Below are positions 1-64,000 of a stretch of DNA of 64,000 nt, one piece after another. The first letter of the stretch is position 1; each line of letters opens with the position of its first letter. Source of the DNA: Advenella kashmirensis WT001. Lineage in GTDB: Bacteria; Pseudomonadota; Gammaproteobacteria; Burkholderiales; Burkholderiaceae_B. Under the pieces are notes generated by a model. That model saw nothing but the letters and a program-made list of their open reading frames with translations, was not told the DNA's origin and did not search any database. Where the stretch lies: positions 2,046,001 through 2,110,000 of the forward strand of contig NC_017964.1 of assembly GCF_000219915.2 (NCBI RefSeq). The letters are read 5' to 3'. Both the position numbers and the translations under genes were made by a program.

Positions 1-1
1 C

Positions 2-583
2 GGCACGGCGGCACGGCTGTTTTTCGAAGCGGGTGCCAAGGTCGTTGCAGTGGCTGATCACACCGGTGCGATCAAAAACACCAACGGAATTCAGGTGCAT
101 GAACTGCTGGCACATGTGGAAAAACATGCCGGCGTCAAAGGCTTCGCAGGCGCAGAAGAAGTCGCTGTTGACGACTTCTGGTCGGTGCAGACAGACTTTC
201 TTATTCCTGCCGCGCTGGAAAACCAGATTGATGTCCGGGTCGCCAATCTGGTGAACGCAAAAATCGTGGTTGAAGGCGCCAATGGTCCAACTACGCCCGA
301 CGCCGACGATATCCTGAATGAAAAAGGCGTATACGTGGTGCCAGACGTGCTGGCCAATGCGGGCGGTGTGACGGTCAGTTATTTTGAATGGGTGCAGGAT
401 TTCTCCAGCTTTTTCTGGACCGAAGACGAAATCAATCACAGGCTGGAGCGCCTGATGCGTGAGGCCTATCGTGCGGTTTCAGAGGTGGCAAAGCACAATT
501 CGGTCACCTTACGCACTGCCGCGTTCATTGTCGCGTGCTCGCGGATTCTGGAGTCCCGCGAAGTGCGTGGCCTGTATCCCTGA
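2..583 (+). CDS. gdhA: Glutamate dehydrogenase, C-terminal part (5' end outside window)
   Basis: Oxidative deamination of glutamate to 2-oxoglutarate in the cytoplasm. The open frame enters at base 2, so the N-terminal substrate-binding part is missing. What is visible is the nucleotide-binding domain: GTAARLFFEAGAKVV gives the Rossmann beta-alpha unit, followed by EGANGPTTPDAD and VPDVLANAGGVTVSYFEW, blocks typical of the hexameric Glu/Leu/Phe/Val dehydrogenases. The end LESREVRGLYP matches the usual C-terminus. NAD or NADP preference cannot be fixed from this fragment. The frame is intact. The 280 bases after it hold the fluoride riboswitch candidate and no other gene. Confidence 0.93.
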   Translation, partial: GTAARLFFEAGAKVVAVADHTGAIKNTNGIQVHELLAHVEKHAGVKGFAGAEEVAVDDFWSVQTDFLIPAALENQIDVRVANLVNAKIVVEGANGPTTPDADDILNEKGVYVVPDVLANAGGVTVSYFEWVQDFSSFFWTEDEINHRLERLMREAYRAVSEVAKHNSVTLRTAAFIVACSRILESREVRGLYP

Positions 584-708
584 TCAACGGCCATCTGCCC
601 GTGGTTTGGCAATAGCCTCGCGATTTATCCTGCGGGCATAGTTGGTAACGGCGCACCAGACGCATGATCTTGTCTGGTGCGCACGCAACATGCTACTATT
701 TGAGCCAT

Positions 709-773
709 GCGGAGAATGGCTATCCTTCCGGCTTTGGCCGAACCGCTGCCCCTCGGGCAGATCTGATACCTGC
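709..773 (+). ncRNA. Probable fluoride riboswitch (crcB motif) upstream of crcB
   Basis: Seen: GGAG (711-714) can pair with TTCC (726-729) as the pseudoknot; GGC-TAT (718-723) can pair with ATACC (766-770) with one bulged C; AACCGC (741-746) precedes a perfect 6-bp hairpin CTGCCC/GGGCAG (746-751 with 755-760, loop CTC), then CTGATACCTGC. This order resembles the crcB fluoride aptamer (GG..ATGG, AACCGC, hairpin, CTGATG..CC). It lies about 90 bases upstream of crcB on the same strand, the usual place. The 3' conserved stretch is shorter than consensus, so this stays a motif-level call; a covariance-model search would decide it. Confidence 0.55.
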
Positions 774-863
774 GCAACCTTCTGCCTGATGCATGCATTC
801 TGGCGCTGGAATCCGCGGGTATTTTTATGCCTGCACCTTATTCAACCTCCACGGAGTCACGCC

Positions 864-1252
864 ATGCTGCAATCTTTGCTCATGATAAGTGCCGGCGCAT
901 CTTGCGGGGCAGTATTGCGATGGGCTCTTGGTCTTGCGTTGAATAACGTCTTTCATCCTATTGCAATGGGTACGCTGGTCGCCAACCTGAGTGGTGGCTA
1001 CCTGATCGGCCTTGCATTAGGCGTGTTCGCTGCCTTTCCCTCATTTCCTGCGGAATGGCGATTGCTTATTGTGACCGGTTTTCTGGGCGCCTCACAACGT
1101 TCTCTACGTTTTCGGCTGAAGTGACAATGCTGCTGCATCAGGGAAAAATCCAGTGGGCCCTGCTGGAAATTGGTGTGCACGTACTTGGCTCGCTCTTGAT
1201 GACGGCCCTGGGTCTTTACACCGTTACGGCAATCCGCCGTTTGTATGAGTAA
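864..1252 (+). CDS. crcB: Fluoride channel CrcB/Fluc (one-base frame break near 1092)
   Basis: Small inner-membrane fluoride exporter that works as a double-barrelled dimer. The first frame, from ATG 864 (GGAG at 853-856), gives [13 protein letters not shown] and [13 protein letters not shown], the N-terminal Fluc motifs with the conserved Asn. It then breaks at about 1092, where GGGCGCCTC probably was GGGCGGCCTC. The next frame continues with [13 protein letters not shown], the hallmark pore segment with the Phe-box and TTFSTF, and ends [12 protein letters not shown]. With one G restored the gene has 130 codons, normal for the family. The riboswitch candidate just upstream supports fluoride-dependent expression. 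Sequence error is more likely than a true pseudogene, since both halves keep all motifs. Confidence 0.85.
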
Positions 1253-1565
1253 TACGTATCAGACATGTTTGCTTGGTTCTTGATGGAGGGCTCTGTCACA
1301 GAACGACGAATGATGGCAAATGGTTAACGTGCTGCAAGAAAGTATAAGGTAAGTGCAGGCAGGGACTCAGGTAATGACGAGTGTAATTGTTTAGCGGATC
1401 GCGTATGCAATTGCATGTGTAAAATGGGTACAGGATAGAGGGCAGGCTATAGACGGTAAAGCTGATCCATGCGACACGCCAGAGACGGCATCGCGGCCAA
1501 TATCGTTCTTGTCAGCCCGCGCCAATCAATCCTTGCGGCTCAATCTGCGCGGGAGAAGGCGAGCC
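1253..1565. other. Intergenic stretch between crcB and yfcG
   Basis: About 310 bases between the plus-strand crcB and the minus-strand yfcG operon, which converge here. I see no convincing coding frame, RNA gene or strong hairpin terminator in it. Confidence 0.5.
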
Positions 1566-2264
1566 TTATTTATCCTCGTTGTTGTTGATGCCGAACAAAA
1601 TCTTCTTTGCTTCATCGTCATTGGGTGGCTGCCCGGGGTTGATTCGATCGACCACGGCATAAGCACGCTGGGTTGCCGGGCGCGCGGCAATCGCTTCAAA
1701 CCAGCGCTTCAGATTGGGAAAGTCGTCCAGGTTCTGCATCTGACGCTCATGTGGCACCACCCAGGGATAGCAGGCCATGTCGGCAATAGAATAGTCACCT
1801 ACGATGAACTCGCGATCCTGAAGGCGACGATCCAGCACGCCATATAGCCTGCCGGTTTCCTTGACGTAGCGGGCAATGGCATAGTCGATTTTTTCCGGCG
1901 CGTACTGGCCAAAGTGATGATTCTGGCCTGCCATGGGGCCGAGCCCGCCCATCTGCCAGTTCAGCCACTCCAGCGTCTGAGTCCTTGCGCGCAAGTCAGC
2001 AGGCATGAATTTGCCGGTTTTTTCGGCCAGATATTGCAATATGGCGCCAGATTCAAAGACCGAAATTGCATCGCCATGGTCATTGGGATTGTTGTCCACG
2101 ATGGCGGGGATGCGATTGTTCGGCGCAATCTTCAGAAATTCGGGTGCAAATTGATCGCCTTTGCCGATGTTGATGGGATGAATGGTGTATTCCAGTGCTG
2201 CTTCTTCAAGAAACAGGGTGATTTTGTGTCCGTTAGGCGTAGTCCAGTAATAGAGATCAATCAT
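1566..2264 (-). CDS. yfcG: Nu-class glutathione S-transferase, disulfide-bond oxidoreductase YfcG type
   Basis: Cytoplasmic glutathione-dependent disulfide reductase. The thioredoxin-fold N-terminus reads MIDLYYWTTPNGHKITLFLE, with the TPNGxK active-site loop of the YfcG/YghU group, then PNNRIPAIVD (cis-Pro) and VFESGAILQYLAEKTG (glutathione gamma-Glu site). The all-helical C-terminal domain carries the N-capping segment DYSIADMACYPWV. The 232 residues are slightly longer than E. coli YfcG. The ATG overlaps the stop of the glutathione peroxidase gene by four bases (ATGA), so the two are translationally coupled last genes of a three-gene redox/export operon. Confidence 0.92.
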   Translation of the reverse strand: MIDLYYWTTPNGHKITLFLEEAALEYTIHPINIGKGDQFAPEFLKIAPNNRIPAIVDNNPNDHGDAISVFESGAILQYLAEKTGKFMPADLRARTQTLEWLNWQMGGLGPMAGQNHHFGQYAPEKIDYAIARYVKETGRLYGVLDRRLQDREFIVGDYSIADMACYPWVVPHERQMQNLDDFPNLKRWFEAIAARPATQRAYAVVDRINPGQPPNDDEAKKILFGINNNEDK

Positions 2265-2743
2265 TTCAATGCTTCCTTGATATCCTGTTCAATGTCCTGC
2301 GGTTTTACCGTTGGTGCGTAACGATGTCGTACTTGACCGTCGCGACCAACAAGAAATTTTGTGAAATTCCATTTGATCGATTGTATACCCAGCAGTCCCG
2401 GTTTTTCTTTCTTAAGCCATGCAAAGACCGGATGCGTGTGTGGCCCGTTGACCTCGGTCTTGCGGGCAAGCGCAAATGTCACGCCAAAATTAAGCTCACA
2501 GAAATCCTGGATTTCCTGGTCGGTGCCGGGTTCCTGGCTGCCGAACTGATTGCAGGGAAAAGCCAGTACCACCAGGCCTTGGTCGCGGTACTGTTCATGT
2601 AGACGCTGCAGGCCGGTATATTGCGGCGTAAAGCCGCATCTGGAAGCGACATTGACCACCAGCACGACTTTGTCGCGCAAGGACGACAGAGGCAATTGGC
2701 TGCCGTCTTGCAACGTGACGTTCATTGAATAAAAATCGCTCAT
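2261..2743 (-). CDS. Glutathione peroxidase family protein
   Basis: Thiol peroxidase of 160 residues that reduces hydroperoxides using glutathione or thioredoxin. Motifs: NVASRCGFTPQY with the peroxidatic Cys in place of Sec, FPCNQFGSQEPG with the catalytic Gln, and IKWNFTKFLV with the catalytic Trp and Asn. The start is the ATG at 2743 (MSDFYSMNVT), because the frame upstream of it runs into the end of rhtA and is not conserved. It begins two bases after the rhtA stop and overlaps yfcG by four bases. Neighbouring yfcG suggests a shared peroxide/disulfide defence role. Confidence 0.92.
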   Translation of the reverse strand: MSDFYSMNVTLQDGSQLPLSSLRDKVVLVVNVASRCGFTPQYTGLQRLHEQYRDQGLVVLAFPCNQFGSQEPGTDQEIQDFCELNFGVTFALARKTEVNGPHTHPVFAWLKKEKPGLLGIQSIKWNFTKFLVGRDGQVRHRYAPTVKPQDIEQDIKEALK

Positions 2744-2745
2744 TG

Positions 2746-3639
2746 CTATTCCCTCTCTGTATCGGTCACCGGTGGTGCAGGTGAGGTATAGGCGCAGCCG
2801 ATAGATGCGGCAACGATGAAGGCGATCGCCAGCCACTGGGCCAGCGTAAGCTGTTCATGCAGTATAACCAGTCCGGCCAGCGCACCCATGGCCGGCTCCA
2901 GGCTAAGCAAAATACTCATTGTCTTGCGCGGGAGCGACCGCAATGAAATCATTTCAAGTGAATAGGGCACGGCGCTGGATAAAATGGCAACCAGCAGGCC
3001 TGAAATCATGAAGGCAGGCGTAAGCAGCGTGGCGCCACTATGGGCAATGCCAAACGGCAAGACAAACATAGCCGCTACCGTGATGCCCAGCGAGGTCGCC
3101 TGGCCAGGGTGAATATTACGCGTGCGCTGGCCGAAAATAATATACAAGGCCCAGAAAACTCCGGCACCAATGGCAAACATCACACCCACCGGATCAATGG
3201 CGGATACGTCCTGCTGCGATGGAGGAATCAGCAAGTAGAGTCCCAACGCTACAAAACCGATCCACAGGAAATCAATTTTACGGCGCGAGGAAAAAATAGC
3301 CAGCGATAACGGCCCCAGGAATTCAATGGCAATGCACAGACCCAGTGGTACCGTTCGGATGGCCATGTAAAACAGAAAATTGATCAGTCCCAGACACAGG
3401 CCGTAACTGGCAATGGCCAGTGCATTTTTGCGCGACAGGGGAAAACGCCAGGGTCGCCATACACACCACAGCAGCAGCGCGGAAAACCCCAGGCGGTAGG
3501 CGGTGGTGCCCTGAGCGCCCACAGCATCAAACAAGGATTTGGCAAACGACGTGCCGATGCACAGTGACGCCATGGAGCCGACCAATGCGACAATCCCCAT
3601 GGTCTGTGTATATGTTCGTATTGAATTGCTCGCTGCCAT
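2746..3639 (-). CDS. rhtA: EamA/DMT exporter, RhtA-like (threonine/homoserine efflux type)
   Basis: Inner-membrane metabolite exporter of 297 residues with ten predicted membrane segments in two EamA repeats. SMASLCIGTSFAKSLFDAVG opens the first, and PVGVMFAIGAGVFWALYIIF opens the second; LRSLPRKTMSILLSLEPAMG is the region most like E. coli RhtA. Family knowledge points to export of amino acids such as threonine and homoserine, but substrate cannot be read from sequence. First gene of the minus-strand set rhtA-gpx-yfcG, with only two bases to the next start. Confidence 0.82.
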   Translation of the reverse strand: MAASNSIRTYTQTMGIVALVGSMASLCIGTSFAKSLFDAVGAQGTTAYRLGFSALLLWCVWRPWRFPLSRKNALAIASYGLCLGLINFLFYMAIRTVPLGLCIAIEFLGPLSLAIFSSRRKIDFLWIGFVALGLYLLIPPSQQDVSAIDPVGVMFAIGAGVFWALYIIFGQRTRNIHPGQATSLGITVAAMFVLPFGIAHSGATLLTPAFMISGLLVAILSSAVPYSLEMISLRSLPRKTMSILLSLEPAMGALAGLVILHEQLTLAQWLAIAFIVAASIGCAYTSPAPPVTDTERE

Positions 3640-3719
3640 ACCCTCTCATCCTTTGCGTCATTCTACCTGAAATCAGCCTTGCCTTAAGGGTTTATACCGG
3701 GGCGGTTTATGCAAGTACA

Positions 3720-3749
3720 AAGCCGTGCCATCGGATCGATGCACGGCTT
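3720..3749 (-). terminator. Hairpin terminator candidate after the Bug receptor gene
   Basis: AAGCCGTGC (3720-3728) and GCACGGCTT (3741-3749) are perfect complements. Inside them ATCG/CGAT extends the stem to 13 bp with one bulged C and a GAT loop. It lies about 140 bases past the minus-strand Bug gene and before rhtA. The T-rich tail is short, so termination efficiency is uncertain. Confidence 0.5.
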
Positions 3750-3887
3750 GAGAAAAATGCCCGAATGCCTGTTGTACCGGCTCCTGCTGGTCAACTTCAG
3801 TCGCTAAGCAGGTGCAACATGTTGCTGCGCAGGCAAAGATGCAACAGGGTGGATATCATGCAGTCAATCGGCCCGTGGTTGTGTCGA

Positions 3888-4871
3888 TCAATTGCGTTTC
3901 ATTTGCAAATTGCCTTTTTTCACAATGGCTTTGGCAATGTCGTATTGTTTTTTGATTGCTTCGGCAAAATGCTCCGGTGAGCCGGGATCGGGGATGGCGC
4001 CCTGTTTCTGTAAGGCGGCAACCACATTGGGTGCGGCAAGTGCTTCGGTTGCCGTCTTGTTCAGTTTATCGATAATCGCTTTGGGTGTACCAGCCGGTGC
4101 CAGCAATCCATAGAACACGCCATTGTTCAGATCGGGGTAACCCTCTTGGGCATAGGTGGGCAGATCCGGCAACTCCTTGATACGTTCCGGCCAGGCCAGC
4201 ACGATGGGCTTGAGCTTGCCGCCCAGGATGTTGGGCATGGACGAAGGCAGGTTATCGAACATAACCTTAACTTGTCCGCCCACCACATCGGTTAGCGCCG
4301 GACCGGCACCCTTATAGGGCACATGGCTGATTTCCACACCCAGTTGCTGTTTGAACGCTTCCCCCATCAAATGCGCGATGCTGCACACGCCGGGCGAGGC
4401 ATAGGAATATTCCTTGGGGTTCTTTTTCAGCTCGGCGACAAATTCCTTGAAATTGCTGGCGGGAAAGGAGGGGTGAACCTCCACAACATTGGGCGTATTG
4501 ACGAAATTGGATACGGGTGCGAAATCCTTGACCGGGTCATATGTCAGGTCATCGGGACGACAGGCAGGATTGACCGCCATGGTAGACACCGTGGCAATAC
4601 TCAGCGTGTAGCCATCGGGTTTTGCCCGGGCAGTCTCAGCTGCGCCAATGGCTCCGCCTGCACCGGCCTTGTTTTCAATGACCATGGATTTGCCGATGAT
4701 TTTTGACATTTCCTGAACAACGATACGTGCCACAATATCGGTGGAGCCACCTGGAGCAAAAGGTACAATGACCCGGATCGGTTGGGTTGGATAGTCGTCG
4801 GCGGCATACGCGGACGAGGCCACAAGGCCGCTTATGGCGGCAGACAGGGCAATACGGGACCAGAGTTGCAT
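3888..4871 (-). CDS. Bug-family tripartite tricarboxylate transporter substrate-binding protein
   Basis: Secreted periplasmic receptor for a small carboxylate. The ATG at 4871 follows an AGGAG site and gives a clean signal peptide ending SSAYA before ADDYP. Bug motifs: PIRVIVPFAPGGSTDIVAR (carboxylate-binding loop), VIENKAGAGGAIGA, ARAKPDGYT, then ISHVPYKGAGPALTDVVGGQ and LPDLPTYAQEGYP. The 327 residues are normal. No TctA/TctB membrane genes lie nearby, as is usual for these orphan receptors, so the membrane partner and substrate are unknown. A hairpin follows the gene. Confidence 0.93.
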   Translation of the reverse strand: MQLWSRIALSAAISGLVASSAYAADDYPTQPIRVIVPFAPGGSTDIVARIVVQEMSKIIGKSMVIENKAGAGGAIGAAETARAKPDGYTLSIATVSTMAVNPACRPDDLTYDPVKDFAPVSNFVNTPNVVEVHPSFPASNFKEFVAELKKNPKEYSYASPGVCSIAHLMGEAFKQQLGVEISHVPYKGAGPALTDVVGGQVKVMFDNLPSSMPNILGGKLKPIVLAWPERIKELPDLPTYAQEGYPDLNNGVFYGLLAPAGTPKAIIDKLNKTATEALAAPNVVAALQKQGAIPDPGSPEHFAEAIKKQYDIAKAIVKKGNLQMKRN

Positions 4872-4974
4872 ACTCACTCCTGAGATGTATAAAAATGAAC
4901 AGAGCAGCAGGTTATTAGAAATCCGATATGAAATATATGAGTGAATACCATTAGCGCTTGCTGAGCCTGCCGCC

Positions 4975-5919
4975 TTATTTGTCACTGATCGGGCTTGGTC
5001 TGTGCCGTTCTGGCACGCAGCGACGCCTGGTGCTGGCCAGCAATACACCGGTGATGGCAACTGCCATACCTATCCAGCCAGCGGGTGCCATGGTTTCGCC
5101 CAGCATGAACATGGCAACGACAGAGGCGCAGGCCGGCACCAGAAAGAACAGGGCGGAGACTTTGGCCGCCTGTTGGCGCCTGACCATGGCGAGCAACAGA
5201 GAAATGGTGATAATCGAATTGCATAGCACCAGATAGGCCAGGGCGCCGCCGAACTGCCAGGTCAGCTCGACATGATTGGTTTCCATGAGCAGGGCCAGAG
5301 GCAGGCAGAATACCAGCCCAATAGCACACTGAATGATATTGGCGGTGACCGGATGCGTCCCTGCGCCGCTGGTGCTGCTGACGCGCTCATATAATACGCC
5401 GGCGGTCATGGCGAACAGGGAGATGATGACCAGTACCAGGCCGAACCAGGAGCCCGCTTGCAAGGAAGATCCTGAAGCAATGACGATCACGGCGCCAGTC
5501 AGACCAAGGCCCAGTCCGAGCCACTGCAGACGGCTTTGGCGTTCGCCGGTCAGTTGCGGGGCGCTAATGCCAACCAGAATGGGTTGCAGCGAGACGATCA
5601 AGGCTACGGTTCCGGCGCTGACGCCCTGTTTCATGCCAACGTAGCTGAAACTGAAATACATGAACTGGATCAGCAGGCCGACAATGCAAATATTGGTCCA
5701 TTCCCGACGTGTCGCCGGCCAGGATAAGCCCATCAATTTCTGGATGGGTAGCAGGGCGAGCACCACGCAGGCATAACGCAGGGATAGTAGCGTCAAGGGC
5801 TCGGCATACTGCAGTCCGATTTTCCCGAAACTGAAGCCCGATGACCACAGCAGAATAAAGACAATGGGTGCGCCCCAGGACCACCATAGGGTAGGGCTGG
5901 GAGAAGGTGCGGGGGTCAT
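4975..5919 (-). CDS. EamA/DMT-family transporter
   Basis: Inner-membrane transporter with about ten helices and two EamA repeats: GAPIVFILLWSSGFSFGKIG near the N-terminus and GLVLVIISLFAMTAGVLYER in the middle. I chose ATG 5919 (MTPAPSPS), giving 314 residues and leaving one base after the stop of the LysR gene upstream; longer starts would overlap that gene. The pairing with the LysR regulator suggests co-regulation of export. Substrate unknown. The last residues are Arg-rich and may be a cytoplasmic tail. Confidence 0.85.
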   Translation of the reverse strand: MTPAPSPSPTLWWSWGAPIVFILLWSSGFSFGKIGLQYAEPLTLLSLRYACVVLALLPIQKLMGLSWPATRREWTNICIVGLLIQFMYFSFSYVGMKQGVSAGTVALIVSLQPILVGISAPQLTGERQSRLQWLGLGLGLTGAVIVIASGSSLQAGSWFGLVLVIISLFAMTAGVLYERVSSTSGAGTHPVTANIIQCAIGLVFCLPLALLMETNHVELTWQFGGALAYLVLCNSIITISLLLAMVRRQQAAKVSALFFLVPACASVVAMFMLGETMAPAGWIGMAVAITGVLLASTRRRCVPERHRPSPISDK

Positions 5920-5920
5920 A

Positions 5921-6802
5921 TTAATTGAACAAGTTCCGGGCGTACATGGCAATGGATTTGCTGATAGTAACGCGCGGGCTCTGATTTGACCATATCATGC
6001 CGATCTTGCGGATCTGGGTGCGGCCTGGCAGGGCGACTTTCTGAATACTCTTTCCCAGGCTTTCCAGCGAAAATGAATCGGGCACCAACGCGACGCCAAC
6101 ACCGCGGGCGACCAGCGCGGCAATGGTAAGCAAACTGTCTATTTCCAGGCGCTGATTTGGCACAATGCGGTGATCCTTAAGGTAGCGATCAACCAGCTGG
6201 CCACTATAAGAGCTGCGGGCATAACGGATAAACGGACTGGCCCGCAATATGTCATGGGCATTTTCCATTGACTTTGTCGTTGCGTATTTCGGCGGCACAA
6301 TCAGTGTTAACGGCTCATCCTGAATCTTCAGCCAGGAACAGTTTTTGTAGATCGCAAATTGCGGCTCAATAGCGAGTGCAATATCCAGCGTGCCCGAATG
6401 CACTTGGTGGCACAGTTCTACCGATGGAGCATACGAAACAAAAATACTTACGTCAGGATGCTGCTCATAGGTTTTTTCCAGGAGCCGTGGCAGATGGGTA
6501 GTGAGGCCCGAAAAAAAAGAACCGAGTCTTAGTTCGCCCAGTACGTTGCCGCTTTTGACCATGGCAGTCATATCGCGGGAGTCCTGAATCATCTGCCGCG
6601 CCTTGTCACAGATCAGCAGGCCGTGCTCGGTGGGCCTGACAGTATGGCCTGAACGTCGGATCAGAGGCTGGCCAAGTTCCTGCTCAAGTGCACGGATGCG
6701 TGCCGACACCGCGCCGGGGGTGATGCCCAGATAGCGCGCGGCGTCCGAGATAGAGGCGCAATCCAGGGTTTTAATAAAGGTTTCCAGATAGTTCGTGTCC
6801 AT
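5921..6802 (-). CDS. LysR-type transcriptional regulator
   Basis: DNA-binding regulator of 293 residues. The winged helix-turn-helix is at residues 1-60 (FIKTLDCASISDAARYLGIT then GAVSARIRALEQELGQPLI), followed by a periplasmic-binding-like effector domain. It is divergent from the RraA-like gene at 6930. The 127-base gap carries a perfect inverted repeat (6842-6872) typical of a LysR site. It very likely controls the hydroxy-acid cassette and its own operon with the DMT exporter. The inducer is probably the substrate or intermediate of that pathway (inference). Confidence 0.9.
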   Translation of the reverse strand: MDTNYLETFIKTLDCASISDAARYLGITPGAVSARIRALEQELGQPLIRRSGHTVRPTEHGLLICDKARQMIQDSRDMTAMVKSGNVLGELRLGSFFSGLTTHLPRLLEKTYEQHPDVSIFVSYAPSVELCHQVHSGTLDIALAIEPQFAIYKNCSWLKIQDEPLTLIVPPKYATTKSMENAHDILRASPFIRYARSSYSGQLVDRYLKDHRIVPNQRLEIDSLLTIAALVARGVGVALVPDSFSLESLGKSIQKVALPGRTQIRKIGMIWSNQSPRVTISKSIAMYARNLFN

Positions 6803-6841
6803 GGCGTACCCAGTGGTTTCAACTGACGCATTAAAATTCGA

Positions 6842-6872
6842 AATATTTTTGCCTTTTCAATTCAAAAATATT
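6842..6872. promoter_or_regulatory. LysR-type operator candidate, perfect inverted repeat
   Basis: AATATTTTTG (6842-6851) and CAAAAATATT (6863-6872) are exact reverse complements separated by 11 bases, fitting the T-N11-A rule for LysR sites. A third, imperfect copy AGTATTTTTC starts at 6874 and could be the activation half-site. It lies between the divergent LysR gene and the RraA-like gene. Confidence 0.55.
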
Positions 6873-6929
6873 CAGTATTTTTCTGATTCTACGCCATAAA
6901 ATCGTCTCAACTTATCAAGGAGACAAATA

Positions 6930-7610
6930 ATGGTTGAAATCAAAATACTTCAGCGAGCCCGAGCCGTCAGCGCAGCGCTGGTCAAGTCCTTTGCCGCCAT
7001 TCCAGTTGCCAATATCAGCGACGTGATGCAGCGCCTTACGGCCGGTGGCCCATCGCTGCGGCCTATGCATGCGGGCGGTGTGCTGGCGGGGCCAGCCTTT
7101 ACCGTCAAATCCCGACCGGGCGACAACCTGTTCGTGCACAAGGCCATCGCCATGGCCGCACCTGGCGATGTGATCGTCGTGGATGCGGGGGGTGATACGA
7201 CAAATGCCATTATCGGTGAGTTGATGGTTCGTACCGCAAGCCGCAAGGGCATTGCCGGCATAGTGATCAACGGCGCCATTCGGGACCTGGATACCATCAG
7301 CCAGGGCGACTTTCCTGTGTACGCTGCGGGTGTGACACATCGCGGACCCTATAAAAATGGTCCCGGGCAAATCAATACAGCCATCAGTCTTGACGGCATG
7401 GTTATTGAACCGGGTGATCTTATTGTGGGCGATGCGGACGGACTGCTATGCGTGCCTTACGCAGAAGCTGAAGATATTCTCAAATGGGCAAGCGACAAAA
7501 ACGCATTGGAGGCCGATATCATTCGTGATATCGACAACGATCGCCTGGATACCAGCTGGATTGACGTTGAGCTGGCAAAGCTCGGTTTTGTATCCAATGA
7601 TGCCGGCTGA
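6930..7610 (+). CDS. RraA-family protein (4-hydroxy-4-methyl-2-oxoglutarate aldolase/oxaloacetate decarboxylase-like)
   Basis: Cytoplasmic class II pyruvate aldolase or decarboxylase of 226 residues. Visible are ANISDVMQRL near the N-terminus, GDVIVVDAGGDTTNAIIGEL (the G-D-V-x-V-x-D strand), INGAIRDLDTI with the catalytic Arg-Asp pair, and EPGDLIVGDADGLLCVP near the C-terminus. These are the metal and pyruvate-enolate residues of the HMG/CHA aldolase fold, so it is probably an enzyme and not an RNase E inhibitor. First gene of the plus-strand hydroxy-acid cassette, with AGGAGA just ahead of the ATG and a LysR operator upstream. Confidence 0.88.
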   Translation: MVEIKILQRARAVSAALVKSFAAIPVANISDVMQRLTAGGPSLRPMHAGGVLAGPAFTVKSRPGDNLFVHKAIAMAAPGDVIVVDAGGDTTNAIIGELMVRTASRKGIAGIVINGAIRDLDTISQGDFPVYAAGVTHRGPYKNGPGQINTAISLDGMVIEPGDLIVGDADGLLCVPYAEAEDILKWASDKNALEADIIRDIDNDRLDTSWIDVELAKLGFVSNDAG

Positions 7611-7622
7611 ACAGGAAATATT

Positions 7623-8609
7623 ATGAGCGAAAAAGTTTGTGTAGTACGCACCAACCTGTGGATTGATCCGATTTTTGACGCATTGCTCACAGCAAACGAC
7701 AAAATTGATCTGCGTGTGATAGACGTAGCTGCGTCGCAACAGGAGTGGCACGAGACATTGCAACACGCCCATTACTATCATGTCTCGGCGGCCAAGGACG
7801 AGTTGCCTGCAGGGTTGTTTGTCACAGAAGCATTGCTGGCGCGTTGTCCAAGGCTCAAAGGGGTTTCGTCTTCCGGCGCAGGTTACGACACCATCGACAT
7901 TGCCGCATGCAACGCGCGCAATATTACGGTGGTCAATCAGGCGGGGGGAAACGCCAACTCGGTAGCGGAAATGGCGCTAGGCTTGTTGCTGGCGGTGTCG
8001 CGCCGGATCGTAGAGTCTGATCGTGCCTTGGTTGCGCAACAGGCTAGCAGCCGCGAAGCATTGATGGGACATGAGGTTGCAGGTAAAACGCTGGGCCTGG
8101 TCGGCATTGGTCACATCGGAAGCCGCTTTGCCCAGATGGCAACTGGTTTGGGCATGAATGTACTGGCGTACGATCCGCATCTGACGCCGCAAGATATTGG
8201 CTTGCGGCAGGCCCAGCCAGTGTCCTTTGAGGCGTTGCTGGCGCAGTCTGATATTGTGTCGCTGCATTGTCCGCTGAATAATGACACACGCGATATGTTC
8301 AATGCCAGGGCGTTCAGCGCCATGAAGCCAGGGGCTATTTTTATTTCAACTGCACGTGGCGGCATTCATAACGAAGCGGATCTGCATGCCGCTTTGCACA
8401 ATGGCCATCTGGCTGGCGCCGGCCTGGACGTCTGGCGTCAGGAACCGCCTGTGGCAGACAATCCGCTACTTGGCCATCCTCGCGTGGTGGCAACGTTTCA
8501 CACTGCAGGGGTATCTCATGAAGGCAGGCACAATGTCGCTCGCATGGCTGCCCGGCAATTATTGCTGATGGTTGACGGTAAAACACCACCGCACGTGGTC
8601 ACTTCCTAG
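7623..8609 (+). CDS. D-isomer-specific 2-hydroxyacid dehydrogenase
   Basis: NAD(P)-dependent reduction of a 2-oxoacid to a D-2-hydroxyacid, or the reverse. 328 residues with the Rossmann motif GLVGIGHIGSRFAQ, Arg in STARGGIHNEADL, Glu in GLDVWRQEPP, and the catalytic His in FHTAGVSHEG. The signature VVNQAGGNANSVAEMALGL links catalytic and coenzyme domains. It starts 12 bases after the RraA-like gene. Opposite stereospecificity to the FMN enzyme two genes on suggests both isomers of a hydroxy acid enter one pathway (inference). Confidence 0.92.
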   Translation: MSEKVCVVRTNLWIDPIFDALLTANDKIDLRVIDVAASQQEWHETLQHAHYYHVSAAKDELPAGLFVTEALLARCPRLKGVSSSGAGYDTIDIAACNARNITVVNQAGGNANSVAEMALGLLLAVSRRIVESDRALVAQQASSREALMGHEVAGKTLGLVGIGHIGSRFAQMATGLGMNVLAYDPHLTPQDIGLRQAQPVSFEALLAQSDIVSLHCPLNNDTRDMFNARAFSAMKPGAIFISTARGGIHNEADLHAALHNGHLAGAGLDVWRQEPPVADNPLLGHPRVVATFHTAGVSHEGRHNVARMAARQLLLMVDGKTPPHVVTS

Positions 8610-8694
8610 CTGTATTACCAACGGGCTGCCCCTTGGCCAATAAAGCAGCGGGCGGCTCATTTATGTTTTTGCATTCTAATAACGGAGACAACCC

Positions 8695-9668
8695 ATGAAA
8701 TATACACTGACACGCGTCCTTGCCGCGACAGCGCTGATCTTTGGCACCGCCCAGGCTCATGCCCAATACCCCGAACATGCCATCAGTATGGTGGTGTCGT
8801 ATGCGCCGGGGGGTGGCACTGATTTGGTGGCGCGAGCTATCGCACCCTATATACAGAAGTACCTGGGTGAAGGCGCCAACATCGTTGTGCTCAATCGTCC
8901 CGGTGCCGGTGGCGCGATCGGCTTTTCGGAAATCAAGCGCGCCAAACCAGATGGCTACACCATTGGCTTTGTTAACACGCCAAATATGCTGACGATCCCG
9001 ATCGAGCGTAAAGCCAATTATCACTGGCGTGATTTTGATCTGATCGGTAACCTGATCGATGATCCGGATGGCTTTGCCGTTAGTGGTAAAGGCGATATCA
9101 AAACACTCAAGGATCTTGAGAAATATGCCAAGGAAAATCCGGGCAAGGTTACGGTAGGCACCACGGGCGTCGGGTCGGACGACCATCTGGCTATGATGAA
9201 ATTCGAGAAGCTCACCGGCACAACCCTCAATCACGTACCGTTCAAGGGAGCCGGCGAAGTACGTAATGCAATACAGAGCGGACAGATCATGCTGGCTGCC
9301 ATGAATGTAGGCGAAGTACTGGCCTATCAAAAGGGTGGCACAGATATTCGTTTGCTGGGATCCATGAGTGAGCAACGCAGTACGCTTGCGCCTGAGGTTC
9401 CCACCTTCAAAGAGCAAGGGTATGATGTCATCATGCGTCTTTAAGAGGTATTGCTGCGCCCAAGGGATTGCCGGAAGACATAGCGACAAAACTCAGGGTA
9501 GCGGTGCAGAAAGCATCAGCCGACCCGGAGTTCATTGCGAAAGCGAAAACCATGTTTGTGCCGCTACGCTATATGGACAACAAGACTTACCACGAAGAAC
9601 TTGATCAGGCCGAAAAGGATTTCAAGGCTTTGTGGAAGGCAAGTCCGTGGTCCGAGAAAGCACAATAA
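8695..9668 (+). CDS. Bug-family substrate-binding protein (one-base frame break near 9435)
   Basis: Periplasmic receptor with signal peptide ending AQAHA before QYPEH. Motifs VVSYAPGGGTDLVARAIA, VLNRPGAGGAIGFSE, RAKPDGYTIG and LNHVPFKGAGEVRNAIQSGQ are those of Bug proteins. The frame stops after QGYDVIMRL; the next frame begins SLRGIAAPKGLPEDIATKL, the normal continuation. One missing G (ATGGCGTCT read as ATGCGTCT) explains the break and gives 325 codons, a typical length. Position inside the hydroxy-acid cassette suggests it captures the substrate of the flanking dehydrogenases. Confidence 0.9.
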
Positions 9669-9683
9669 TCAGCGAGGGTGGTA

Positions 9684-10849
9684 ATGGCACGAACAGACCG
9701 GGCACTTTGTCTGGATGACTTTGAAGCGATGGCGCAGCGACACCTGCCCAGACCCATTTTTGAATATATACGGGGGGGTGTCGAGACCAACGCATCTGTT
9801 GATGACAATCGTCGCGCCTTTCAAGAATATGCATTCATTCCCAGGTCGCTGGTGGATGTATCGGCAATCGACACCACCGTCTCTCTATTCGGGCGGCAAT
9901 ACCGATCGCCGGTGGGCATCGCGCCCATGGGTCTGAGTGCGTTGTCTTCCTATCGGGGCGATCTGGTGCTTGCTCAGGCCGCTGCGCTTGCAGGCATTCC
10001 CATGATCATGAGCGGGTCCTCTCTGATTCGTTTGGAAGAGGTGGTGTCCATTGCGCCACAAACCTGGTTTCAGGCCTACCTGCCAGGTGATGCGCAGGAG
10101 ATTGCCAAGCTTGTTGACCGGGTCGCCCAGGCCGGGTTCAGCACGCTTGTCATTACGGTCGATACGCCTGTTGCGGCAAACCGGGAAAACAACATCCGCG
10201 CGGGGTTCTCTACGCCGCTGCGGCCCTCTTTGCGCCTGTTTCTCGACGGCCTGACGCATCCGCGCTGGGTCTGCAATACATTTCTGAAAACCTGCATCAA
10301 GCACGGCATGCCGCACTTTGAAAATAACTATGCAAGCCGCGGCGCACCCATTTTGTCGAAAAATGTATTGCGTGATTACTCGGATAGGGGGCATATCAGC
10401 TGGGATCATTTGCGTACCATCAGGAAGCAATGGAAAGGACAATTGGTCATCAAGGGGGTCCTGAGCAAACCGGATGCCGCCACAGCGATTGAGATCGGTG
10501 TTGACGGCATCATTGTTTCCAATCATGGCGGCGCCAGCTGGACGGCAGTATTTCCCCTTTGCGCGTATTGCCTGAAATTGCCGATATCGCCGGCCATATT
10601 CCGGTCATGCTCGACAGCGGGGTACGGCGTGGCACAGATGTCCTCAAAGCGCTGGCGCTGGGTGCGCGTTGTGTTTTTGTAGGGCGTCCTTTTGCCTACG
10701 CGACTGCAGTGGGCGGTCAAAATGGCACTAACAGAGCCATTGAATTAATAACCAGCGAAATAACACGAGACCTGGGGCTGCTGGGCGTGACTTGCGTGCA
10801 GGACTTGTCTGTTGACCATTTGCGCAGGCTATCGGGCATCAGAAGCTGA
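9684..10849 (+). CDS. FMN-dependent alpha-hydroxy acid dehydrogenase (one-base frame break near 10532)
   Basis: Family of L-lactate dehydrogenase LldD, glycolate oxidase and mandelate dehydrogenase. Visible: FEYIRGGVETNASVDDNR, SPVGIAPMGLSALS, TWFQAYLPGD, TLVITVDTPVAANRENNIR, LVIKGVLSKPDA and IIVSNHGG with the catalytic His. Right after SNHGG the frame is lost; one missing C (GGCGGCCGCCAG read as GGCGGCGCCAG) restores RQLDGSISPLRVLPEI and then MLDSGVRRGTDVLKALALGA, the FMN phosphate site. Corrected length is 388 residues. ATG 9684 is chosen because GCGAGGG precedes it. Acts with the neighbouring D-specific enzyme and Bug receptor. Confidence 0.9.
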
Positions 10850-10914
10850 TCCATCGTTGCACTTGACATGATCCAGATGCGGGAATAGAGTGCAATTTTT
10901 GGAGGAGACAAATC

Positions 10915-12233
10915 GTGTTATCACAATTGAAATTATCCCGCATCAGCCGGCTGTGTATCGGTGTTAGTGCTGCGCTTGCCATGAGCGCAGCCGTTGCCCA
11001 GCCCCAGGATGTCAAAGCCACCTTGACCTCGCTTAGCGAGTCCAAAGAAGTCAAGCGCTCATGGCGCCCTGGAAAAAGATCACGACCGGACCATTGAAGA
11101 CCTTCGCAGCATTACCGAAGTTGAAGCGCCGCCTTTCAAGGAAAAGACACGCGCTGAATATGTATTGAAGCGTTTCAAGGCGGTTGGTCTTTCAGATGCA
11201 GCGCTCGATTCCGCGGGCAATGTGGTAGGCATTCGCAAGGGAAGCGGCAAGGGCCCGATGCTGCTCGTATCGGCCCATCTTGATACGGTCTTCCCCGAGG
11301 GTACAGACGTTAAAGTCAAAGAGCAGGACGGCAAATTACTGGCGCCGGGTATCGGCGATGACACGCGCGGCATTGCCGTCCTCATTTCGTGGATCAAGGC
11401 GCTCAACGAACACAAAGTAAATACCGTCGGCGATATCATGTTTGTGGCAAACGTAGGCGAAGAAGGGCTGGGCAATCTGCGCGGCATGAAAGCGCTGTTC
11501 AAGGAAAACAAGAATATTGACGGCATGGTCGGGCTCGAACCCGGCGAGGGCGATAAAGTACTCACTCAGGCACCGGCAGCCATCGCTATGAGGTGTCGTT
11601 CAAAGGTCCTGGCGGACATAGCTTTGGCGCCTTTGGCAAAGTACCCAGCGCCATTCATGCCATGGGGCGCGCCATTGCTCACATTGGCGACGTTCAGGTT
11701 CCCACCGATCCCAAGACAACGTTCACAGTGGGCACCGTGGGCGGCGGAACGTCAGTCAATACGATCGCCGGCGATGCCAAAATGGCAGTTGACATCCGCT
11801 CTAACGAAACACCGTCGCTTCTGGAAGCTGAAAAGAACATTATGGCGGCCATTGAAAAGGGTGTAAGGCAGGAGAATGAACGCTGGAAATCCGAGGCCAA
11901 AATCACTTTCGACGCAAAATTGATTGGTGATCGGCCTGCAGGGAAGACGCCCAATGACAGTGTGATCGTCAGGGCGGCGCTGGAGTCAATTGCACTGGCT
12001 GGCGGCAAGGGCCAGACCAGAGCAGGCAGCACAGATGCAAACGTGCCAATGAGCCTGAATATTCCTGCGGTTATTCTGGGTAGCGGTGGAAAATCAGGTG
12101 GTTCTCACTCCCTGAAGGAATGGTTTGATCCAACTGACGCCTGGAAGGTTCGCAAATCAGCTTTACCACCGTATTGTCGCTGGTCGGCATTCAAGGGGTT
12201 AGCGAACCATTGTTGAAAAGCGCTGCAAAATAA
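10915..12233 (+). CDS. M20 metallopeptidase, exported (frame breaks near 11060, 11570 and 12148)
   Basis: Zinc amidohydrolase/peptidase like glutamate carboxypeptidase. The GTG start at 10915 follows GGAGGAGA and gives a signal peptide ending AAVAQ. Zinc motifs are spread over frames: LLVSAHLDTVFPEGTDV and GIGDDTRGIAVL, ANVGEEGLGNLRG, then GPGGHSFGAFGKVP of the dimerisation lid, and GSGGKSGGSHSLKEWFDP with the last ligand. Adding one G at 11570 and one at 12148 restores the frame; the first break needs a net two-base gain or one-base loss. The corrected end is SLVGIQGVSEPLLKSAAK at 12233. Last gene of the hydroxy-acid cassette; an amide or peptide precursor may be cleaved in the periplasm (inference). 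Confidence 0.83.
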
Positions 12234-12390
12234 CGGCCGCATATGGCGTGAACTGAAGAGAATGTGGCGGCAGTTCAAGCCCGTGGTATCCCGGATAATG
12301 TCGATACCCTGGCTTGGCTGCCTCTCGTACCTGAATCATGCCGGCATGCACTTTTTGCATACGAATCCACGAGAACCAGACGCTACCTTC

Positions 12391-13266
12391 TTAGCCTGCA
12401 AATCGATGTTCAGGCAAGCCTCGTACCCCCAAGCCGGAAATGGCGAACACACTACCACCCAGCACATTGTCTGTGGGGAAGCGGGCAAGCGGCGGTCTCG
12501 ACATGCAGGTCACATATAAAATATCCAGATTGGGCCCACCAAACATAACGCTTGTCACATTCTTTACCGGCATGGGAATGGTCCGATCAATGGTGCCGTC
12601 CGGACGATAGCGAACAAGATTTCCTTCATAGACTTGGGCGTTCCACAAGCAACCTTCCTCATCCACCGTCGATCCGTCGGACGACTTGAAGTGTTCTCCC
12701 TGCAACGTAGTAAACACGCGCTTATTCGATATATCGCCGGTGCGCTGGTCATAGTCGTAAGCCCAAATGTCGCCACACCAGGTATCAGAGAAGTAGAAAG
12801 TATTGCCGTCCGGACTCCAGCACGGGCCATTGGACACAATGATATTGTCTTCCAGTTTGTGGACGCTCATATCAGCATCAAGCCGATACAGCGCGCCATT
12901 GGGGCCTTCTTCCAGTGTGTCCATGCTGCCGAAAAGAAACCGGCCCTGTGCATCGACCTTGCCATCATTCAGGCGGTTATTGAGTCGTTCCGGTTCGGGG
13001 TCCGTAATCAATTGAACCTCGCCGGTCTCAAAATCCAGCGTATGAATCCCCCGCGCCAGTGAAACAATTGCGCCACCATTTTTGCGTAATGCCATAGATC
13101 CTATTTTTTGCGGCACTTGCCAAGCGCGGACTTCGTCTCCCTGAGCCGTTGCACGAAACACCCGGCCGTCTGCACTGTCAATCCAGTACAGGCGCTGTTC
13201 CTGAACATCCCACAGCGGACCTTCGCCCAGCGTGGTCTTGACGTCTACCAGCACTTCGATTTTCAT
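12391..13266 (-). CDS. SMP-30/gluconolactonase-family lactonase
   Basis: Six-bladed beta-propeller metal-dependent sugar lactonase of 291 residues. Metal ligands: Glu in TTLGEGPLWD, Asn in NNRLNDGKVDAQGRF, NGPCWSPDGNTFYFSDT, and Asp in FKSSDGSTVDEEGCLWNA. The end VFAISGLGVRGLPEHRFAG is the normal family C-terminus, so the gene is whole. The ATG at 13266 is preceded by AAGGAGAG. It is downstream of the fused permease on the same strand, so it probably opens the lactone of the imported sugar or sugar acid. Confidence 0.92.
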   Translation of the reverse strand: MKIEVLVDVKTTLGEGPLWDVQEQRLYWIDSADGRVFRATAQGDEVRAWQVPQKIGSMALRKNGGAIVSLARGIHTLDFETGEVQLITDPEPERLNNRLNDGKVDAQGRFLFGSMDTLEEGPNGALYRLDADMSVHKLEDNIIVSNGPCWSPDGNTFYFSDTWCGDIWAYDYDQRTGDISNKRVFTTLQGEHFKSSDGSTVDEEGCLWNAQVYEGNLVRYRPDGTIDRTIPMPVKNVTSVMFGGPNLDILYVTCMSRPPLARFPTDNVLGGSVFAISGLGVRGLPEHRFAG

Positions 13267-13352
13267 ACCTCTCTCCTTGGATAAATGAAGTTGGCTTCTT
13301 CTCTTGGTTTTCTGTTCATGTCGATCTTGAATGTTTGGCATTGCACCGTGCG

Positions 13353-15382
13353 CTATCTGGCCCGTTCGCGCAGCATTGCAACCGCGCCCAATAACACGAT
13401 GCCAAATAGAATAGGGCGCACCGCATAGGGTAAACCACTACCTGCGAGCAGAATTTGCAGGGTCGTCAGAAGCAGTACGCCGGCAAGAATGCCCAAATAG
13501 TGCCCGCGTCCACCAGTAATCAAACCGCCGCCGACCACAATGACTGCAATGGAGGGAAGCAGATAATCGTCACCCATTCCCAGGCTGGCCTGCCCGGAAA
13601 AACCGGTCAGCAGGATACCGGTAATAGCAGCACACACCGACGACAAGACATAAACCAGAATCAACACGCGGCGCGTGGACACGCCCGACAGATAGGCCGC
13701 GTTTTGATTACTGCCGGTTGCGTAGATATGGCGACCAAAGCGCGTTTTACTTAGCAGGAATACCGAGCCGATCACGAATATAATCAGCAGCACGATTACA
13801 GGTGTGATACCAGCAACCCGTGCTGTCATGAGCCAGCTTATCGACGGCGAAGGGAATGCGCTGGGTGTACCCCCTGAGTAGAGCAGGGCGATGCCTTGAA
13901 GGATACCATTGCTCGCCAGTGTGGCAACGATGGGCGAAATACCGAGAACGGCAACCATCACACCGTTACTTACCCCTATCAGTACGCCAATAAGTAAAAT
14001 CACCGGCAATGCATAAAGCAACGCCTCGTTGGAACCTGCGTTAATCCGGTAAACAGAATGCCTGACAGCGCAATGGTCCAGGGAATGGACAGATCCAGTC
14101 CCCCGGTGAAAACCACCACACCCTGACCCAATGCCAGGATAATCAGGAACGTTGATAAGACCAGCATTGAGTTCCAGTAAGACCATTCATATACATTGCG
14201 GCCCAGCAAAAACTGCGTGGCAATGAGCAGGATCATCAGTCCGGCGAGCGCGGGCAGTGATATACGAAGGTCCTTTTGATGCTTTTTGAAAAAACTGATG
14301 CGACTGTCCGGCAAGTCCGGGCTATTTCCACTTACATCTATGTATTTGGACTGTGGATCAAGCTGCGATGCAAGTCGTCCGTGACGCATTGCCCGCCATC
14401 GGTGTCCGAGCAGTCGGAGAAACTTTCTGAGTTCAGAATCCTTGCCAAGGCCTCCGATCATGACGGCAACGATCAATACGACACCCTGGGCGATGGTGGA
14501 GTAGTAAGCAGAGATATTAAACAACAGCAGAATATTGACAATCAGCATGAGCACAAATGCGCCAAGGACCGACCCCACTGGCCCGCCTTTGCCGCCGCCC
14601 AGACGGGTGCCGCCAATAACAATAGCGGCAAACACGGACAGCAGTAGTGAATTCCCGACTAGCGGATCACCGGCGCCGGTCTGTGCGCTAAGGAAAAAAC
14701 CTGCCAGGCCGTAAAACGCTCCAGCCAGCGTGTAAGTCAGTAAATAGCTGCGTCCCAGCGGGATACCGACAGCACGGGCTGCCTCGGGATTACCGCCGAT
14801 GGCATACAGATGCAGGCCGAACGGTGTTCTTTTTATCCACGCCCATACAAGGAGGCACAGAATGACGAGAAACACCGAGGCCGGAAACAGCTCGGGTAAC
14901 ACATCGCCCATCAGATAGGTACCAAGCGAAGTCGGGACGGTCCCACCGGGTGAGTTCATGATCAGTAACGTGATTCCCTGGATGATGAACATGGTGGACA
15001 GCGTGACAACAATGGGCTGAATCCTGGCATAGGCAACCAGTACGCCATTGACAAACCCGCAGCCTGCACCGACCAGTATTGCCAGCATAAACGACGCGGC
15101 AAAGGCTGCCGGGGTACTATCGTCAATATAACCAGCGGCAAGCATGACATTCACAAGTGAAATAATCGCGCCTACGGAAAGATCAAAACCACCGCTTAAT
15201 ATTACCAGTGTGCCGCCAAGGGCCGCCAATGCCAGTGTCGTACCTCCGCTGGCAAGCAATGACACGTCAAAATAACTGAAGCCGGCGCTGGTGGCGATAA
15301 TGATGGCGAGCAAGATCACAAGCACCACAAAGGCCGTGATCAGATTTCCATATTTGTGCAGCAGGGTGTATTGCTGATTCAT
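13353..15382 (-). CDS. Sugar ABC transporter, two RbsC-type permeases fused in one chain (frame break near 14035)
   Basis: Inner-membrane part of a ribose/xylose-type importer. The first half (MNQQYTLLHKYG onward, about 330 residues) is a full BPD_transp_2 permease with GGFDLSVGAI and AIGGNPEAARAVGI. After a cytoplasmic linker of about 60 polar residues a second permease begins (LLGRNVYEWSYWNSMLVLST, GGLDLSIPWTIAL, ATGSNQNAAYLSGV). The second copy is interrupted after TGLTQ; one missing base (GGT for GGGT in the gene sense) restores GSNEALLYALPV. Corrected total 676 residues, all in one frame. It starts one base after the ATPase gene stop. Such a fusion replaces the usual homodimer by a fixed heterodimer. 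Confidence 0.88.
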
Positions 15383-15383
15383 C

Positions 15384-16904
15384 TCACTGTGCTCCCGCCT
15401 GCCGCAGGTTCCCCATGGCAACGTCCATGATGCGGGTCTCGCCTATATCGCCTCCCGCTAAGGTTTCCCTGATTTCACCTTTGTACATCACATGTACGCG
15501 ATGGCTGAGGTTGACTACTTCCGAAATCTCTGTCGAATAGAACAGTACCGAGCCGCCCATTGCCGCGAAGTCGGCAATCAATTCGTACAACTCATGTTTT
15601 GTGCCGACATCAATGCCACGGGTGGGATCAAACAGCAGGAGTATGCGGCTGCGCGCCAGCAGCCATTTGGCGATGACAATTTTCTGCTGATTTCCACCGG
15701 AAAAAGAGGCGGCATCCATCCAGAGAGCTCGACGATCAAGCTCGATCCTGTTAAACACTTTAGCGGCCGACTGTGCTTCATTTTTTTCGTTAAGGGTGCC
15801 GTAGACGCTGAAGTGGTCCAGTACCGGCAGCGAAGTATTCTTCAGGCCGCTTTGATTCAGCAGCAGCCCTTCCGTTTTCCTGTCTTCTGGCACAAAACCG
15901 ATACCGATATTGGGTCTGATGGCATCTACTGGTGACAGTAATGTGAGCGGCTGGCCATCAAGCAGCAGTGTTCCCGAATCGGGCTGTTCAATGCCAAAAC
16001 ACAATTGAAACAGGTCAAGCTGCCCCATGCCCTGCAACGCAGCAACGCCAAGAATTTCGCCTTTTTTAAGATCAATAGTGATATCGTTCAACCGCGATGT
16101 GTGGACGTTTTTCAATGTCAGCACAGACTCATCCGTTGGGGGCAGTTGTTTCTTTGGGTATACCTGGGAAATTGAGCGACCGACAATGGACTCAACAACT
16201 TCGGTGTCCGAGAATGCATCGGCCGGGCGCGTAGCAACATGATGGCCATTGCGCAGAATCGAGAGATCATCACAGAATTCGCGTACTTCTTTCATGCGAT
16301 GAGAAATAAATATAATTGTCACACCCTCGGCTTTAAGTTTGCCGATAATGTCGCCCAGCCAGTTGACGTCCGACGCCGTGAGGGTGGATGTAGGCTCATC
16401 CAGCAGCAGGATCTGTGGCTGGCGAAATAGCGCGCGGGCGATTTCCAGTTTCTGTTGCAGGGCAAGATTGTAGCGGTTGACAGGCAGGTCCAAAGAAATC
16501 GGAAAATCCAGTTCGGCAAAATGCCGTTCCAACCGCTGGCGCAAAGCGCCGCGCTTGAGCATACCGGTTCGATTGGTTGCCGAGTAGGGCAGCATCATAT
16601 TATCGAAGACAGACAGATCAGGCAGCAGCGTCATTTCCTGAAAGGCAGTCTGTATCCCCGCTTCTTGTGCGCTGCGTGGCGAGACAAGCCGCGCCTGTTG
16701 ACCAAATATTTCAATCGTACCCATAGTCGGTGCAATCAGGCCCGACAGCAGTTTGACGGTGGTTGATTTGCCGGCGCCATTTTCTCCCAGCAACGCGTGG
16801 ACACGGCCGCGCGTGATTGTTAGGGAAACAGCGTTCAGCGCTTTTATCGGCCCGTAGTTCTTTGAAACATCCGACAGACGTAATGCAATGGCGGACTCAT
16901 TCAT
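15384..16904 (-). CDS. Sugar ABC transporter ATP-binding protein (RbsA/XylG type)
   Basis: Cytoplasmic ATPase of about 506 residues with two ABC modules in tandem. Module one: Walker A LLGENGAGKSTTVKLL, Walker B ILLLDEPTSTLT, with the LSGG-like motif replaced by YNLALQQKLEIARAL. Module two: signature FSGGNQQKIVIAKWL and Walker B LLLFDPTRGIDVGTK, with a degenerate Walker A (GVAALQGMGQLDLF), as usual in this family where only one site hydrolyses. I prefer the ATG at 16904 (MNESAIALRL) over a TTG three codons upstream. It works with the fused permease directly downstream and the binding protein upstream. Confidence 0.92.
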   Translation of the reverse strand: MNESAIALRLSDVSKNYGPIKALNAVSLTITRGRVHALLGENGAGKSTTVKLLSGLIAPTMGTIEIFGQQARLVSPRSAQEAGIQTAFQEMTLLPDLSVFDNMMLPYSATNRTGMLKRGALRQRLERHFAELDFPISLDLPVNRYNLALQQKLEIARALFRQPQILLLDEPTSTLTASDVNWLGDIIGKLKAEGVTIIFISHRMKEVREFCDDLSILRNGHHVATRPADAFSDTEVVESIVGRSISQVYPKKQLPPTDESVLTLKNVHTSRLNDITIDLKKGEILGVAALQGMGQLDLFQLCFGIEQPDSGTLLLDGQPLTLLSPVDAIRPNIGIGFVPEDRKTEGLLLNQSGLKNTSLPVLDHFSVYGTLNEKNEAQSAAKVFNRIELDRRALWMDAASFSGGNQQKIVIAKWLLARSRILLLFDPTRGIDVGTKHELYELIADFAAMGGSVLFYSTEISEVVNLSHRVHVMYKGEIRETLAGGDIGETRIMDVAMGNLRQAGAQ

Positions 16905-16970
16905 AGTGAGCAATTCCAGTATGTAGACGGATTGGACGCACGCATGGCATGCGCCTCATCCAGGCATTAC

Positions 16971-18097
16971 TTATTGTGTGTCTGGCTCTGACTTGAGTGC
17001 TGCGTTAATACCCAGCCCTTCAGTTTGCTCGGAATAGATCGAGGCAAACCAGCCTGGCTTGCTAACCAGTTTCGGAGAAAAAACGTTGCAGCCATCCTTC
17101 AGGTCTTTCCAGCTGCCGTCCTTACATAGTTTGATCGTTTCGTTGGTTACTTGCGGCAGGGGCAGTGTGATTTTCTGCGGGAACGTCTTGCCCTCGATGG
17201 ACTGCACCGCCAGCTTTAGCGCCAATGCGCCTGAATAGGGCGGAGAGGCATAGGAAATTCTAGGCGCACCAAGAGGACGATAACTACCGGTAGCACCATC
17301 CAGTTTTGTGTCGGGCGGGAGCATCTGCACGCGACCGCCGTTGGAGCCTTCACCGGCACATGGCAGCAGGTCTTTGGCGTCTTTGCCAGCTTCCAACTGC
17401 ATGGAATTTGCCGTGTAGCAGCCCACCTGAAGCCACAGCCCATCTATCTGGTCCCAGTTTCTGACGGCCACAATTTTTGACAATTCAGTTCGGGCAACGG
17501 CCTGGTTCCACATGCCAGGGGTCTCTGCACGATTTTCATCTCGGGGTGTTTGGCAAATACTTCCTTGGCCGCTTCGGTTCGATATTTATCCACCGATGTG
17601 CCAGGCACGCCCGTGAGCATAACAACGTTGCCTTTGTAATTCATTTTCTTGGCCAGCCATTCTGCAGTGACCCGCCCGGCCTCGTGCTGGTCGATGGCTA
17701 CGTTATGCGCACATGGTTCAGTGACCTCGCCATCGTAGGCAAAGATTTTTACGCCTTTATCGCATGCATTTTTGATCACACGGTTCAGTGCGGTAGGAGA
17801 GATCGGAAATACGACGATGGCTTCGGCGCCCGCCTGAACCATGGCGTTGATCTGCTGAATTTGTTTTTGCGCATTTTCCCCGGATACTTGCACCTGAAGG
17901 TCAACCTTATCTGCCAGTTCCGGTGTTTTGGCCATGGCTTTGACCATATTGGCCGCCTCCGCCTGCCAGTCATTTCCGATGAAACTCATGCTCAGATAGA
18001 TTTTGTGTTTTTTTGCCGCCTGAGCGTGCGTCACCGCACTCAGAGGGGCCATGGTCAACGCCAGCAGTGATGCCAGTAGTACAGATTTGGTTTGCAT
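16971..18097 (-). CDS. Periplasmic sugar-binding protein of the ABC importer (frame break near 17528)
   Basis: Receptor of the Peripla_BP_4 (ribose/xylose-like) group. Signal peptide ends AVTHAQA; then KKHKIYLSMSFIGNDWQAEA, the first strand and ligand loop, GAEAIVVFPISPTALNRVI and VAIDQHEAGRVTAEWLA. The first frame loses sense after PEMKIVQ; restoring one G (GTGGCAGAG read as GTGCAGAG) gives IVAETPGMWNQAVARTEL and the second lobe, ending at 16971. Corrected length 375 residues. First gene of the importer operon, divergent from the GntR regulator. Confidence 0.87.
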
Positions 18098-18180
18098 CTT
18101 ATGTCTCCGGTAAGATCCAACTTCAAATTGAACGAATATTATTTTTTCTTTGGTTTGCCCATGAATATCAGGCTATTGTA

Positions 18181-18195
18181 TGATCTGTGATCACA
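18181..18195. promoter_or_regulatory. Overlapping short palindromes, candidate GntR operator
   Basis: TGATC-TGT-GATCA (18181-18193) overlaps the perfect decamer TGTGATCACA (18186-18195), within the 160-base divergent region between the sugar importer and the gntR-type gene. FadR-subfamily GntR proteins bind short palindromes of this size. The assignment is positional. Confidence 0.35.
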
Positions 18196-18257
18196 CTATG
18201 TTTGGAAGTTAGCATGAGATTTGCAATACTGTCAATATTTGCGAGGGAAGTATTTCG

Positions 18258-18953
18258 ATGATGGAAATGAGCAATAAACTAAAAAAAGTAGATCGCAGCA
18301 AGCTCTCGGATCGGGTGCATAGTGAGCTCAGTTCTTTGCTGATTTCAGGTCAGCTTTCCCCCGGGGATATGTTCAGTTTGCGTGGCCTGGCGGACACGCT
18401 TGGAACAAGTGCCATGCCAGTGCGCGAAGCCGTAGGCAGGCTGGTCGCAGAGAGAGCGCTTGAGATTCTCCCGAACCGAGCCATTCGTGTACCGCTGATG
18501 ACGGTCAGTCGATTTCTCGAACTACGGACGATCCGTATTGAATTGGAGGGGCTGGCGACGGCGCGGGCGGCCGTCAACCGCAGCCAGAAACAGTTGACCA
18601 GGATGCAGGATATTCAAATGCAATTCGAGGTGGCCAGAAAAGCCCGCGAGCCAAACGGAAAAGCAGCTGTCAGATTGAACAAAAATTTGCATTTTTGCGT
18701 ATATGGTGCGGCAGGCATGCCTATCTTGTTCGACATGATTGAAGCGCTCTGGTTGCAGATCGGTCCGGTTCTTAATTACGATCTGGCGGTCAATTCTGAG
18801 AGGTTGGTTAATCGGCAAGCGCATATTCATCATAAAAATATGGTGGATGGGATCAAGATGAAGCAACCTGAATCGGCCCGTGCTGCCTTAGTGGCAGACT
18901 TAATGAGCGCCAGTGAATTGATCATACAAAAAGATGTACTCTCGCCGGGATAG
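18258..18953 (+). CDS. GntR-family transcriptional regulator, FadR/FCD subgroup
   Basis: 231 residues. The winged helix (residues 15-85) reads LSDRVHSELSSLLISGQLSP, then LADTLGTSAMPVREAVGRLV, the GntR recognition helix. The C-terminal FCD-type all-helical effector domain has RTIRIELEGLATARAAV and the usual His positions (FCVYGAAGMP, HIHHKNMVDGI). GAGGGAAG lies seven bases before ATG 18258. Divergent from the sugar ABC importer/lactonase operon, which it probably represses until the sugar acid appears (inference). Confidence 0.9.
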   Translation: MMEMSNKLKKVDRSKLSDRVHSELSSLLISGQLSPGDMFSLRGLADTLGTSAMPVREAVGRLVAERALEILPNRAIRVPLMTVSRFLELRTIRIELEGLATARAAVNRSQKQLTRMQDIQMQFEVARKAREPNGKAAVRLNKNLHFCVYGAAGMPILFDMIEALWLQIGPVLNYDLAVNSERLVNRQAHIHHKNMVDGIKMKQPESARAALVADLMSASELIIQKDVLSPG

Positions 18954-19039
18954 CCGGCATGCTTGCGCACTATTGGATTGCTGATTGATATGGCGTGGCC
19001 AGGCCATTACAATTGCCCCGAGACCAACCGGAGCACACC

Positions 19040-19642
19040 ATGCCGATATTCCAATACGGGGAAACCGAAGTAGAATGGCTGAGCAAACGCGACAAACGCC
19101 TGGCTCAGGCTATTGAACGTATCGGCTTGATTGAACGCAGTACGATGCCCGATCTATTTACCGCATTGATTCAATGCATTATCGACCAGCAGATTTCAGC
19201 TGCTGCTGCGCGCACTGTCAACGCACGAATCCTTCAGGTATGCGGCGGACACATGAGTGCAGAGGCCTTGCTGGCAGCCGGTGCAGATAACCTGCAACGC
19301 TGCGGCACGAGCATGAGAAAAGTGCAATACATGCTTGGCGTGGCCGAGGCGGTCCAGGCGGGGAAGTTGGATCTGTCTGCGATCCCGGCAATGGACGATG
19401 CGCAAGTAATCCAGACCCTTACGGGTTTAAAGGGAATCGGAATCTGGACCGCCGAAATGCTGATGATATTTTCGCTGGGTCGCCCGGATGTATTGAGCTG
19501 GGGAGATCTTGCCATTCAGCGAGGCATAATGCGCTTGTACAATCATAAGGAACTGCCGCGCGAGCGCTTCGAGCGCTACCGACGGCGTTATTCGCCATAC
19601 GGCAGCACCGCGTCGCTTTATTTATGGGCGCTGGCCAAATAG
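19040..19642 (+). CDS. DNA-3-methyladenine glycosylase II family (AlkA-like HhH-GPD)
   Basis: Base-excision repair glycosylase acting on alkylated purines. 200 residues, shorter than E. coli AlkA because the N-terminal beta domain is absent. The helix-hairpin-helix is LTGLKGIGIWTAEMLMIFSL with catalytic Asp in VLSWGDLAIQRGI; IIDQQISAAAARTVNARIL is the conserved earlier helix. ATG 19040 follows CGGAGC. No linked ada or alkB gene is visible; neighbours are unrelated. Confidence 0.9.
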   Translation: MPIFQYGETEVEWLSKRDKRLAQAIERIGLIERSTMPDLFTALIQCIIDQQISAAAARTVNARILQVCGGHMSAEALLAAGADNLQRCGTSMRKVQYMLGVAEAVQAGKLDLSAIPAMDDAQVIQTLTGLKGIGIWTAEMLMIFSLGRPDVLSWGDLAIQRGIMRLYNHKELPRERFERYRRRYSPYGSTASLYLWALAK

Positions 19643-20010
19643 TCACTTGATTACCTGGGCCGGCGCTTTTGCGGCATCAAAACGCCTGAAAACGTTTTGC
19701 GATAATGCTAGTACGATTCAAAAATAAACCAAACCTTTATCCTCGGGAAAATCCCTATATTGACGTGCATTCATTAAACACATTAATATTAGTTAAACGT
19801 TTAACTAATATTTACCATGATGCGATGACTCTCCGAGGAGTTTCGTTGTTTTGGTCCGTTTACCAGTCAGTCCCAGTAATTACTAAACGAATGCACGGTC
19901 ATCAACTGCATAAACGCAGCATCTTCATCAGATATTTTTGCGAACCGTAAGTGGTGACGCGAGCGTAACGTGGAGCTGGCAGCGGGCATCAACACACTAC
20001 GAGGCCATTA
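19643..20010. promoter_or_regulatory. Regulatory region upstream of the second RraA-like gene
   Basis: About 370 bases without a gene. It contains a 7-bp inverted repeat (CAAAACG/CGTTTTG, 19678-19699), the 28-bp palindrome listed separately, and an AT-rich stretch that could hold a promoter. The long leader between palindrome and start codon (about 200 bases) is unexplained. Confidence 0.4.
19785..19812. promoter_or_regulatory. 28-bp perfect palindrome with central CG, LacI-type operator candidate
   Basis: The half AATATTAGTTAAAC (19785-19798) is followed immediately by its exact reverse complement (19799-19812). LacI-family proteins prefer palindromes with a central CG pair, and a LacI-family gene lies 1.1 kb away across the RraA-like gene. 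The length and perfection make chance unlikely. Confidence 0.65.
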
Positions 20011-20679
20011 ATGATAGAGCAGCAGTTTGATTTTGAGAATCTGAAAGGCAGGTTGTATACCGCTGTACTGTCCGATGTACTGGACAGTATGGGCTATCGG
20101 AACCAGGCAATGTTGCCGTTTGTGCGCCCTTTGTCCGAAGAGTGGACCATGTTTGGCCGTGCGCGAACGGGCTATTTCATGAACACTTTTTCTGTGGCTC
20201 CGGGCGAGAACCCATATGAGCATGAGATTGCACTGATTGATGATTTGAAGCCTGACGATGTGGTCGTATTGGGCTGCGATGGCCCGACAACCCGTATTGC
20301 ACCCTGGGGAGAGCTGCTTAGTACCGCATCTCAATACCGTGGCGCGGTGGGTTGCGTAACCGATGGCCTGGTAAGAGATATTCGATATATCCGGAAGTTG
20401 AATTTTCCAGTCTTTCATGGTGGGATCGGGCCATTGGATTCGCAGGGCAGAGGCAAAATGATGAATTACGATTTGCCGATTCAATGCGCCGGGGTAATGG
20501 TGCGGCCCAATGACCTGGTCTTTGGTGACGCCGATGGGGTGATTGTGATTCCGATCGAGATAGCCGCACAAGTGATTGAACAGTCACTGCAGAAGGTGGA
20601 AAGTGAGAACCACACGCGTCAGGAGCTGGCCCGGGGCCTGTTATTGCAGGACGTCTATAAGAAATACGGCGTACTGTAA
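20011..20679 (+). CDS. RraA-family aldolase/decarboxylase-like protein (second copy)
   Basis: 222 residues of the same fold as the protein at 6930 but only distantly similar. Motifs: YTAVLSDVLDSMGYRNQAML near the N-terminus, DDVVVLGCDGPTTRIAPWGE, GCVTDGLVRDIRYIRKLNFP with the Arg-Asp pair, and PNDLVFGDADGVIVIPIEIA. GAGG precedes the ATG. It stands alone on the plus strand behind the large palindrome, next to a convergent LacI gene and, beyond it, a Bug receptor. A small pathway for uptake and cleavage of a carboxylate is the likely setting (inference). Confidence 0.87.
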   Translation: MIEQQFDFENLKGRLYTAVLSDVLDSMGYRNQAMLPFVRPLSEEWTMFGRARTGYFMNTFSVAPGENPYEHEIALIDDLKPDDVVVLGCDGPTTRIAPWGELLSTASQYRGAVGCVTDGLVRDIRYIRKLNFPVFHGGIGPLDSQGRGKMMNYDLPIQCAGVMVRPNDLVFGDADGVIVIPIEIAAQVIEQSLQKVESENHTRQELARGLLLQDVYKKYGVL

Positions 20680-20902
20680 TGGCCTGGGCTCAATATTAAT
20701 AGCTGCGACTGGTTACCGGCCGGTGTTTTCCTGATGGCTTTGGATCCGCTCAGATATCTGCTGGCATTCAGGTGTAGACGGTATGCATTCATCGCCCGCT
20801 GCAGGCATGCAGCCAGAGCCTGGCAGAAGAGGGAAAAGTCAGAAGCGCTTCTTGGCTTGTGAGCGGTTTGTTTAGCAGGGCAGGCATGACAACTTGGCTG
20901 CG

Positions 20903-21918
20903 TTAACGCAATGTTGTGCCAGTCACCGGTACTACGGGCAGAACCAATGTATCGAATTCAAAGCGGCCATTTTCCAGTCGCGCCAGCAGGGCCGCACCAC
21001 CGGTCTGGCCTAACGTATAGGCCGGCGATTGGACCGATTCCAGCACCGGTAGCAGGGCAGCAGTGGTGTCAAATGCATTGAAGCCGGTAATACCGATATC
21101 TTCGGGGACTCGATGGCCGTTGTCTGTCAGATGTCGGTAGGCAACATAGGCCAGCCGGTCGTTGGTCCCAATAACAACATCGGGCCGGCCGTGCGTTGCC
21201 ATGGCGGCATCCAGCGCCTGCTGGATAGACTGCTGCCGGTTCTCGTCACTTGAAATAATCTGGTAATTGCATTTGTGTTTATCCAGTACCTTGCGTAGTC
21301 CTTTTACCCGTGCTTCGATTGCGTGCCATTGCAATTGCGGAGTCAGTATGAAAACCCGCTTGGGATTGCGCGCCACGATCTTCAGCGCCAAGGTTTCTGC
21401 ACCACCCTGATCGTCCTGATTGATAAAACAGCAGTCTGTCAGCGTTTTTCCGGGTTTCTCCTGAAACACTACCACGGGATGTCCGCTGGCAAGTACCTGA
21501 TCAAGATAACGCCGACGTTGTGCGATACGGCCCGAGAGCATCAGCAAATGGCATCCACTACCGACTCCTTCAACAGGAATGATTTTTCGAAGCTCGCTGG
21601 CTCAATCCCGTGCAACAACAGGCCATAGTTATGGTTGCCAAGAAAGTTCGACAGACCGGCAACCAGGTGTGTCGTATAGGGGTCAGTCAGAAAAGTTGGC
21701 GAATTGTCGACGATGGCCATGCCGACAATATAATTGCGCTGCGTGCGCAACTGACGGCCACTGCGGTTCGGCCGGTAGTTCAGCTCCCGGATAATGCGCT
21801 GGACGCGCGCAACCGTTTCGGCAGATATGCCTTTGTTTATGCCATTGACTACTTTTGAAACCGTGGCAATGGAAACCTTGGCCTGCTCTGCGACGGATTT
21901 TAGCGTAATAGGCTTCAT
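20903..21918 (-). CDS. LacI-family transcriptional regulator (frame break near 21550)
   Basis: Repressor with an N-terminal LacI helix-turn-helix (ITLKSVAEQAKVSIATVSKV), hinge (YRPNRSGRQLRTQRNYIVG), then a periplasmic-binding-like domain. The first frame ends after KESVVDAIC; one missing base (GATGGCCAT read as GATGCCAT) gives VDGHLLMLSGRIAQRR and the remaining core (PDVVIGTNDRLAYVA, IGITGFNAFDTTA). Corrected length 338 residues, typical. It is divergent from a Bug receptor gene and convergent to the RraA-like gene, and probably binds the palindrome at 19785-19812 and/or the repeat at 22056-22070. Confidence 0.88.
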
Positions 21919-22055
21919 GGTCTGCTCGATATCAGAATGAAAAATTATAGCCTACCGTACAGAGACGGGATAGGGATGTGGTTTGCGCCGCGCCCTAATC
22001 ACCAGAAGCCTGGCAACGATTGTCTCGAAATCGAAGTGCATGTAGATTGAATTCA

Positions 22056-22070
22056 GATTCAATTTGAATC
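22056..22070. promoter_or_regulatory. Inverted repeat in the lacI-Bug divergent promoter region
   Basis: GATTCAA (22056-22062), one T, then TTGAATC (22064-22070). An overlapping half GATTGAAT lies just upstream. The pair sits about 75 bases before the Bug gene start. It differs from the 28-bp palindrome, so binding by the same repressor is not assured. Confidence 0.35.
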
Positions 22071-22146
22071 ATAAAGGTCATAAAGCCATACTATTGCATT
22101 TTAGGTTCGGTTGGATTATTCTTGCTTTACAAAAGGAGACATAAAA

Positions 22147-23115
22147 ATGATTCAGCTACCACGCATACTTTGCGGCATTCTGCTTACCGCCATCATGAGC
22201 GTATTGAATGCGCACGCACAAACCTATCCGGAAAGGCCGGTGGTTCTGATTAATCCATATGCAGCAGGCGGGCCGGCCGATGTACTTGCCCGCAAACTTG
22301 CCTCCGAACTGCGCGCCGAGCTGGGCCAGCCGGTTGTTGTGGAAAACAGGCCCGGCGCAGCAGCGGCCGTAGGCACGGCGTTTGTATCCAATGCCAAACC
22401 GGACGGCTACACCTTGCTTATGGGCACATCTGCAGGACATGTTGTAACACCTTTGCTGCACAAGGTCGCCTACGATGGCATTGCCGATTTCAGCTTTATC
22501 GGAATTGTGACGCGGCAATCGAATATGCTGGTTGTGAATCCGGCCCTTAAAGTGGAGAACCTCAAAGAACTGATCGCGTATGCACGTGACCATCCCAAAC
22601 AATTGAATTTTGGCTCAGCCGGTGCGGGCGGTGCAACGCATTTGAGCGGCGAACAGTTTATGCGAAAAACCGGCGTCGAACTGGTCCATGTACCCTATAG
22701 CGGGGCAGCGCCGGCGCTGACCGATCTGATGGGAGGTCAGGTGCAGCTGGCGTTTTTGAATCTGTCGGCATCGCTCCAGTATGTCAAGAACGCACGCCTG
22801 AAAGCGCTGGCGTATGGGGCCGACAAACGCTCGCCCTTGCTTCCCGATGTGCCGACCATGCAAGAGGCCGGAGTACCTGATGCGCAAGTGGCCACCTGGT
22901 ACAGCCTTGCCGCGCCGCATGGCACACCAGCACCTGTCATTGATAAGTTGAACAAGGCGTTGCTGACAATCAATCGAAAATCTGACTATCAGGCTTTTTT
23001 GCGCAGCGTCGACGGCGAAATATTATCGCTGACGCCGGCACAAACCACCGAATTTGTCCGTCAGGATCAGGATGTGATGGCCAAGCTGCTACGTGCTATC
23101 GGTAATGCCAAATGA
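22147..23115 (+). CDS. Bug-family tripartite tricarboxylate transporter substrate-binding protein
   Basis: Periplasmic receptor of 322 residues. ATG 22147 follows AGGAGA; the signal peptide ends NAHAQ before TYPERP. Motifs: VVLINPYAAGGPADVLARKL, VVENRPGAAAAVGTAF, SNAKPDGYTLLMGTS, LVHVPYSGAAPALTDLMGGQ and LLPDVPTMQEAGVPD. Intact frame. Divergent from the LacI-family gene, which probably regulates it together with the RraA-like enzyme gene. The substrate is probably a small carboxylate; no membrane permease is nearby. Confidence 0.93.
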   Translation: MIQLPRILCGILLTAIMSVLNAHAQTYPERPVVLINPYAAGGPADVLARKLASELRAELGQPVVVENRPGAAAAVGTAFVSNAKPDGYTLLMGTSAGHVVTPLLHKVAYDGIADFSFIGIVTRQSNMLVVNPALKVENLKELIAYARDHPKQLNFGSAGAGGATHLSGEQFMRKTGVELVHVPYSGAAPALTDLMGGQVQLAFLNLSASLQYVKNARLKALAYGADKRSPLLPDVPTMQEAGVPDAQVATWYSLAAPHGTPAPVIDKLNKALLTINRKSDYQAFLRSVDGEILSLTPAQTTEFVRQDQDVMAKLLRAIGNAK

Positions 23116-23256
23116 AATAGGACCCAGCCAAACTGCAATGCCGGATTAAAGAGGACGGGGCAAAGGGGTTCGGCCCGGTTCAGTAGCCGGGGAAGGGGAG
23201 ACCGGCGCGGATAGTATAGCCTGGCACTAAGACAGCGGGGACGGGTCCGGCCGGCA

Positions 23257-24542
23257 TCAGCCCAATTGCAATCGTAATGCCAGCGCAGCAAGCGTAACCA
23301 GCAATACCGGCAGTGTCAGTACGATACCCACTCGGAAATAATAACCCCAGGTAATTCTGACACCTTTTCGCGCAAGCACATGCAGCCACAGCAGGGTAGC
23401 CAGGCTGCCTACCGGTGTGATTTTCGGACCCAGGTCGCTGCCGATGACATTGGCATAGATCATCGCCTCACGGACCAGGCCGGTGGCCTGACTGCTTTCA
23501 ATGGACAGGCGCCGATCAACACTGTGGGCAGATTATTCATGACAGAGGAAAGCAGGGCAGTAAGCACGCCTGTTCCCAGGGTTGCGGCCCAGATGCCGTT
23601 GTTTGCCAGCAGGTCGAGAATCTGCGTAATATACCCTGTCAATCCGGCGTTGCGCAGCCCATAAACAACCAGGTACATGCCCAGGGAGAAAAATACAATG
23701 GACCACGGTGCTTCACGCAACACCTTGCGGGTGCGTATGATGTGGCCCTGGCCGGCAACAATCCACAGGATGAGCGCACCTGCCGAAGCAATCACACTGA
23801 CTGGAATACCGCTATCTTCGAGCAGAAAAAATCCTAGAAACAGCATGATCAGCACCAGCCAGCCCGTATAAAATGTTCGCCGGTCAACAATGGCTGACGA
23901 CGGTGCTTTGAGCGCAGCTTCGTTGTAAGTGACGGGAATGTTCGCGCGAAAGTAGCTGGCCAGCACCAATAGAGTCGCAACAACCGATACAAGGTTTACC
24001 GGTACCATGATCTGTGCATACCGGGCAAAGCTGATATTGAAAAAATCCGCCGATACAATATTGACCAGGTTCGAGACGATCAGCGGCAAGCTTGCAGTGT
24101 CTGCGATGAAGCCGGCTGCCATTACAAATGCAAGTGTGGCTGCCGGGCCAAAGCCCAGTGCCGTCAGCATGGCCATGACAATTGGTGTGAGGATGAGTGC
24201 AGCGCCATCGTTGGCAAACAAGGCAGATACCGCAGCGCCCAGCAGAATCACCAGACAGAACAGTACACGTCCCCGTTCTTTCCCCCAACGAGCTACGTGC
24301 AACGCAGCCCATTCGAAAAAGCCCGCTTCGTCCAGCAGCAGGCTGATAATGATAATTGCAATGAACGTGGCGGTGGCGTTCCAGATAATCGCCCACACCA
24401 CCGGAATATCGGAAAAGTGTATGGTGCCGGTCAGCAATGCCAGTGCTGCGCCAAGCATCGCGCTCCAGCCCACACCCAGGCCGCGCGGCTGCCAGATAAC
24501 CAGAATCATGGTAAGAATGAAAATAGCGAGGGCAATCAGCAT
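23257..24542 (-). CDS. arsB: Arsenite efflux permease ArsB (frame break near 23508)
   Basis: Inner-membrane arsenite/antimonite exporter with about 12 helices. Visible: [19 protein letters not shown] start, [39 protein letters not shown], and [11 protein letters not shown]. After VLIGA the frame is lost; one missing base (GCCCTG read as GCCTG) restores [20 protein letters not shown] and [20 protein letters not shown], the conserved end. Corrected length 428 residues, equal to E. coli ArsB. No arsR or arsC is adjacent, so its control is not visible here. It lies 91 bases after the lipid operon on the same strand. Confidence 0.9.
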
Positions 24543-24633
24543 AAAGGCGGCTCAGAAACAAATACAGATCCGGCAATAATATGCGGATCGCAAAAATGGG
24601 TAATCATAAACTACGACGTACTGCCTGGTTTAT

Positions 24634-25535
24634 TCAGTGACGGGTGCCGGCGCAGTATTTTTTTGCTTCGTACTCGCTTTTTTTCTGAAGTAAAAGACAA
24701 TGCAGCATTTCCGATGACAGGCCGTGCAGCACCAGCCGGTGTCCGGCACGCAAGGTGGACAAGGGCACCAGCGGGTGATGATTGTTAACCAGCATCAGAT
24801 GCTCTGGCGCCTGCAGGATCTGGGCCGCGTAGATTCCAATTGTTTCATCAAGCTGTAGTGAGTTGGCAGCCCGCCAGAAATCATTATCGGTCAGCAGCAG
24901 TTGATACAGCGGGGTAAACAGCTCAATGGCGCTTTGCAGATCCAGTACATTGCTGCGTGTTCCGGGCATGTCCTGCAGGCGGACGGTCGGTTCGTGCAAC
25001 ATTGAAAAATCCGGGTCGTCTACCGGCCCCAGACGCTTGCCCGCAACAAGCAAGGCCTGGTTCAAACGGATGACGAAGTTGTAGAGATTAATATCATGTT
25101 TGACGAAGACGTGATCTCTCAGATCATCTATGGTCTCGGGTTCCAATGGGCTGGTCGACACCGGGGCCGGCGAGTTGGCTGCAATGAATGCCAGGATCTG
25201 GGATCCAAGATGAAAATGCCGCAGGATCAGCCAATTGGCTTGCGGGGATACGAAACGCTTGAGCCCCCATACCAGAATGCGATGCAGCAGGGCAGACTGG
25301 GCCCAGCGCTTGGCAAAAACGTTTTAACGATCTGGATCAGGATAATGCATAAGCGGGCCAGCGGCCGTAAAAACGGCAACAGATATTGGCGCGAACTTGA
25401 ACTGGAATCTTCCAGCCAGGCCTGCTTGACCGCATCGGGAAGCGGGGTGCTTTGATCCAGGTAGGATGCCAGCCATGGGCTCGGGTCCTCAGGATTATGT
25501 TCTTTTTTCAGAAATTCAGGTTGGTCACTTGTCAC
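24634..25535 (-). CDS. Uncharacterised protein, last gene of the lipid operon (frame break near 25317)
   Basis: I do not recognise a characterised function. The GTG at 25535 overlaps the stop of the di-iron domain gene as GTGA, so it is translationally coupled. The first frame gives SDQPEFLKKEHNPEDPSPWL and a hydrophobic segment around RLCIILIQIVKTF. One missing T in a T run restores FAKRWAQSALLHRILVWGLK and then DLRDHVFVKHDINLYNFVIR and SLQLDETIGIYAAQILQAP. Corrected length 300 residues. No signal peptide; one or two membrane-associated helices. The strict coupling suggests a subunit or chaperone of the preceding enzyme. It may belong to a domain of unknown function (DUF6999 comes to mind, unverified). 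Confidence 0.7.
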
Positions 25536-26194
25536 GATTCGTACTCTTTTGCGTGATGAAATTGCATGAGATAAAGTGCAGCAGTGCGTCTGGCAGTATC
25601 GACGATCTGGCGCTCCGCACGACCACGATTGTCGCAATCGAGCGCAAGTGACACGGCAACCAGCCAGCGTTGCAGATGATGCTGGTCATTATGGCCATGA
25701 TATTCCAGAAACCGAAATGCGTCGGCCGGTAGCGGCAGGCTCGCCCGAAGCAAGGGCAGCAGGGCAGGGACAATTCGCTGCCCCGTTCCTTCAATAATGT
25801 AGATGGCGCCCAGTAGTCCGATGGGGTTTGCCGTATCGGCCAGACCATGCAAATAGGCATTCAGCGCTTCGCCGCCGGGGTTACGGCGTAGCGCATCAAT
25901 ATCCGCTACCGGTCCGCCCGCCTTGCGGTAGTCTGTGAAAAGAATCTGAAAATCATTTTGCTCTTCGCCCGCATGCAGGTTAATCAGGTCTGCCAGCGGC
26001 GCGTATTGTCCCGACAGCGACCCAGTAGCCTTGCGCATCCATTTGGTACCTTCGCGCACTTGCGGAATCCAGTGGGCCGTCCAGTTGATATAGTCCTGCG
26101 TATCAAAGCGGCGTTCCCGTAATGCGCTGACAAGGGGCGTGCGCCAGACGCGGGAGCGGTAATCGTGCCAAATGGTGGCTAATTCCGTCAGCAA
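25532..26194 (-). CDS. Haem-oxygenase-like di-iron (HDO) domain protein, probably the C-terminal half of a fusion with the ketosynthase
   Basis: 220 residues from a TTG at 26194, in the fold of TENA/PqqC/UndA-type iron enzymes. Candidate iron ligands: Glu and His in LINLHAGEEQND, and EYHGHNDQHHLQRWLV near the C-terminus. Known members oxidise fatty acids or amino acids (UndA makes terminal alkenes from fatty acids). The frame is open upstream of the TTG to a TGA near 26330, and that stretch (RSQELSNTLDAEAIGPP, PAQAPQGLAPLLTE) looks coding, whereas the ketosynthase frame there is Arg/Pro noise. So the domain is probably joined to the ketosynthase by a linker, the link broken by one missing base near 26294. 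Confidence 0.8.
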   Translation of the reverse strand: MLTELATIWHDYRSRVWRTPLVSALRERRFDTQDYINWTAHWIPQVREGTKWMRKATGSLSGQYAPLADLINLHAGEEQNDFQILFTDYRKAGGPVADIDALRRNPGGEALNAYLHGLADTANPIGLLGAIYIIEGTGQRIVPALLPLLRASLPLPADAFRFLEYHGHNDQHHLQRWLVAVSLALDCDNRGRAERQIVDTARRTAALYLMQFHHAKEYES

Positions 26195-27491
26195 CGGGGC
26201 CAGGCCTTGGGGTGCCTGTGCCGGGTCGTGAGGCGGTCCGATCGCTTCGGCGTCCAGCGTGTTGGAAAGCTCCTGCGATCGGGCCTGGGTAGCCCTGCGC
26301 TCTGGGTGGCTGCAACTGGCCCATCAGACACATACGCATTGGCTGGCTGTGAGCGCAACAGCGTGTCCTGCTTTGGCGAATCGCTTGCAGTTTCTACTTC
26401 AAACAGCATATACGCGGTCATGAACCGGCCGGATTCGGGGACATAGCACAGGATCTGATCGCCGGCCGCCAGCATTTTGGTTTGCAGAAATTCAGCCAGC
26501 ATGATTAGTATAGAGGCAGCGCCCGTATTGCCGCGCCACGCCAGATTACTGAACCAGCGCTCACGGGCAATCGACAAGCCCGCCTGGTCCAGCAGATCTT
26601 CGACCACCGGAATGAATTTTTCAGACGAATAATGGCACAGGAAATGGCGGATGCGTTCCGGATCAATCCATTTGTCACGCACCAGCTTAACGTATTCGTG
26701 AATACCGATATCGAACAGGTGTGGCAGCAGCCGAATGTCCTGTCGTAAAGCAAGGGCGCCATCCGCTTCGGCATCGGCCCAGGACGGATAGTCAAGGTGG
26801 CCACGCTGGCGATCGGCCGACAAGCCCAATTGCATGCAGACCGGATAATCCCCGGAGAACGAACGCTGGTGTATCCATTTGAGCCTGATGCGCAGTCCGG
26901 CAAAATTGATGTACCCGATTGTTCCTGGCCCGACAGTAGCACGGCACCCGCGCCGTCGGACAACATCCAGCGCAGGAAATGCGCATCAAAATCGGCATCA
27001 TAGCCACGAGAGGCGAACCGGGAACGCTTGAACAGGCGCGAGGGCATTTCGCTGGCCACGGCGATACCATGCGTGTGAGCGCCGGCCTGTATACCCTGGG
27101 CGACCGCCTGAATGGCCGCTACCCCGGCCGCACAGATACCGTGGATTGATACGGTTTCCATGGGCGGGGCCGACAGCTGGCCCTGGATCATGTTGGCAAA
27201 ACCCGGCATGAGCGTGTCGCCGCCAGACGAGCCGCTGGCTAGCAGCGAAATATCCGACAGTGTCAGTTGGCCGCGCTGCAGGCAATCGGTCACCGCCGCA
27301 GATGCCAGCATGGCATTGGTGTGCGTTGTATTGCCTGCTGAATCGATCGCGTAATAGCGCTGCTTGATGCCGTTTTCAGCAAGAATGCGTTGCTTGATCC
27401 GGCCAGAGATGCGGTTAAGCGGTGCGATGTAGTCGTCCATGCGCTCGTTCCCTACCGGGTTTCCAGGGAGAAAGTAGCTGGCTTGCTGCAA
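26188..27491 (-). CDS. Beta-ketoacyl-ACP synthase III-like enzyme, StlD/DarB type (frame break near 26915; likely fused to the HDO domain)
   Basis: Condensing enzyme that joins acyl chains. First frame: ISGRIKQRILAENGIKQRYY, DISLLASGSSGGDTLMPGF and SIHGICAAGVAAIQA with catalytic Cys about residue 120. The frame is lost after EQSG; one missing G restores YINFAGLRIRLKWIHQRSFS, then IRHFLCHYSSEKF (catalytic His) and WRGNTGAASILIML (catalytic Asn), completing the Cys-His-Asn triad. Start: TTG 27491, but one extra T in the T run at 27491-27497 would bring in ATG 27517, eight bases after the desaturase stop. The CHYSS motif is that of ketosynthases acting on beta-ketoacyl or long acyl chains, not housekeeping FabH. 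A second break near 26294 separates it from the HDO domain. Confidence 0.83.
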
Positions 27492-27527
27492 AAAAACTTG
27501 GTCAAATTGGATAGCATAATCAGGCCG

Positions 27528-28499
27528 TCAGGAAGTGGGCGGGGGCAGGTGGTCGGTGCGAGTGCACATCAGCGTTTGGCTGCGAAAGCGTGGACTGAAA
27601 GTACCCTTGACAAAGGTGCGCATCATATAATTGATTAGCCCGCGTTCAAGCAATGCAGGATGAATTTGGCTGCGATACTGATTCTTATGCAAGTGCGTCA
27701 GCAGCGACCAGTGGGCGCGGGAATGTTCGTGATGCGCGGTATGCAGTCCGATATTAAACAGAAGCGGGTTGACCCATCCTTCGAAATTACGGGCATAGGC
27801 AAGTGGCAATTGCGTGTTGCGACTGTGTGCCGCGCCATCGGCATGGGCGTGCTGCAAATAGTTGGTAGCCAGTAACCAGTGCAGCCCATGCAACTGCGGA
27901 ACAATGACAAGCAGCATGGTCTTGCCCGGGTTGATCGCCAGCAGCAGTGTCCAGAGCAGAAACCAGAGTGCGTACTGAAACAAGCAATAGCGCCACACGC
28001 CCGGTTGATGACGACGCAGTCTTCCAAGCCAACGATAGATAGCCGGATACAGCACGCCGATTGCCTGAAATGGATGCAGCAGATAGCCGGGCAGGGTATT
28101 GGTATCGCCTGCAGCAAACCGATAGGTGCGAGCGATATCCCGTTCACTATGCTTATGCCGGTGATGATTGGCCACATGTGTTGGGAAGAAAACGCAACTC
28201 GGATGCCCTTGCAGGAGCGTGATGAGCAAATCTGTACAGCGATTGGCTCGTTTGCCATGCCACATGCGCAAATGGGTATGGTTATGATGGATAACGCCAA
28301 CGCCCAGCGTCAGAAACAGCAGGATCGGATACAGCACTACAGACAAGCCATAGATCCATTGCCAAATCACGAGTGCCGGCAAGACCAGCAGATACAGCAA
28401 GCTTTGCCAATCTCTGGCATATTTCAATCGAGGCAGACCGGATTGCCGTTGATTAATGGGCTCATTTTGAGAGCTTGATTGATTCAGCTGCAGCCTCAT
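27528..28499 (-). CDS. Membrane fatty acid desaturase/hydroxylase-family protein
   Basis: Di-iron membrane enzyme of 323 residues with the three histidine clusters of the FA_desaturase family: HHNHTH after the second helix, HVANHHRHKH, and HTAHHEHS near the C-terminus. Four or more hydrophobic helices (LLYLLVLPALVIWQW, LYPILLFLTLGVGV, FLLWTLLLAI). Substrate is probably an acyl chain or lipid tail. Its ATG overlaps the stop of the sterol-desaturase-family gene (ATGA), and the ketosynthase gene follows directly. It probably introduces a double bond or hydroxyl in the same product. Confidence 0.92.
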   Translation of the reverse strand: MRLQLNQSSSQNEPINQRQSGLPRLKYARDWQSLLYLLVLPALVIWQWIYGLSVVLYPILLFLTLGVGVIHHNHTHLRMWHGKRANRCTDLLITLLQGHPSCVFFPTHVANHHRHKHSERDIARTYRFAAGDTNTLPGYLLHPFQAIGVLYPAIYRWLGRLRRHQPGVWRYCLFQYALWFLLWTLLLAINPGKTMLLVIVPQLHGLHWLLATNYLQHAHADGAAHSRNTQLPLAYARNFEGWVNPLLFNIGLHTAHHEHSRAHWSLLTHLHKNQYRSQIHPALLERGLINYMMRTFVKGTFSPRFRSQTLMCTRTDHLPPPTS

Positions 28500-29282
28500 G
28501 TTGTGCCTGCATCCATCGAATCCGGCTGCTTGCGCTTTGTCAGTCGGTCAATAATAGCGCTTGCGGCATCGGCTTGAAGGCGTGTTCCGAACAGGCGGTC
28601 CATGAACGTGAACTGAAAACCGTAATTGCCGCTATAGCAAGCGTGATGCAAGTGATGCCTGCGGCTCGCAGCAAACCAATGAGCGTAAGACACGCCAGGA
28701 AAAAAATCATAATTGGCATGGCCAACGCAATTGAAAAACAGGCTGAACAGCGGAACAGAAAATAGCGCCCAGAAACTGAAGTCGTGTAAAAGCATGGGCA
28801 ATAGAATGACGTTGCCCAACATGAGCGCTTCAATAGGATGAAAACTGTAGGTGGCAAACGGCGTGGTAACCACCGAACGGTGATGTGGTAAATGAAACCG
28901 GCGCAGCCGCGGGTATGTAATAGCCTGTGGTTGAACCAGAAATGGATGTCGTTCCAGATAGCAAGAATAAGAATCTCAAGGAATATCTGCCATCCGGAAG
29001 GACTTGGATCTAAAGAAGCCCAGCCAGTTGGAGCAAGCCCCAGGGGAAAATCATGCCAATGCCGAAAATAAGTACAGACGAGCCAGACCAGGCAAGCTCA
29101 TGGCGCAATTGGGCGGCAGTGACCGGGCGCGGGTCCAGAATGCGGCCAATACCCAGCGCTGGCAATAGATACCGGGTCAATATCCAAGTGATGCTACCGA
29201 AAACCAGGTAAATGCCGCCGAAAAATAGCAGCCCCCAAAGGATAACTTGCCATGCGGATAGCGATAGAAAGATTTGACCCAT
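28496..29282 (-). CDS. Sterol desaturase/fatty acid hydroxylase-family protein (frame breaks near 29024 and 28908)
   Basis: Di-iron membrane oxygenase, first gene of the lipid operon. The N-terminal frame (MGQIFLSLSAWQVILWGLLF) has two or three helices and ends at a false stop after LLQLAGLL. One added G gives LLQLGWASLDPSPSGWQIFL, then IWNDIHFWFNHRLLHT with the first His cluster; a second added base gives LRRFHLPHHRSVVTTPFATY with the second; the third is ASRRHHLHHACYSGNYGF. All three clusters of the family (HxxxH, HxxHH, HxxHH) appear only after the two corrections. Corrected length 262 residues. The stop overlaps the desaturase ATG. Confidence 0.87.
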
Positions 29283-29787
29283 AATAATGCGACGCTAATT
29301 CTGTGGCTTGTTAAGGTAGTTTGTTGAGATCGCGTATGTATTTGAAAGCATAAGAACGCGTTGTTTTTTATGTTGCGATAATGATAGCCGGTATTGAGGC
29401 GTTTTGGTGCAATGCTGCAGGTTGCCATCGGCATATACGATATCGGAACACCAGGCAATGATAACTGGGTGACTAATGCGATCTTGATTGGGTGATGTCG
29501 ATTGTTTTGAATCTTTAAGCAAGGTGACGTTAGCTGTACGCTGGCATACGTAGTTTGAAGCAAAGTGCCAGGCTACGCATTAAGAAGATTGGTATATGGG
29601 TTTTCTGATGGCTACGATAATGACGGGCAGAGTTCATTTTTTGTTGATCTAATATTCGCATAATATATATTATGTAAAGTTATATATTTGGTTAATCCAG
29701 CCGTGTATCAATAACTGAATGATCGATGGATATACCATACTCCAGATGAATCAAGGGATAACACCCTGCCTTGGCCCTCTGGAAAGC
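29283..29787. promoter_or_regulatory. AT-rich intergenic region upstream of the lipid operon
   Basis: About 500 bases with clearly lower GC than either side. It must hold the promoter of the minus-strand lipid operon. A 16-bp perfect palindrome (CATAATAT/ATATTATG, 29659-29674) sits in its most AT-rich part. I see no convincing gene. Confidence 0.45.
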
Positions 29788-30243
29788 TTAATCAAAATTT
29801 TTGCGCAATTCTGGAGCCAAGCCAAAATCTGTGTGCGCCGTGCCAACCAAAACGTATCCTGCTGACTCGTAAAACAGCTGCGCGTACTCATTAGCAACAA
29901 CATGCACACTGGTGGCACCAAGTCCCAAGGCGCGCACTTCAGCCGCTCTTAGTAGATGCTTACCGATTCCTCGTCGCCACTGCGAAGGCAATACAAACAG
30001 ATCTTCCAGCTCGGCTACCGTGGTGTGTTTCCCAGGTATTATGGTTGTGAATCCGACGAGCCTTCCCGCCAGTTCTGCAATGATGACATGATTCAAATGA
30101 ACTTCAGGCACGCATCGTGCTTCTGGTAGTTCTCGCAGTTCGTCTTTGTATTTCCCCCATGCCATCGTCGAATTGAGTTTGAGAATACCCAGGCCGGGCA
30201 GATCTGTCTTACTTGCATTCCGTAAATTAATATGCGCATTCAT
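29788..30243 (-). CDS. GNAT-family N-acetyltransferase
   Basis: 151 residues from ATG 30243 (MNAHINLRNASKTDL); a TTG six codons upstream is possible. GNAT fold: RNASKTDLPGL at the start, HVIIAELAGRLVGFTTIIPG (beta-4), LEDLFVLPSQWRRGIGKHLL with the acetyl-CoA pyrophosphate loop (Q/R-x-x-G-x-G/K), and ANEYAQLFYESAGYVLVG (C-terminal Tyr region). Substrate unknown. It is a single gene with noncoding regions on both sides. Confidence 0.88.
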   Translation of the reverse strand: MNAHINLRNASKTDLPGLGILKLNSTMAWGKYKDELRELPEARCVPEVHLNHVIIAELAGRLVGFTTIIPGKHTTVAELEDLFVLPSQWRRGIGKHLLRAAEVRALGLGATSVHVVANEYAQLFYESAGYVLVGTAHTDFGLAPELRKNFD

Positions 30244-30691
30244 GTTATTCACTATGTTCAACTTCTTTGCCGAGAATGACGGATCAATCGAAACAATTGC
30301 CGATTTGGTCTAATGAGCAAGGAATGTCCTTTAGGGCCATAAGTTGATGGCTCAATCGTACTACTTATATTTGCGTTCTCCGTCCCGTGCATACCCCGAT
30401 GGCTTGAAAGACAGCGATGCGCATTATGAACGTAGGTGCAAATCGCAAGAAAACGCCTTAAATTCTGTTTTCTACCGAATAAAGCGCAATTTGATCCGAT
30501 GATACAAAAGTTTCAACTGAAATACTGTGTAATCATGCTACTATTTTTTCGTTTTCGCCTGTTCTGTCTGTCGCTGCAGGCCTGCGCCGCCGTAAAGGCG
30601 TGCTGTTGTTCAGCAAAGGCCCGGTAAGCAGACACAGCGGCACGGGGACTGTGAATCCTCCCATCCCCTGCTCCGTTTTTTACTAGATGCC
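30244..30691. other. Intergenic region before the first RND operon
   Basis: About 450 bases between a minus-strand GNAT gene and a plus-strand RND operon, so it should hold divergent promoters. The short frames here have no recognisable protein features. No regulator gene for the pump is present. Confidence 0.45.
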
Positions 30692-31893
30692 ATGATTAAA
30701 CCAGTCAGTATTTCAACATTGGATCCGCAGCGCCGCTTTGTTCTGACTCCGGTATTGACCTTGCTGATACTGCTTTTGCTCGTCGTGACGCTGGCTGGCT
30801 GTTCACCAGACGATGGTACGAACACGCCCGCGCCCCGGGCCGAGGGCCCACCCGAAGTCGGTGTGGTAACACTCAAATCACAACGCATTACCTTTACCAC
30901 TGAACTGCCCGGACGTACCGTTGCACCAGTCATCGCTCAAATTCGTCCTCAGGTTAACGGAATTATCCAGAAGCAGTTGTTCACCGAAGGCTCGCAAGTT
31001 AAGGCGGGACAGGTGCTTTATCAATTGGATCCCGCCGTTTATGAGGCCGAATACGCCGTGGCCAGAGCTAATGTGAAAAAGGCCGAATCTAACTACGCCA
31101 ACGCCCGAACCGTGGCCAGGCGCAATCGGGAGCTGGTGCGCATTGATGCGATCAGCGCGCAGATAAACGAGACTTCGCAGGCCGAGGCGCAACAGGCGGC
31201 GGCTGATCTTGCCGTTGCCAAAGCCCAGGAACAGCGTGCCAGGATAAACCTTGACTACACCCGTATTGTCTCGCCGATCGACGGCTGGATTGAATTGTCC
31301 AATGTTACGCCCGGCGCACTGGTCACTGCCAATCAGGATACGCGCTCACAATTGTGCAGAAACTGGATCCGCTCTATGTGCATGTATCGCAGTCATCTGT
31401 GCAATTGTTGCAGTTGAAGGACGATATTGCCGCAGGCCGACTACAAGCGACAGCAGAAAATGACGCGGTCATTCGGTTGCGGCTGGAAAACGGGCGCCTG
31501 TACCCGCATTCTGGTCGCCTGACATTCAGCGGCGTCACGGTCAATCCTGGTACCGGTTCGATCACCCTGCGAGCGAACGTACCCAATCCGGATCGGGTAT
31601 TGATGCCGGGCATGTACGTGCGCGCCGTATTGGAAAACAACACGGGTGACCAATCCGTACTGGTCCCGCAACAAGCCGTTACCCGCAGGCCTGATGCCAG
31701 CACGGTAGCGTTAGTGGTCGGCACGGATGATAAAGTGCAGGAACGTGCCGTCGTGGTCGGACGCGCGATCGGCGATAGCTGGCAGGTCCTTGAAGGGCTT
31801 GCCGCCGGCGATCGGGTGGTGGTGACCGGTTCCCTGCATGTCCGGCCAGGCACTGCTGTGCGGCCGGTAGAAACCACAAGCAAACGGGGTTAG
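30692..31893 (+). CDS. RND efflux periplasmic adaptor (MFP), AcrA/MexA type (frame break near 31341)
   Basis: Lipoprotein adaptor linking pump and outer-membrane channel. Lipobox VTLAGCSPDD; biotinyl-lipoyl halves RPQVNGIIQKQLFTEGSQVK and RIVSPIDGWIELSNVTPGAL flank a coiled-coil hairpin (residues about 110-185). The first frame ends soon after VTANQDT; one missing G restores ALTIVQKLDPLYVHVSQ, then the beta-barrel (VPNPDRVLMPGMYVRAVLEN) and membrane-proximal domain. Corrected length 400 residues. First gene of an operon with the RND pump (10 bases on) and OMF. Confidence 0.9.
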
Positions 31894-31903
31894 GAATCGG
31901 GTT

Positions 31904-34900
31904 ATGGCACAGTTTTTTATCAGCCGTCCGATTTTTGCATGGGTGCTTTCCATTGTTATTATGCTAGCCGGGCTGGCTTCGATCCAGACCTTGCCACTTG
32001 AGCAATATCCCGACATTGCGCCGCCCCGGGTCGCCATCACTGCAACATACACCAGTGCATCGGCCAAGACAGTGGAAGATTCGGTGACCCAGGTCATTGA
32101 GCAGCAATTGAAGGGCCTGGATAATCTGCTGTATATGCGCAGCACAAGCAATGCTGCCGGACGGGCGCGGATTACGCTCACTTTTGACGCTGGTACGAAT
32201 ATTGATGTCGCGCAGATGCAGGTGCAGAACCGCCTGCAGCAGGCCATGTCGCGCCTGCCCCAGCAGGTGCAAAGCCGCGGCGTGACGGTCACCAAAGGCG
32301 GTGAAGAGTTTCTGATGATTGTTTCGCTCTACTCGGATGATGGCAGTGCCTCTCCGGTGGACGTAGGAGATTACATCACCAGTAACCTGGTAGACGTGAT
32401 CAGTCGGATCGATGGTGTCGGTGAAGTGCAGACACTAGGCACAGGATACGCCATGCGGATCTGGCTGGATCCGCGCAAACTGCTCAGCTATAACATGATG
32501 CCGGCCGATGTAACCGCAGCTATTGAAAAGCAGAATGTGCAGGTGTCCGCAGGCCAGCTCGGGTCGTTGCCTGCAGTCAGCGGTCAGCAGTTGAATGCCA
32601 CGATCACCGCGCGCAGCATGTTGCAGACCGAAGAGGATTTTCGCAATGTGGTCCTGCGTGTTGCGCCTGATGGTGCCGTTGTGCGGATTAGCGACGTGGC
32701 ACGGGTTGAATTGGGCGCAGAGAACTTGACGATCCGCTCGGCAATGGGCGGCCTGCCCGGCGCCGGCATGGGCATTATTACTGCAGATGGCGCCAACGCA
32801 GTGGAAGTGGCCCAGCGGGTACGAGATAAACTGGCCGAACTCGAACCGTTTTTTCCCAACAATCTGAAGACCTTTATCGGCGTTGACTCCACTCCCTTTA
32901 TCAGTGCGTCCATAGATGAGGTGGTCAAGGTGCTGCTCGAAGCAATGGTGCTGGTGGTGCTGGTGATCTATCTGTTTTTGCAGAATATCCGCGCCACGCT
33001 GATTCCTGCGATCGCGGTCCCGGTGGTATTGCTTGGCGTATTCGGCGTTCTGTCGATAGCCGGCTTTTCGATCAATACCCTCACCCTCTTTGGGATGGTG
33101 CTGGCCATCGGCCTGCTGGTCGATGATGCCATTGTGGTGGTGGAAAACGTTGAACGCGTCATGCATGAACAAGGACTCTCGCCACGGGAAGCGACGCGCA
33201 AGTCCATGCGGGAAATTACGCCGGCGCTGGTAGGTATCACACTTGTCTTGTCGGCGGTGTTCATTCCCATGGCGTTCTTTGGCGGTTCCACGGGCGTTAT
33301 CTACCGACAGTTTTCCATTACGATAGTCTCTGCCATGGTGCTCTCGGTTATCGTGGCTCTGACGCTGACCCCTGCCCTGTGCGCCAGTCTGCTTAAACCG
33401 GTAAAAAAAGGCGAGCATATTGATCCGTCGCACGCCCGCAAGGGCCTGCTGGGCTATCTGGATCGCTTCTTCGTTGGCTTCAATCGCCGTTTTGACCGAA
33501 CGGCGGACCGGTATCAGACCACCGTGGCCGGGGTTGCCAGGCGGCCCCGACGAGGGCTCATTGCCTATCTGATTATTGCGATCGTCATGGCATTGCTGTT
33601 TTTGCGTTTGCCCACTTCCTTTCTGCCACCCGAAGACCAGGGTGCCGTGCGGCTGCAGATCACTTTGCCCGCCGGCGCCACAGATGCTCGCCTGCAACCG
33701 ATCATGCGTCAGATCGAGCAGTATTTTCTGAAACAACCGGACGTGCGCAGCATCACCAGCATTACCGGCAGAAGCGGCGACCAAAGCTCGGCACGGGCCT
33801 ATGTGATGCTCAAAGACTGGAGTTTACGGCCCTTGCCGGAACAATCGTCTGCGGCTATCGCCAGAAAGGCCACCCGCGACCTGGCTCATATCCGCGATGC
33901 ACGGATTATCGCTACCCTGCCCCCTATTGTGCGCGGGCTGGGCTCAAGTTCGGGGTTCAACTTTTTCCTGCAGGACGTCAACGGTCTGGGTCATGAAGCG
34001 CTGGTACAGGCGAGCCGCGACGCATTGCGCTTGCTTGGCGAGCGTGGCGAATTGATGAACGTGCGCATTGATGCGCCGGAAGATACCGCGCAGTTTGCCG
34101 TGAAAATAGACGATGCCCGCGCTGGTGCGCTCAGCCTGGCGACCGATGCAATCGACAGCACCTTGTCGACTGCCATGGGCGGAACCTATGTGAATGACTT
34201 TCTGGATCGAGGCCGGGTCAAGCGCGTGTATGTCCAGGGCGACACACCGTTTCGTATGTTGCCAAGCGATATCGACCAATGGCATGTGCGCAACACGCTG
34301 GGCCAGATGGTGCCATTCCCGGAATTCTCCAGCAAGAGCTGGACCTTTGGTTCGCCCGAACTGAGTCGCTACAATGGTAGCCCAAGTCTTGAGTTCCAGG
34401 GGGACGCAGCACCCGGCGTGAGTTCAGGTGCCGCCATGCTGGCGGTCGAGGAGGTATTGCAGCAAATGCCGGCAGGCATTGGCTTTGAATGGACCGGCGC
34501 ATCGCTGCAGGAGCGTATTTCGGGCGCGCAGGCTCCCCTGCTCTACGCGGTTTCCATTTTGTTTGTCTTTTTGTGCCTGGCCGCCTTGTATGAAAGCTGG
34601 TCCGTGCCGTTCGCCATCATCCTGGTGGTGCCGTTGGGAATTGTCGGTGCGCTCCTGTTTACGGCATTGCGCGAATTGCATAATGATGTATTCTTCCAGG
34701 TCGGGTTGCTGACCACCGTCGGGTTAACCTCAAAGAATGCGATCTTGATTGTCGAATTTGCCAAACAGTTGCAGGAACGCGGACACGCGGTGCTTGAGGC
34801 AACGCTGATCGCGGTGCGCCAGCGTCTGCGTCCCATTCTGATGACTTCGCTGGCCTTTGGCTTCGGCGTGTTGCCCTTGGCCATCGGTACCGGCGCTGGC

Positions 34901-35167
34901 GCAGGAGGCCGTCACGCTATCGGCACTGCCGTCCTGGGTGGGATGATCGTAGGCACTGCGCTCAGTCTCTTTTTTGTGCCGCTGTTCTTTGTGCTTGTAC
35001 GCAGCTTCAGGCGCAAACGACATTCACATGACGACCATCCTGGCGCCCCTTCATCGGACAGCCTTCTGGCACGACATCATGAGCACATTGATCAAATCGC
35101 TACGCAGATCCATTGCACTTGGTATTCCGTTGCTGGGTTTGGTAGCCTGCGTAAATCTTGCGCCTGA
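31904..35167 (+). CDS. RND multidrug efflux transporter, AcrB/HAE1 type
   Basis: Proton-driven trimeric inner-membrane pump, 1087 residues as read. N-terminus AQFFISRPIFAWVLSIVIML; GMVLAIGLLVDDAIVVVENV holds the proton-relay Asp pair of TM4; TTVGLTSKNAILIVEFAKQL marks TM10 with the relay Lys. Two large periplasmic loops are complete. The last 45 residues (HPGAPSSDSLLARHH onward) are unlike the family and overlap the OMF gene by 89 bases. One extra base near 35045 would end the protein at a TGA overlapping the OMF ATG (ATGA), giving a more normal length, so the tail may be artefact. Confidence 0.93.
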   Translation: MAQFFISRPIFAWVLSIVIMLAGLASIQTLPLEQYPDIAPPRVAITATYTSASAKTVEDSVTQVIEQQLKGLDNLLYMRSTSNAAGRARITLTFDAGTNIDVAQMQVQNRLQQAMSRLPQQVQSRGVTVTKGGEEFLMIVSLYSDDGSASPVDVGDYITSNLVDVISRIDGVGEVQTLGTGYAMRIWLDPRKLLSYNMMPADVTAAIEKQNVQVSAGQLGSLPAVSGQQLNATITARSMLQTEEDFRNVVLRVAPDGAVVRISDVARVELGAENLTIRSAMGGLPGAGMGIITADGANAVEVAQRVRDKLAELEPFFPNNLKTFIGVDSTPFISASIDEVVKVLLEAMVLVVLVIYLFLQNIRATLIPAIAVPVVLLGVFGVLSIAGFSINTLTLFGMVLAIGLLVDDAIVVVENVERVMHEQGLSPREATRKSMREITPALVGITLVLSAVFIPMAFFGGSTGVIYRQFSITIVSAMVLSVIVALTLTPALCASLLKPVKKGEHIDPSHARKGLLGYLDRFFVGFNRRFDRTADRYQTTVAGVARRPRRGLIAYLIIAIVMALLFLRLPTSFLPPEDQGAVRLQITLPAGATDARLQPIMRQIEQYFLKQPDVRSITSITGRSGDQSSARAYVMLKDWSLRPLPEQSSAAIARKATRDLAHIRDARIIATLPPIVRGLGSSSGFNFFLQDVNGLGHEALVQASRDALRLLGERGELMNVRIDAPEDTAQFAVKIDDARAGALSLATDAIDSTLSTAMGGTYVNDFLDRGRVKRVYVQGDTPFRMLPSDIDQWHVRNTLGQMVPFPEFSSKSWTFGSPELSRYNGSPSLEFQGDAAPGVSSGAAMLAVEEVLQQMPAGIGFEWTGASLQERISGAQAPLLYAVSILFVFLCLAALYESWSVPFAIILVVPLGIVGALLFTALRELHNDVFFQVGLLTTVGLTSKNAILIVEFAKQLQERGHAVLEATLIAVRQRLRPILMTSLAFGFGVLPLAIGTGAGAGGRHAIGTAVLGGMIVGTALSLFFVPLFFVLVRSFRRKRHSHDDHPGAPSSDSLLARHHEHIDQIATQIHCTWYSVAGFGSLRKSCA

Positions 35168-36551
35168 CTACCATCAACCAGCAGCCCCGGTTGCCGGCGC
35201 CTGGTCCCCGGCCGCGAACACCAGCCCGCCGCCATTGACAGCAAACGATCTGGACTGGTTGACGTTTTTTACAGATGCGCGCTTGCGTGATGTGGTGCAG
35301 CTAGGCTTGCGACATAACCGTGATTTGCGGATCGCAACCATCAATATTGAACGGGCCCGTGCACAATATGGCATTGCCAGTGCGGACGGATTGCCGGCGA
35401 TCGGCGTCGATGCCCAGGCCAGCCGTAGCCGCACGCCGGCCAGTGTCGCCAATTCCGGTGCAACGACCTTGTCATCGCGGTATAGTGTTGACCTGGGTCT
35501 GACCAGCTACGAGATTGATTTTTTCGGGAAGGTTCGCAACCTCAAGGCCGCGGCGCTGCAACGTTACCTGGCGGCGCAGGAAGCCCGACGCAGTGCCCAG
35601 ATCAGCCTGGTTAGCGAAATTGCAGCGGCCTGGCTGCAACTCGAAGCAACGGGCCAGCAGCTTGCGCTGGCACGCAGTACGTTGGCCAATCAGCGGAAGT
35701 CGCATGATTTGATCCGTCGCAGTCATGCATTGGGCGCCGAGTCCGGGCTTACGTTAGCGCAATCGCAAACCACGGTCGATGCAGCCCGGCTCAAGGTTGC
35801 TGAATATGAAACTCAATTGGCGCAAGATAAAAACGCCCTCACGCTGTTGACGGGCGCGCCGGTTGCCGATTCTCTTTTACCGCCTGCCGATTTCGCGCTG
35901 CAGGGACGCGCAGCAACGCGGCTGGTCATGCCGCCGGCGGGCCTGCCTTCCAGTGTGTTGCAACAGCGGCCGGATGTATTGGCCGCCGAACATGATTTAA
36001 TCGCGGCTCATGCGGATATCGGTGCGGCCAGAGCAGCCTTTTTTCCCAGTATTTCACTGTTGGGATCAGCGGGGACGGCCAGTAGTAGTCTTTCCGGGCT
36101 TTTTACTGGCGGCACGTTAGCCTGGAGCGTGGCCCCTTCACTGCGTTTGCCCATCTTCGATGGAGGCGCCAATCGGGCCAATCTGGATCTGACAAAAGCG
36201 CAAAAAGATATTCTGCTTGCTACCTACGAAAAAGCCATTCAAACGGCTTTCCGTGAGGTGGCCGACGCCTTGGCCGTGCGTGCCACCATCGCGGCGCGTC
36301 TGCAATCGCAGCAATCGCTTGTCGCCTCTACCTATCGCAGTTTCCAGTTGTCCAGTGCGCTGTTTACACGCGGAGGCGGCTCGGGTTTTCTTGAAGTGCT
36401 GGATGCCCAACGTGCATACTATGCGGCGCAGCAGGAGCTGATTACCCTACAGTTGCTTGAACAGCTGAACCGTCTGGCTCTATTCAAAACGCTGGGCGGC
36501 GGCTGGCAACCCATTGCCGTCACTCCACCTACTCCAATGGCGCCGCGCTGA
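35079..36551 (+). CDS. RND efflux outer-membrane lipoprotein, NodT/OprM family
   Basis: TolC-like trimeric channel of 490 residues. ATG 35079 (MSTLIKSLRRSIALGI) gives a lipoprotein signal with LLGLVACVNLAPDY. Two OEP repeats: ANDLDWLTFFTDARLRDVVQ, LGLTSYEIDFFGKVRNLKAA, then GLPSSVLQQRPDVLAAEHDL, GAARAAFFPSISLLGSAG and FLEVLDAQRAYYAAQQEL. The frame is intact to its end GGGWQPIAVTPP. Third gene of the tripartite operon. Confidence 0.93.
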   Translation: MSTLIKSLRRSIALGIPLLGLVACVNLAPDYHQPAAPVAGAWSPAANTSPPPLTANDLDWLTFFTDARLRDVVQLGLRHNRDLRIATINIERARAQYGIASADGLPAIGVDAQASRSRTPASVANSGATTLSSRYSVDLGLTSYEIDFFGKVRNLKAAALQRYLAAQEARRSAQISLVSEIAAAWLQLEATGQQLALARSTLANQRKSHDLIRRSHALGAESGLTLAQSQTTVDAARLKVAEYETQLAQDKNALTLLTGAPVADSLLPPADFALQGRAATRLVMPPAGLPSSVLQQRPDVLAAEHDLIAAHADIGAARAAFFPSISLLGSAGTASSSLSGLFTGGTLAWSVAPSLRLPIFDGGANRANLDLTKAQKDILLATYEKAIQTAFREVADALAVRATIAARLQSQQSLVASTYRSFQLSSALFTRGGGSGFLEVLDAQRAYYAAQQELITLQLLEQLNRLALFKTLGGGWQPIAVTPPTPMAPR

Positions 36552-36761
36552 TCGCATCTGCGCAATGGCAGCCTGCACCGCCTAGCGTGTCAGGCAGATA
36601 GCCCAAGGGGGAACCTGAAGGTTTTTTTGCTGCTTAAATACAGAGCGCTGTACAGCGCATTTTCCGGTACAGGCACAGGTCATCGCCCCAATCGTCTGAT
36701 CGGGAGTGTTATAACCATAAGGCTAGTTCCTTTCACGCAGTTACCTAAACAGGAGTCAGAC

Positions 36762-37187
36762 ATGGCGGTTGAAAAAGTACTTTATGTTGCACACGCAACG
36801 GCGACCGGTGGACGCGACGGACGTGCAGTTTCTTCAGACAATGTGCTGGACGTGAAACTGACCACACCGACAGAGCTGGGTGGCGCCGGCGGCACCGGCA
36901 CCAATCCTGAACAGCTTTTTGCGGCGGGATACTCAGCCTGCTTTCTGGGCGCCCTCAAACTGGTTGCTTCTCGCGAAAAAGTCAAATTGCCGGACGATAC
37001 CCGAATTGACGGCAGTGTGGGAATCGGGCCCATTGCTCAGGGATTTGGCATCGAAGTCGAGCTGAAAATTTCGGTACCAGGCGTAGAGCGCAGTGTTGCT
37101 GAAGACCTGGTCAATAAGGCTCATGTGGTATGCCCCTATTCAAACGCAACTAGAGGCAATGTAGATGTGACACTGACGGTGGTGTAA
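36762..37187 (+). CDS. ohr: Organic hydroperoxide resistance protein Ohr
   Basis: Thiol peroxidase of 141 residues that reduces organic and fatty-acid hydroperoxides using lipoylated partners. The two reactive cysteines are in [14 protein letters not shown] and [16 protein letters not shown]; Arg and Glu of the active site fall in [11 protein letters not shown] and [10 protein letters not shown] 36762 follows AGGAG. A strong hairpin terminator follows, so it is a single-gene unit. No ohrR-type MarR gene is next to it. Confidence 0.96.
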
Positions 37188-37209
37188 TACGACAGTGCGC
37201 TCCTCTACC

Positions 37210-37244
37210 CTGCCGCGTCATCCATGTGATGCCGCGGCAGTTTT
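37210..37244 (+). terminator. Rho-independent terminator after ohr
   Basis: CTGCCGCG (37210-37217) pairs perfectly with CGCGGCAG (37233-37240), with an inner CATC/GATG extension, and is followed directly by TTTT (37241-37244). It starts 23 bases after the ohr stop. Confidence 0.8.
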
Positions 37245-37351
37245 GCTTGAGTAAAAAAAGTTATTGCGCATGGCGGCGATTGCCGCGCCTGACCGCAACG
37301 AACCGATGACCAGCCACGATGGCCTGGCTTCTGACTGGGACAATTTAATAT

Positions 37352-38278
37352 ATGCAAAAGGCTGGCGGCTTGACGACCAATTCCGACGATCTGCTGACGT
37401 TTGTCACTGTCATCGACAGTGGTTCGATCAGTGCGGCAGCCGAGCAACTGAATCTGACACCATCTGCGGTCAGCCGGACTTTGTCCCGACTTGAACAGAG
37501 CCTGCAGACAACGTTGCTTAACCGCACCACCCGCCGCATGCATCTGACCGAAGAAGGTCGCTTTCTGCTGGAGCATGCCCGAATCATTGTTGCGCGGATG
37601 CAGGCCATGCAGGAAACACTTGCCACCAGGCGACAATCGCCGGCCGGACGGTTGCGAATCAATGCGGCCTCGCCATTCATGCGGCATATGATCGTGCCCT
37701 ACATTGGCGCATTTCGGCAGCGCTATCCGCATATCCAGTTGCAGCTCAATACCCATGACCTGAATATTGATTTACTTGAGCAAAGCACGGATGTTGCCAT
37801 TCGGATTGGTGCACTGCAAGATTCGACCCTGCACGCCCGCCCGCTGGGCGGCAGCGCGCTCAACCTGCTGGCCAGTCCCGATTACTTATCCCGCTGCGGT
37901 ACGCCGCAGACGGTCGCAGCGCTGGACGAGCATACATTGCTGGGCTTTACTCAACCGGAAAGCCTGAATCTGTGGCCCATTAGGCGCGCCGATGCTTCCG
38001 ACAGACTGATGATTACCCCGGGTGTAGCGGCCTCCAGTGGCGAAACGTTGCGTCAATTGGCGCTGACCGGACAGGGCATTGCCTGCCTGTCTGAATTCAT
38101 GACGTATGACGATATCCGCGATGGACGCCTGCTGCGGATTTTGCCCATGTTGACAGAAAAGCACGTTCAGCCGATTCATGCCGTGTTTTACCGAAATTCT
38201 TCGCTGGCCTTGCGGATTCAAAGTTTCATCGATTTTATGCAGGAGACGCTGGCAGCCCAGCCCTGGAACCGCCGGTAA
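37352..38278 (+). CDS. LysR-type transcriptional regulator
   Basis: 308 residues. Winged helix at the N-terminus (TVIDSGSISAAAEQLNLTPS, then AVSRTLSRLEQSLQTTLLNR), followed by the effector domain with RLRINAASPFMRHMIVPYIG and DVAIRIGALQDSTLHARPLG, typical of the DsdC/AaeR-like class of regulators that act on oxidoreductase or efflux genes. It does not face an obvious target: ohr upstream has its own terminator and the peptidase downstream is convergent. Its regulon is probably elsewhere or itself. Confidence 0.9.
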   Translation: MQKAGGLTTNSDDLLTFVTVIDSGSISAAAEQLNLTPSAVSRTLSRLEQSLQTTLLNRTTRRMHLTEEGRFLLEHARIIVARMQAMQETLATRRQSPAGRLRINAASPFMRHMIVPYIGAFRQRYPHIQLQLNTHDLNIDLLEQSTDVAIRIGALQDSTLHARPLGGSALNLLASPDYLSRCGTPQTVAALDEHTLLGFTQPESLNLWPIRRADASDRLMITPGVAASSGETLRQLALTGQGIACLSEFMTYDDIRDGRLLRILPMLTEKHVQPIHAVFYRNSSLALRIQSFIDFMQETLAAQPWNRR

Positions 38279-38302
38279 ACGCTTTGTTCGCTGCGCTGCG
38301 GG

Positions 38303-39070
38303 TCAGTGACGGATAATCGTTCTGATACGGCCCGAACGCATTCGCTGACTCTGACCGCCTTTGATAACAGAGGTTTTCTGGATACGACCGATGCCAGCAG
38401 CGCCCTGTCCGGTTAGCGGATTGACTGCATAATTGTTATAGCGGATCTCATAATGCAGATGCGCGCCGGTCACCTTACCCGTATCGCCCAAATGGCCAAT
38501 GACTTCGCCTTTGTCAACAACCCGTCCCACCGCCAGGCGCGGGGCAAATTTCTGCAAATGCGCGTATAGTGTTTCATAACCTGAACCATGTTCCACGATC
38601 ACGGTATTACCGTAGCCGCCCTTGGCGCCCGCGAACGATATCCTGCCGCCCAGTGTCGTTTTGACCTGGCTACCTACCGGCGCAACCAGATCCACGCCGG
38701 CGTGAAAGCGCAACTGATTGTAGATGGGATGCATGCGCAAGCCAAAACGGGACGAGACATAACTCTTGTCCAGTGGCGAGGACAAAAAGCCCATGATTTT
38801 CAGGTCCAGTTTCAGGGATGGTCCGCAGCCCCTGGCGCTGCAGCCCTTTGGCGGGTCCAGGTCATCGGCCAGGCCACGTATGGTTTTGACATCGGAGTCG
38901 ACCGTTGGCACATCGGGCACCGTGTCCAGGTCCTCATCGGATTGGGCAAGCGCAGGCAGCGCGTGCATAGCGGCGGCAAGACAGCCAAGCAGCATCAGCG
39001 TGTGCCTGCCGGCCCGACTCAGGACGGCGCGCATGAAAGGAAATGGGTTTGTATGTACATGAAAGTGCAT
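38303..39070 (-). CDS. Secreted M23-family (LytM/gametolysin) metallopeptidase
   Basis: Peptidoglycan DD-endopeptidase or activator of cell-wall hydrolases. A signal peptide ends HALPALAQ; then an acidic linker, and the M23 domain with SSRFGLRMHPIYNQLRFHAG (first zinc His), VDLVAPVGSQV, and GKVTGAHLHYEIRYNNYAVN with the HxH. First Asp ligand is in AGVDLVAP. All zinc residues are present, so it should be catalytic. The start may be ATG 39070 or ATG 39034 (MRAVLSRAGRH); the second gives the tidier signal peptide. Confidence 0.9.
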   Translation of the reverse strand: MHFHVHTNPFPFMRAVLSRAGRHTLMLLGCLAAAMHALPALAQSDEDLDTVPDVPTVDSDVKTIRGLADDLDPPKGCSARGCGPSLKLDLKIMGFLSSPLDKSYVSSRFGLRMHPIYNQLRFHAGVDLVAPVGSQVKTTLGGRISFAGAKGGYGNTVIVEHGSGYETLYAHLQKFAPRLAVGRVVDKGEVIGHLGDTGKVTGAHLHYEIRYNNYAVNPLTGQGAAGIGRIQKTSVIKGGQSQRMRSGRIRTIIRH

Positions 39071-39203
39071 TTTACTTATTTCAGCTCAATCGCAGCGCAA
39101 ATCCGTGTATAGTTTTTGTTTCTACCCATTTTCCAATTGCACAGCGATACAGGGATATATCTTTGCCGGGAGCGCCGTTGCCTTCGACGGCCTCTTTTGA
39201 ACC

Positions 39204-39641
39204 ATGTTATCCGAAAAAATACGCAGCAAATACCGCCCAATGTTCAGACTTACTGTCATCCTTTCTTTTCTTGTCGGCCTGAGCGCCTGCTCGGACCGGC
39301 CGGACGATGAACGTCTGCGACTGGCGCTGATGTCCGATTGCATGGTGACGCGTGCCTCCCTGTTGCTTAGCGGCAAATACGTTGACAAACAGGCGGTGGC
39401 AACCATTCAGCAGGAATGTCATGCGGCCTACGCAACATTGATGCAGAACGTCTCTGCGAAACAGCTGCGTAACCAGCAGACCGAAGTATATGACAGCTTT
39501 CAGCGCGCTTACCGCATGAAATATTCGCTGCACGATGTCTTTGATAGCTTGCCACCTGCAGCCAAAACCACGTACGAGAAACTGGCAACCACGCTTTTCG
39601 GCCTGAAAAAGAGGATCTCGGCATATGAAAGATACCCGTGA
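39204..39641 (+). CDS. Small uncharacterised lipoprotein
   Basis: Up to 145 residues; ATG 39240 (MFRLTVILSFLVGLSAC) is an alternative start. A lipoprotein signal with lipobox GLSAC is clear, so the mature protein is anchored on the periplasmic side. The mature part is helical and charged, with two cysteines in DCMVTRAS and QQECHAAYATL, 25 residues apart. Function unknown. It overlaps the next gene by 17 bases and shares with it a CM-(T)-...-EC pattern, suggesting a tandem paralogous pair. Confidence 0.72.
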   Translation: MLSEKIRSKYRPMFRLTVILSFLVGLSACSDRPDDERLRLALMSDCMVTRASLLLSGKYVDKQAVATIQQECHAAYATLMQNVSAKQLRNQQTEVYDSFQRAYRMKYSLHDVFDSLPPAAKTTYEKLATTLFGLKKRISAYERYP

Positions 39642-39996
39642 TCGCATGCGTTTAATAAAATATCTGATTGCCGTGCTGTTCTTGCTGATTGCATTGGCGT
39701 ACCTGTGGACCAGCCTGAGTCGCCCTCACGAGACTGCTGGCGAGTATTCGCAGTTCGACAAGGAACGGGCTATTATTGCCTGCATGACCGCCGAGTACGC
39801 AACCAATTACACGGACGATCCGGCAGAGACAGATATGTTTCCGGAGTGTGAAGCACGCTTCGAAAAGCTCAAGGCCACATTGCCTTATGCCGAATATGTT
39901 CGTATTCAGCAGACACCGGTGTCTGCCGAGACCGGCCCGGTGCAAATGCAGCCCTACGAAGTGTTTCTGCAGATTATGACTGGCGCGGATCGCTGA
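39625..39996 (+). CDS. Small uncharacterised membrane-anchored protein, paralogue-like to the preceding lipoprotein
   Basis: 123 residues. One N-terminal membrane helix (LIKYLIAVLFLLIALAYLW), no lipobox, then a periplasmic domain with cysteines in IIACMTAEYATNY and MFPECEARFEKLKATL, 21 residues apart. The EC-x-A-x-(Y/F)-x-x-L segment and the following RIQQTPV echo the upstream protein (ECHAAYATL, RNQQTEV). Function unknown. Overlap of 17 bases implies coupled translation. It is followed 51 bases later by a Bug gene. Confidence 0.68.
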   Translation: MKDTRDRMRLIKYLIAVLFLLIALAYLWTSLSRPHETAGEYSQFDKERAIIACMTAEYATNYTDDPAETDMFPECEARFEKLKATLPYAEYVRIQQTPVSAETGPVQMQPYEVFLQIMTGADR

Positions 39997-40047
39997 TTCT
40001 GCTGCCCTTAGCTTATTGACAATTGTTCCAAAGGATGTGCTTGAAAA

Positions 40048-41049
40048 ATGCAAAAGAACAAAAGAAAAACAATGATCGCTCTGGCCATTGCGGGCCTGAC
40101 TGCCGGTTCGCTGGTAGTGGCCGCATCCCAGGCTCATGCTGATGAAAGCAAATGGCCCGAACATTCGCTCAAGCTGATTGTGCCTTTTGGCCCCGGTTCC
40201 ACACCCGATCAGATTGCGCGCATTATTGCCGGCAGCGCCGAGAAAAAACTGGGCCGGACGATCGTGATAGAAAACAAAGCCGGCGCGGGCGGCAATATTG
40301 GTACCAACCTGGTGGCCAAAGCCAAACCTGATGGCTATACCTTCGGTATTTCCATTACCGGCCCGCTGGTGAACAACCAATTTATCTACAATAATTTGCC
40401 TTACGAGCCGGAAAAGGATCTTGCGCCGTTGACCATGGCAGTGACGCAACCGAATGTGATTGTCGTGACAAAGCAATCGGGCATTAAGACATTGAAAGAG
40501 CTGATTAGCAAGATCCAGGCCGAGCCGGACAAGCTTAATTTTGCAACATCGGGCAACGGTACTGGCTCACATCTGTCCATCGAATTGATGCTGCAGGCAG
40601 TGAACGGCAAGGCGACCGCTGTGCCCTATCCTTCTTCGCCCGCCGCACTCAATTCACTGATTGCAGGCGATACCCAGTTCACTGCGCTGGCGCCCATTGC
40701 CGTGCTGCCTCTGGTCAAAGAAGGCCGGCTGGTTGCATTGGCGCAGACCAGTGCGCAGCGCAACAGTTCCCTGCCGGATATTCCTACGGTGTCAGAGGCA
40801 GGTGCGCCCGGCATTGAAGGCGCTGCCTGGTCCGGTTTTGTTATTTCGTCAAAAGTGCCGATTGCCATCCGCAATATGCTTACCGACGCGCTATTGACTG
40901 CGCTGCGTGATCCAGAAGTAGGCAAACAGCTTAAGGCGATTTATATGGATCCCATACCGAGCACGCCGGAAGCGTTTCGCGATTATATGAATCAAGAGAA
41001 AGCGCGCTGGAAACCGTTGATTGAAAAACTGAATCTGAAAATCAATTGA
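40048..41049 (+). CDS. Bug-family tripartite tricarboxylate transporter substrate-binding protein
   Basis: 333 residues, fourth Bug receptor in the window. Signal peptide ends SQAHA before DESKWPEH. Motifs: KLIVPFGPGSTPDQIARIIA, VIENKAGAGGNIGTN, AKAKPDGYTFGIS, ATAVPYPSSPAALNSLIAGD, SLPDIPTVSEAGAPG. Intact. The convergent SDR gene ends three bases away from it. An acid/alcohol uptake and oxidation link with that SDR is possible but they are on opposite strands. Confidence 0.93.
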   Translation: MQKNKRKTMIALAIAGLTAGSLVVAASQAHADESKWPEHSLKLIVPFGPGSTPDQIARIIAGSAEKKLGRTIVIENKAGAGGNIGTNLVAKAKPDGYTFGISITGPLVNNQFIYNNLPYEPEKDLAPLTMAVTQPNVIVVTKQSGIKTLKELISKIQAEPDKLNFATSGNGTGSHLSIELMLQAVNGKATAVPYPSSPAALNSLIAGDTQFTALAPIAVLPLVKEGRLVALAQTSAQRNSSLPDIPTVSEAGAPGIEGAAWSGFVISSKVPIAIRNMLTDALLTALRDPEVGKQLKAIYMDPIPSTPEAFRDYMNQEKARWKPLIEKLNLKIN

Positions 41050-41052
41050 TCG

Positions 41053-41832
41053 TCAGAACTGAACGGACAGGCCGCCATCTACAGCGATGACTTGTCCATT
41101 GATATAGGCTGAAAGGTCAGAAGCCAGGAACACCGCCAGTCCGGCAATTTCTTCTGGCCTGCCCCAGCGTCCTGTCGGATTGCGCGTTGCCAGCGTTTGT
41201 CCGGCTGCGGAATTGACCATTTCCAGATTGGTCTCTGTGGCAAAGGTGCCTGGCGCAATCGCGTTGCTGGTAATGCCGCTGGCGGCAAACTCCACTGCCA
41301 GCGCCCGCATCATACCGGTCAGGCCTTGTTTGGCAACGGGATAGACGCCATCGCCGGGGCGGGCGATGTGCCCTGCCACCGACGTGATAGTGATCAGCCT
41401 GCCCCACTGCTGCTTTTTCATCAGCGCTGCCGCTTTCTGTGACAAATACATGGCCCCCAGCAGATTGACTTGCAGCATTTGCTGCATTTGCGCAAAATTG
41501 AAAGCAGCCAGAGGTTGGCGGATCCGGATTCCCATATTGTTGACCAGCACGTCGCAACGGCCGTGCTGCTCCTCCAGGTAAGCCATGCAGCGGTCAATGT
41601 CAGCCACAACGGACATATCTCCAACCAGGCCTTGCACTTGTATACCTGTTTGCCGCAGTGCAGCGCGGGCCTGTTCTACAGATTCGGCGCTGCGACCGTT
41701 GATATATACCAGCGCGCCACTGCGCGCCATGGCCGAAGCCATTTCCAGGCCAAGTCCGCGTGTTGAGCCGCTGATCAAGACCACTTTATCATGCAGCCCG
41801 AAGCCGTCTGTGTAGGAACCCTGTTGTTGCAT
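41053..41832 (-). CDS. Short-chain dehydrogenase/reductase
   Basis: NAD(P)-dependent classical SDR of 259 residues. Cofactor motif ISGSTRGLGLEMA, structural NNMG (for NNAG), catalytic Ser in TITSVAGH, YxxxK in GVYPVAKQGLTGM, and the C-terminal YINGQVIAVDGGLSVQF. Closest in layout to gluconate 5-dehydrogenase and 3-oxoacyl-ACP reductase types; the PGDGVYPVAK loop does not fix the substrate. Convergent with the Bug gene; upstream is a 126-base divergent gap to the sigma-factor gene. Confidence 0.92.
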   Translation of the reverse strand: MQQQGSYTDGFGLHDKVVLISGSTRGLGLEMASAMARSGALVYINGRSAESVEQARAALRQTGIQVQGLVGDMSVVADIDRCMAYLEEQHGRCDVLVNNMGIRIRQPLAAFNFAQMQQMLQVNLLGAMYLSQKAAALMKKQQWGRLITITSVAGHIARPGDGVYPVAKQGLTGMMRALAVEFAASGITSNAIAPGTFATETNLEMVNSAAGQTLATRNPTGRWGRPEEIAGLAVFLASDLSAYINGQVIAVDGGLSVQF

Positions 41833-41958
41833 TGCTTTCCTTGAATATCTGCTGTAGCTGGCTTTTGTAACACGGCCCGAACAATGTCAAGCGTATGCAA
41901 TGAGCCGGTTTACGGTTAAACTTGAACCTATTTTCACCCAATTGCCTGGAAAAAGTAA

Positions 41959-43266
41959 ATGTTTGCCAGAAACACCCCTTTTAATTACGAGAAAATCTTA
42001 AAAGCGTGTGCAAAAGGACAGAAAAGTGCCTTGCAGACTCTGTTCAAGCATGAAGCACCGCTCATGGTTGCCTTGTCCCTGCGCGTATTGGGTAATTACA
42101 ATCTGGCCGAGCAGGCCGTCGTATCTGCATTTGTGCTTATCTGGAACAATGCCGAGGCCTACGACGAGGACATGGGGCCGGCACGCGGGTGGATTTTCTC
42201 TATCCTGCGCTATCGAATCAGCCAGATTTTCAAGGAACACTACGACGCCATTCAGGCGGCCAGCAAGGGTCAGGATGAATCGGTGCTCAATGAAGTCTCC
42301 AGCAATCTGCATGCAGACGTGCGTGAAGACCTGCCGGTCACACCGGCTTTTTATCTACATCTGGAAGAGTTGCCCGAAGAGCCGCAAAAGGCGCTGATCA
42401 ATATGTATTTCAGCGGCATGTCGCAGGCGCAAACCGCGACCAAAGTGGGCATGCCGCTGGGCCGATTCAAGGAAAATCTGTTTCTTGGGCTGCAGCACCT
42501 GGCCAAGCATCTGCCTGAATTTTCTCCACCGCATCATGCGACTGAAAAAATGGGCGAATATGTACTGGGCGGGTTGTCCGAAAACGAAGAAAAATTGGTC
42601 TACAAATTAATGAATGACGATGCCGGTGTCTCGCGCATCGCCTTGCTATGGGAAGCCCAGTTCACTCATCTGCTCAGCCAGTTGCCGGCACAAGTGGCCA
42701 GCAGCCGGGTGTGGGAGAAAATAAAGAACGCCGCCTTTGCCAAGGCGCAGATCAACGCTGCACAGGGAACAGAGACAGACGACGATGACGGCACCGAACA
42801 GCCCTATGCTTCGGGTTTAAAAACCACCTTGCGCAAGCTCTGGTTCATGCTTCCCCTGTGGCGCACATTGGCGCTGCTATTGGCCATTGCTGCATTTACT
42901 TTCTGGTATGTAGGCACCCCTGCTTCGGATTTGCCTAAAAAAGTGGCCGTGCTGGACTCGTCCATGAGCAATGCCCAAACGGGCTGGGTCGTTCGATTCA
43001 ATGCCGCCGGCGATGCCCACTTTTCTCCGGTCGTGCGCCAGACCGTGTCGGACGGACTGGTGCTCCAGGTATGGAAACGATCCAGCGGATCCGACAGCGC
43101 CCTTGCCCTGATCCGTGACAGCAAAGCCTTTGTCCTGACCGCAGAACTAGTAGGGTCCATTGCGGCGGGTGATCAGCTGTTGATCAGCCTGGAACCCGAT
43201 GGTGGTTCGCGCAATGACCGGCCTTCGGGCACCATCCTGTACAAGGGAACCGTCGCAGATCTGTAG
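41959..43266 (+). CDS. ECF sigma factor continuous with RskA-like membrane anti-sigma factor
   Basis: 435 residues in one unbroken frame. Residues 1-90 are sigma region 2 (SLRVLGNYNLAEQAVVSAFV, ARGWIFSILRYRISQ); residues 135-185 are region 4 (LINMYFSGMSQAQTATKVGM, LGRFKENLFLGLQHLAKHL). From about 200 the chain matches an anti-sigma-K type protein: EYVLGGLSENEEKLVYKLMN, one membrane helix (LWRTLALLLAIAAFTFWYVG, about 305-325), and an extracytoplasmic RskA domain (VLQVWKRSSGSDSALALI). Normally these are two overlapping genes. At the join, ATG 42549 follows a TGA (42542-42544) in another frame by four bases, so the fusion may result from one missing base. Confidence 0.82.
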   Translation: MFARNTPFNYEKILKACAKGQKSALQTLFKHEAPLMVALSLRVLGNYNLAEQAVVSAFVLIWNNAEAYDEDMGPARGWIFSILRYRISQIFKEHYDAIQAASKGQDESVLNEVSSNLHADVREDLPVTPAFYLHLEELPEEPQKALINMYFSGMSQAQTATKVGMPLGRFKENLFLGLQHLAKHLPEFSPPHHATEKMGEYVLGGLSENEEKLVYKLMNDDAGVSRIALLWEAQFTHLLSQLPAQVASSRVWEKIKNAAFAKAQINAAQGTETDDDDGTEQPYASGLKTTLRKLWFMLPLWRTLALLLAIAAFTFWYVGTPASDLPKKVAVLDSSMSNAQTGWVVRFNAAGDAHFSPVVRQTVSDGLVLQVWKRSSGSDSALALIRDSKAFVLTAELVGSIAAGDQLLISLEPDGGSRNDRPSGTILYKGTVADL

Positions 43267-43580
43267 CGCGGGTTCGCCACAACCGGGCTTGGTTCGAAAA
43301 TAACGCAACTCTGAAGTATCCGGGCTCTTTTAAGGACCTGAGGCATAACGGGTTGTCCCCAGTGAGGTCCGGTCTTATACACGTCTTTGCAACAGGCGTT
43401 GGTAACCCGTTAAACGTGTGGCCTTTGCGCAAATAGGGATCGATACCCTGCTGGCAAACCGTAGGCCGGTATCGCGTTTTTCAGCTGAAATTCAGGAGCT
43501 GATGAAAAATATAAGCGTCGACGCAAGAAGATAAAGTATGATTGTAATAATTCGCCATAATTCTTCATAAATAGCACTAA
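43267..43580. promoter_or_regulatory. Region upstream of the Mrp operon
   Basis: About 310 bases. The last 60 are AT-rich with two ATAATTC repeats ten bases apart (about 43547-43563) and probably hold the Mrp promoter. There is no good ribosome site before ATG 43581. No gene seen. Confidence 0.4.
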
Positions 43581-46560
43581 ATGTCATTAATCCTGCTTCT
43601 AATTCTTCCATTTCTGGGTAGTATACTTGTCGGCCTGCTGCCCGTACACGCCAGATCTCCGGAAGCTTGGATGGCAGGTATTATCGCGATCGTCGGCGCG
43701 CTGATTACCTTGTCTTTTTTGCCCGACATGCTGCAGGGCAACACCGTTGTCCAGACCCTCGAATGGGTGCCCTCCTACAAGCTGAATCTTGTATTTCGCA
43801 TGGACGGCTATGCATGGCTTTTTTCGTTGCTGATTACCGTTATGGGTGCGCTGGTGGTGCTGTATGCGCGCTACTATATGTCGCCCAAAGATCCGGTTAC
43901 CCGGTTCTATTCTTTCTTTCTGGCATTCATGGGTTCAATGCTGGGCGTGGTGCTGTCCGGCAATATTATCCAGCTGGTTATCTTCTGGGAACTGACCAGT
44001 CTGTCCTCATTCATGCTGATCGCCTACTGGAATCATCGCCAGGACGCCAAGCGCGGGGCCAGGATGGCACTGACCATTACTGCGGCCGGCGGGTTCTGTC
44101 TGCTGGCGGCCATGTTGATGATCGGGCATATTGTGGGCAGCTATGATCTGGATGCTGTGCTCAATTCGGGCGACACCTTGCGCAATCACCCATGGTATGT
44201 GACCATTCTGATTCTGTTCGCGCTTGGTGCCCTGACCAAAAGTGCGCAGTTTCCCTTCCATTTCTGGCTGCCAAATGCAATGGCCGCGCCTACGCCGGTC
44301 TCCGCTTACCTGCATTCGGCAACCATGGTCAAGGCCGGCGTGTTCATTCTGGCGCGCTTCTGGCCGGTGCTGGCGGGCACCTCGGCCTGGTTCTGGATTA
44401 TCGGCATGGCCGGACTGTGTTCGCTGTTTCTGGGGGCCTATGTTGCGACCTTCCAGAGGGACATGAAAGCGGTCCTGGCGTATTCTACGATCAGTCATCT
44501 TGGCCTGATTACCCTGCTGTTAGGCCTGAACAGCAAACTGGCGCTGATCGCCGCCCTGTTTCACATGATCAATCATGCCACCTTCAAGGCATCGCTCTTT
44601 ATGGCCACCGGCATTGTCGATCATGAAACCGGCACCCGGGACCTGGTGCTGCTGTCCGGGCTGCGCAAGGCCATGCCGATCACCGCAACACTGGCCGTTG
44701 TGGCTGCGGCTGCCATGGCGGGTGTGCCGTTGCTCAACGGTTTTATTTCAAAAGAAATGTTTTTTGCCGAAACGCTGAACTTGCCGGATTATCTTGAAGT
44801 CTCTCGTTGGTTGCCGGTCTTCGCCGTGCTGGCCAGCGCCTTCAGTGTGGCCTATTCCCTGCGGCTGATCATGCAGGTCTTTTTTGGCCCAGGCGACCGA
44901 TCTGCCCAGCGAGCCGCACGAGCCACCGTTGTGGATGCTTGTACCCAGCGGCATTCTGGTGCTGACCTGCCTGTTGATTGGCATCATGCCGCAAACCATT
45001 ATCGGCCCGGTGCTGTCTTCCGCTGCGCATTCGATTCTCGGGCCAACATTGCCGCAATACAGTCTTGCTATATGGCATGGTTTCAATTTGCCGCTCACGA
45101 TGAGCCTGATCGCCATGGGCGGCGGCGTCCTGCTTGCCCTGGTCCTGCGACCCCTGCAGCGACGCAAGCCTGGCCAGACCCCGCTGCTGTATCGCATCGA
45201 CGGACGTATTTTCTTTGATTTCCTGATGAATCTGCTGGATACGGTGGCCTATCAGGCAATAAATCTGTTTTCCACCAAACGGCTGCAGCCCCAGGTATTG
45301 TGGATTGTCGTTATTACTGTCGTGGTCACCATTCTGCCGTTATTGCTGTTTGAAGCCTGGCCGCAACTGGTCATGCGCAATATTGATCTGCCCTTTACGC
45401 TGTTGTGGATTATCGGTTCATGCTGCGCTGTTGGCGCGGCCTATCAGGCGAAATACAACCGTTTCCGATCTCTGGTTCTGCTCGGCGGCGCCGGCCTGTG
45501 CAGCAGCCTCACTTATCTGTGGCTGTCAGCACCGGACCTTGCGCTTACCCAATTGGTTGTCGAAATGGTGACCACCATCCTGCTGTTGCTCGGATTACGC
45601 TGGCTGCCACGCAGAATGTCAACGGAACCGCCTTCGGACCGCGGTCGGGCCCTAGTGCGACGTTTGCGCGATATGACCATCGCCGTGATCGCCGGCCTGG
45701 GCATGTCCGTGCTCACCTACTTGCAGTTATCGCGCCCAGCCTGAGGCGTCTCGTCGTTTTATCTGGAAAAAGCGCTACCCGAGGGTGGCGGCACCAATGT
45801 CGTCAATGTTTTGCTGGTAGACTTCCGCGGCTTTGATACCTACGGTGAAATTACGGTGCTCAGTATTGTCGCCCTGACCGTATACGCCCTGTTGCGACGT
45901 TTTCGTCCGCCGCGAGAAAGCTTGAAGGCGCTGGAAGACCGGCGTTTTCGACAGAGCGGCGATACGGCTGTTGTCGACGAGGATGCAGAACTGCCAACTG
46001 GCACAATGTTGGTGCCGACCGTACTTTCGCGCTTTATTATGCCGATTGCCACGCTGATTGCCTTATTTTTCCTGTTGCGCGGACATAATTTGCCCGGCGG
46101 CGGTTTTGTTGCCGGTCTGATTTTTGCTGCCGCTGTTATTCTGCAATATATGATGGGCGGCATTCGCTGGGTCGAAGATCGCTCGCGGATCTTTCCCCAG
46201 TACTGGATTGCAGGCGGCTTATTGATGGCCGGCGCTGCCGGTATGTCCGCATGGCTGTTCAAGCTACCGTTTTTATCGGCACTGGCCGCAGATGTTGACC
46301 TTGGCCCGCTTGGACATGTGCATTTGTCCAGTGTCATCCTGTTTGACCTGGGTGTATTCGCAGTCGTTGTTGGCTCTACCCTATTCATGTTGGTCGCGTT
46401 GAGTCACCAATCCTTGCGGTTTTACAAAAAAGTGTCGGCCGAGACGGCCGAAGAAAATACCAGTAGCGAGACCATCGCATCTGATCCGGGCAGCGATAGC
46501 AATGTGTCGCCCAAACCAGCGCCGCCGTCGAATACCCAGGGAGCACCAACATGGAACTGA
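43581..46560 (+). CDS. mrpA: Mrp/Pha Na+(K+)/H+ antiporter subunit A, fused with subunit B (breaks near 44892 and 45736-45747)
   Basis: Largest membrane subunit, related to NuoL of complex I. First part: QFPFHFWLPNAMAAPTPVSA with proton-channel Lys, AYLHSATMVKAGVFILARFW, HMINHATFKASLFMATGI. At 44892 one extra C (GGCCAG read as GGCCCAG) breaks the frame; it resumes QATDLPSEPHEPPLWMLVPS. An in-frame TGA lies at 45742; adding one base to each of three short runs (CCC, CC, GG) gives SRPSPEGVSSFYLEKALPEG, which fits the family in length. The end (LRGHNLPGGGFVAGLIFAAA) is the MrpB domain, so this is the PhaA/B fused type. About 993 residues corrected; overlaps mrpC by ten bases. Confidence 0.9.
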
Positions 46561-46892
46561 TTTTATCAATCGCCATCGGCATTATGGCCGGCTCGGGTAT
46601 CTGGCTGTTGCTGCGTCCGCGTACTTACCAGGTTATTATCGGTCTGACGCTGGTCTCCTATGCAGTCAATTTGTTCATTTTCGCCACAGGTAAACTGACC
46701 ACCGGCGCGCCGCCGATTCTGAAAAAAGGTGTGGCCACAACCCTGGCTAATTATGCCGATCCTCTGCCACAGGCCCTGGTACTGACCGCCATTGTGATCA
46801 GCTTTGCCACCACGGCCCTGTTTCTGGTGGTGATCCTCGCTTTGCGCGGCTTGTCCAATACGGACCACGTAGATGGGACGGAGTCGCAATGA
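46551..46892 (+). CDS. mrpC: Mrp antiporter subunit C
   Basis: 113 residues, three helices, homologous to NuoK. Motifs: IMAGSGIWLLLRPRTYQVII, VSYAVNLFIFATG with the conserved Asn, and DPLPQALVLTAIVISFATTA, the near-invariant MrpC stretch. Intact; its end overlaps the mrpD start by four bases (ATGA). Confidence 0.95.
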   Translation: MELILSIAIGIMAGSGIWLLLRPRTYQVIIGLTLVSYAVNLFIFATGKLTTGAPPILKKGVATTLANYADPLPQALVLTAIVISFATTALFLVVILALRGLSNTDHVDGTESQ

Positions 46893-48526
46893 GTCAGTGG
46901 ATGAATCACCTTCCCATCCTGCCGGTTGCTATCCCGATGATCATGGGCGCGTTTATGCTGGTGCTGCGCGATCAGCATCGGAACGCAGCCGTTGTTCTGG
47001 GCGTTGTTTCCGTGCTAGCTCAGTTTTGCATCGCGGTGGCTTTGTTCGGCATTACAACCGGGCGTATTCCCAACGACTACGAAAACCATATCATGGTTTA
47101 CCTACTGGGTAATTGGCAGGCGCCTTTTGCCATCGTGCTGGTGGCCGACCAGCTTAGCGCCATCATGTTGATTTTGACCGCGGTGCTGGGGCTGTGCTCT
47201 CTGCTGTATTCAACAGCCCTTTGGGATCGTGCCGGGGTCTTTTTCCACCCCTTGTTTCAGTTCATTCTGATGGGATTGAACGGCGCCTTTCTTACCGGCG
47301 ATCTGTTCAATCTGTTTGTCTTTTTTGAAATTTTCCTGGCTGCCTCTTATGGCCTGGCGCTGCATGGCTCGGGCATGGCCCGGGTTGCTGCCGGCCTGCA
47401 CTACGTTACCGTCAACCTGATTGCTTCATTCCTGTTGCTGATCGCCATTTCAGTGCTGTATGGCATTACCGGCACGCTGAATATGGCAGATCTGGGGTTG
47501 CGCGCCGCTACGCTAAGTGGCGACGATCGACGGTTGTTCGAGGCCGCGTGTGCCATCCTGGGTATCGCCTTTCTGATCAAGGCAGGCGCCTGGCCATTGA
47601 ACTTCTGGCTGACCAGCGCCTATTCGGCCGCCGTGGCACCGGTAGCGGCACTGTTCGCGATCATGAGCAAGGTAGGCATCTATGCATTACTGCGCATTGG
47701 TTCGCTGCTGCTGCCAACAGGTGCGCCGGCGGCGTTCAGCGGCGACTGGATGTACGTCATCGGACTGGCAACCCTGTTGTTCGGCACCCTGGGTATTTTG
47801 TCGGAAAAAACAGCGGTCGACTGGTGGGCTATTGCATCATTATGTCTTCCGGCACCCTGCTTTCGGCACTGGGCATGCCAAGCGTCATTCTGACGGCCGT
47901 CCCTGTACTATATGCTCAGTTCTGTGTTGGTAACCAGTACGTTCTTTTACCTAATTGAACTTATCAAACGTACCGAATCTTTCGGGGGGAATGTGCTGGC
48001 GGTCAGTCTGGAAGCCTTCAGCGCCGAGGACCAGGATAGCTCGGATTATTCCGGAACCGTTGTAGGCAAACCAATACCGTTCGCCCTGGCGTTTCTGGGG
48101 TTGGCATTTTTCATCTGTGCGCTGGTTATTGCCGGTATGCCCCCGTTCTCGGGCTTTATTGCCAAGTTCGCGCTGCTGTCCAAAGCGCTGGATCTGTCGC
48201 AGACCAATGCTGCCACCACAACCAGCGTGTGGCTGCTGGTGGCTGCCATGCTGATTTCCGGCATGGCCACGGTGATTGCCCTGGGACGCGCCGGCATTAG
48301 AATGTTCTGGAGCAGTGAGAAATTAAAGCCGCCGGTGCTCAGCCGCCGCGAAGCCTTCCCCATCACCCTGCTGCTGATGCTGTGTATTGCACTGACTGTG
48401 TTTGCCGGTCCAGTGATGGACCAGCTCTCACTGACGGCCAAGCAACTGGATAACCCGGGCACTTATATGAAGGCGGTGCTCAACAGCCGACCAGCCGTCA
48501 TATCGTCACATGGAGGTGCGCAATGA
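46889..48526 (+). CDS. mrpD: Mrp antiporter subunit D (frame breaks near 47815 and 47902)
   Basis: NuoM/NuoN-like proton channel subunit with 14 helices. First frame: GLNGAFLTGDLFNLFVFFEI, AFLIKAGAWPLNFWLTSAYS with the conserved Lys, then lost after LSEKTA. One missing G gives GRLVGYCIIMSSGTLLSALG; one surplus C further on gives TAVLYYMLSSVLVTSTFFYL. The rest (ALVIAGMPPFSGFIAKFALL) is normal. Corrected length 545 residues. The two errors cancel in length but scramble about 30 residues between them. Confidence 0.92.
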
Positions 48527-49014
48527 AATCGTGGTTTTCGTGGGTACCCATGACCCTGTTTCTCGCCGTCATCTGGATGCTGCTGGCTCATACACCGTTA
48601 AGCACCGCGACCCTGGTTTTTGCCTTTGTTGCCTCTCTGATTATTGTCCTGATGTCGCGCAGGTTGCGGCCATTTCTGGCCAGACCCAAACGGATTTGGG
48701 TCATACTGAAGCTGACCTGTGTTGTCCTGGCAGACACGTTTCATTCCAACGTGGCAGCCATCAAAATCGTTCTTGGTTATCCGAAAATCAAGTACACACC
48801 GGGATTCGTCTCGATCCCTCTGACACTGCGTGATCCGCACGGGCTCGCAATTCTGGCCGCGATCATCAACTATGCGCCGGGCACGCTTTGGGCCGGCTTT
48901 CCGGAGTCGGGAGATTACGTGCAATTGCATATTCTGGACTTGCCCCAGGAAAGCGACTGGGCGGCTTTTATTATTGAACGCTATGAGAAACCATTGAAGG
49001 AGATTTTTGAATAA
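48523..49014 (+). CDS. mrpE: Mrp antiporter subunit E
   Basis: 163 residues with two or three N-terminal helices and a cytoplasmic domain. RRLRPFLARPKRIWVILKLT and GFVSIPLTLRDPHGLAILAA, then NYAPGTLWAGFPESGDYVQL, are the MrpE signature blocks. It overlaps mrpD by four bases and abuts mrpF. Needed for complex assembly; has no complex I counterpart. Confidence 0.94.
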   Translation: MKSWFSWVPMTLFLAVIWMLLAHTPLSTATLVFAFVASLIIVLMSRRLRPFLARPKRIWVILKLTCVVLADTFHSNVAAIKIVLGYPKIKYTPGFVSIPLTLRDPHGLAILAAIINYAPGTLWAGFPESGDYVQLHILDLPQESDWAAFIIERYEKPLKEIFE

Positions 49015-49295
49015 TGGAAACCCTTCTGATCTGGTCCTGCTATTTCACCTTATTTTGTTTTGCGCTGGCAGGCGTGATTCTGAGCCATCCCCTGTTTGTC
49101 GGGCCAACGCCTCAGGATCGGGTGCTGGGTATTGACGCCCTTTATCTGATCGGCATGATGATCGCATTAACGCTGGGCATGCTATATCGCACATCGTGGT
49201 ATTTTGATATCGCCTTGCTGGTCAGCCTTTTCGGTTTTCTGAGCACGGCGGCCATGGCGCGCTTTCTGCTGCGCGGCGAGGTGATCGAGCCATGA
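49014..49295 (+). CDS. mrpF: Mrp antiporter subunit F
   Basis: 93 residues, three helices. GPTPQDRVLGIDALYLIGMM carries the conserved D-R-V-x-x-x-D motif of MrpF. Start codon shares a base with the mrpE stop; end overlaps mrpG by four bases. Intact. Confidence 0.94.
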   Translation: METLLIWSCYFTLFCFALAGVILSHPLFVGPTPQDRVLGIDALYLIGMMIALTLGMLYRTSWYFDIALLVSLFGFLSTAAMARFLLRGEVIEP

Positions 49296-49813
49296 TGGAT
49301 ACCCTGTCTCCCTGGATTGTGATTCCCGCTTCAGTGTTGATTGTAATCAGCGGTCTGCTGGTGCTGACAGCCAGTATCGGCATGGTCCGGGTCAGCAGCT
49401 TCCTGCCCCGCACTCATATACAGGCCATCATTTACTCCACTGCCCTCTGGTCCCTGCTGCTGGCTTCCCTGCTGCTGACTTTCAATCTTCAGGATCGCAC
49501 CTTCCTGCATGAAATATTGATTGGTATCTTTATTTTCATCACGTCGCCGGTCAGTACCATTTTGCTGGTGCGTTCTTTTGTTTTACGTGAAGAACGGGCG
49601 AGCACGCTCGATGAAAGTGCCACGGCTTCGGCCAGGCCAACTGCTGAACCCAGTGTAGCGGAAAACGACCGTACGGCGGCCAGCGACGTGGCCTCCATAG
49701 AAGCGGAACTGGAAATGGAACCGGAGCAGGACCAGGACCAGGACCAGAAAAACGAACTTGATAAGCAAACGACGCGACGGCCCGGCCCACCCGCCGATTT
49801 ACCAAAAGCCTGA
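49292..49813 (+). CDS. mrpG: Mrp antiporter subunit G with long acidic C-terminal tail
   Basis: The first 110 residues form the MrpG core with three helices: LVLTASIGMVRVSSFLPRTH and FIFITSPVSTILLVRSFVLR are conserved. Residues 110-173 are a polar, Glu/Asp/Gln-rich extension with a short repeat (DQDQDQ), absent from most MrpG proteins of 100-125 residues. The tail should be cytoplasmic and disordered; its role is unknown. Last gene of the Mrp operon. MrpG and ChrA genes are convergent across 244 bases. Confidence 0.92.
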   Translation: MMDTLSPWIVIPASVLIVISGLLVLTASIGMVRVSSFLPRTHIQAIIYSTALWSLLLASLLLTFNLQDRTFLHEILIGIFIFITSPVSTILLVRSFVLREERASTLDESATASARPTAEPSVAENDRTAASDVASIEAELEMEPEQDQDQDQKNELDKQTTRRPGPPADLPKA

Positions 49814-50057
49814 TTCAGATCGGATGCAAGGCAGTGCTCCGGCAGCTTTTATGCATCAGGCGGGCATTATCTGCCGGATGTCTGATATTGCTTTGTGAAT
49901 GCGCTGCGCGTGTTCTGTGTGTATTGCAGCGCCTTGCTTCATCGACCGGTATTACGTCGAACAGCAAGCTGGGCAGCGCAAAGCCGCAGCAGTAGAAGGC
50001 GGCACTGCTCGGCTCGCGCATCCGCTGCACCTTTTGCGGTCTCACTTTGCTTGCGCC
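49814..50057. other. Convergent gap between mrpG and chrA
   Basis: TCCGGCAG (49838-49845) and CTGCCGGA (49871-49878) form an 8-bp inverted repeat with a 25-base loop, a weak candidate for a shared terminator. No T run follows. Nothing else seen. Confidence 0.3.
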
Positions 50058-51267
50058 TTACGCTGTAATACTGAGCAGCCAGCCTGCAGCACCGCTGCAA
50101 ATAACAACCAGCCACGGTGGGCATTTCCAAAACATCAATGCCACAAATGCAATCAGCGCCAGCCCGAAGTCATGCGGGCGATCAATGGCGCTGGTCCATA
50201 CCGGCTGATATAGCGCCGCCAGCAGCAGGCCCACGACGGCGACATTGACGCCGCTCAATGCAGCACGGGTACGCTGATGATGACGCAATCGCTCCCAGAA
50301 CGGCAGGACGCCGATGACCAGGAGAAAAGATGGTGTAAAAATTGCAAGCAGGCAGATTAGTCCCGTGAGCCAGGCAGGTATGCTGGTGTCCATGGCGGCG
50401 CCAAGAAAAGCCGCAAAGGTAAACAATGGGCCGGGCACTGCCTGCGCAGCGCCATAGCCGGCCAGGAAAGCGTCATTGCTCACCCAACCAGACGGGACCA
50501 CCTGCGCTGCAACAGCGGCAGGACAACGTGACCGCCACCAAATACCAGGGAGCCGGCACGGAAAAAAGCATCTACACGCCAATCATATGGGTTTGTACGA
50601 GTTGGGCCACAACCGGCAGCCCCGCCAGCAAAACAAAGAACAGTGCAAGACAAAGTATGCCCGAGCGTCGGCTTACGGTGACCGGTAAGGTATCGGGCGT
50701 GGTGTCCTGGGCCGGTTTGAACAGACAGAGTCCGATTAGTCCGCCTGCCAAAATAATACCCACTTGCCCCCATAGTGGTGGTGCCAGCAACGCGGCAATG
50801 GCTGCGATGGCCATTATTGTAATGCGCATGGTGTCTGTGCACAGTGCACGCGCCATACCCCATACGGCTTGCGCCACAACAGCGACTGCTGCCACCTTCA
50901 GACCCTGCAATACTCCGGCAGGCACGACATCGGCATAACTGGATATGCCCAAGGCAAACAGGATCAGAACAATAGCCGAAGGTAGTGTAAAACCGGCCCA
51001 TGCCGCCACGGCACCCGCATAACCAGCTCTGGACAGGCCCAGTGCAATGCCCACCTGGCTGCTGGCCGGCCCGGGCAGAAATTGGCATAGCGCCACCAGA
51101 TCGGCATAGCTGCGTTCGGACAGCCAGCGCCGTCGAGTCACAAACTCTTCGTGAAAATAACCCAAATGGGCGATCGGACCACCAAAAGAGGTCAGGCCCA
51201 GGCGTAAAAAGATAAGGAAAACGGACCAGGAAGCTGCTTGATCGGTTCGGGTTTGAGGAGCGTTCAC
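50058..51267 (-). CDS. chrA: Chromate transporter ChrA, two-domain form (frame breaks near 50578 and 50505)
   Basis: Inner-membrane CHR-family exporter of chromate. N-terminal CHR domain: LRLGLTSFGGPIAHLGYFHE, CQFLPGPASSQVGIALGLSR. The frame stops after THMIGV; one missing G gives IGGVDAFFRAGSLVFGGGHV, and another gives PLLQAQVVPSGWVSNDAFLA and GYGAAQAVPGPLFTFAAFLG, the second domain's motifs. Corrected length 403 residues, usual for the long-chain family. No ChrB regulator is adjacent. Confidence 0.91.
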
Positions 51268-51462
51268 GGTGGCGTGTTCTTGATTTGATATCGAAAACGG
51301 CCATCATAATTCAAATATGATGACAAAGTCCTCTTTTAGGAACGTGCCAACGCTGCCGGTGAGGCTGCCGCTGACTTCAACACGCAGCGTTCGGCAGCTA
51401 GAACGCCGATGACGCTGGCGGCGCGGCGGACATGAGGGCTGGCCGTGTCCCTCATCGGTGAT

Positions 51463-52044
51463 TCAGACGTCCAGGGGCTCAGTCCACTCTTCGATGAATT
51501 TGGTGTGGTCGGAACGTTTTTTGGGAGGGATGGGCATTCTGGGCGTGCCGATGGCGATAAAGCCCAGGAACCGATAGTCAAGCGAATCAAAACCCAGTCC
51601 TGCCTGAAATTCATCAATGTAGGTGGCGATCCCGGTACTCCAGAATGCACCGTAACCCAGCATATAAGCAGCGTTCAGGATATTGGTGACAGCCGCGCCG
51701 GTGGCCAGGACCCGCTCGGTCTCGCTGATGGCGGTATTGCCATAATCGATATGGCAAGCCACAGCAATAATCATGGGTACTTCACTCAGCCAGGCTCGGG
51801 TAGCCGCTTCTTTTTCGGGCGTGAACGGCGTATCGCTCTGCTGGCGCAGCCCGATGGAAAAATCGGCAAATTTGCTGATGGCCGCGCCGCGAATAATCTT
51901 GAACCGCCAGGGTTGAAGGTTGCCGTGATCAGGGGCTGCCATGGCGGCCTGCAGAATTCGGGCCAGGTCATCATCATTGGGCGCGGGCGCCGTGACCAGT
52001 TTCATGGAACTGCGGGACAACAGAAAATCAATGGGTTGAGTCAT
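51463..52044 (-). CDS. Nitroreductase-family flavoprotein, YdjA-like
   Basis: FMN-dependent NAD(P)H oxidoreductase of 193 residues. ATG 52044 (MTQPIDFLLSRSSMKLV) is chosen; RSSMK is the FMN phosphate site, DDLARILQAAMAAPDHGNLQ and PWRFKII follow, with SDHTKFIEEW at the end. It is of the short, single-domain nitroreductase type. Physiological substrate unknown. It lies between chrA and pdxJ on the same strand with gaps of about 100-200 bases. Confidence 0.92.
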   Translation of the reverse strand: MTQPIDFLLSRSSMKLVTAPAPNDDDLARILQAAMAAPDHGNLQPWRFKIIRGAAISKFADFSIGLRQQSDTPFTPEKEAATRAWLSEVPMIIAVACHIDYGNTAISETERVLATGAAVTNILNAAYMLGYGAFWSTGIATYIDEFQAGLGFDSLDYRFLGFIAIGTPRMPIPPKKRSDHTKFIEEWTEPLDV

Positions 52045-52149
52045 GAACAATTACCTGAGTTGCAATACAAATATGATAGCGCAGCAGCTCGCGAAATGGG
52101 CCGATGACCCTGATGACAACGGAAGATCACCGGGTCCGATTCACCGGTC

Positions 52150-52863
52150 TCAATGGCGCAGCAACGCCTTCATATCACGCACTGCTTTTTCCCAGCCGTC
52201 AAATATCGCCTGAGCGACGATGGCATGACCGATATTCAGTTCGGAAATACCGCCAAGCGCCACGATGGCCTGGACGTTCTGGAAATGCAGGCCGTGGCCG
52301 GCATTCACTTTCAACCCCTGGCGCAGTCCTTCGGCAATCGCCAGCCGGATGCGTTCGAGTTCGAGCTGCTGGGCCTCGCCGCTGGCCTGGGCATAGGCGC
52401 CCGTATGCAGTTCAATGACGCCAGCGCCTGCCTGCACCGCGGCGCGAATCTGTGTGGGTTCGGGATCGATAAAGAGCGACACCCGCGCGTCTATGGCGTG
52501 CAACTTGCTGATCGCGTGGCTTACCGAGTCAAAGTGGGCCTGGACATCCAATCCGCCCTCGGTGGTCAGTTCCTGGCGCTTTTCCGGTACCAGGCAGACG
52601 TCATGAGGCCGCACCTGACAGGCGATATCCAGCATCTCGTCGGTCACAGCGCATTCCAGATTCATGCGTGTTTTCAACAAGGGCCGCAAGGCATGTACGT
52701 CGCTATCCTGAATATGCCGGCGATCTTCGCGCAAATGCAGCGTAATGACATCGGCGCCGGCCTGCTCGGCCAGCAACGCTGCACGGACCGGATCAGGATA
52801 GCCACAACCACGCTGCTGACGCAACGTGGCCACATGATCAATATTTACTCCCAGATCAATCAT
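52150..52863 (-). CDS. pdxJ: Pyridoxine 5'-phosphate synthase PdxJ
   Basis: Joins 1-deoxyxylulose 5-phosphate and 3-amino-2-oxopropyl phosphate in vitamin B6 synthesis. TIM barrel of 237 residues: [20 protein letters not shown] (substrate His), [38 protein letters not shown] with catalytic Glu, [15 protein letters not shown] and [19 protein letters not shown] 52863; the frame upstream is not conserved. No acpS or recO neighbour, unlike in many proteobacteria. It follows the RND OMF gene by 13 bases. Confidence 0.97.
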
Positions 52864-52876
52864 GATACATCCTGCG

Positions 52877-54386
52877 TTATTGCTGTGCGGCTGGAGCGAT
52901 TTGTGTGGCGTTTCCAGACACCGGTACTGTATTGGCAATAGGCGCATCGGGATTCGGACGCATAACGGTACCGCGGTTCCAACCGCCACCCAGGGCCTTG
53001 TACAGCTCCACTTTGTTCAGCAAGGATTCGAGCCCCACCTGAACGAAACTTTGCTGTACGGTAAACAGATTGATCTGGGCAGTTTGAACCTGCAGGAAGC
53101 TGTCTATGCCGTTTCTGTAACGCAAATCAGACAGATTGAGCGATTCGTATGCAGATTTTTGTTGATCTCTGAGCGCTTGCAACTGGGCGCCGTAGGTCGC
53201 TTCCCCTGCCAGCGAGTCAGCCACTTCCTTGAATGCCGTCTGAATCGATTTTTCGTACTGAGCCACTGCAATATCCTTGCGTACTTCACTCAACTCAAGA
53301 TTGTTACGCAACCGCCCTGCTGTAAAGATCGGCATCGTAATAACCGGGTTGAACGACCAGGACCCCTGTCCACCCGAAAAAAGTGTACTCAGGCCCAGGC
53401 TGGCCGATCCAATCAATCCGGTCAGTGAAATGCTTGGGAAAAAGCGCGGCTCTGGCTGCGCCGATGTTGGCATTGGCAGCCAGTAACTCGTGTTCTGCGG
53501 CAATAATATCCGGGCGTCTTACCAGCAGATCAGAAGGCAGCCCCGCAGGGATTTTCGTCATTAATACGTCGCCGGCGAACGGGCTTGCCGCTGGCAGATT
53601 GGCCGGAATCGGAGCGCCGATAATCAGCTGCAATGCATTTCTGGCCAATTGCTCACTGCGATCCAGCTCAGCCGAGCTGGCCCGGGCTGAATCGAGGAGG
53701 GTCTTGGCCTGATTGACATCCAGCGCCGACGCGACACCGCCGCGAAAGCGCGCCTGGACCAGGTCATAAGTCGACTGACGTGATTTAAGCGTCTTGGCAA
53801 CCAGATCCCTTTGCTGTTGTGCGGCACGCAAATTGTAGTATGCCGTGGCAAGCTGACCGATCAGATTGATCTGTGCCGTTTTGCGCCCTTCAACGGTCGC
53901 CAGATAGGACTGGAACGCCGCTTCGGACAAATTGCGTTGTTTGCCGAAAAAATCCAGCTCAAAGTCGGTAATGCCTATGCCTGCGGTAAAGCTGCGCGAG
54001 ACCGATGGACTGTCCGGGCCGGCCATACGCATATTGGGCGGCATGCGCTGGGCAGTTTCCTGCGCCGTAGCGCCAATTTGCGGGAATTGATCACTGCGCG
54101 TAATACCGTATTGGGCACGTGCCTCATCAACCCGTTTGACTGCAATACGCATGTCACGGTTATTTTCCAGCGCCAGGCCAATCAGCGCCTTCAGGCGGGG
54201 TTCACGGAAAAACTGCTCCCAGCCCAAATCGGCTACCGATGCCTGGTTGGCATTGTCTTGCCCCGGATAGGTAGATGGGATCGGTGCATCCGGCCGCGTA
54301 TAGTCGGGCGACAATGAGCAGCCAGCCAGCAGGACGGCCATGAAAACAGCGGAAAAACGGGGCAATGTACGTTGTGACCCTTGCAT
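52877..54386 (-). CDS. RND efflux outer-membrane lipoprotein, OprM/NodT family (frame break near 53437)
   Basis: TolC-like channel for the second pump. Lipobox [35 protein letters not shown] and [20 protein letters not shown] are family blocks. After GAARAALFP the frame is lost by one surplus base in a run of C (gene sense) and resumes [20 protein letters not shown], then [20 protein letters not shown] and [15 protein letters not shown]. Corrected length 502 residues. It begins two bases after the RND stop. Confidence 0.92.
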
Positions 54387-54388
54387 GA

Positions 54389-57300
54389 TTACTCATTTCC
54401 TTTTGGAGGTGATCCGTCCTGGCGTTTTCTGTCGCCATTGGCGGTCATATCATCTGCCTCAGCCACATCGGTATAGATATGCTGAGATTCTTTTTCGGCT
54501 TCGGTGGCTTTCTGGTGTTCATCAGCCTGACGACCCAACAGCCGTGGTTTCACTTTGAAGAACGTCATCACCACAACGAAGAACGTTGGGACGAACAGCA
54601 CGGCAAACGGTGTCGCCGCTACCATACCGCCGAATACCCCGTAACCCACAGCCTGCTGGCTTGCCGCACCTTCGGCATTGGCCAGCATCAGCGGTATGAC
54701 GCCCATGATGAATGCGAACGAGGTCATCAGAATTGGGCGGAACCGCAGTCGAGCCGCTTCCAGCGTCGATTCAACCAGCCCTTACCTGACGCAAATGCAT
54801 CCTTGGCAAATTCCACAATAAGAATGGCGTTCTTGGCGGACAATCCGATTACCGTAATCATCCCCACCTGGAAGTAAATGTCATTTGACATGCCCACCAG
54901 GGTAACCAAACCCACCGTGCCCAGCATACCCAAAGGCACAACCAATACGGCGGATAATGGAATCCACCAGCTTTCATACAGCGCAGCCAGCACCAGGAAC
55001 ACCACCGCGAAGGCCAATGCCAGCATAATGGATGCCTGACTGCCCGCCTGGACTTCCTGATAGGACAACCCAGTCCATTCGTAACCGATACCGGAAGGCA
55101 ACTGACCAATCAGTTTTACAATTTCGTCCATCGCTTCACCATTGGCGTAGCCGGCATTGGCCTGGCCCTGAATGGTGATGGAATCATAACTATTGTAACG
55201 CTGCACCTGGCTTTGACCCTGTACCCAATCCAGGGTAACAAAGGACGATAGCGGGACCAGATCGCCATCGGTGTTGTGCACCCGCAATTTGAGAATATCC
55301 TCGGGCGACATCCGTTGATCGGCTTCAGCCTGAATCCAGACGTTCTGCATCCAGCCCTGGTTGGGGAATTGCCCCAGATAGCTATTGCCGATAGTACCGG
55401 AGAGCACACTACCGACCTCGGCCATGTTCACGCCAAGTGAATAGGCTTTGATGCGATCGACGGTCACTTTCAACTGCGGGCCCGGGCCAAGGCCGGAAAT
55501 ACGCACCTGGGACAGAATCTTGCTCTGGCCAGAAAGCTGTATCAGTTGGTTGGCCGCTTCACGCAACTGGGTCTGACCCATGCCGCCTCGATCCTGCAGA
55601 CGCAAGTCAAAACCGGTGGCCGTACCCAGCGATGGGATGGACGGCGGCACAATCGATAGCACCATGGCATCGGGAATACCGAAAAGCAGTTGCCCCGTGG
55701 CACGCCCGGCGACTGACATGGCGCTGTGCTCATCTCCTTTGCGTTCATCGAATTTCTTGAACGGCGTAAAGGCAATGGCCGAATTCAGACCGGAGCCGTT
55801 GAAACTGAAACCTTGCACGGTGATGATGTTTTCCACCTCAGGCTGTTTCTTATAGTATTCCTCAACCTGCTTGATGACCTCTTCGGTACGCTTGGCCGAA
55901 ACACCCGCCGGCAATTCGATATTGGTCACTGCATAGCCCTGGTCCTCTGTAGGCAGGAACGAGCTGGGCAGACGCAGATAGAGAAAGCCCAGCAATATGA
56001 CCAGCCCCAGGTAGATCAACATCATGCGCCCACCCCGTTTGAGCAAGCCGCCCACGAATCCGGTGTAGTTGTTGGTGATTTTGGAAAAAGTACGATTGAA
56101 CCAGCCAAAAAATCCCTTCTTCTCGTGATGCCCTTTTGGTACGGGTTTAAGCAGCGTAGCACACATGGCTGGCGTAAACGTCAGTGCCAGAAAGGCAGAA
56201 AAGGCAATGGAAATAATCATCGCCGCCGCGAACTGACGGTAAATCACGCCCGCAGATCCACTCATGAAGAATAACGGTGCAAATACGACCATCAACACAA
56301 GCGTAATACCGACGATCGCGCCGAAAATCTGTGGCATCGCCTTGATCGTGGCTTCTTTGGGGGCCAGACCCTCTTCGGCCATGATCCTTTCCACATTTTC
56401 AACCACCACGATCGCGTCATCGACCAGAATACCGATGGCCAGCACCATTGCAAACATGGTGAGCGTATTGATAGAGTACCCCATGGCCGACAGCGTCGCC
56501 AGCGTACCCATCAGCGCCACCGGAACCACAATTGCCGGTATCAGTGTATAGCGGATGTTCTGCAGGAACAGGAACATAACGACAAACACCAGCAGCATCG
56601 CTTCAACCAGAGTATGAACCACCTGGGTAATGGAGGCATCTACGTATGGTGCAGTGTTGTACGGAATTTTGTATTCAATATTGTCCGGGAAATACTGGGC
56701 CAGATTTTCCATCTCGGCCTGAACCAGCTTTGATGTTTCAAGCGCATTGGCGTTGGGCGCCAGTGAAACAGCAAACGCGGCTGAGGTCTGGCCGTTCAGA
56801 CGGGCGCCAAACTGATAGGAGTCGGCTCCCACTTCGATACGTGCCACGTCGCTGAGCACTGACAGTTGAGCCGCCTGTAGTGGCGCGCAGAACAATATCG
56901 CCGAACTCCTTGACCGTGCTAAGCTGACCATTGACGACCACCGTTGCACTGGTGGTCTGGTCATCTGGCGTCGGTGGCGATCCCAGAGTACCGCCGGTAA
57001 TTTGGGCATTCTGTGTTTGCAGGGCAGTCTTGATATCACTGGTCGTCAGACCGAAAGAGGTCATTTTTGCCGAATCTACCCAGATACGCATGGCACGAGG
57101 TGAAGCAAATAGCTGGAATTGACCCACACCCTTAATTCGGGCAATCGAGTTCTGAATATTCCTGGTGATGTAATCACCAAGTCCGGCGTCATCCAATGAG
57201 CCATCGGTCGAGCTCAGCGTACCGATCAGCAGGAATCCTGACGTACTTTTCGAGTATGTAATACCCTGTTGCGTCACCGCCTGTGGCAGCTTGGAATTGA

Positions 57301-57640
57301 CCGCGGCAATACGATTCTGCACATCGACTTGTGCAAGATCGGGGTCAGTACCCGGTTCAAATGTCACATCGATCTTGGCAGCACCATATGAGTCACTTGT
57401 AGAGGCGTAGTACAGCATGCCTTCGGCGCCATTGAGTTCATTCTCGATCAGACTGGTTACAGAGCGTGCAACTTCCTCCGCTCCGGCGCCAGGGTATGTG
57501 GCGTTTACGGTGATGGTCGGCGGTGCAACTTCAGGATACTGCGAGATGGCCATATTCGGGATAGATACGACACCCGCGAAAAATATGATAATCGCAATAA
57601 CCCAGGCAAAAATTGGCCGGTTAATGAAAAAATTTGACAT
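54389..57640 (-). CDS. RND multidrug efflux transporter, AcrB/MexB type (frame breaks near 56873 and 54780)
   Basis: Proton-driven trimeric pump, about 1083 residues corrected. N-terminus NFFINRPIFAWVIAIIIFFA; MVLAIGILVDDAIVVVENVE with the TM4 Asp pair; GLSAKNAILIVEFAKDAFAS with the relay Lys. The first break, one surplus base, separates LRATTGGSTV from LSDVARIEVGADSY. The second, one missing G, restores KGLVESTLEAARLRFRPILM ahead of TSFAFIMGVIPLMLANAEGA. The C-terminal cytoplasmic tail is about 45 polar residues. Sits between the adaptor (11 bases upstream) and the OMF. Confidence 0.93.
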
Positions 57641-57651
57641 GTTTTATATAC

Positions 57652-58933
57652 TCACTGTGCCGGCTTGTCGCCCTGCTGTTCAGGCTTGCTTTCCTGTGCC
57701 GGGGCGCTATCGCCCTCTTTTGTGGGTTGTTGCCCGGCACCAGGCTGGGGCTGCTGACCGCTATTGCCCGCAGCTTCCTTTTTCTTCCATGGCTGTGTTT
57801 TTGACCGGTGCGCCTGGGCGAATTTTTTGGAAGCCTTCGACAATAACTTCGTCACCCGCCTTCACACCTTGCGTAATGATCGTATCGTTTTTGACTTCTC
57901 CACCCGTTTGAATCGTAACCGACGCTACCTTGCCATCTCGAACCAGCATCAGATTGCTCAGACCATCACTGGATCGCTGAATGGCCTGGGTTGGAACCAG
58001 CACGGCTTTTTCGTCCTTGCCCTGCTCCAGCTTGACGGTCACGTACATACCAGGCAACAGCAACCGGTCAGAGTTAGGGAAGGTAGCCCGCAGAGTGACC
58101 TGGCCGGTTGAGGGTTCAACGCTGACGCCGGTAAAAAGCAGCTGGCCATTTTCCGGGTACTGTGTACCGTCTTCCAGTTCAAGCTGGACCACCGCCGTGT
58201 TTTCGTCAACTTTGGTCAATTGCCCATCTGCCATGGCCTTGCGCAAACGGTATAGTTCAGCGGTCGACTGGGTGAAGTCTACGTAAACCGGGTCCATTTG
58301 CTGCACATGCGCCAATTGAGTGGCTTCGGTCCCGCTGACCAGTGCCCCTTCGGTGACCAGGGCCCGGCCGACAATGCCGTCAATAGGTGATTCCACATCG
58401 GTATAAGACAAATTGATGCGCGCAGCATCCAGCGCAGCTTTGGCCGATGCAATGGTGGCATCTGCCTGGTTTGCCTGCGCGCGCGCATCGTCATACTCCT
58501 GACGACTCACAGCATTGGACTTGACCAGGGTGGCATAGCGATTGGCCAATTGCCGGGCACTGCCTGCAGTCGCTTTGGCCTGATTCAGGGCCGCCTCGGC
58601 CTGTGCATATTGCGCCTGATAGGGAGCGGGATCAATCCGGAAGAGCACCTGCCCTTTCTTTACTTCACGGCCCTGCTCGAATTCAATTTTCTGCACGATG
58701 CCATTCACCCGTGCGCGCACCTGCGCATCGCGCACAGCGCTGACTCGTCCAGGAAGCGTCGTAAAGATGGTGGTGGGTGTTTCAGTTAACTTGACGGTGC
58801 TGACCGGCGTCGGCGGCGGGCCGCTTTGCGCGCCTGCTTGCTGATCTTCCTTACCGCAACCGCTTAGCGCAACCAGGCACGACAGCAAAACTGTTGCAAC
58901 ATAGCGCTTGTGTAAAAAGAGTCTGTTTGTCAT
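57652..58933 (-). CDS. RND efflux periplasmic adaptor, AcrA/MexA type (frame break near 57800)
   Basis: Lipoprotein adaptor: lipobox VALSGCGKED; VRARVNGIVQKIEFEQGREV, VESPIDGIVGRALVTEGALV, FPNSDRLLLPGMYVTVKLEQ and VIVEGFQKIRPGAPVK. As read it ends GSCGQ at 57761; removing one base from a run of five gives VKTQPWKKKEAAGNSGQQPQ, whose PW matches adaptors ending in VKAVPW, and a Gln/Pro/Glu-rich tail stopping at 57652, 11 bases before the pump gene. Corrected 426 residues. First gene of the operon; no TetR repressor is adjacent. Confidence 0.9.
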
Positions 58934-59398
58934 TGGGCTGGAAACCTTGAGAGCGAGGGCTGATCCTGACGGATAGCTGATTGAACGGTGTTGAAGAAAA
59001 GATTATAACCAGAAAATAATTGCCTAAGCAAATACTATTTAGTATAAACCCTTAAGTTCTAGGGTTTTTATCAAATTCTCGGGAATGTTGTGAACACACT
59101 CCTCTGAGAAATGGATTAAAGAAGGACTAACCCGCGCTTTGCGCATATCCGCCGCATAATGAAAAAGCACGGCCTTGGAGGTTCCGCTGCCTGTGCAGCG
59201 GCTCACTTCAGGACACCTGATCAGCAGTGCCCATGTCAGGTGCAAGCTGGCTGCATCACTACCGGCTCGGCGCCCAACAAAATCTGCCTGGCGACCAGTG
59301 GCTGGCAAAGATGCGATAAAAATAACATGCCTGTGCCGGTTTTGTCGCCATCCGCCCGCCAGACATGGCCAAAATCTACTTTTTAAGCCCGCACAGTG
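58934..59398. promoter_or_regulatory. Region between the ABC operon and the second RND operon
   Basis: About 465 bases. It should hold the RND promoter, near the AT-rich part at 58990-59060, where TTGC/GCAA half-sites flank CTAA. The 89-codon minus-strand frame at 59039-59308 has no family features. A small hairpin is listed separately. Confidence 0.4.
59046..59067. terminator. Hairpin, possible terminator of the TrpXYZ-like operon
   Basis: AAACCCT (59046-59052) pairs with AGGGTTT (59061-59067) across an eight-base loop, with T-rich sequence on the plus-strand 3' side and TTTAT on the minus side. It lies about 330 bases past the end of the minus-strand ABC operon, so the link is weak. Confidence 0.3.
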
Positions 59399-60193
59399 TC
59401 AATCGAGCAACAGGGCATCGTCGGTGATCTGCTCTCCCCTGACTTTCTCGAACATTTGCAGCAGGTCGCTGACCGTCATATCCCGGCGCTGCTCGCCGGC
59501 CACATCCAGAACAACCTGCCCCTGGTGCAGCATGATGGTTCGTTCGCCGATCTCCAGCGCCTGCTTCATACTGTGCGTCACCATCATAGTAGTCAGTTTC
59601 TGTTCAGTCACGATCTTTTCTGTAAGATCCAGAACAAATTGCGCGGTCCGTGGATCGAGTGCGGCAGTATGTTCGTCCAGCAGCAATATTTTGCTGGGCT
59701 GCAGTGCCGCCATCAGCAGACTCACTGCCTGGCGCTGGCCGCCCGACAGCAGGCCGATACGGTCGGTCAGCCGTGATTCCAGTCCCAGCCCCAGGATGGT
59801 CAGTCGCTCCCGGAATAATTGTCGCAGATCACTGCGTAACGCCGGACGAAGGTCGCGTTGGCCGCCACGACAATAGGCCAGCGACATATTCTCTTCGATC
59901 GTCAGATCTTCACAGGTGCCAGCCATCGGGTCCTGAAACACCCGCGCCACATTGACTGCCCGCTGCCACACGCTTTTGCGGGTAACATTCTCGTTGTTAA
60001 TATGAATGGTACCCGAATCTACCATCAGCTCGCCCGACACCGCATTCAGGAAAGTTGACTTGCCGGCGCCATTGGAGCCGATCACCGTCACGAATTGCCC
60101 TTGCGGAATGTTCAGAGACAAGCCACGCAAGGCCCGGGTTTCAATGGGGGTACCGGCATTGAAGGTAATATGCAGATTTTGTGCGTTCAACAT
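59399..60193 (-). CDS. ABC transporter ATP-binding protein, TrpZ-like
   Basis: 264-residue cytoplasmic ATPase. Walker A VIGSNGAGKSTFLNAV, signature LLSGGQRQAVSLLMAAL, Walker B ILLLDEHTAALDPRT (His where Pro is usual), H-loop TMMVTHSMKQALEIGER. The DEHTAALDP form is typical of the TrpX/Y/Z and related uncharacterised importers. It starts one base after the permease stop. Third gene of the operon. Confidence 0.9.
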   Translation of the reverse strand: MLNAQNLHITFNAGTPIETRALRGLSLNIPQGQFVTVIGSNGAGKSTFLNAVSGELMVDSGTIHINNENVTRKSVWQRAVNVARVFQDPMAGTCEDLTIEENMSLAYCRGGQRDLRPALRSDLRQLFRERLTILGLGLESRLTDRIGLLSGGQRQAVSLLMAALQPSKILLLDEHTAALDPRTAQFVLDLTEKIVTEQKLTTMMVTHSMKQALEIGERTIMLHQGQVVLDVAGEQRRDMTVSDLLQMFEKVRGEQITDDALLLD

Positions 60194-60194
60194 A

Positions 60195-61081
60195 TCAGGC
60201 GCGTCCTTTGATTCGCAGGTTACGGCGAAGCTTGGGCAAAATCAGCGCAATGGCCACCAGCAGTGCAGTAATCAAGTTCAGATCCTGTGCCTTGAGGCCG
60301 ATAAAATCGCTGTTGAGCGCCAGTGCAATGAAAAAACGGTAAAGAATAGCCCCCACAATGACTGCCAGCGTGATAAATAGAAACCGCCGGGCAGGCAAAA
60401 TGCTTTCGCCCACGATGACCGCCGCCAGGCCGATCACAATGGTACCAATTCCCATGGAAATATCAGAACCACCCTGTGACTGGGCAAACAGTGCACCGCC
60501 AAGCCCCACCAGCGCATTGGACAATGCCATGCCGATAAGGACCATGCGGTCTGTAGAGATGCCTGGGACCGTGCCATTCGTAAATTTGAGCCGGTCGAGC
60601 GCATGGCCAGACCGATCGGTTGAAAAATAGGCGTCAAGCAGAATTTTGACGATAACAACAACAATGAAGAGCAACACCGGACGCCAGACAAAATCGTCGA
60701 GTGACGACGGTTGCGTGAGTGAAAAAACCGTGTCGCTGGTGATCAGCGGAATATTTGGGCCGCCCATAATGCGCAGGTTGATGGAGTACAGGGCCGTCAT
60801 CATCAAAATACTGGCCAGCAAGTCCATGATGCCCAGCTTGACGTTGAGCCAGCCGGTGATCATTCCGGCAAAGGCACAAGCGACCATCGCTGCCGCGCTG
60901 GCGACGAAGGATCATAACCGCTGCTGACCAGTAGCGCAGACACGGCACCGCCGGTGGCAAACGTACCATCGACCGTCAGATCGGGAAAGCGCAAGACGCG
61001 AAAGGAAATGAACACGCCCAGCGCGACCAGGCTGTAGATAAAACCCAGCTCCAGCGCACCAAGGGAAGAAAAAAGAGACAT
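60195..61081 (-). CDS. ABC transporter permease, TrpY-like (frame break near 60909)
   Basis: BPD_transp_2-type inner-membrane permease. First frame: LGALELGFIYSLVALGVFIS and RFPDLTVDGTFATGGAVSAL, then lost after SSGYDP. One missing base gives FVASAAAMVACAFAGMITGW, NVKLGIMDLLASILMMTALY and VGLGGALFAQSQGGSDISMG. Corrected length 295 residues. The LTVDGTF motif is diagnostic for permeases paired with ABC_sub_bind receptors. Confidence 0.9.
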
Positions 61082-61148
61082 GTTAAGAACTTATGATCAA
61101 ATAAAAAAGCCTGAGATGAGCCCAGGCCGGTAAAAAGGTGACAACAGG

Positions 61149-62119
61149 TTATTTCACAATCACTTTGGCGCTTTTGACAAAGTCTTCGCTCAATGTAACC
61201 CCTTGCTTTTGGGCCGCGCCCGGGTTAACGAACAGCTCCAGCGTGTTGCTGGTTTCAGACGCGATGCTGCCTGGCTTTTCGCCTTTCAGGATCCGCGCTA
61301 CGATTGTACCAGTCTGAATTCCCAGATTCTTGTAGTTGATACCCAGGGCAGCTATGGCGCCGCGTTTGACGCTATCTGTATCCGAAGCGACCAGCGGGAT
61401 TTTGGATTCATTGCCGACCTTGACCAGGGCTTCGTAGGCAGATACTACATTGTTATCGGTATTGGTATAGATCACGTCAACCTTGCCTGCCAGACTGCGC
61501 GCCGCCGAACCAACATCGACCGAGCGCGGTGCCGACGCTTCAACAAGCGTCATGCCAGACTTGGGCAGCAGTTCCTTCAGGCGCTTGACCACCACGCTGG
61601 AATTGGCTTCGCCCGGATTGTAGACAATGCCCACGCGTTTGGCCTCAGGCAATACCAGCTTGATCAATTCAATCTGCTTTTCCAGAACCAGAACATCGGA
61701 CACACCAGTCACGTTGGCACCCGAGGCGTCCATGGACTTGACCAACTGGGCGGCAACCGGATCAGTTACGGCGGAATACACGACCGGAATGGTCTTGGTT
61801 GCAGCCACTACCGCCTGCGCCGAAGGCGTGGCTATGGCTACGATGGCATCAGGCCTTTCGCCGATGAACTGGCGTGCAATCTGGGCAGCCGTCCCGGTAT
61901 TGCCCTGGGCACTTTGATATTTCCATTTCAGATTCTTGCCTTCTTCAAAGCCTTCTTTGGCCAGGCCTTCCTTGACTCCATCACGCACGGCATCCAGGCC
62001 GGGTGTTCAACAATGGATGTGACGGCAACAAACTTGTCTGCCGCCTGGGCTGCGCCCGCAAGCAGTGCGGTTGAAACCAGCGCAGCGGAAAGACAGAAGG
62101 TAAACGTGCCCTTGATCAT
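61149..62119 (-). CDS. ABC transporter substrate-binding protein, TrpX-like (frame break near 62000)
   Basis: Periplasmic receptor of the ABC_sub_bind family (PF04392 type). Signal peptide ends GAAQAADKF; FVAVTSIVEHP is then cut by one missing G, after which GLDAVRDGVKEGLAKEGFEE continues. Further motifs: YQSAQGNTGTAAQIARQFIG, PDAIVAIATPSAQAVVAATK, VVYSAVTDPVAAQLV, VGIVYNPGEANSSVVVK and DVIYTNTDNNVVSAYEAL. Corrected 323 residues. Relatives bind tryptophan or other aromatic amino acids; the ligand here is not shown by sequence. Confidence 0.9.
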
Positions 62120-62247
62120 AACAACTCCTGAATGACATGTTCTGAACTCGCGATTCTGTCACAGCAAACCGCTTTGTACCAGTGGTATTAACGAGAATAG
62201 GCGCTCCCGGCAATGCAAAGCAGGCGCATAGCCACGATTGGCGCCGC

Positions 62248-63030
62248 TTAGAAACTGATCAACTCGCCCGTCTTGCCGTTTTCCTGCAGCAGCGTGCGCA
62301 GCCAGCCCGTTGCCGGCAAGCGGTACAGGCTCTGTACCCGCCTGGCCCGCTGCTGCAGCTGCTCACGTGTTACCTGCAATGGCGGGCCGGTAAATGCAAT
62401 GACGATACGATTTCCATCAATTGTTTCGGGAAACAGGATTACGCGATCATCAAAGGCCCGCAGGATATTGCGCATATTCTTGCGAAAACTGCCGTGGTGG
62501 CCGAACAGGTTGATTGTGACCACCCCCAGGTCGGCGCACACTCGCCGACAGCCCCGGTAAAACTGATCAGATGAACATACCGGTCCCTGTGCGGTGTAAT
62601 CGTACAAATCCACCATGAGCGCGCCATAGCTGTTTTCATTGACTGGATCCAGGACCCAATCCTGCGCATCTTCATGCACCACACGGCATGAGGCCGTTTG
62701 CCGCAACTCAAAAGCCGACTCGCATATGGCGGTGACCTGGGGATTCCATTCGACAGTCACGACATCGCTATCGAAATGATGCTGGCAAAAACGCGTTAGC
62801 GACCCGGCCCCAAGGCCCAGAATACCGACGCCCCGATCCACCGGTGGCGCCAGAAACAACAGCCAGGCCATCATCTGCTGCGTATACTCGAACTCCAGCT
62901 TTTCGGGACGGTTCACCCGCATGGCGCCCTGAATCCATTCGCTATTGAAATGCAGGTAGCGCACACCCTGCGATTCGGAGATCATCGGCTCGTCATAGTC
63001 GGGGTGTGGTTCCCTTTTTTGGTGCTGCAT
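62248..63030 (-). CDS. Spermidine synthase-like methyltransferase-fold protein
   Basis: 260 residues with the Rossmann core of aminopropyltransferases: GVGILGLGAGSLTRFCQHHF (AdoMet loop), VVTVEWNPQVTAICESAFEL, and HEDAQDWVLD. The gatekeeping Asp-rich motif of true spermidine synthases (GGGDG, then catalytic Asp in D-x-x-D/S) is altered to GLGAG and MVDLYDYTAQGP, so polyamine synthesis is doubtful. The N-terminal beta domain is short. It starts six bases after the thiolase stop; the pairing is probably positional only. Confidence 0.82.
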   Translation of the reverse strand: MQHQKREPHPDYDEPMISESQGVRYLHFNSEWIQGAMRVNRPEKLEFEYTQQMMAWLLFLAPPVDRGVGILGLGAGSLTRFCQHHFDSDVVTVEWNPQVTAICESAFELRQTASCRVVHEDAQDWVLDPVNENSYGALMVDLYDYTAQGPVCSSDQFYRGCRRVCADLGVVTINLFGHHGSFRKNMRNILRAFDDRVILFPETIDGNRIVIAFTGPPLQVTREQLQQRARRVQSLYRLPATGWLRTLLQENGKTGELISF

Positions 63031-63036
63031 GCGTCA

Positions 63037-64000
63037 TCAGACCCGTTCGAAGATAGCGGCAATCCCCTGCCCGCCGCCGATGCACATCGTCACCAGCGCA
63101 TAGCGCCCGCCAACACGCTGCAGCTCGTGCAGCGCTTTTACGGTAATGATGGCCCCTGTTGCGCCGACCGGGTGGCCCAAACCGATGCCGCTGCCGTTGG
63201 GATTGACTTTGGCCGGATCCATGCCCAATTGCTGCGTGACTGCGCAAGCCTGGGCTGCAAACGCTTCGTTGGCCTCGATGACGTCCATATCTTCAATTTT
63301 CAGCCCGGCCTTAGCCAGGGCGTTGCGTGTTGCAGGAACAGGACCAATACCCATTAGACGAGGATCCACGCCGGCGTGGCCGTAGGCTACCAGACGGGCC
63401 AGCGGTTTCGCACCGCGTGCTTTGAGCATTTCACCATTCATAAGTACCAGCGCGGCGGCCCCGTCATTAATACCCGACGCATTACCGGCAGTGACCGTAC
63501 CGGCTTCCTTGACAAACACCGGTTTGAGGGCAGTCAGCCCCTCAAGAGTGATGTCGCGTCGCACGTGTTCGTCGGTATCAAATACGACATCGCCCTTGCG
63601 CGACTTCATCACCACCGGCACGATCTGGTCTTTGAAATAGCCCTGGTCAATGGCGTTGGCCGCGCGTTGATGGGACGCGACGGCCAGTTCGTCCTGTTGC
63701 TGACGGGACACACCATATTCTTTGGCCACATTTTCGGCCGTGACACCCATATGCATTTTTTCAAACGGATCGGACAGCGCGCCGGTCATCATGTCCTGCA
63801 TCACGCTGTCCCCCATTCTGGCGCCAAAACGGTGCGCCGGCGCAATATAAGGCGCGCGGCTCATGTTCTCGACACCGCCGGCGATTGCGATTTGGGCATC
63901 TCCGAGCAACAATGTCTGGGCAGCAGAAACGATGGCTTGCAGACCGGAACCGCATAGGCGGTTGACATTGAAAGCCGGCGTGCCCTGTGCGACACCGGCC
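63037..64000 (-). CDS. Acetyl-CoA acetyltransferase (thiolase), N-terminus outside window
   Basis: Condenses or cleaves acyl-CoA in acetoacetyl-CoA/PHB or beta-oxidation metabolism. Nucleophilic Cys in NVNRLCGSGLQAIV near the window edge; GGVENMSRAPYIAP, NASGINDGAAALVLM, catalytic His in VNPNGSGIGLGHPVGATGA, NEAFAAQACAVTQQLG, and second Cys in LVTMCIGGGQGIAAIFERV. All catalytic residues are present and the frame is intact to the window end. Roughly the first 70-80 residues are missing. Confidence 0.95.
   Translation of the reverse strand, partial: AGVAQGTPAFNVNRLCGSGLQAIVSAAQTLLLGDAQIAIAGGVENMSRAPYIAPAHRFGARMGDSVMQDMMTGALSDPFEKMHMGVTAENVAKEYGVSRQQQDELAVASHQRAANAIDQGYFKDQIVPVVMKSRKGDVVFDTDEHVRRDITLEGLTALKPVFVKEAGTVTAGNASGINDGAAALVLMNGEMLKARGAKPLARLVAYGHAGVDPRLMGIGPVPATRNALAKAGLKIEDMDVIEANEAFAAQACAVTQQLGMDPAKVNPNGSGIGLGHPVGATGAIITVKALHELQRVGGRYALVTMCIGGGQGIAAIFERV

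Follow-up and report, generated by a model that had tools for sequence, protein, structure and literature searches.

The window, by which we mean the whole 64,000-nucleotide stretch of Advenella kashmirensis WT001 that was analyzed (NC_017964.1, positions 2,046,001 to 2,110,000), carries five recognizable domains on its minus strand, running from 29282 down to 24634 and identified through Pfam and NCBIfam matches on pieces of open reading frames. With the intact locus of Advenella incenata (L016) as the reference, they fall into the following features.

28496..29282, minus strand: HYD, a membrane protein of the sterol-desaturase-like FA_hydroxylase family (PF04116), placed by tblastn with its 262-aa L016 counterpart; in the window it lies in three frames (29282-29040, 29049-28909 and 28906-28499; 85, 81 and 93% identity to L016).
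27528..28499, minus strand: DES, a fatty acid desaturase (FA_desaturase, PF00487), 323 aa, frame intact.
25532..27517, minus strand: KS::HDO, a StlD/DarB-like ketosynthase (KS) joined to a haem-oxygenase-like domain (HDO), 662 aa in L016; three frames in the window (27512-26898 and 26898-26308 for the KS, 26287-25535 for the linker and HDO).
25535..26200, minus strand: the HDO domain of the fusion (Haem_oxygenas_2, PF14518).
24634..25535, minus strand: DUF6999 (PF22523), 304 aa in L016, with a GTG start; two frames in the window (25517-25311 and 25311-24649).

When checked on the sequence, the couplings described in an earlier note on this DNA were all present: the DES start overlaps the HYD stop in an ATGA (28499-28496), the DUF6999 start overlaps the HDO stop in a GTGA (25535-25532), and ~10 bases separate DES from the KS. 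The first piece of KS::HDO is not in frame with the ATG at 27517. The Pfam matches of the operon pieces include no ACP, thioesterase, or standard fatty acid domain other than the KS, as the note had said of the operon's genes, and its proposal that the acyl chains come from primary metabolism is supported and probably correct. Its picture of one condensing enzyme accompanied by three O2- or iron-type enzymes in a coupled operon is likewise supported, and the hydroxylase, the desaturase, the ketosynthase III, and the HDO that it named were all found, but the protein that it called unrecognized belongs to DUF6999.

The note had counted “four or five genes,” with KS and HDO separate, and this count has to be revised. 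In the nearest relatives, A. incenata (L016) and two further Advenella strains (L017 and L018), which are 94, 93, and 87% identical to the window over the larger DUF6999 piece, KS and HDO form a single open frame of 662 to 666 aa, and both the KS domain and PF14518 are present in all 120 fusion homologues listed (120 of 6339 below an E value of 1e-3). Because KS and HDO are fused in intact relatives, we count four genes, not five. Three of the four (HYD, KS::HDO, and DUF6999) are frame-broken in the window and only DES is open, as judged by tblastn against L016, and the open reading frames of the window therefore look like more, shorter genes than exist.

The gene order is conserved in relatives, and the loss of order that the earlier note had set as a refutation was thus not seen. 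We compared 98 wide loci, with genes called by a simple custom script; 80 came from named records, chosen out of 271 as those most similar to the window's larger DUF6999 piece and thus biased toward close relatives, and 18 were fetched regions. The complete order HYD-DES-KS::HDO-DUF6999, with KS and HDO fused, was found in 83 of the 98, or in 79 of 94 when the four fetched regions whose contigs equal one of the 80 in length, and which we took as duplicates (L101/L085, L105/L029, L109/L087, and L110/L042), were set aside, and the median distance from KS::HDO to DUF6999 was -4 bases. Among the remainder, DES is missing in two loci and HYD in one, one locus is cut by a contig end, and in two Variovorax loci HYD is joined directly to DUF6999, without DES or KS::HDO (L050:6847-8510 and L052:3803-5427). 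The other nine have KS, HDO, and DUF6999 without HYD or DES: in one of them (L064) the KS is split, and in eight distant regions (L099, L100, and L117 to L122) KS and HDO are separate, adjacent genes next to DUF6999, with neither HYD nor DES nearby. The order and class names of genomes are partly deduced in this comparison; L099 and L117 to L121 are probably alphaproteobacterial, since the named hits closest to the DUF6999 protein of L120 come from Sphingomonas, Sphingobium, and Novosphingobium, and L100 and L122 are probably gammaproteobacterial. The same KS, HDO, and DUF6999 triad is carried by a named Pseudoalteromonas plasmid (L123), the HDO of which has no PF14518 match yet scores 291 bits with the operon HDO profile. 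Searching plasmids with the DNA gave no match, and searching them with protein gave Pseudoalteromonas sp. THAF3 only. The core unit common to all of the lineages seen is thus KS plus HDO plus DUF6999, and HYD and DES are additions to it.

Two of these loci share a further feature: a His-rich protein of 185 aa without a Pfam family precedes the plasmid triad (L123:5648-6202), and a similar one of 188 aa lies directly upstream of KS-HDO-DUF6999 in L100 (L100:10444-11007). Both are probably membrane bound. Beyond the four genes, neighbor clustering gave a commonest neighbor present in 28 of 99 loci. We considered assigning a function from the neighbors and rejected this course, as no outside gene recurs in more than those 28 loci and lipid-type neighbors are single cases: Pfam identified DgkA beside L103 and an acyltransferase/AMP-ligase beside L099, and a phospholipase D (PLD)-like gene upstream in L104 was named by reading its translation. 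In L099, a 1133-aa MFS-acyltransferase-AMP-binding protein comes after DUF6999 (L099:6551-9949).

The linkage of HDO and DUF6999 extends to whole genomes. We ran an HDO profile against the genome samples already used for DUF6999, with at most 9 to 10 candidates scored per genome. Of 300 genomes drawn from the window's order, 13 have DUF6999, and a strong operon-type HDO occurs in the same 13 (E values of 3.5e-108 to 7.3e-94, the remaining matches starting at 2e-26). In the class of genome G512, both occurred in the same 6 of 289 genomes, and the next best HDO match stood at 8e-25. Across the two samples, 19 genomes had both, 570 had neither, and none had one alone. In wider draws, DUF6999 turned up in 9 of 398 genomes sampled across the phylum and, for the order of genome G640, in 2 of 197; Caulobacter vibrioides, used as a control, carries it as well. 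After thinning, KS, HDO, and DUF6999 distances are correlated over 33 loci (r = 0.97, 0.83, and 0.86), and over 21 loci those of HYD and DES track the KS distances (r = 0.80 and 0.69), values reached in 0 of 2000 permutations and to which whole-genome shared descent contributes. Given the perfect co-occurrence of HDO and DUF6999 in 13 of 300 and 6 of 289 genomes, the unit is very probably a dedicated pathway.

The best curated match of the KS is the StlD/DarB family of NCBIfam, and several homologues carry the NCBI name “StlD/DarB family beta-ketosynthase.” The label StlD/DarB-like given in the earlier note therefore stands as to the best match, but it needs qualification, because all five operon KSs tested fall below the curated cutoff of 450 bits for NF005293 (320, 301, 327, 372, and 315 bits); the L016 KS, the source of the value of 320, reaches 265 of the 550 bits set for NF053539. 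A Cys-His-Asn triad aligns with that of StlD (PDB 5gk0) and is conserved as C129 in 96/96, H296 in 95/96, and N331 in 95/95 loci, where here and below residue counts are taken over loci that retain 60% or more of the domain, duplicate contigs included.

The HDO reaches the gathering score of PF14518 and has the haem-oxygenase-like fold. Its ligand-like residues H516, E520, D523, E577, H608, D612, and H615 (L016 numbering) are invariant in 96/96 loci, and the α2 Glu and the α3 H-x3-D-x2-H are present. Helix α1, in contrast, has an Asp in 96/96 loci where related HDOs have a His (11/11), giving E-x2-D in place of an E-H pair; an invariant His stands seven positions ahead of this Asp. The operon HDO thereby departs from the E-H-X-H-(D/E)-H metal motif reported for ~85% of the HDO groups analyzed (PMC11363339). 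Related HDOs occur in other settings. In eight regions (L124 to L129, L131, and L132) an operon recurs in the order acyltransferase-like gene, AMP-binding enzyme, HDO, and short-chain dehydrogenase (SDR); in L124 the T_hemolysin (PF12261) and AMP-binding genes were typed by Pfam, and the other members, including the SDRs, were named by reading. A single frame of 672 or 700 aa contains the HDO of L128 and L129, which is probably fused there to the AMP-binding enzyme, and in L130, L133, and L134 the HDO stands beside a FeeM-like acyltransferase, which in L130, the only one Pfam scanned, also has a cyclic-nucleotide-binding domain. Since related HDOs adjoin acyl-activating enzymes, SDRs, T_hemolysin-like genes, and FeeM-like acyltransferases, the wider HDO clade seems to work on acyl compounds.

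The accessory enzymes keep their histidine clusters. HYD of an intact relative scores 81.4 bits with PF04116 (cutoff, 31), and H114, H119, H123, H131, H134, H135, H189, H210, H213, and H214 are invariant in 87/87 loci; DES of the window scores 60.4 bits with PF00487 (cutoff, 29.7), with H72, H74, H76, H108, H112, H113, and H257 conserved in 84/84, H253 in 83/83, and H256 in 83/84 loci. The two DUF6999 pieces of the window score 236.9 and 83.9 bits with PF22523 (cutoff, 27). A confident structure model of DUF6999 gave no usable fold match. Its invariant residues include Arg, His, Asp, and Glu, and the last three suggest that it may be an enzyme.

We put at about even the chance that this conserved, co-inherited operon makes an oxidized lipid by KS condensation of acyl thioesters followed by oxidation by the fused HDO. 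The substrates, reaction, and product that we infer, together with the part played by DUF6999, would be as follows. The KS, with its triad intact, would take two acyl or β-ketoacyl thioesters from primary metabolism and join them as StlD and DarB do, in a head-to-head condensation probably followed by ring closure. The fused HDO, acting as an O2-dependent metal oxidase, would oxidize the KS intermediate on the same polypeptide and so replace DarA, the aromatase that is a protein of its own in the dialkylresorcinol pathway. DUF6999 would be a third component, and the membrane hydroxylase HYD and the desaturase DES, where present, would further oxidize the chains. The likeliest product would be a membrane-resident lipid of the cyclohexanedione, resorcinol, or quinone type.

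A bolder version, which we advance tentatively and hold to be somewhat doubtful, is that KS, HDO, and DUF6999 make up a new type of pathway, in which a condensing enzyme has its own O2-dependent oxidase, the HDO uses an α1 Glu/Asp and a displaced His, DUF6999 is a third enzyme with a new fold, and the lipid belongs to a class not yet described.

OleA joins two acyl chains into a 2-alkyl-3-keto acid. In the main rival explanation, which we regard as unlikely, the KS would make such an acid in the manner of OleA and the HDO would cleave a C-C bond in the manner of UndA, with a long-chain ketone, enone, or alkene as the product. UndA has only fold similarity to the model of the operon HDO. Against this route, the KS scores higher with StlD/DarB models than with FabH-type models, and the neighbor counts given above leave no further conserved partner. 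In addition, the α1 E-H pair reported for UndA (PMC11363339) is changed in the operon HDO.

A still less probable explanation is that the HDO has no dimetal site and is not an oxidase but a scaffold or lipid-binding partner of the KS, so that HYD and DES alone would oxidize. The α1 Asp in place of His in all operon loci favors it, as does the fact that TenA and PqqC share the HDO fold in a structure model comparison, and the same source notes that in some HDO groups the motif may differ or metal binding may be absent (PMC11363339). The seven ligand-like residues, however, are invariant in a way that does not resemble a relaxed site, and the distant operons keep the HDO without HYD and DES nearby.

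For the window strain, the frame breaks raise the question of whether the operon is there a decayed pseudogene cluster without function, a reading that we hold to be improbable. In its favor, three genes are broken, and of the 23 DUF6999-carrying genomes found among 101 from its family, the window genome alone has a broken copy. However, breaks also affect four of the nine distinct flanking genes that we compared with relatives, and dN/dS against L016, calculated piece by piece, is 0.084 for HYD, 0.123 for DES, 0.058 for KS::HDO, and 0.065 for DUF6999, which is purifying selection. The split flanking genes (16974-18097, 20903-21918, 23260-24542, and 30797-31485) were named by reading their translations as a 375-aa gene, a LacI-type regulator, a transporter, and a membrane-fusion protein. 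The breaks are thus not particular to the operon and point to base-calling errors, the assembly probably having many small indels. Judged on these comparisons, assembly errors or very recent breaks fit best and are likelier than a long-dead operon.

The earlier note had held the operon not to be obvious from known clusters, and we found no description of it among the titles and abstract starts of the matches listed in the open-licence PMC literature. In that literature, we found no paper naming DUF6999, although other papers could, none with the phrase “DarB family beta-ketosynthase,” and none with “iron-containing redox enzyme” together with “ketosynthase”; the word ketosynthase is absent from the main text of a 2026 HDO review (PMC13108848). 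If the bolder version given above is true, there would be a new lipid class in relatives of Advenella, Bordetella, Achromobacter, and Variovorax, and perhaps in DUF6999-carrying sphingomonads and Caulobacter. The operon makes the assignment of DUF6999 and of the lipid tractable, and its HDO would lend itself to testing how far the metal site can vary in the HDO superfamily.

In the OleABCD olefin and PpyS pyrone pathways, KS-III-fold enzymes join two acyl chains. The operon KS is likewise of the KS-III type and is proposed to join two acyl chains, but the operon has no widely recurring extra partner genes, and neither HDO nor DUF6999 is known to belong to the olefin or pyrone routes. StlD and DarB, of the stilbene and dialkylresorcinol pathways, form the best curated family and supply the best solved relative (5gk0) of the KS, with the triad kept, although the operon KS lies below the curated cutoffs and is fused or adjacent to an HDO. 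The Azoarcus dar cluster lists darA, darB, and an ACP, DarB being the cyclase and DarA the aromatase (PMC3949708), whereas only HYD, DES, KS::HDO, and DUF6999 recur widely here. With UndA, CADD, SznF, HrmI, and FlcD, the operon HDO shares the fold, the α2 Glu, and the α3 H-x3-D-x2-H, and it differs from them in its α1 E-x2-D, its displaced His, and its joining to a ketosynthase; in 3dde (Sden_3740 of Shewanella denitrificans) the aligned α1 residue is His, not Asp. What is new here is a KS below the StlD/DarB cutoff, an HDO with an α1 Asp, and a DUF6999 model with no usable fold match, and we regard the system as a variation on known lipid-condensing pathways, set apart by its unusual HDO and by DUF6999 as the third protein.
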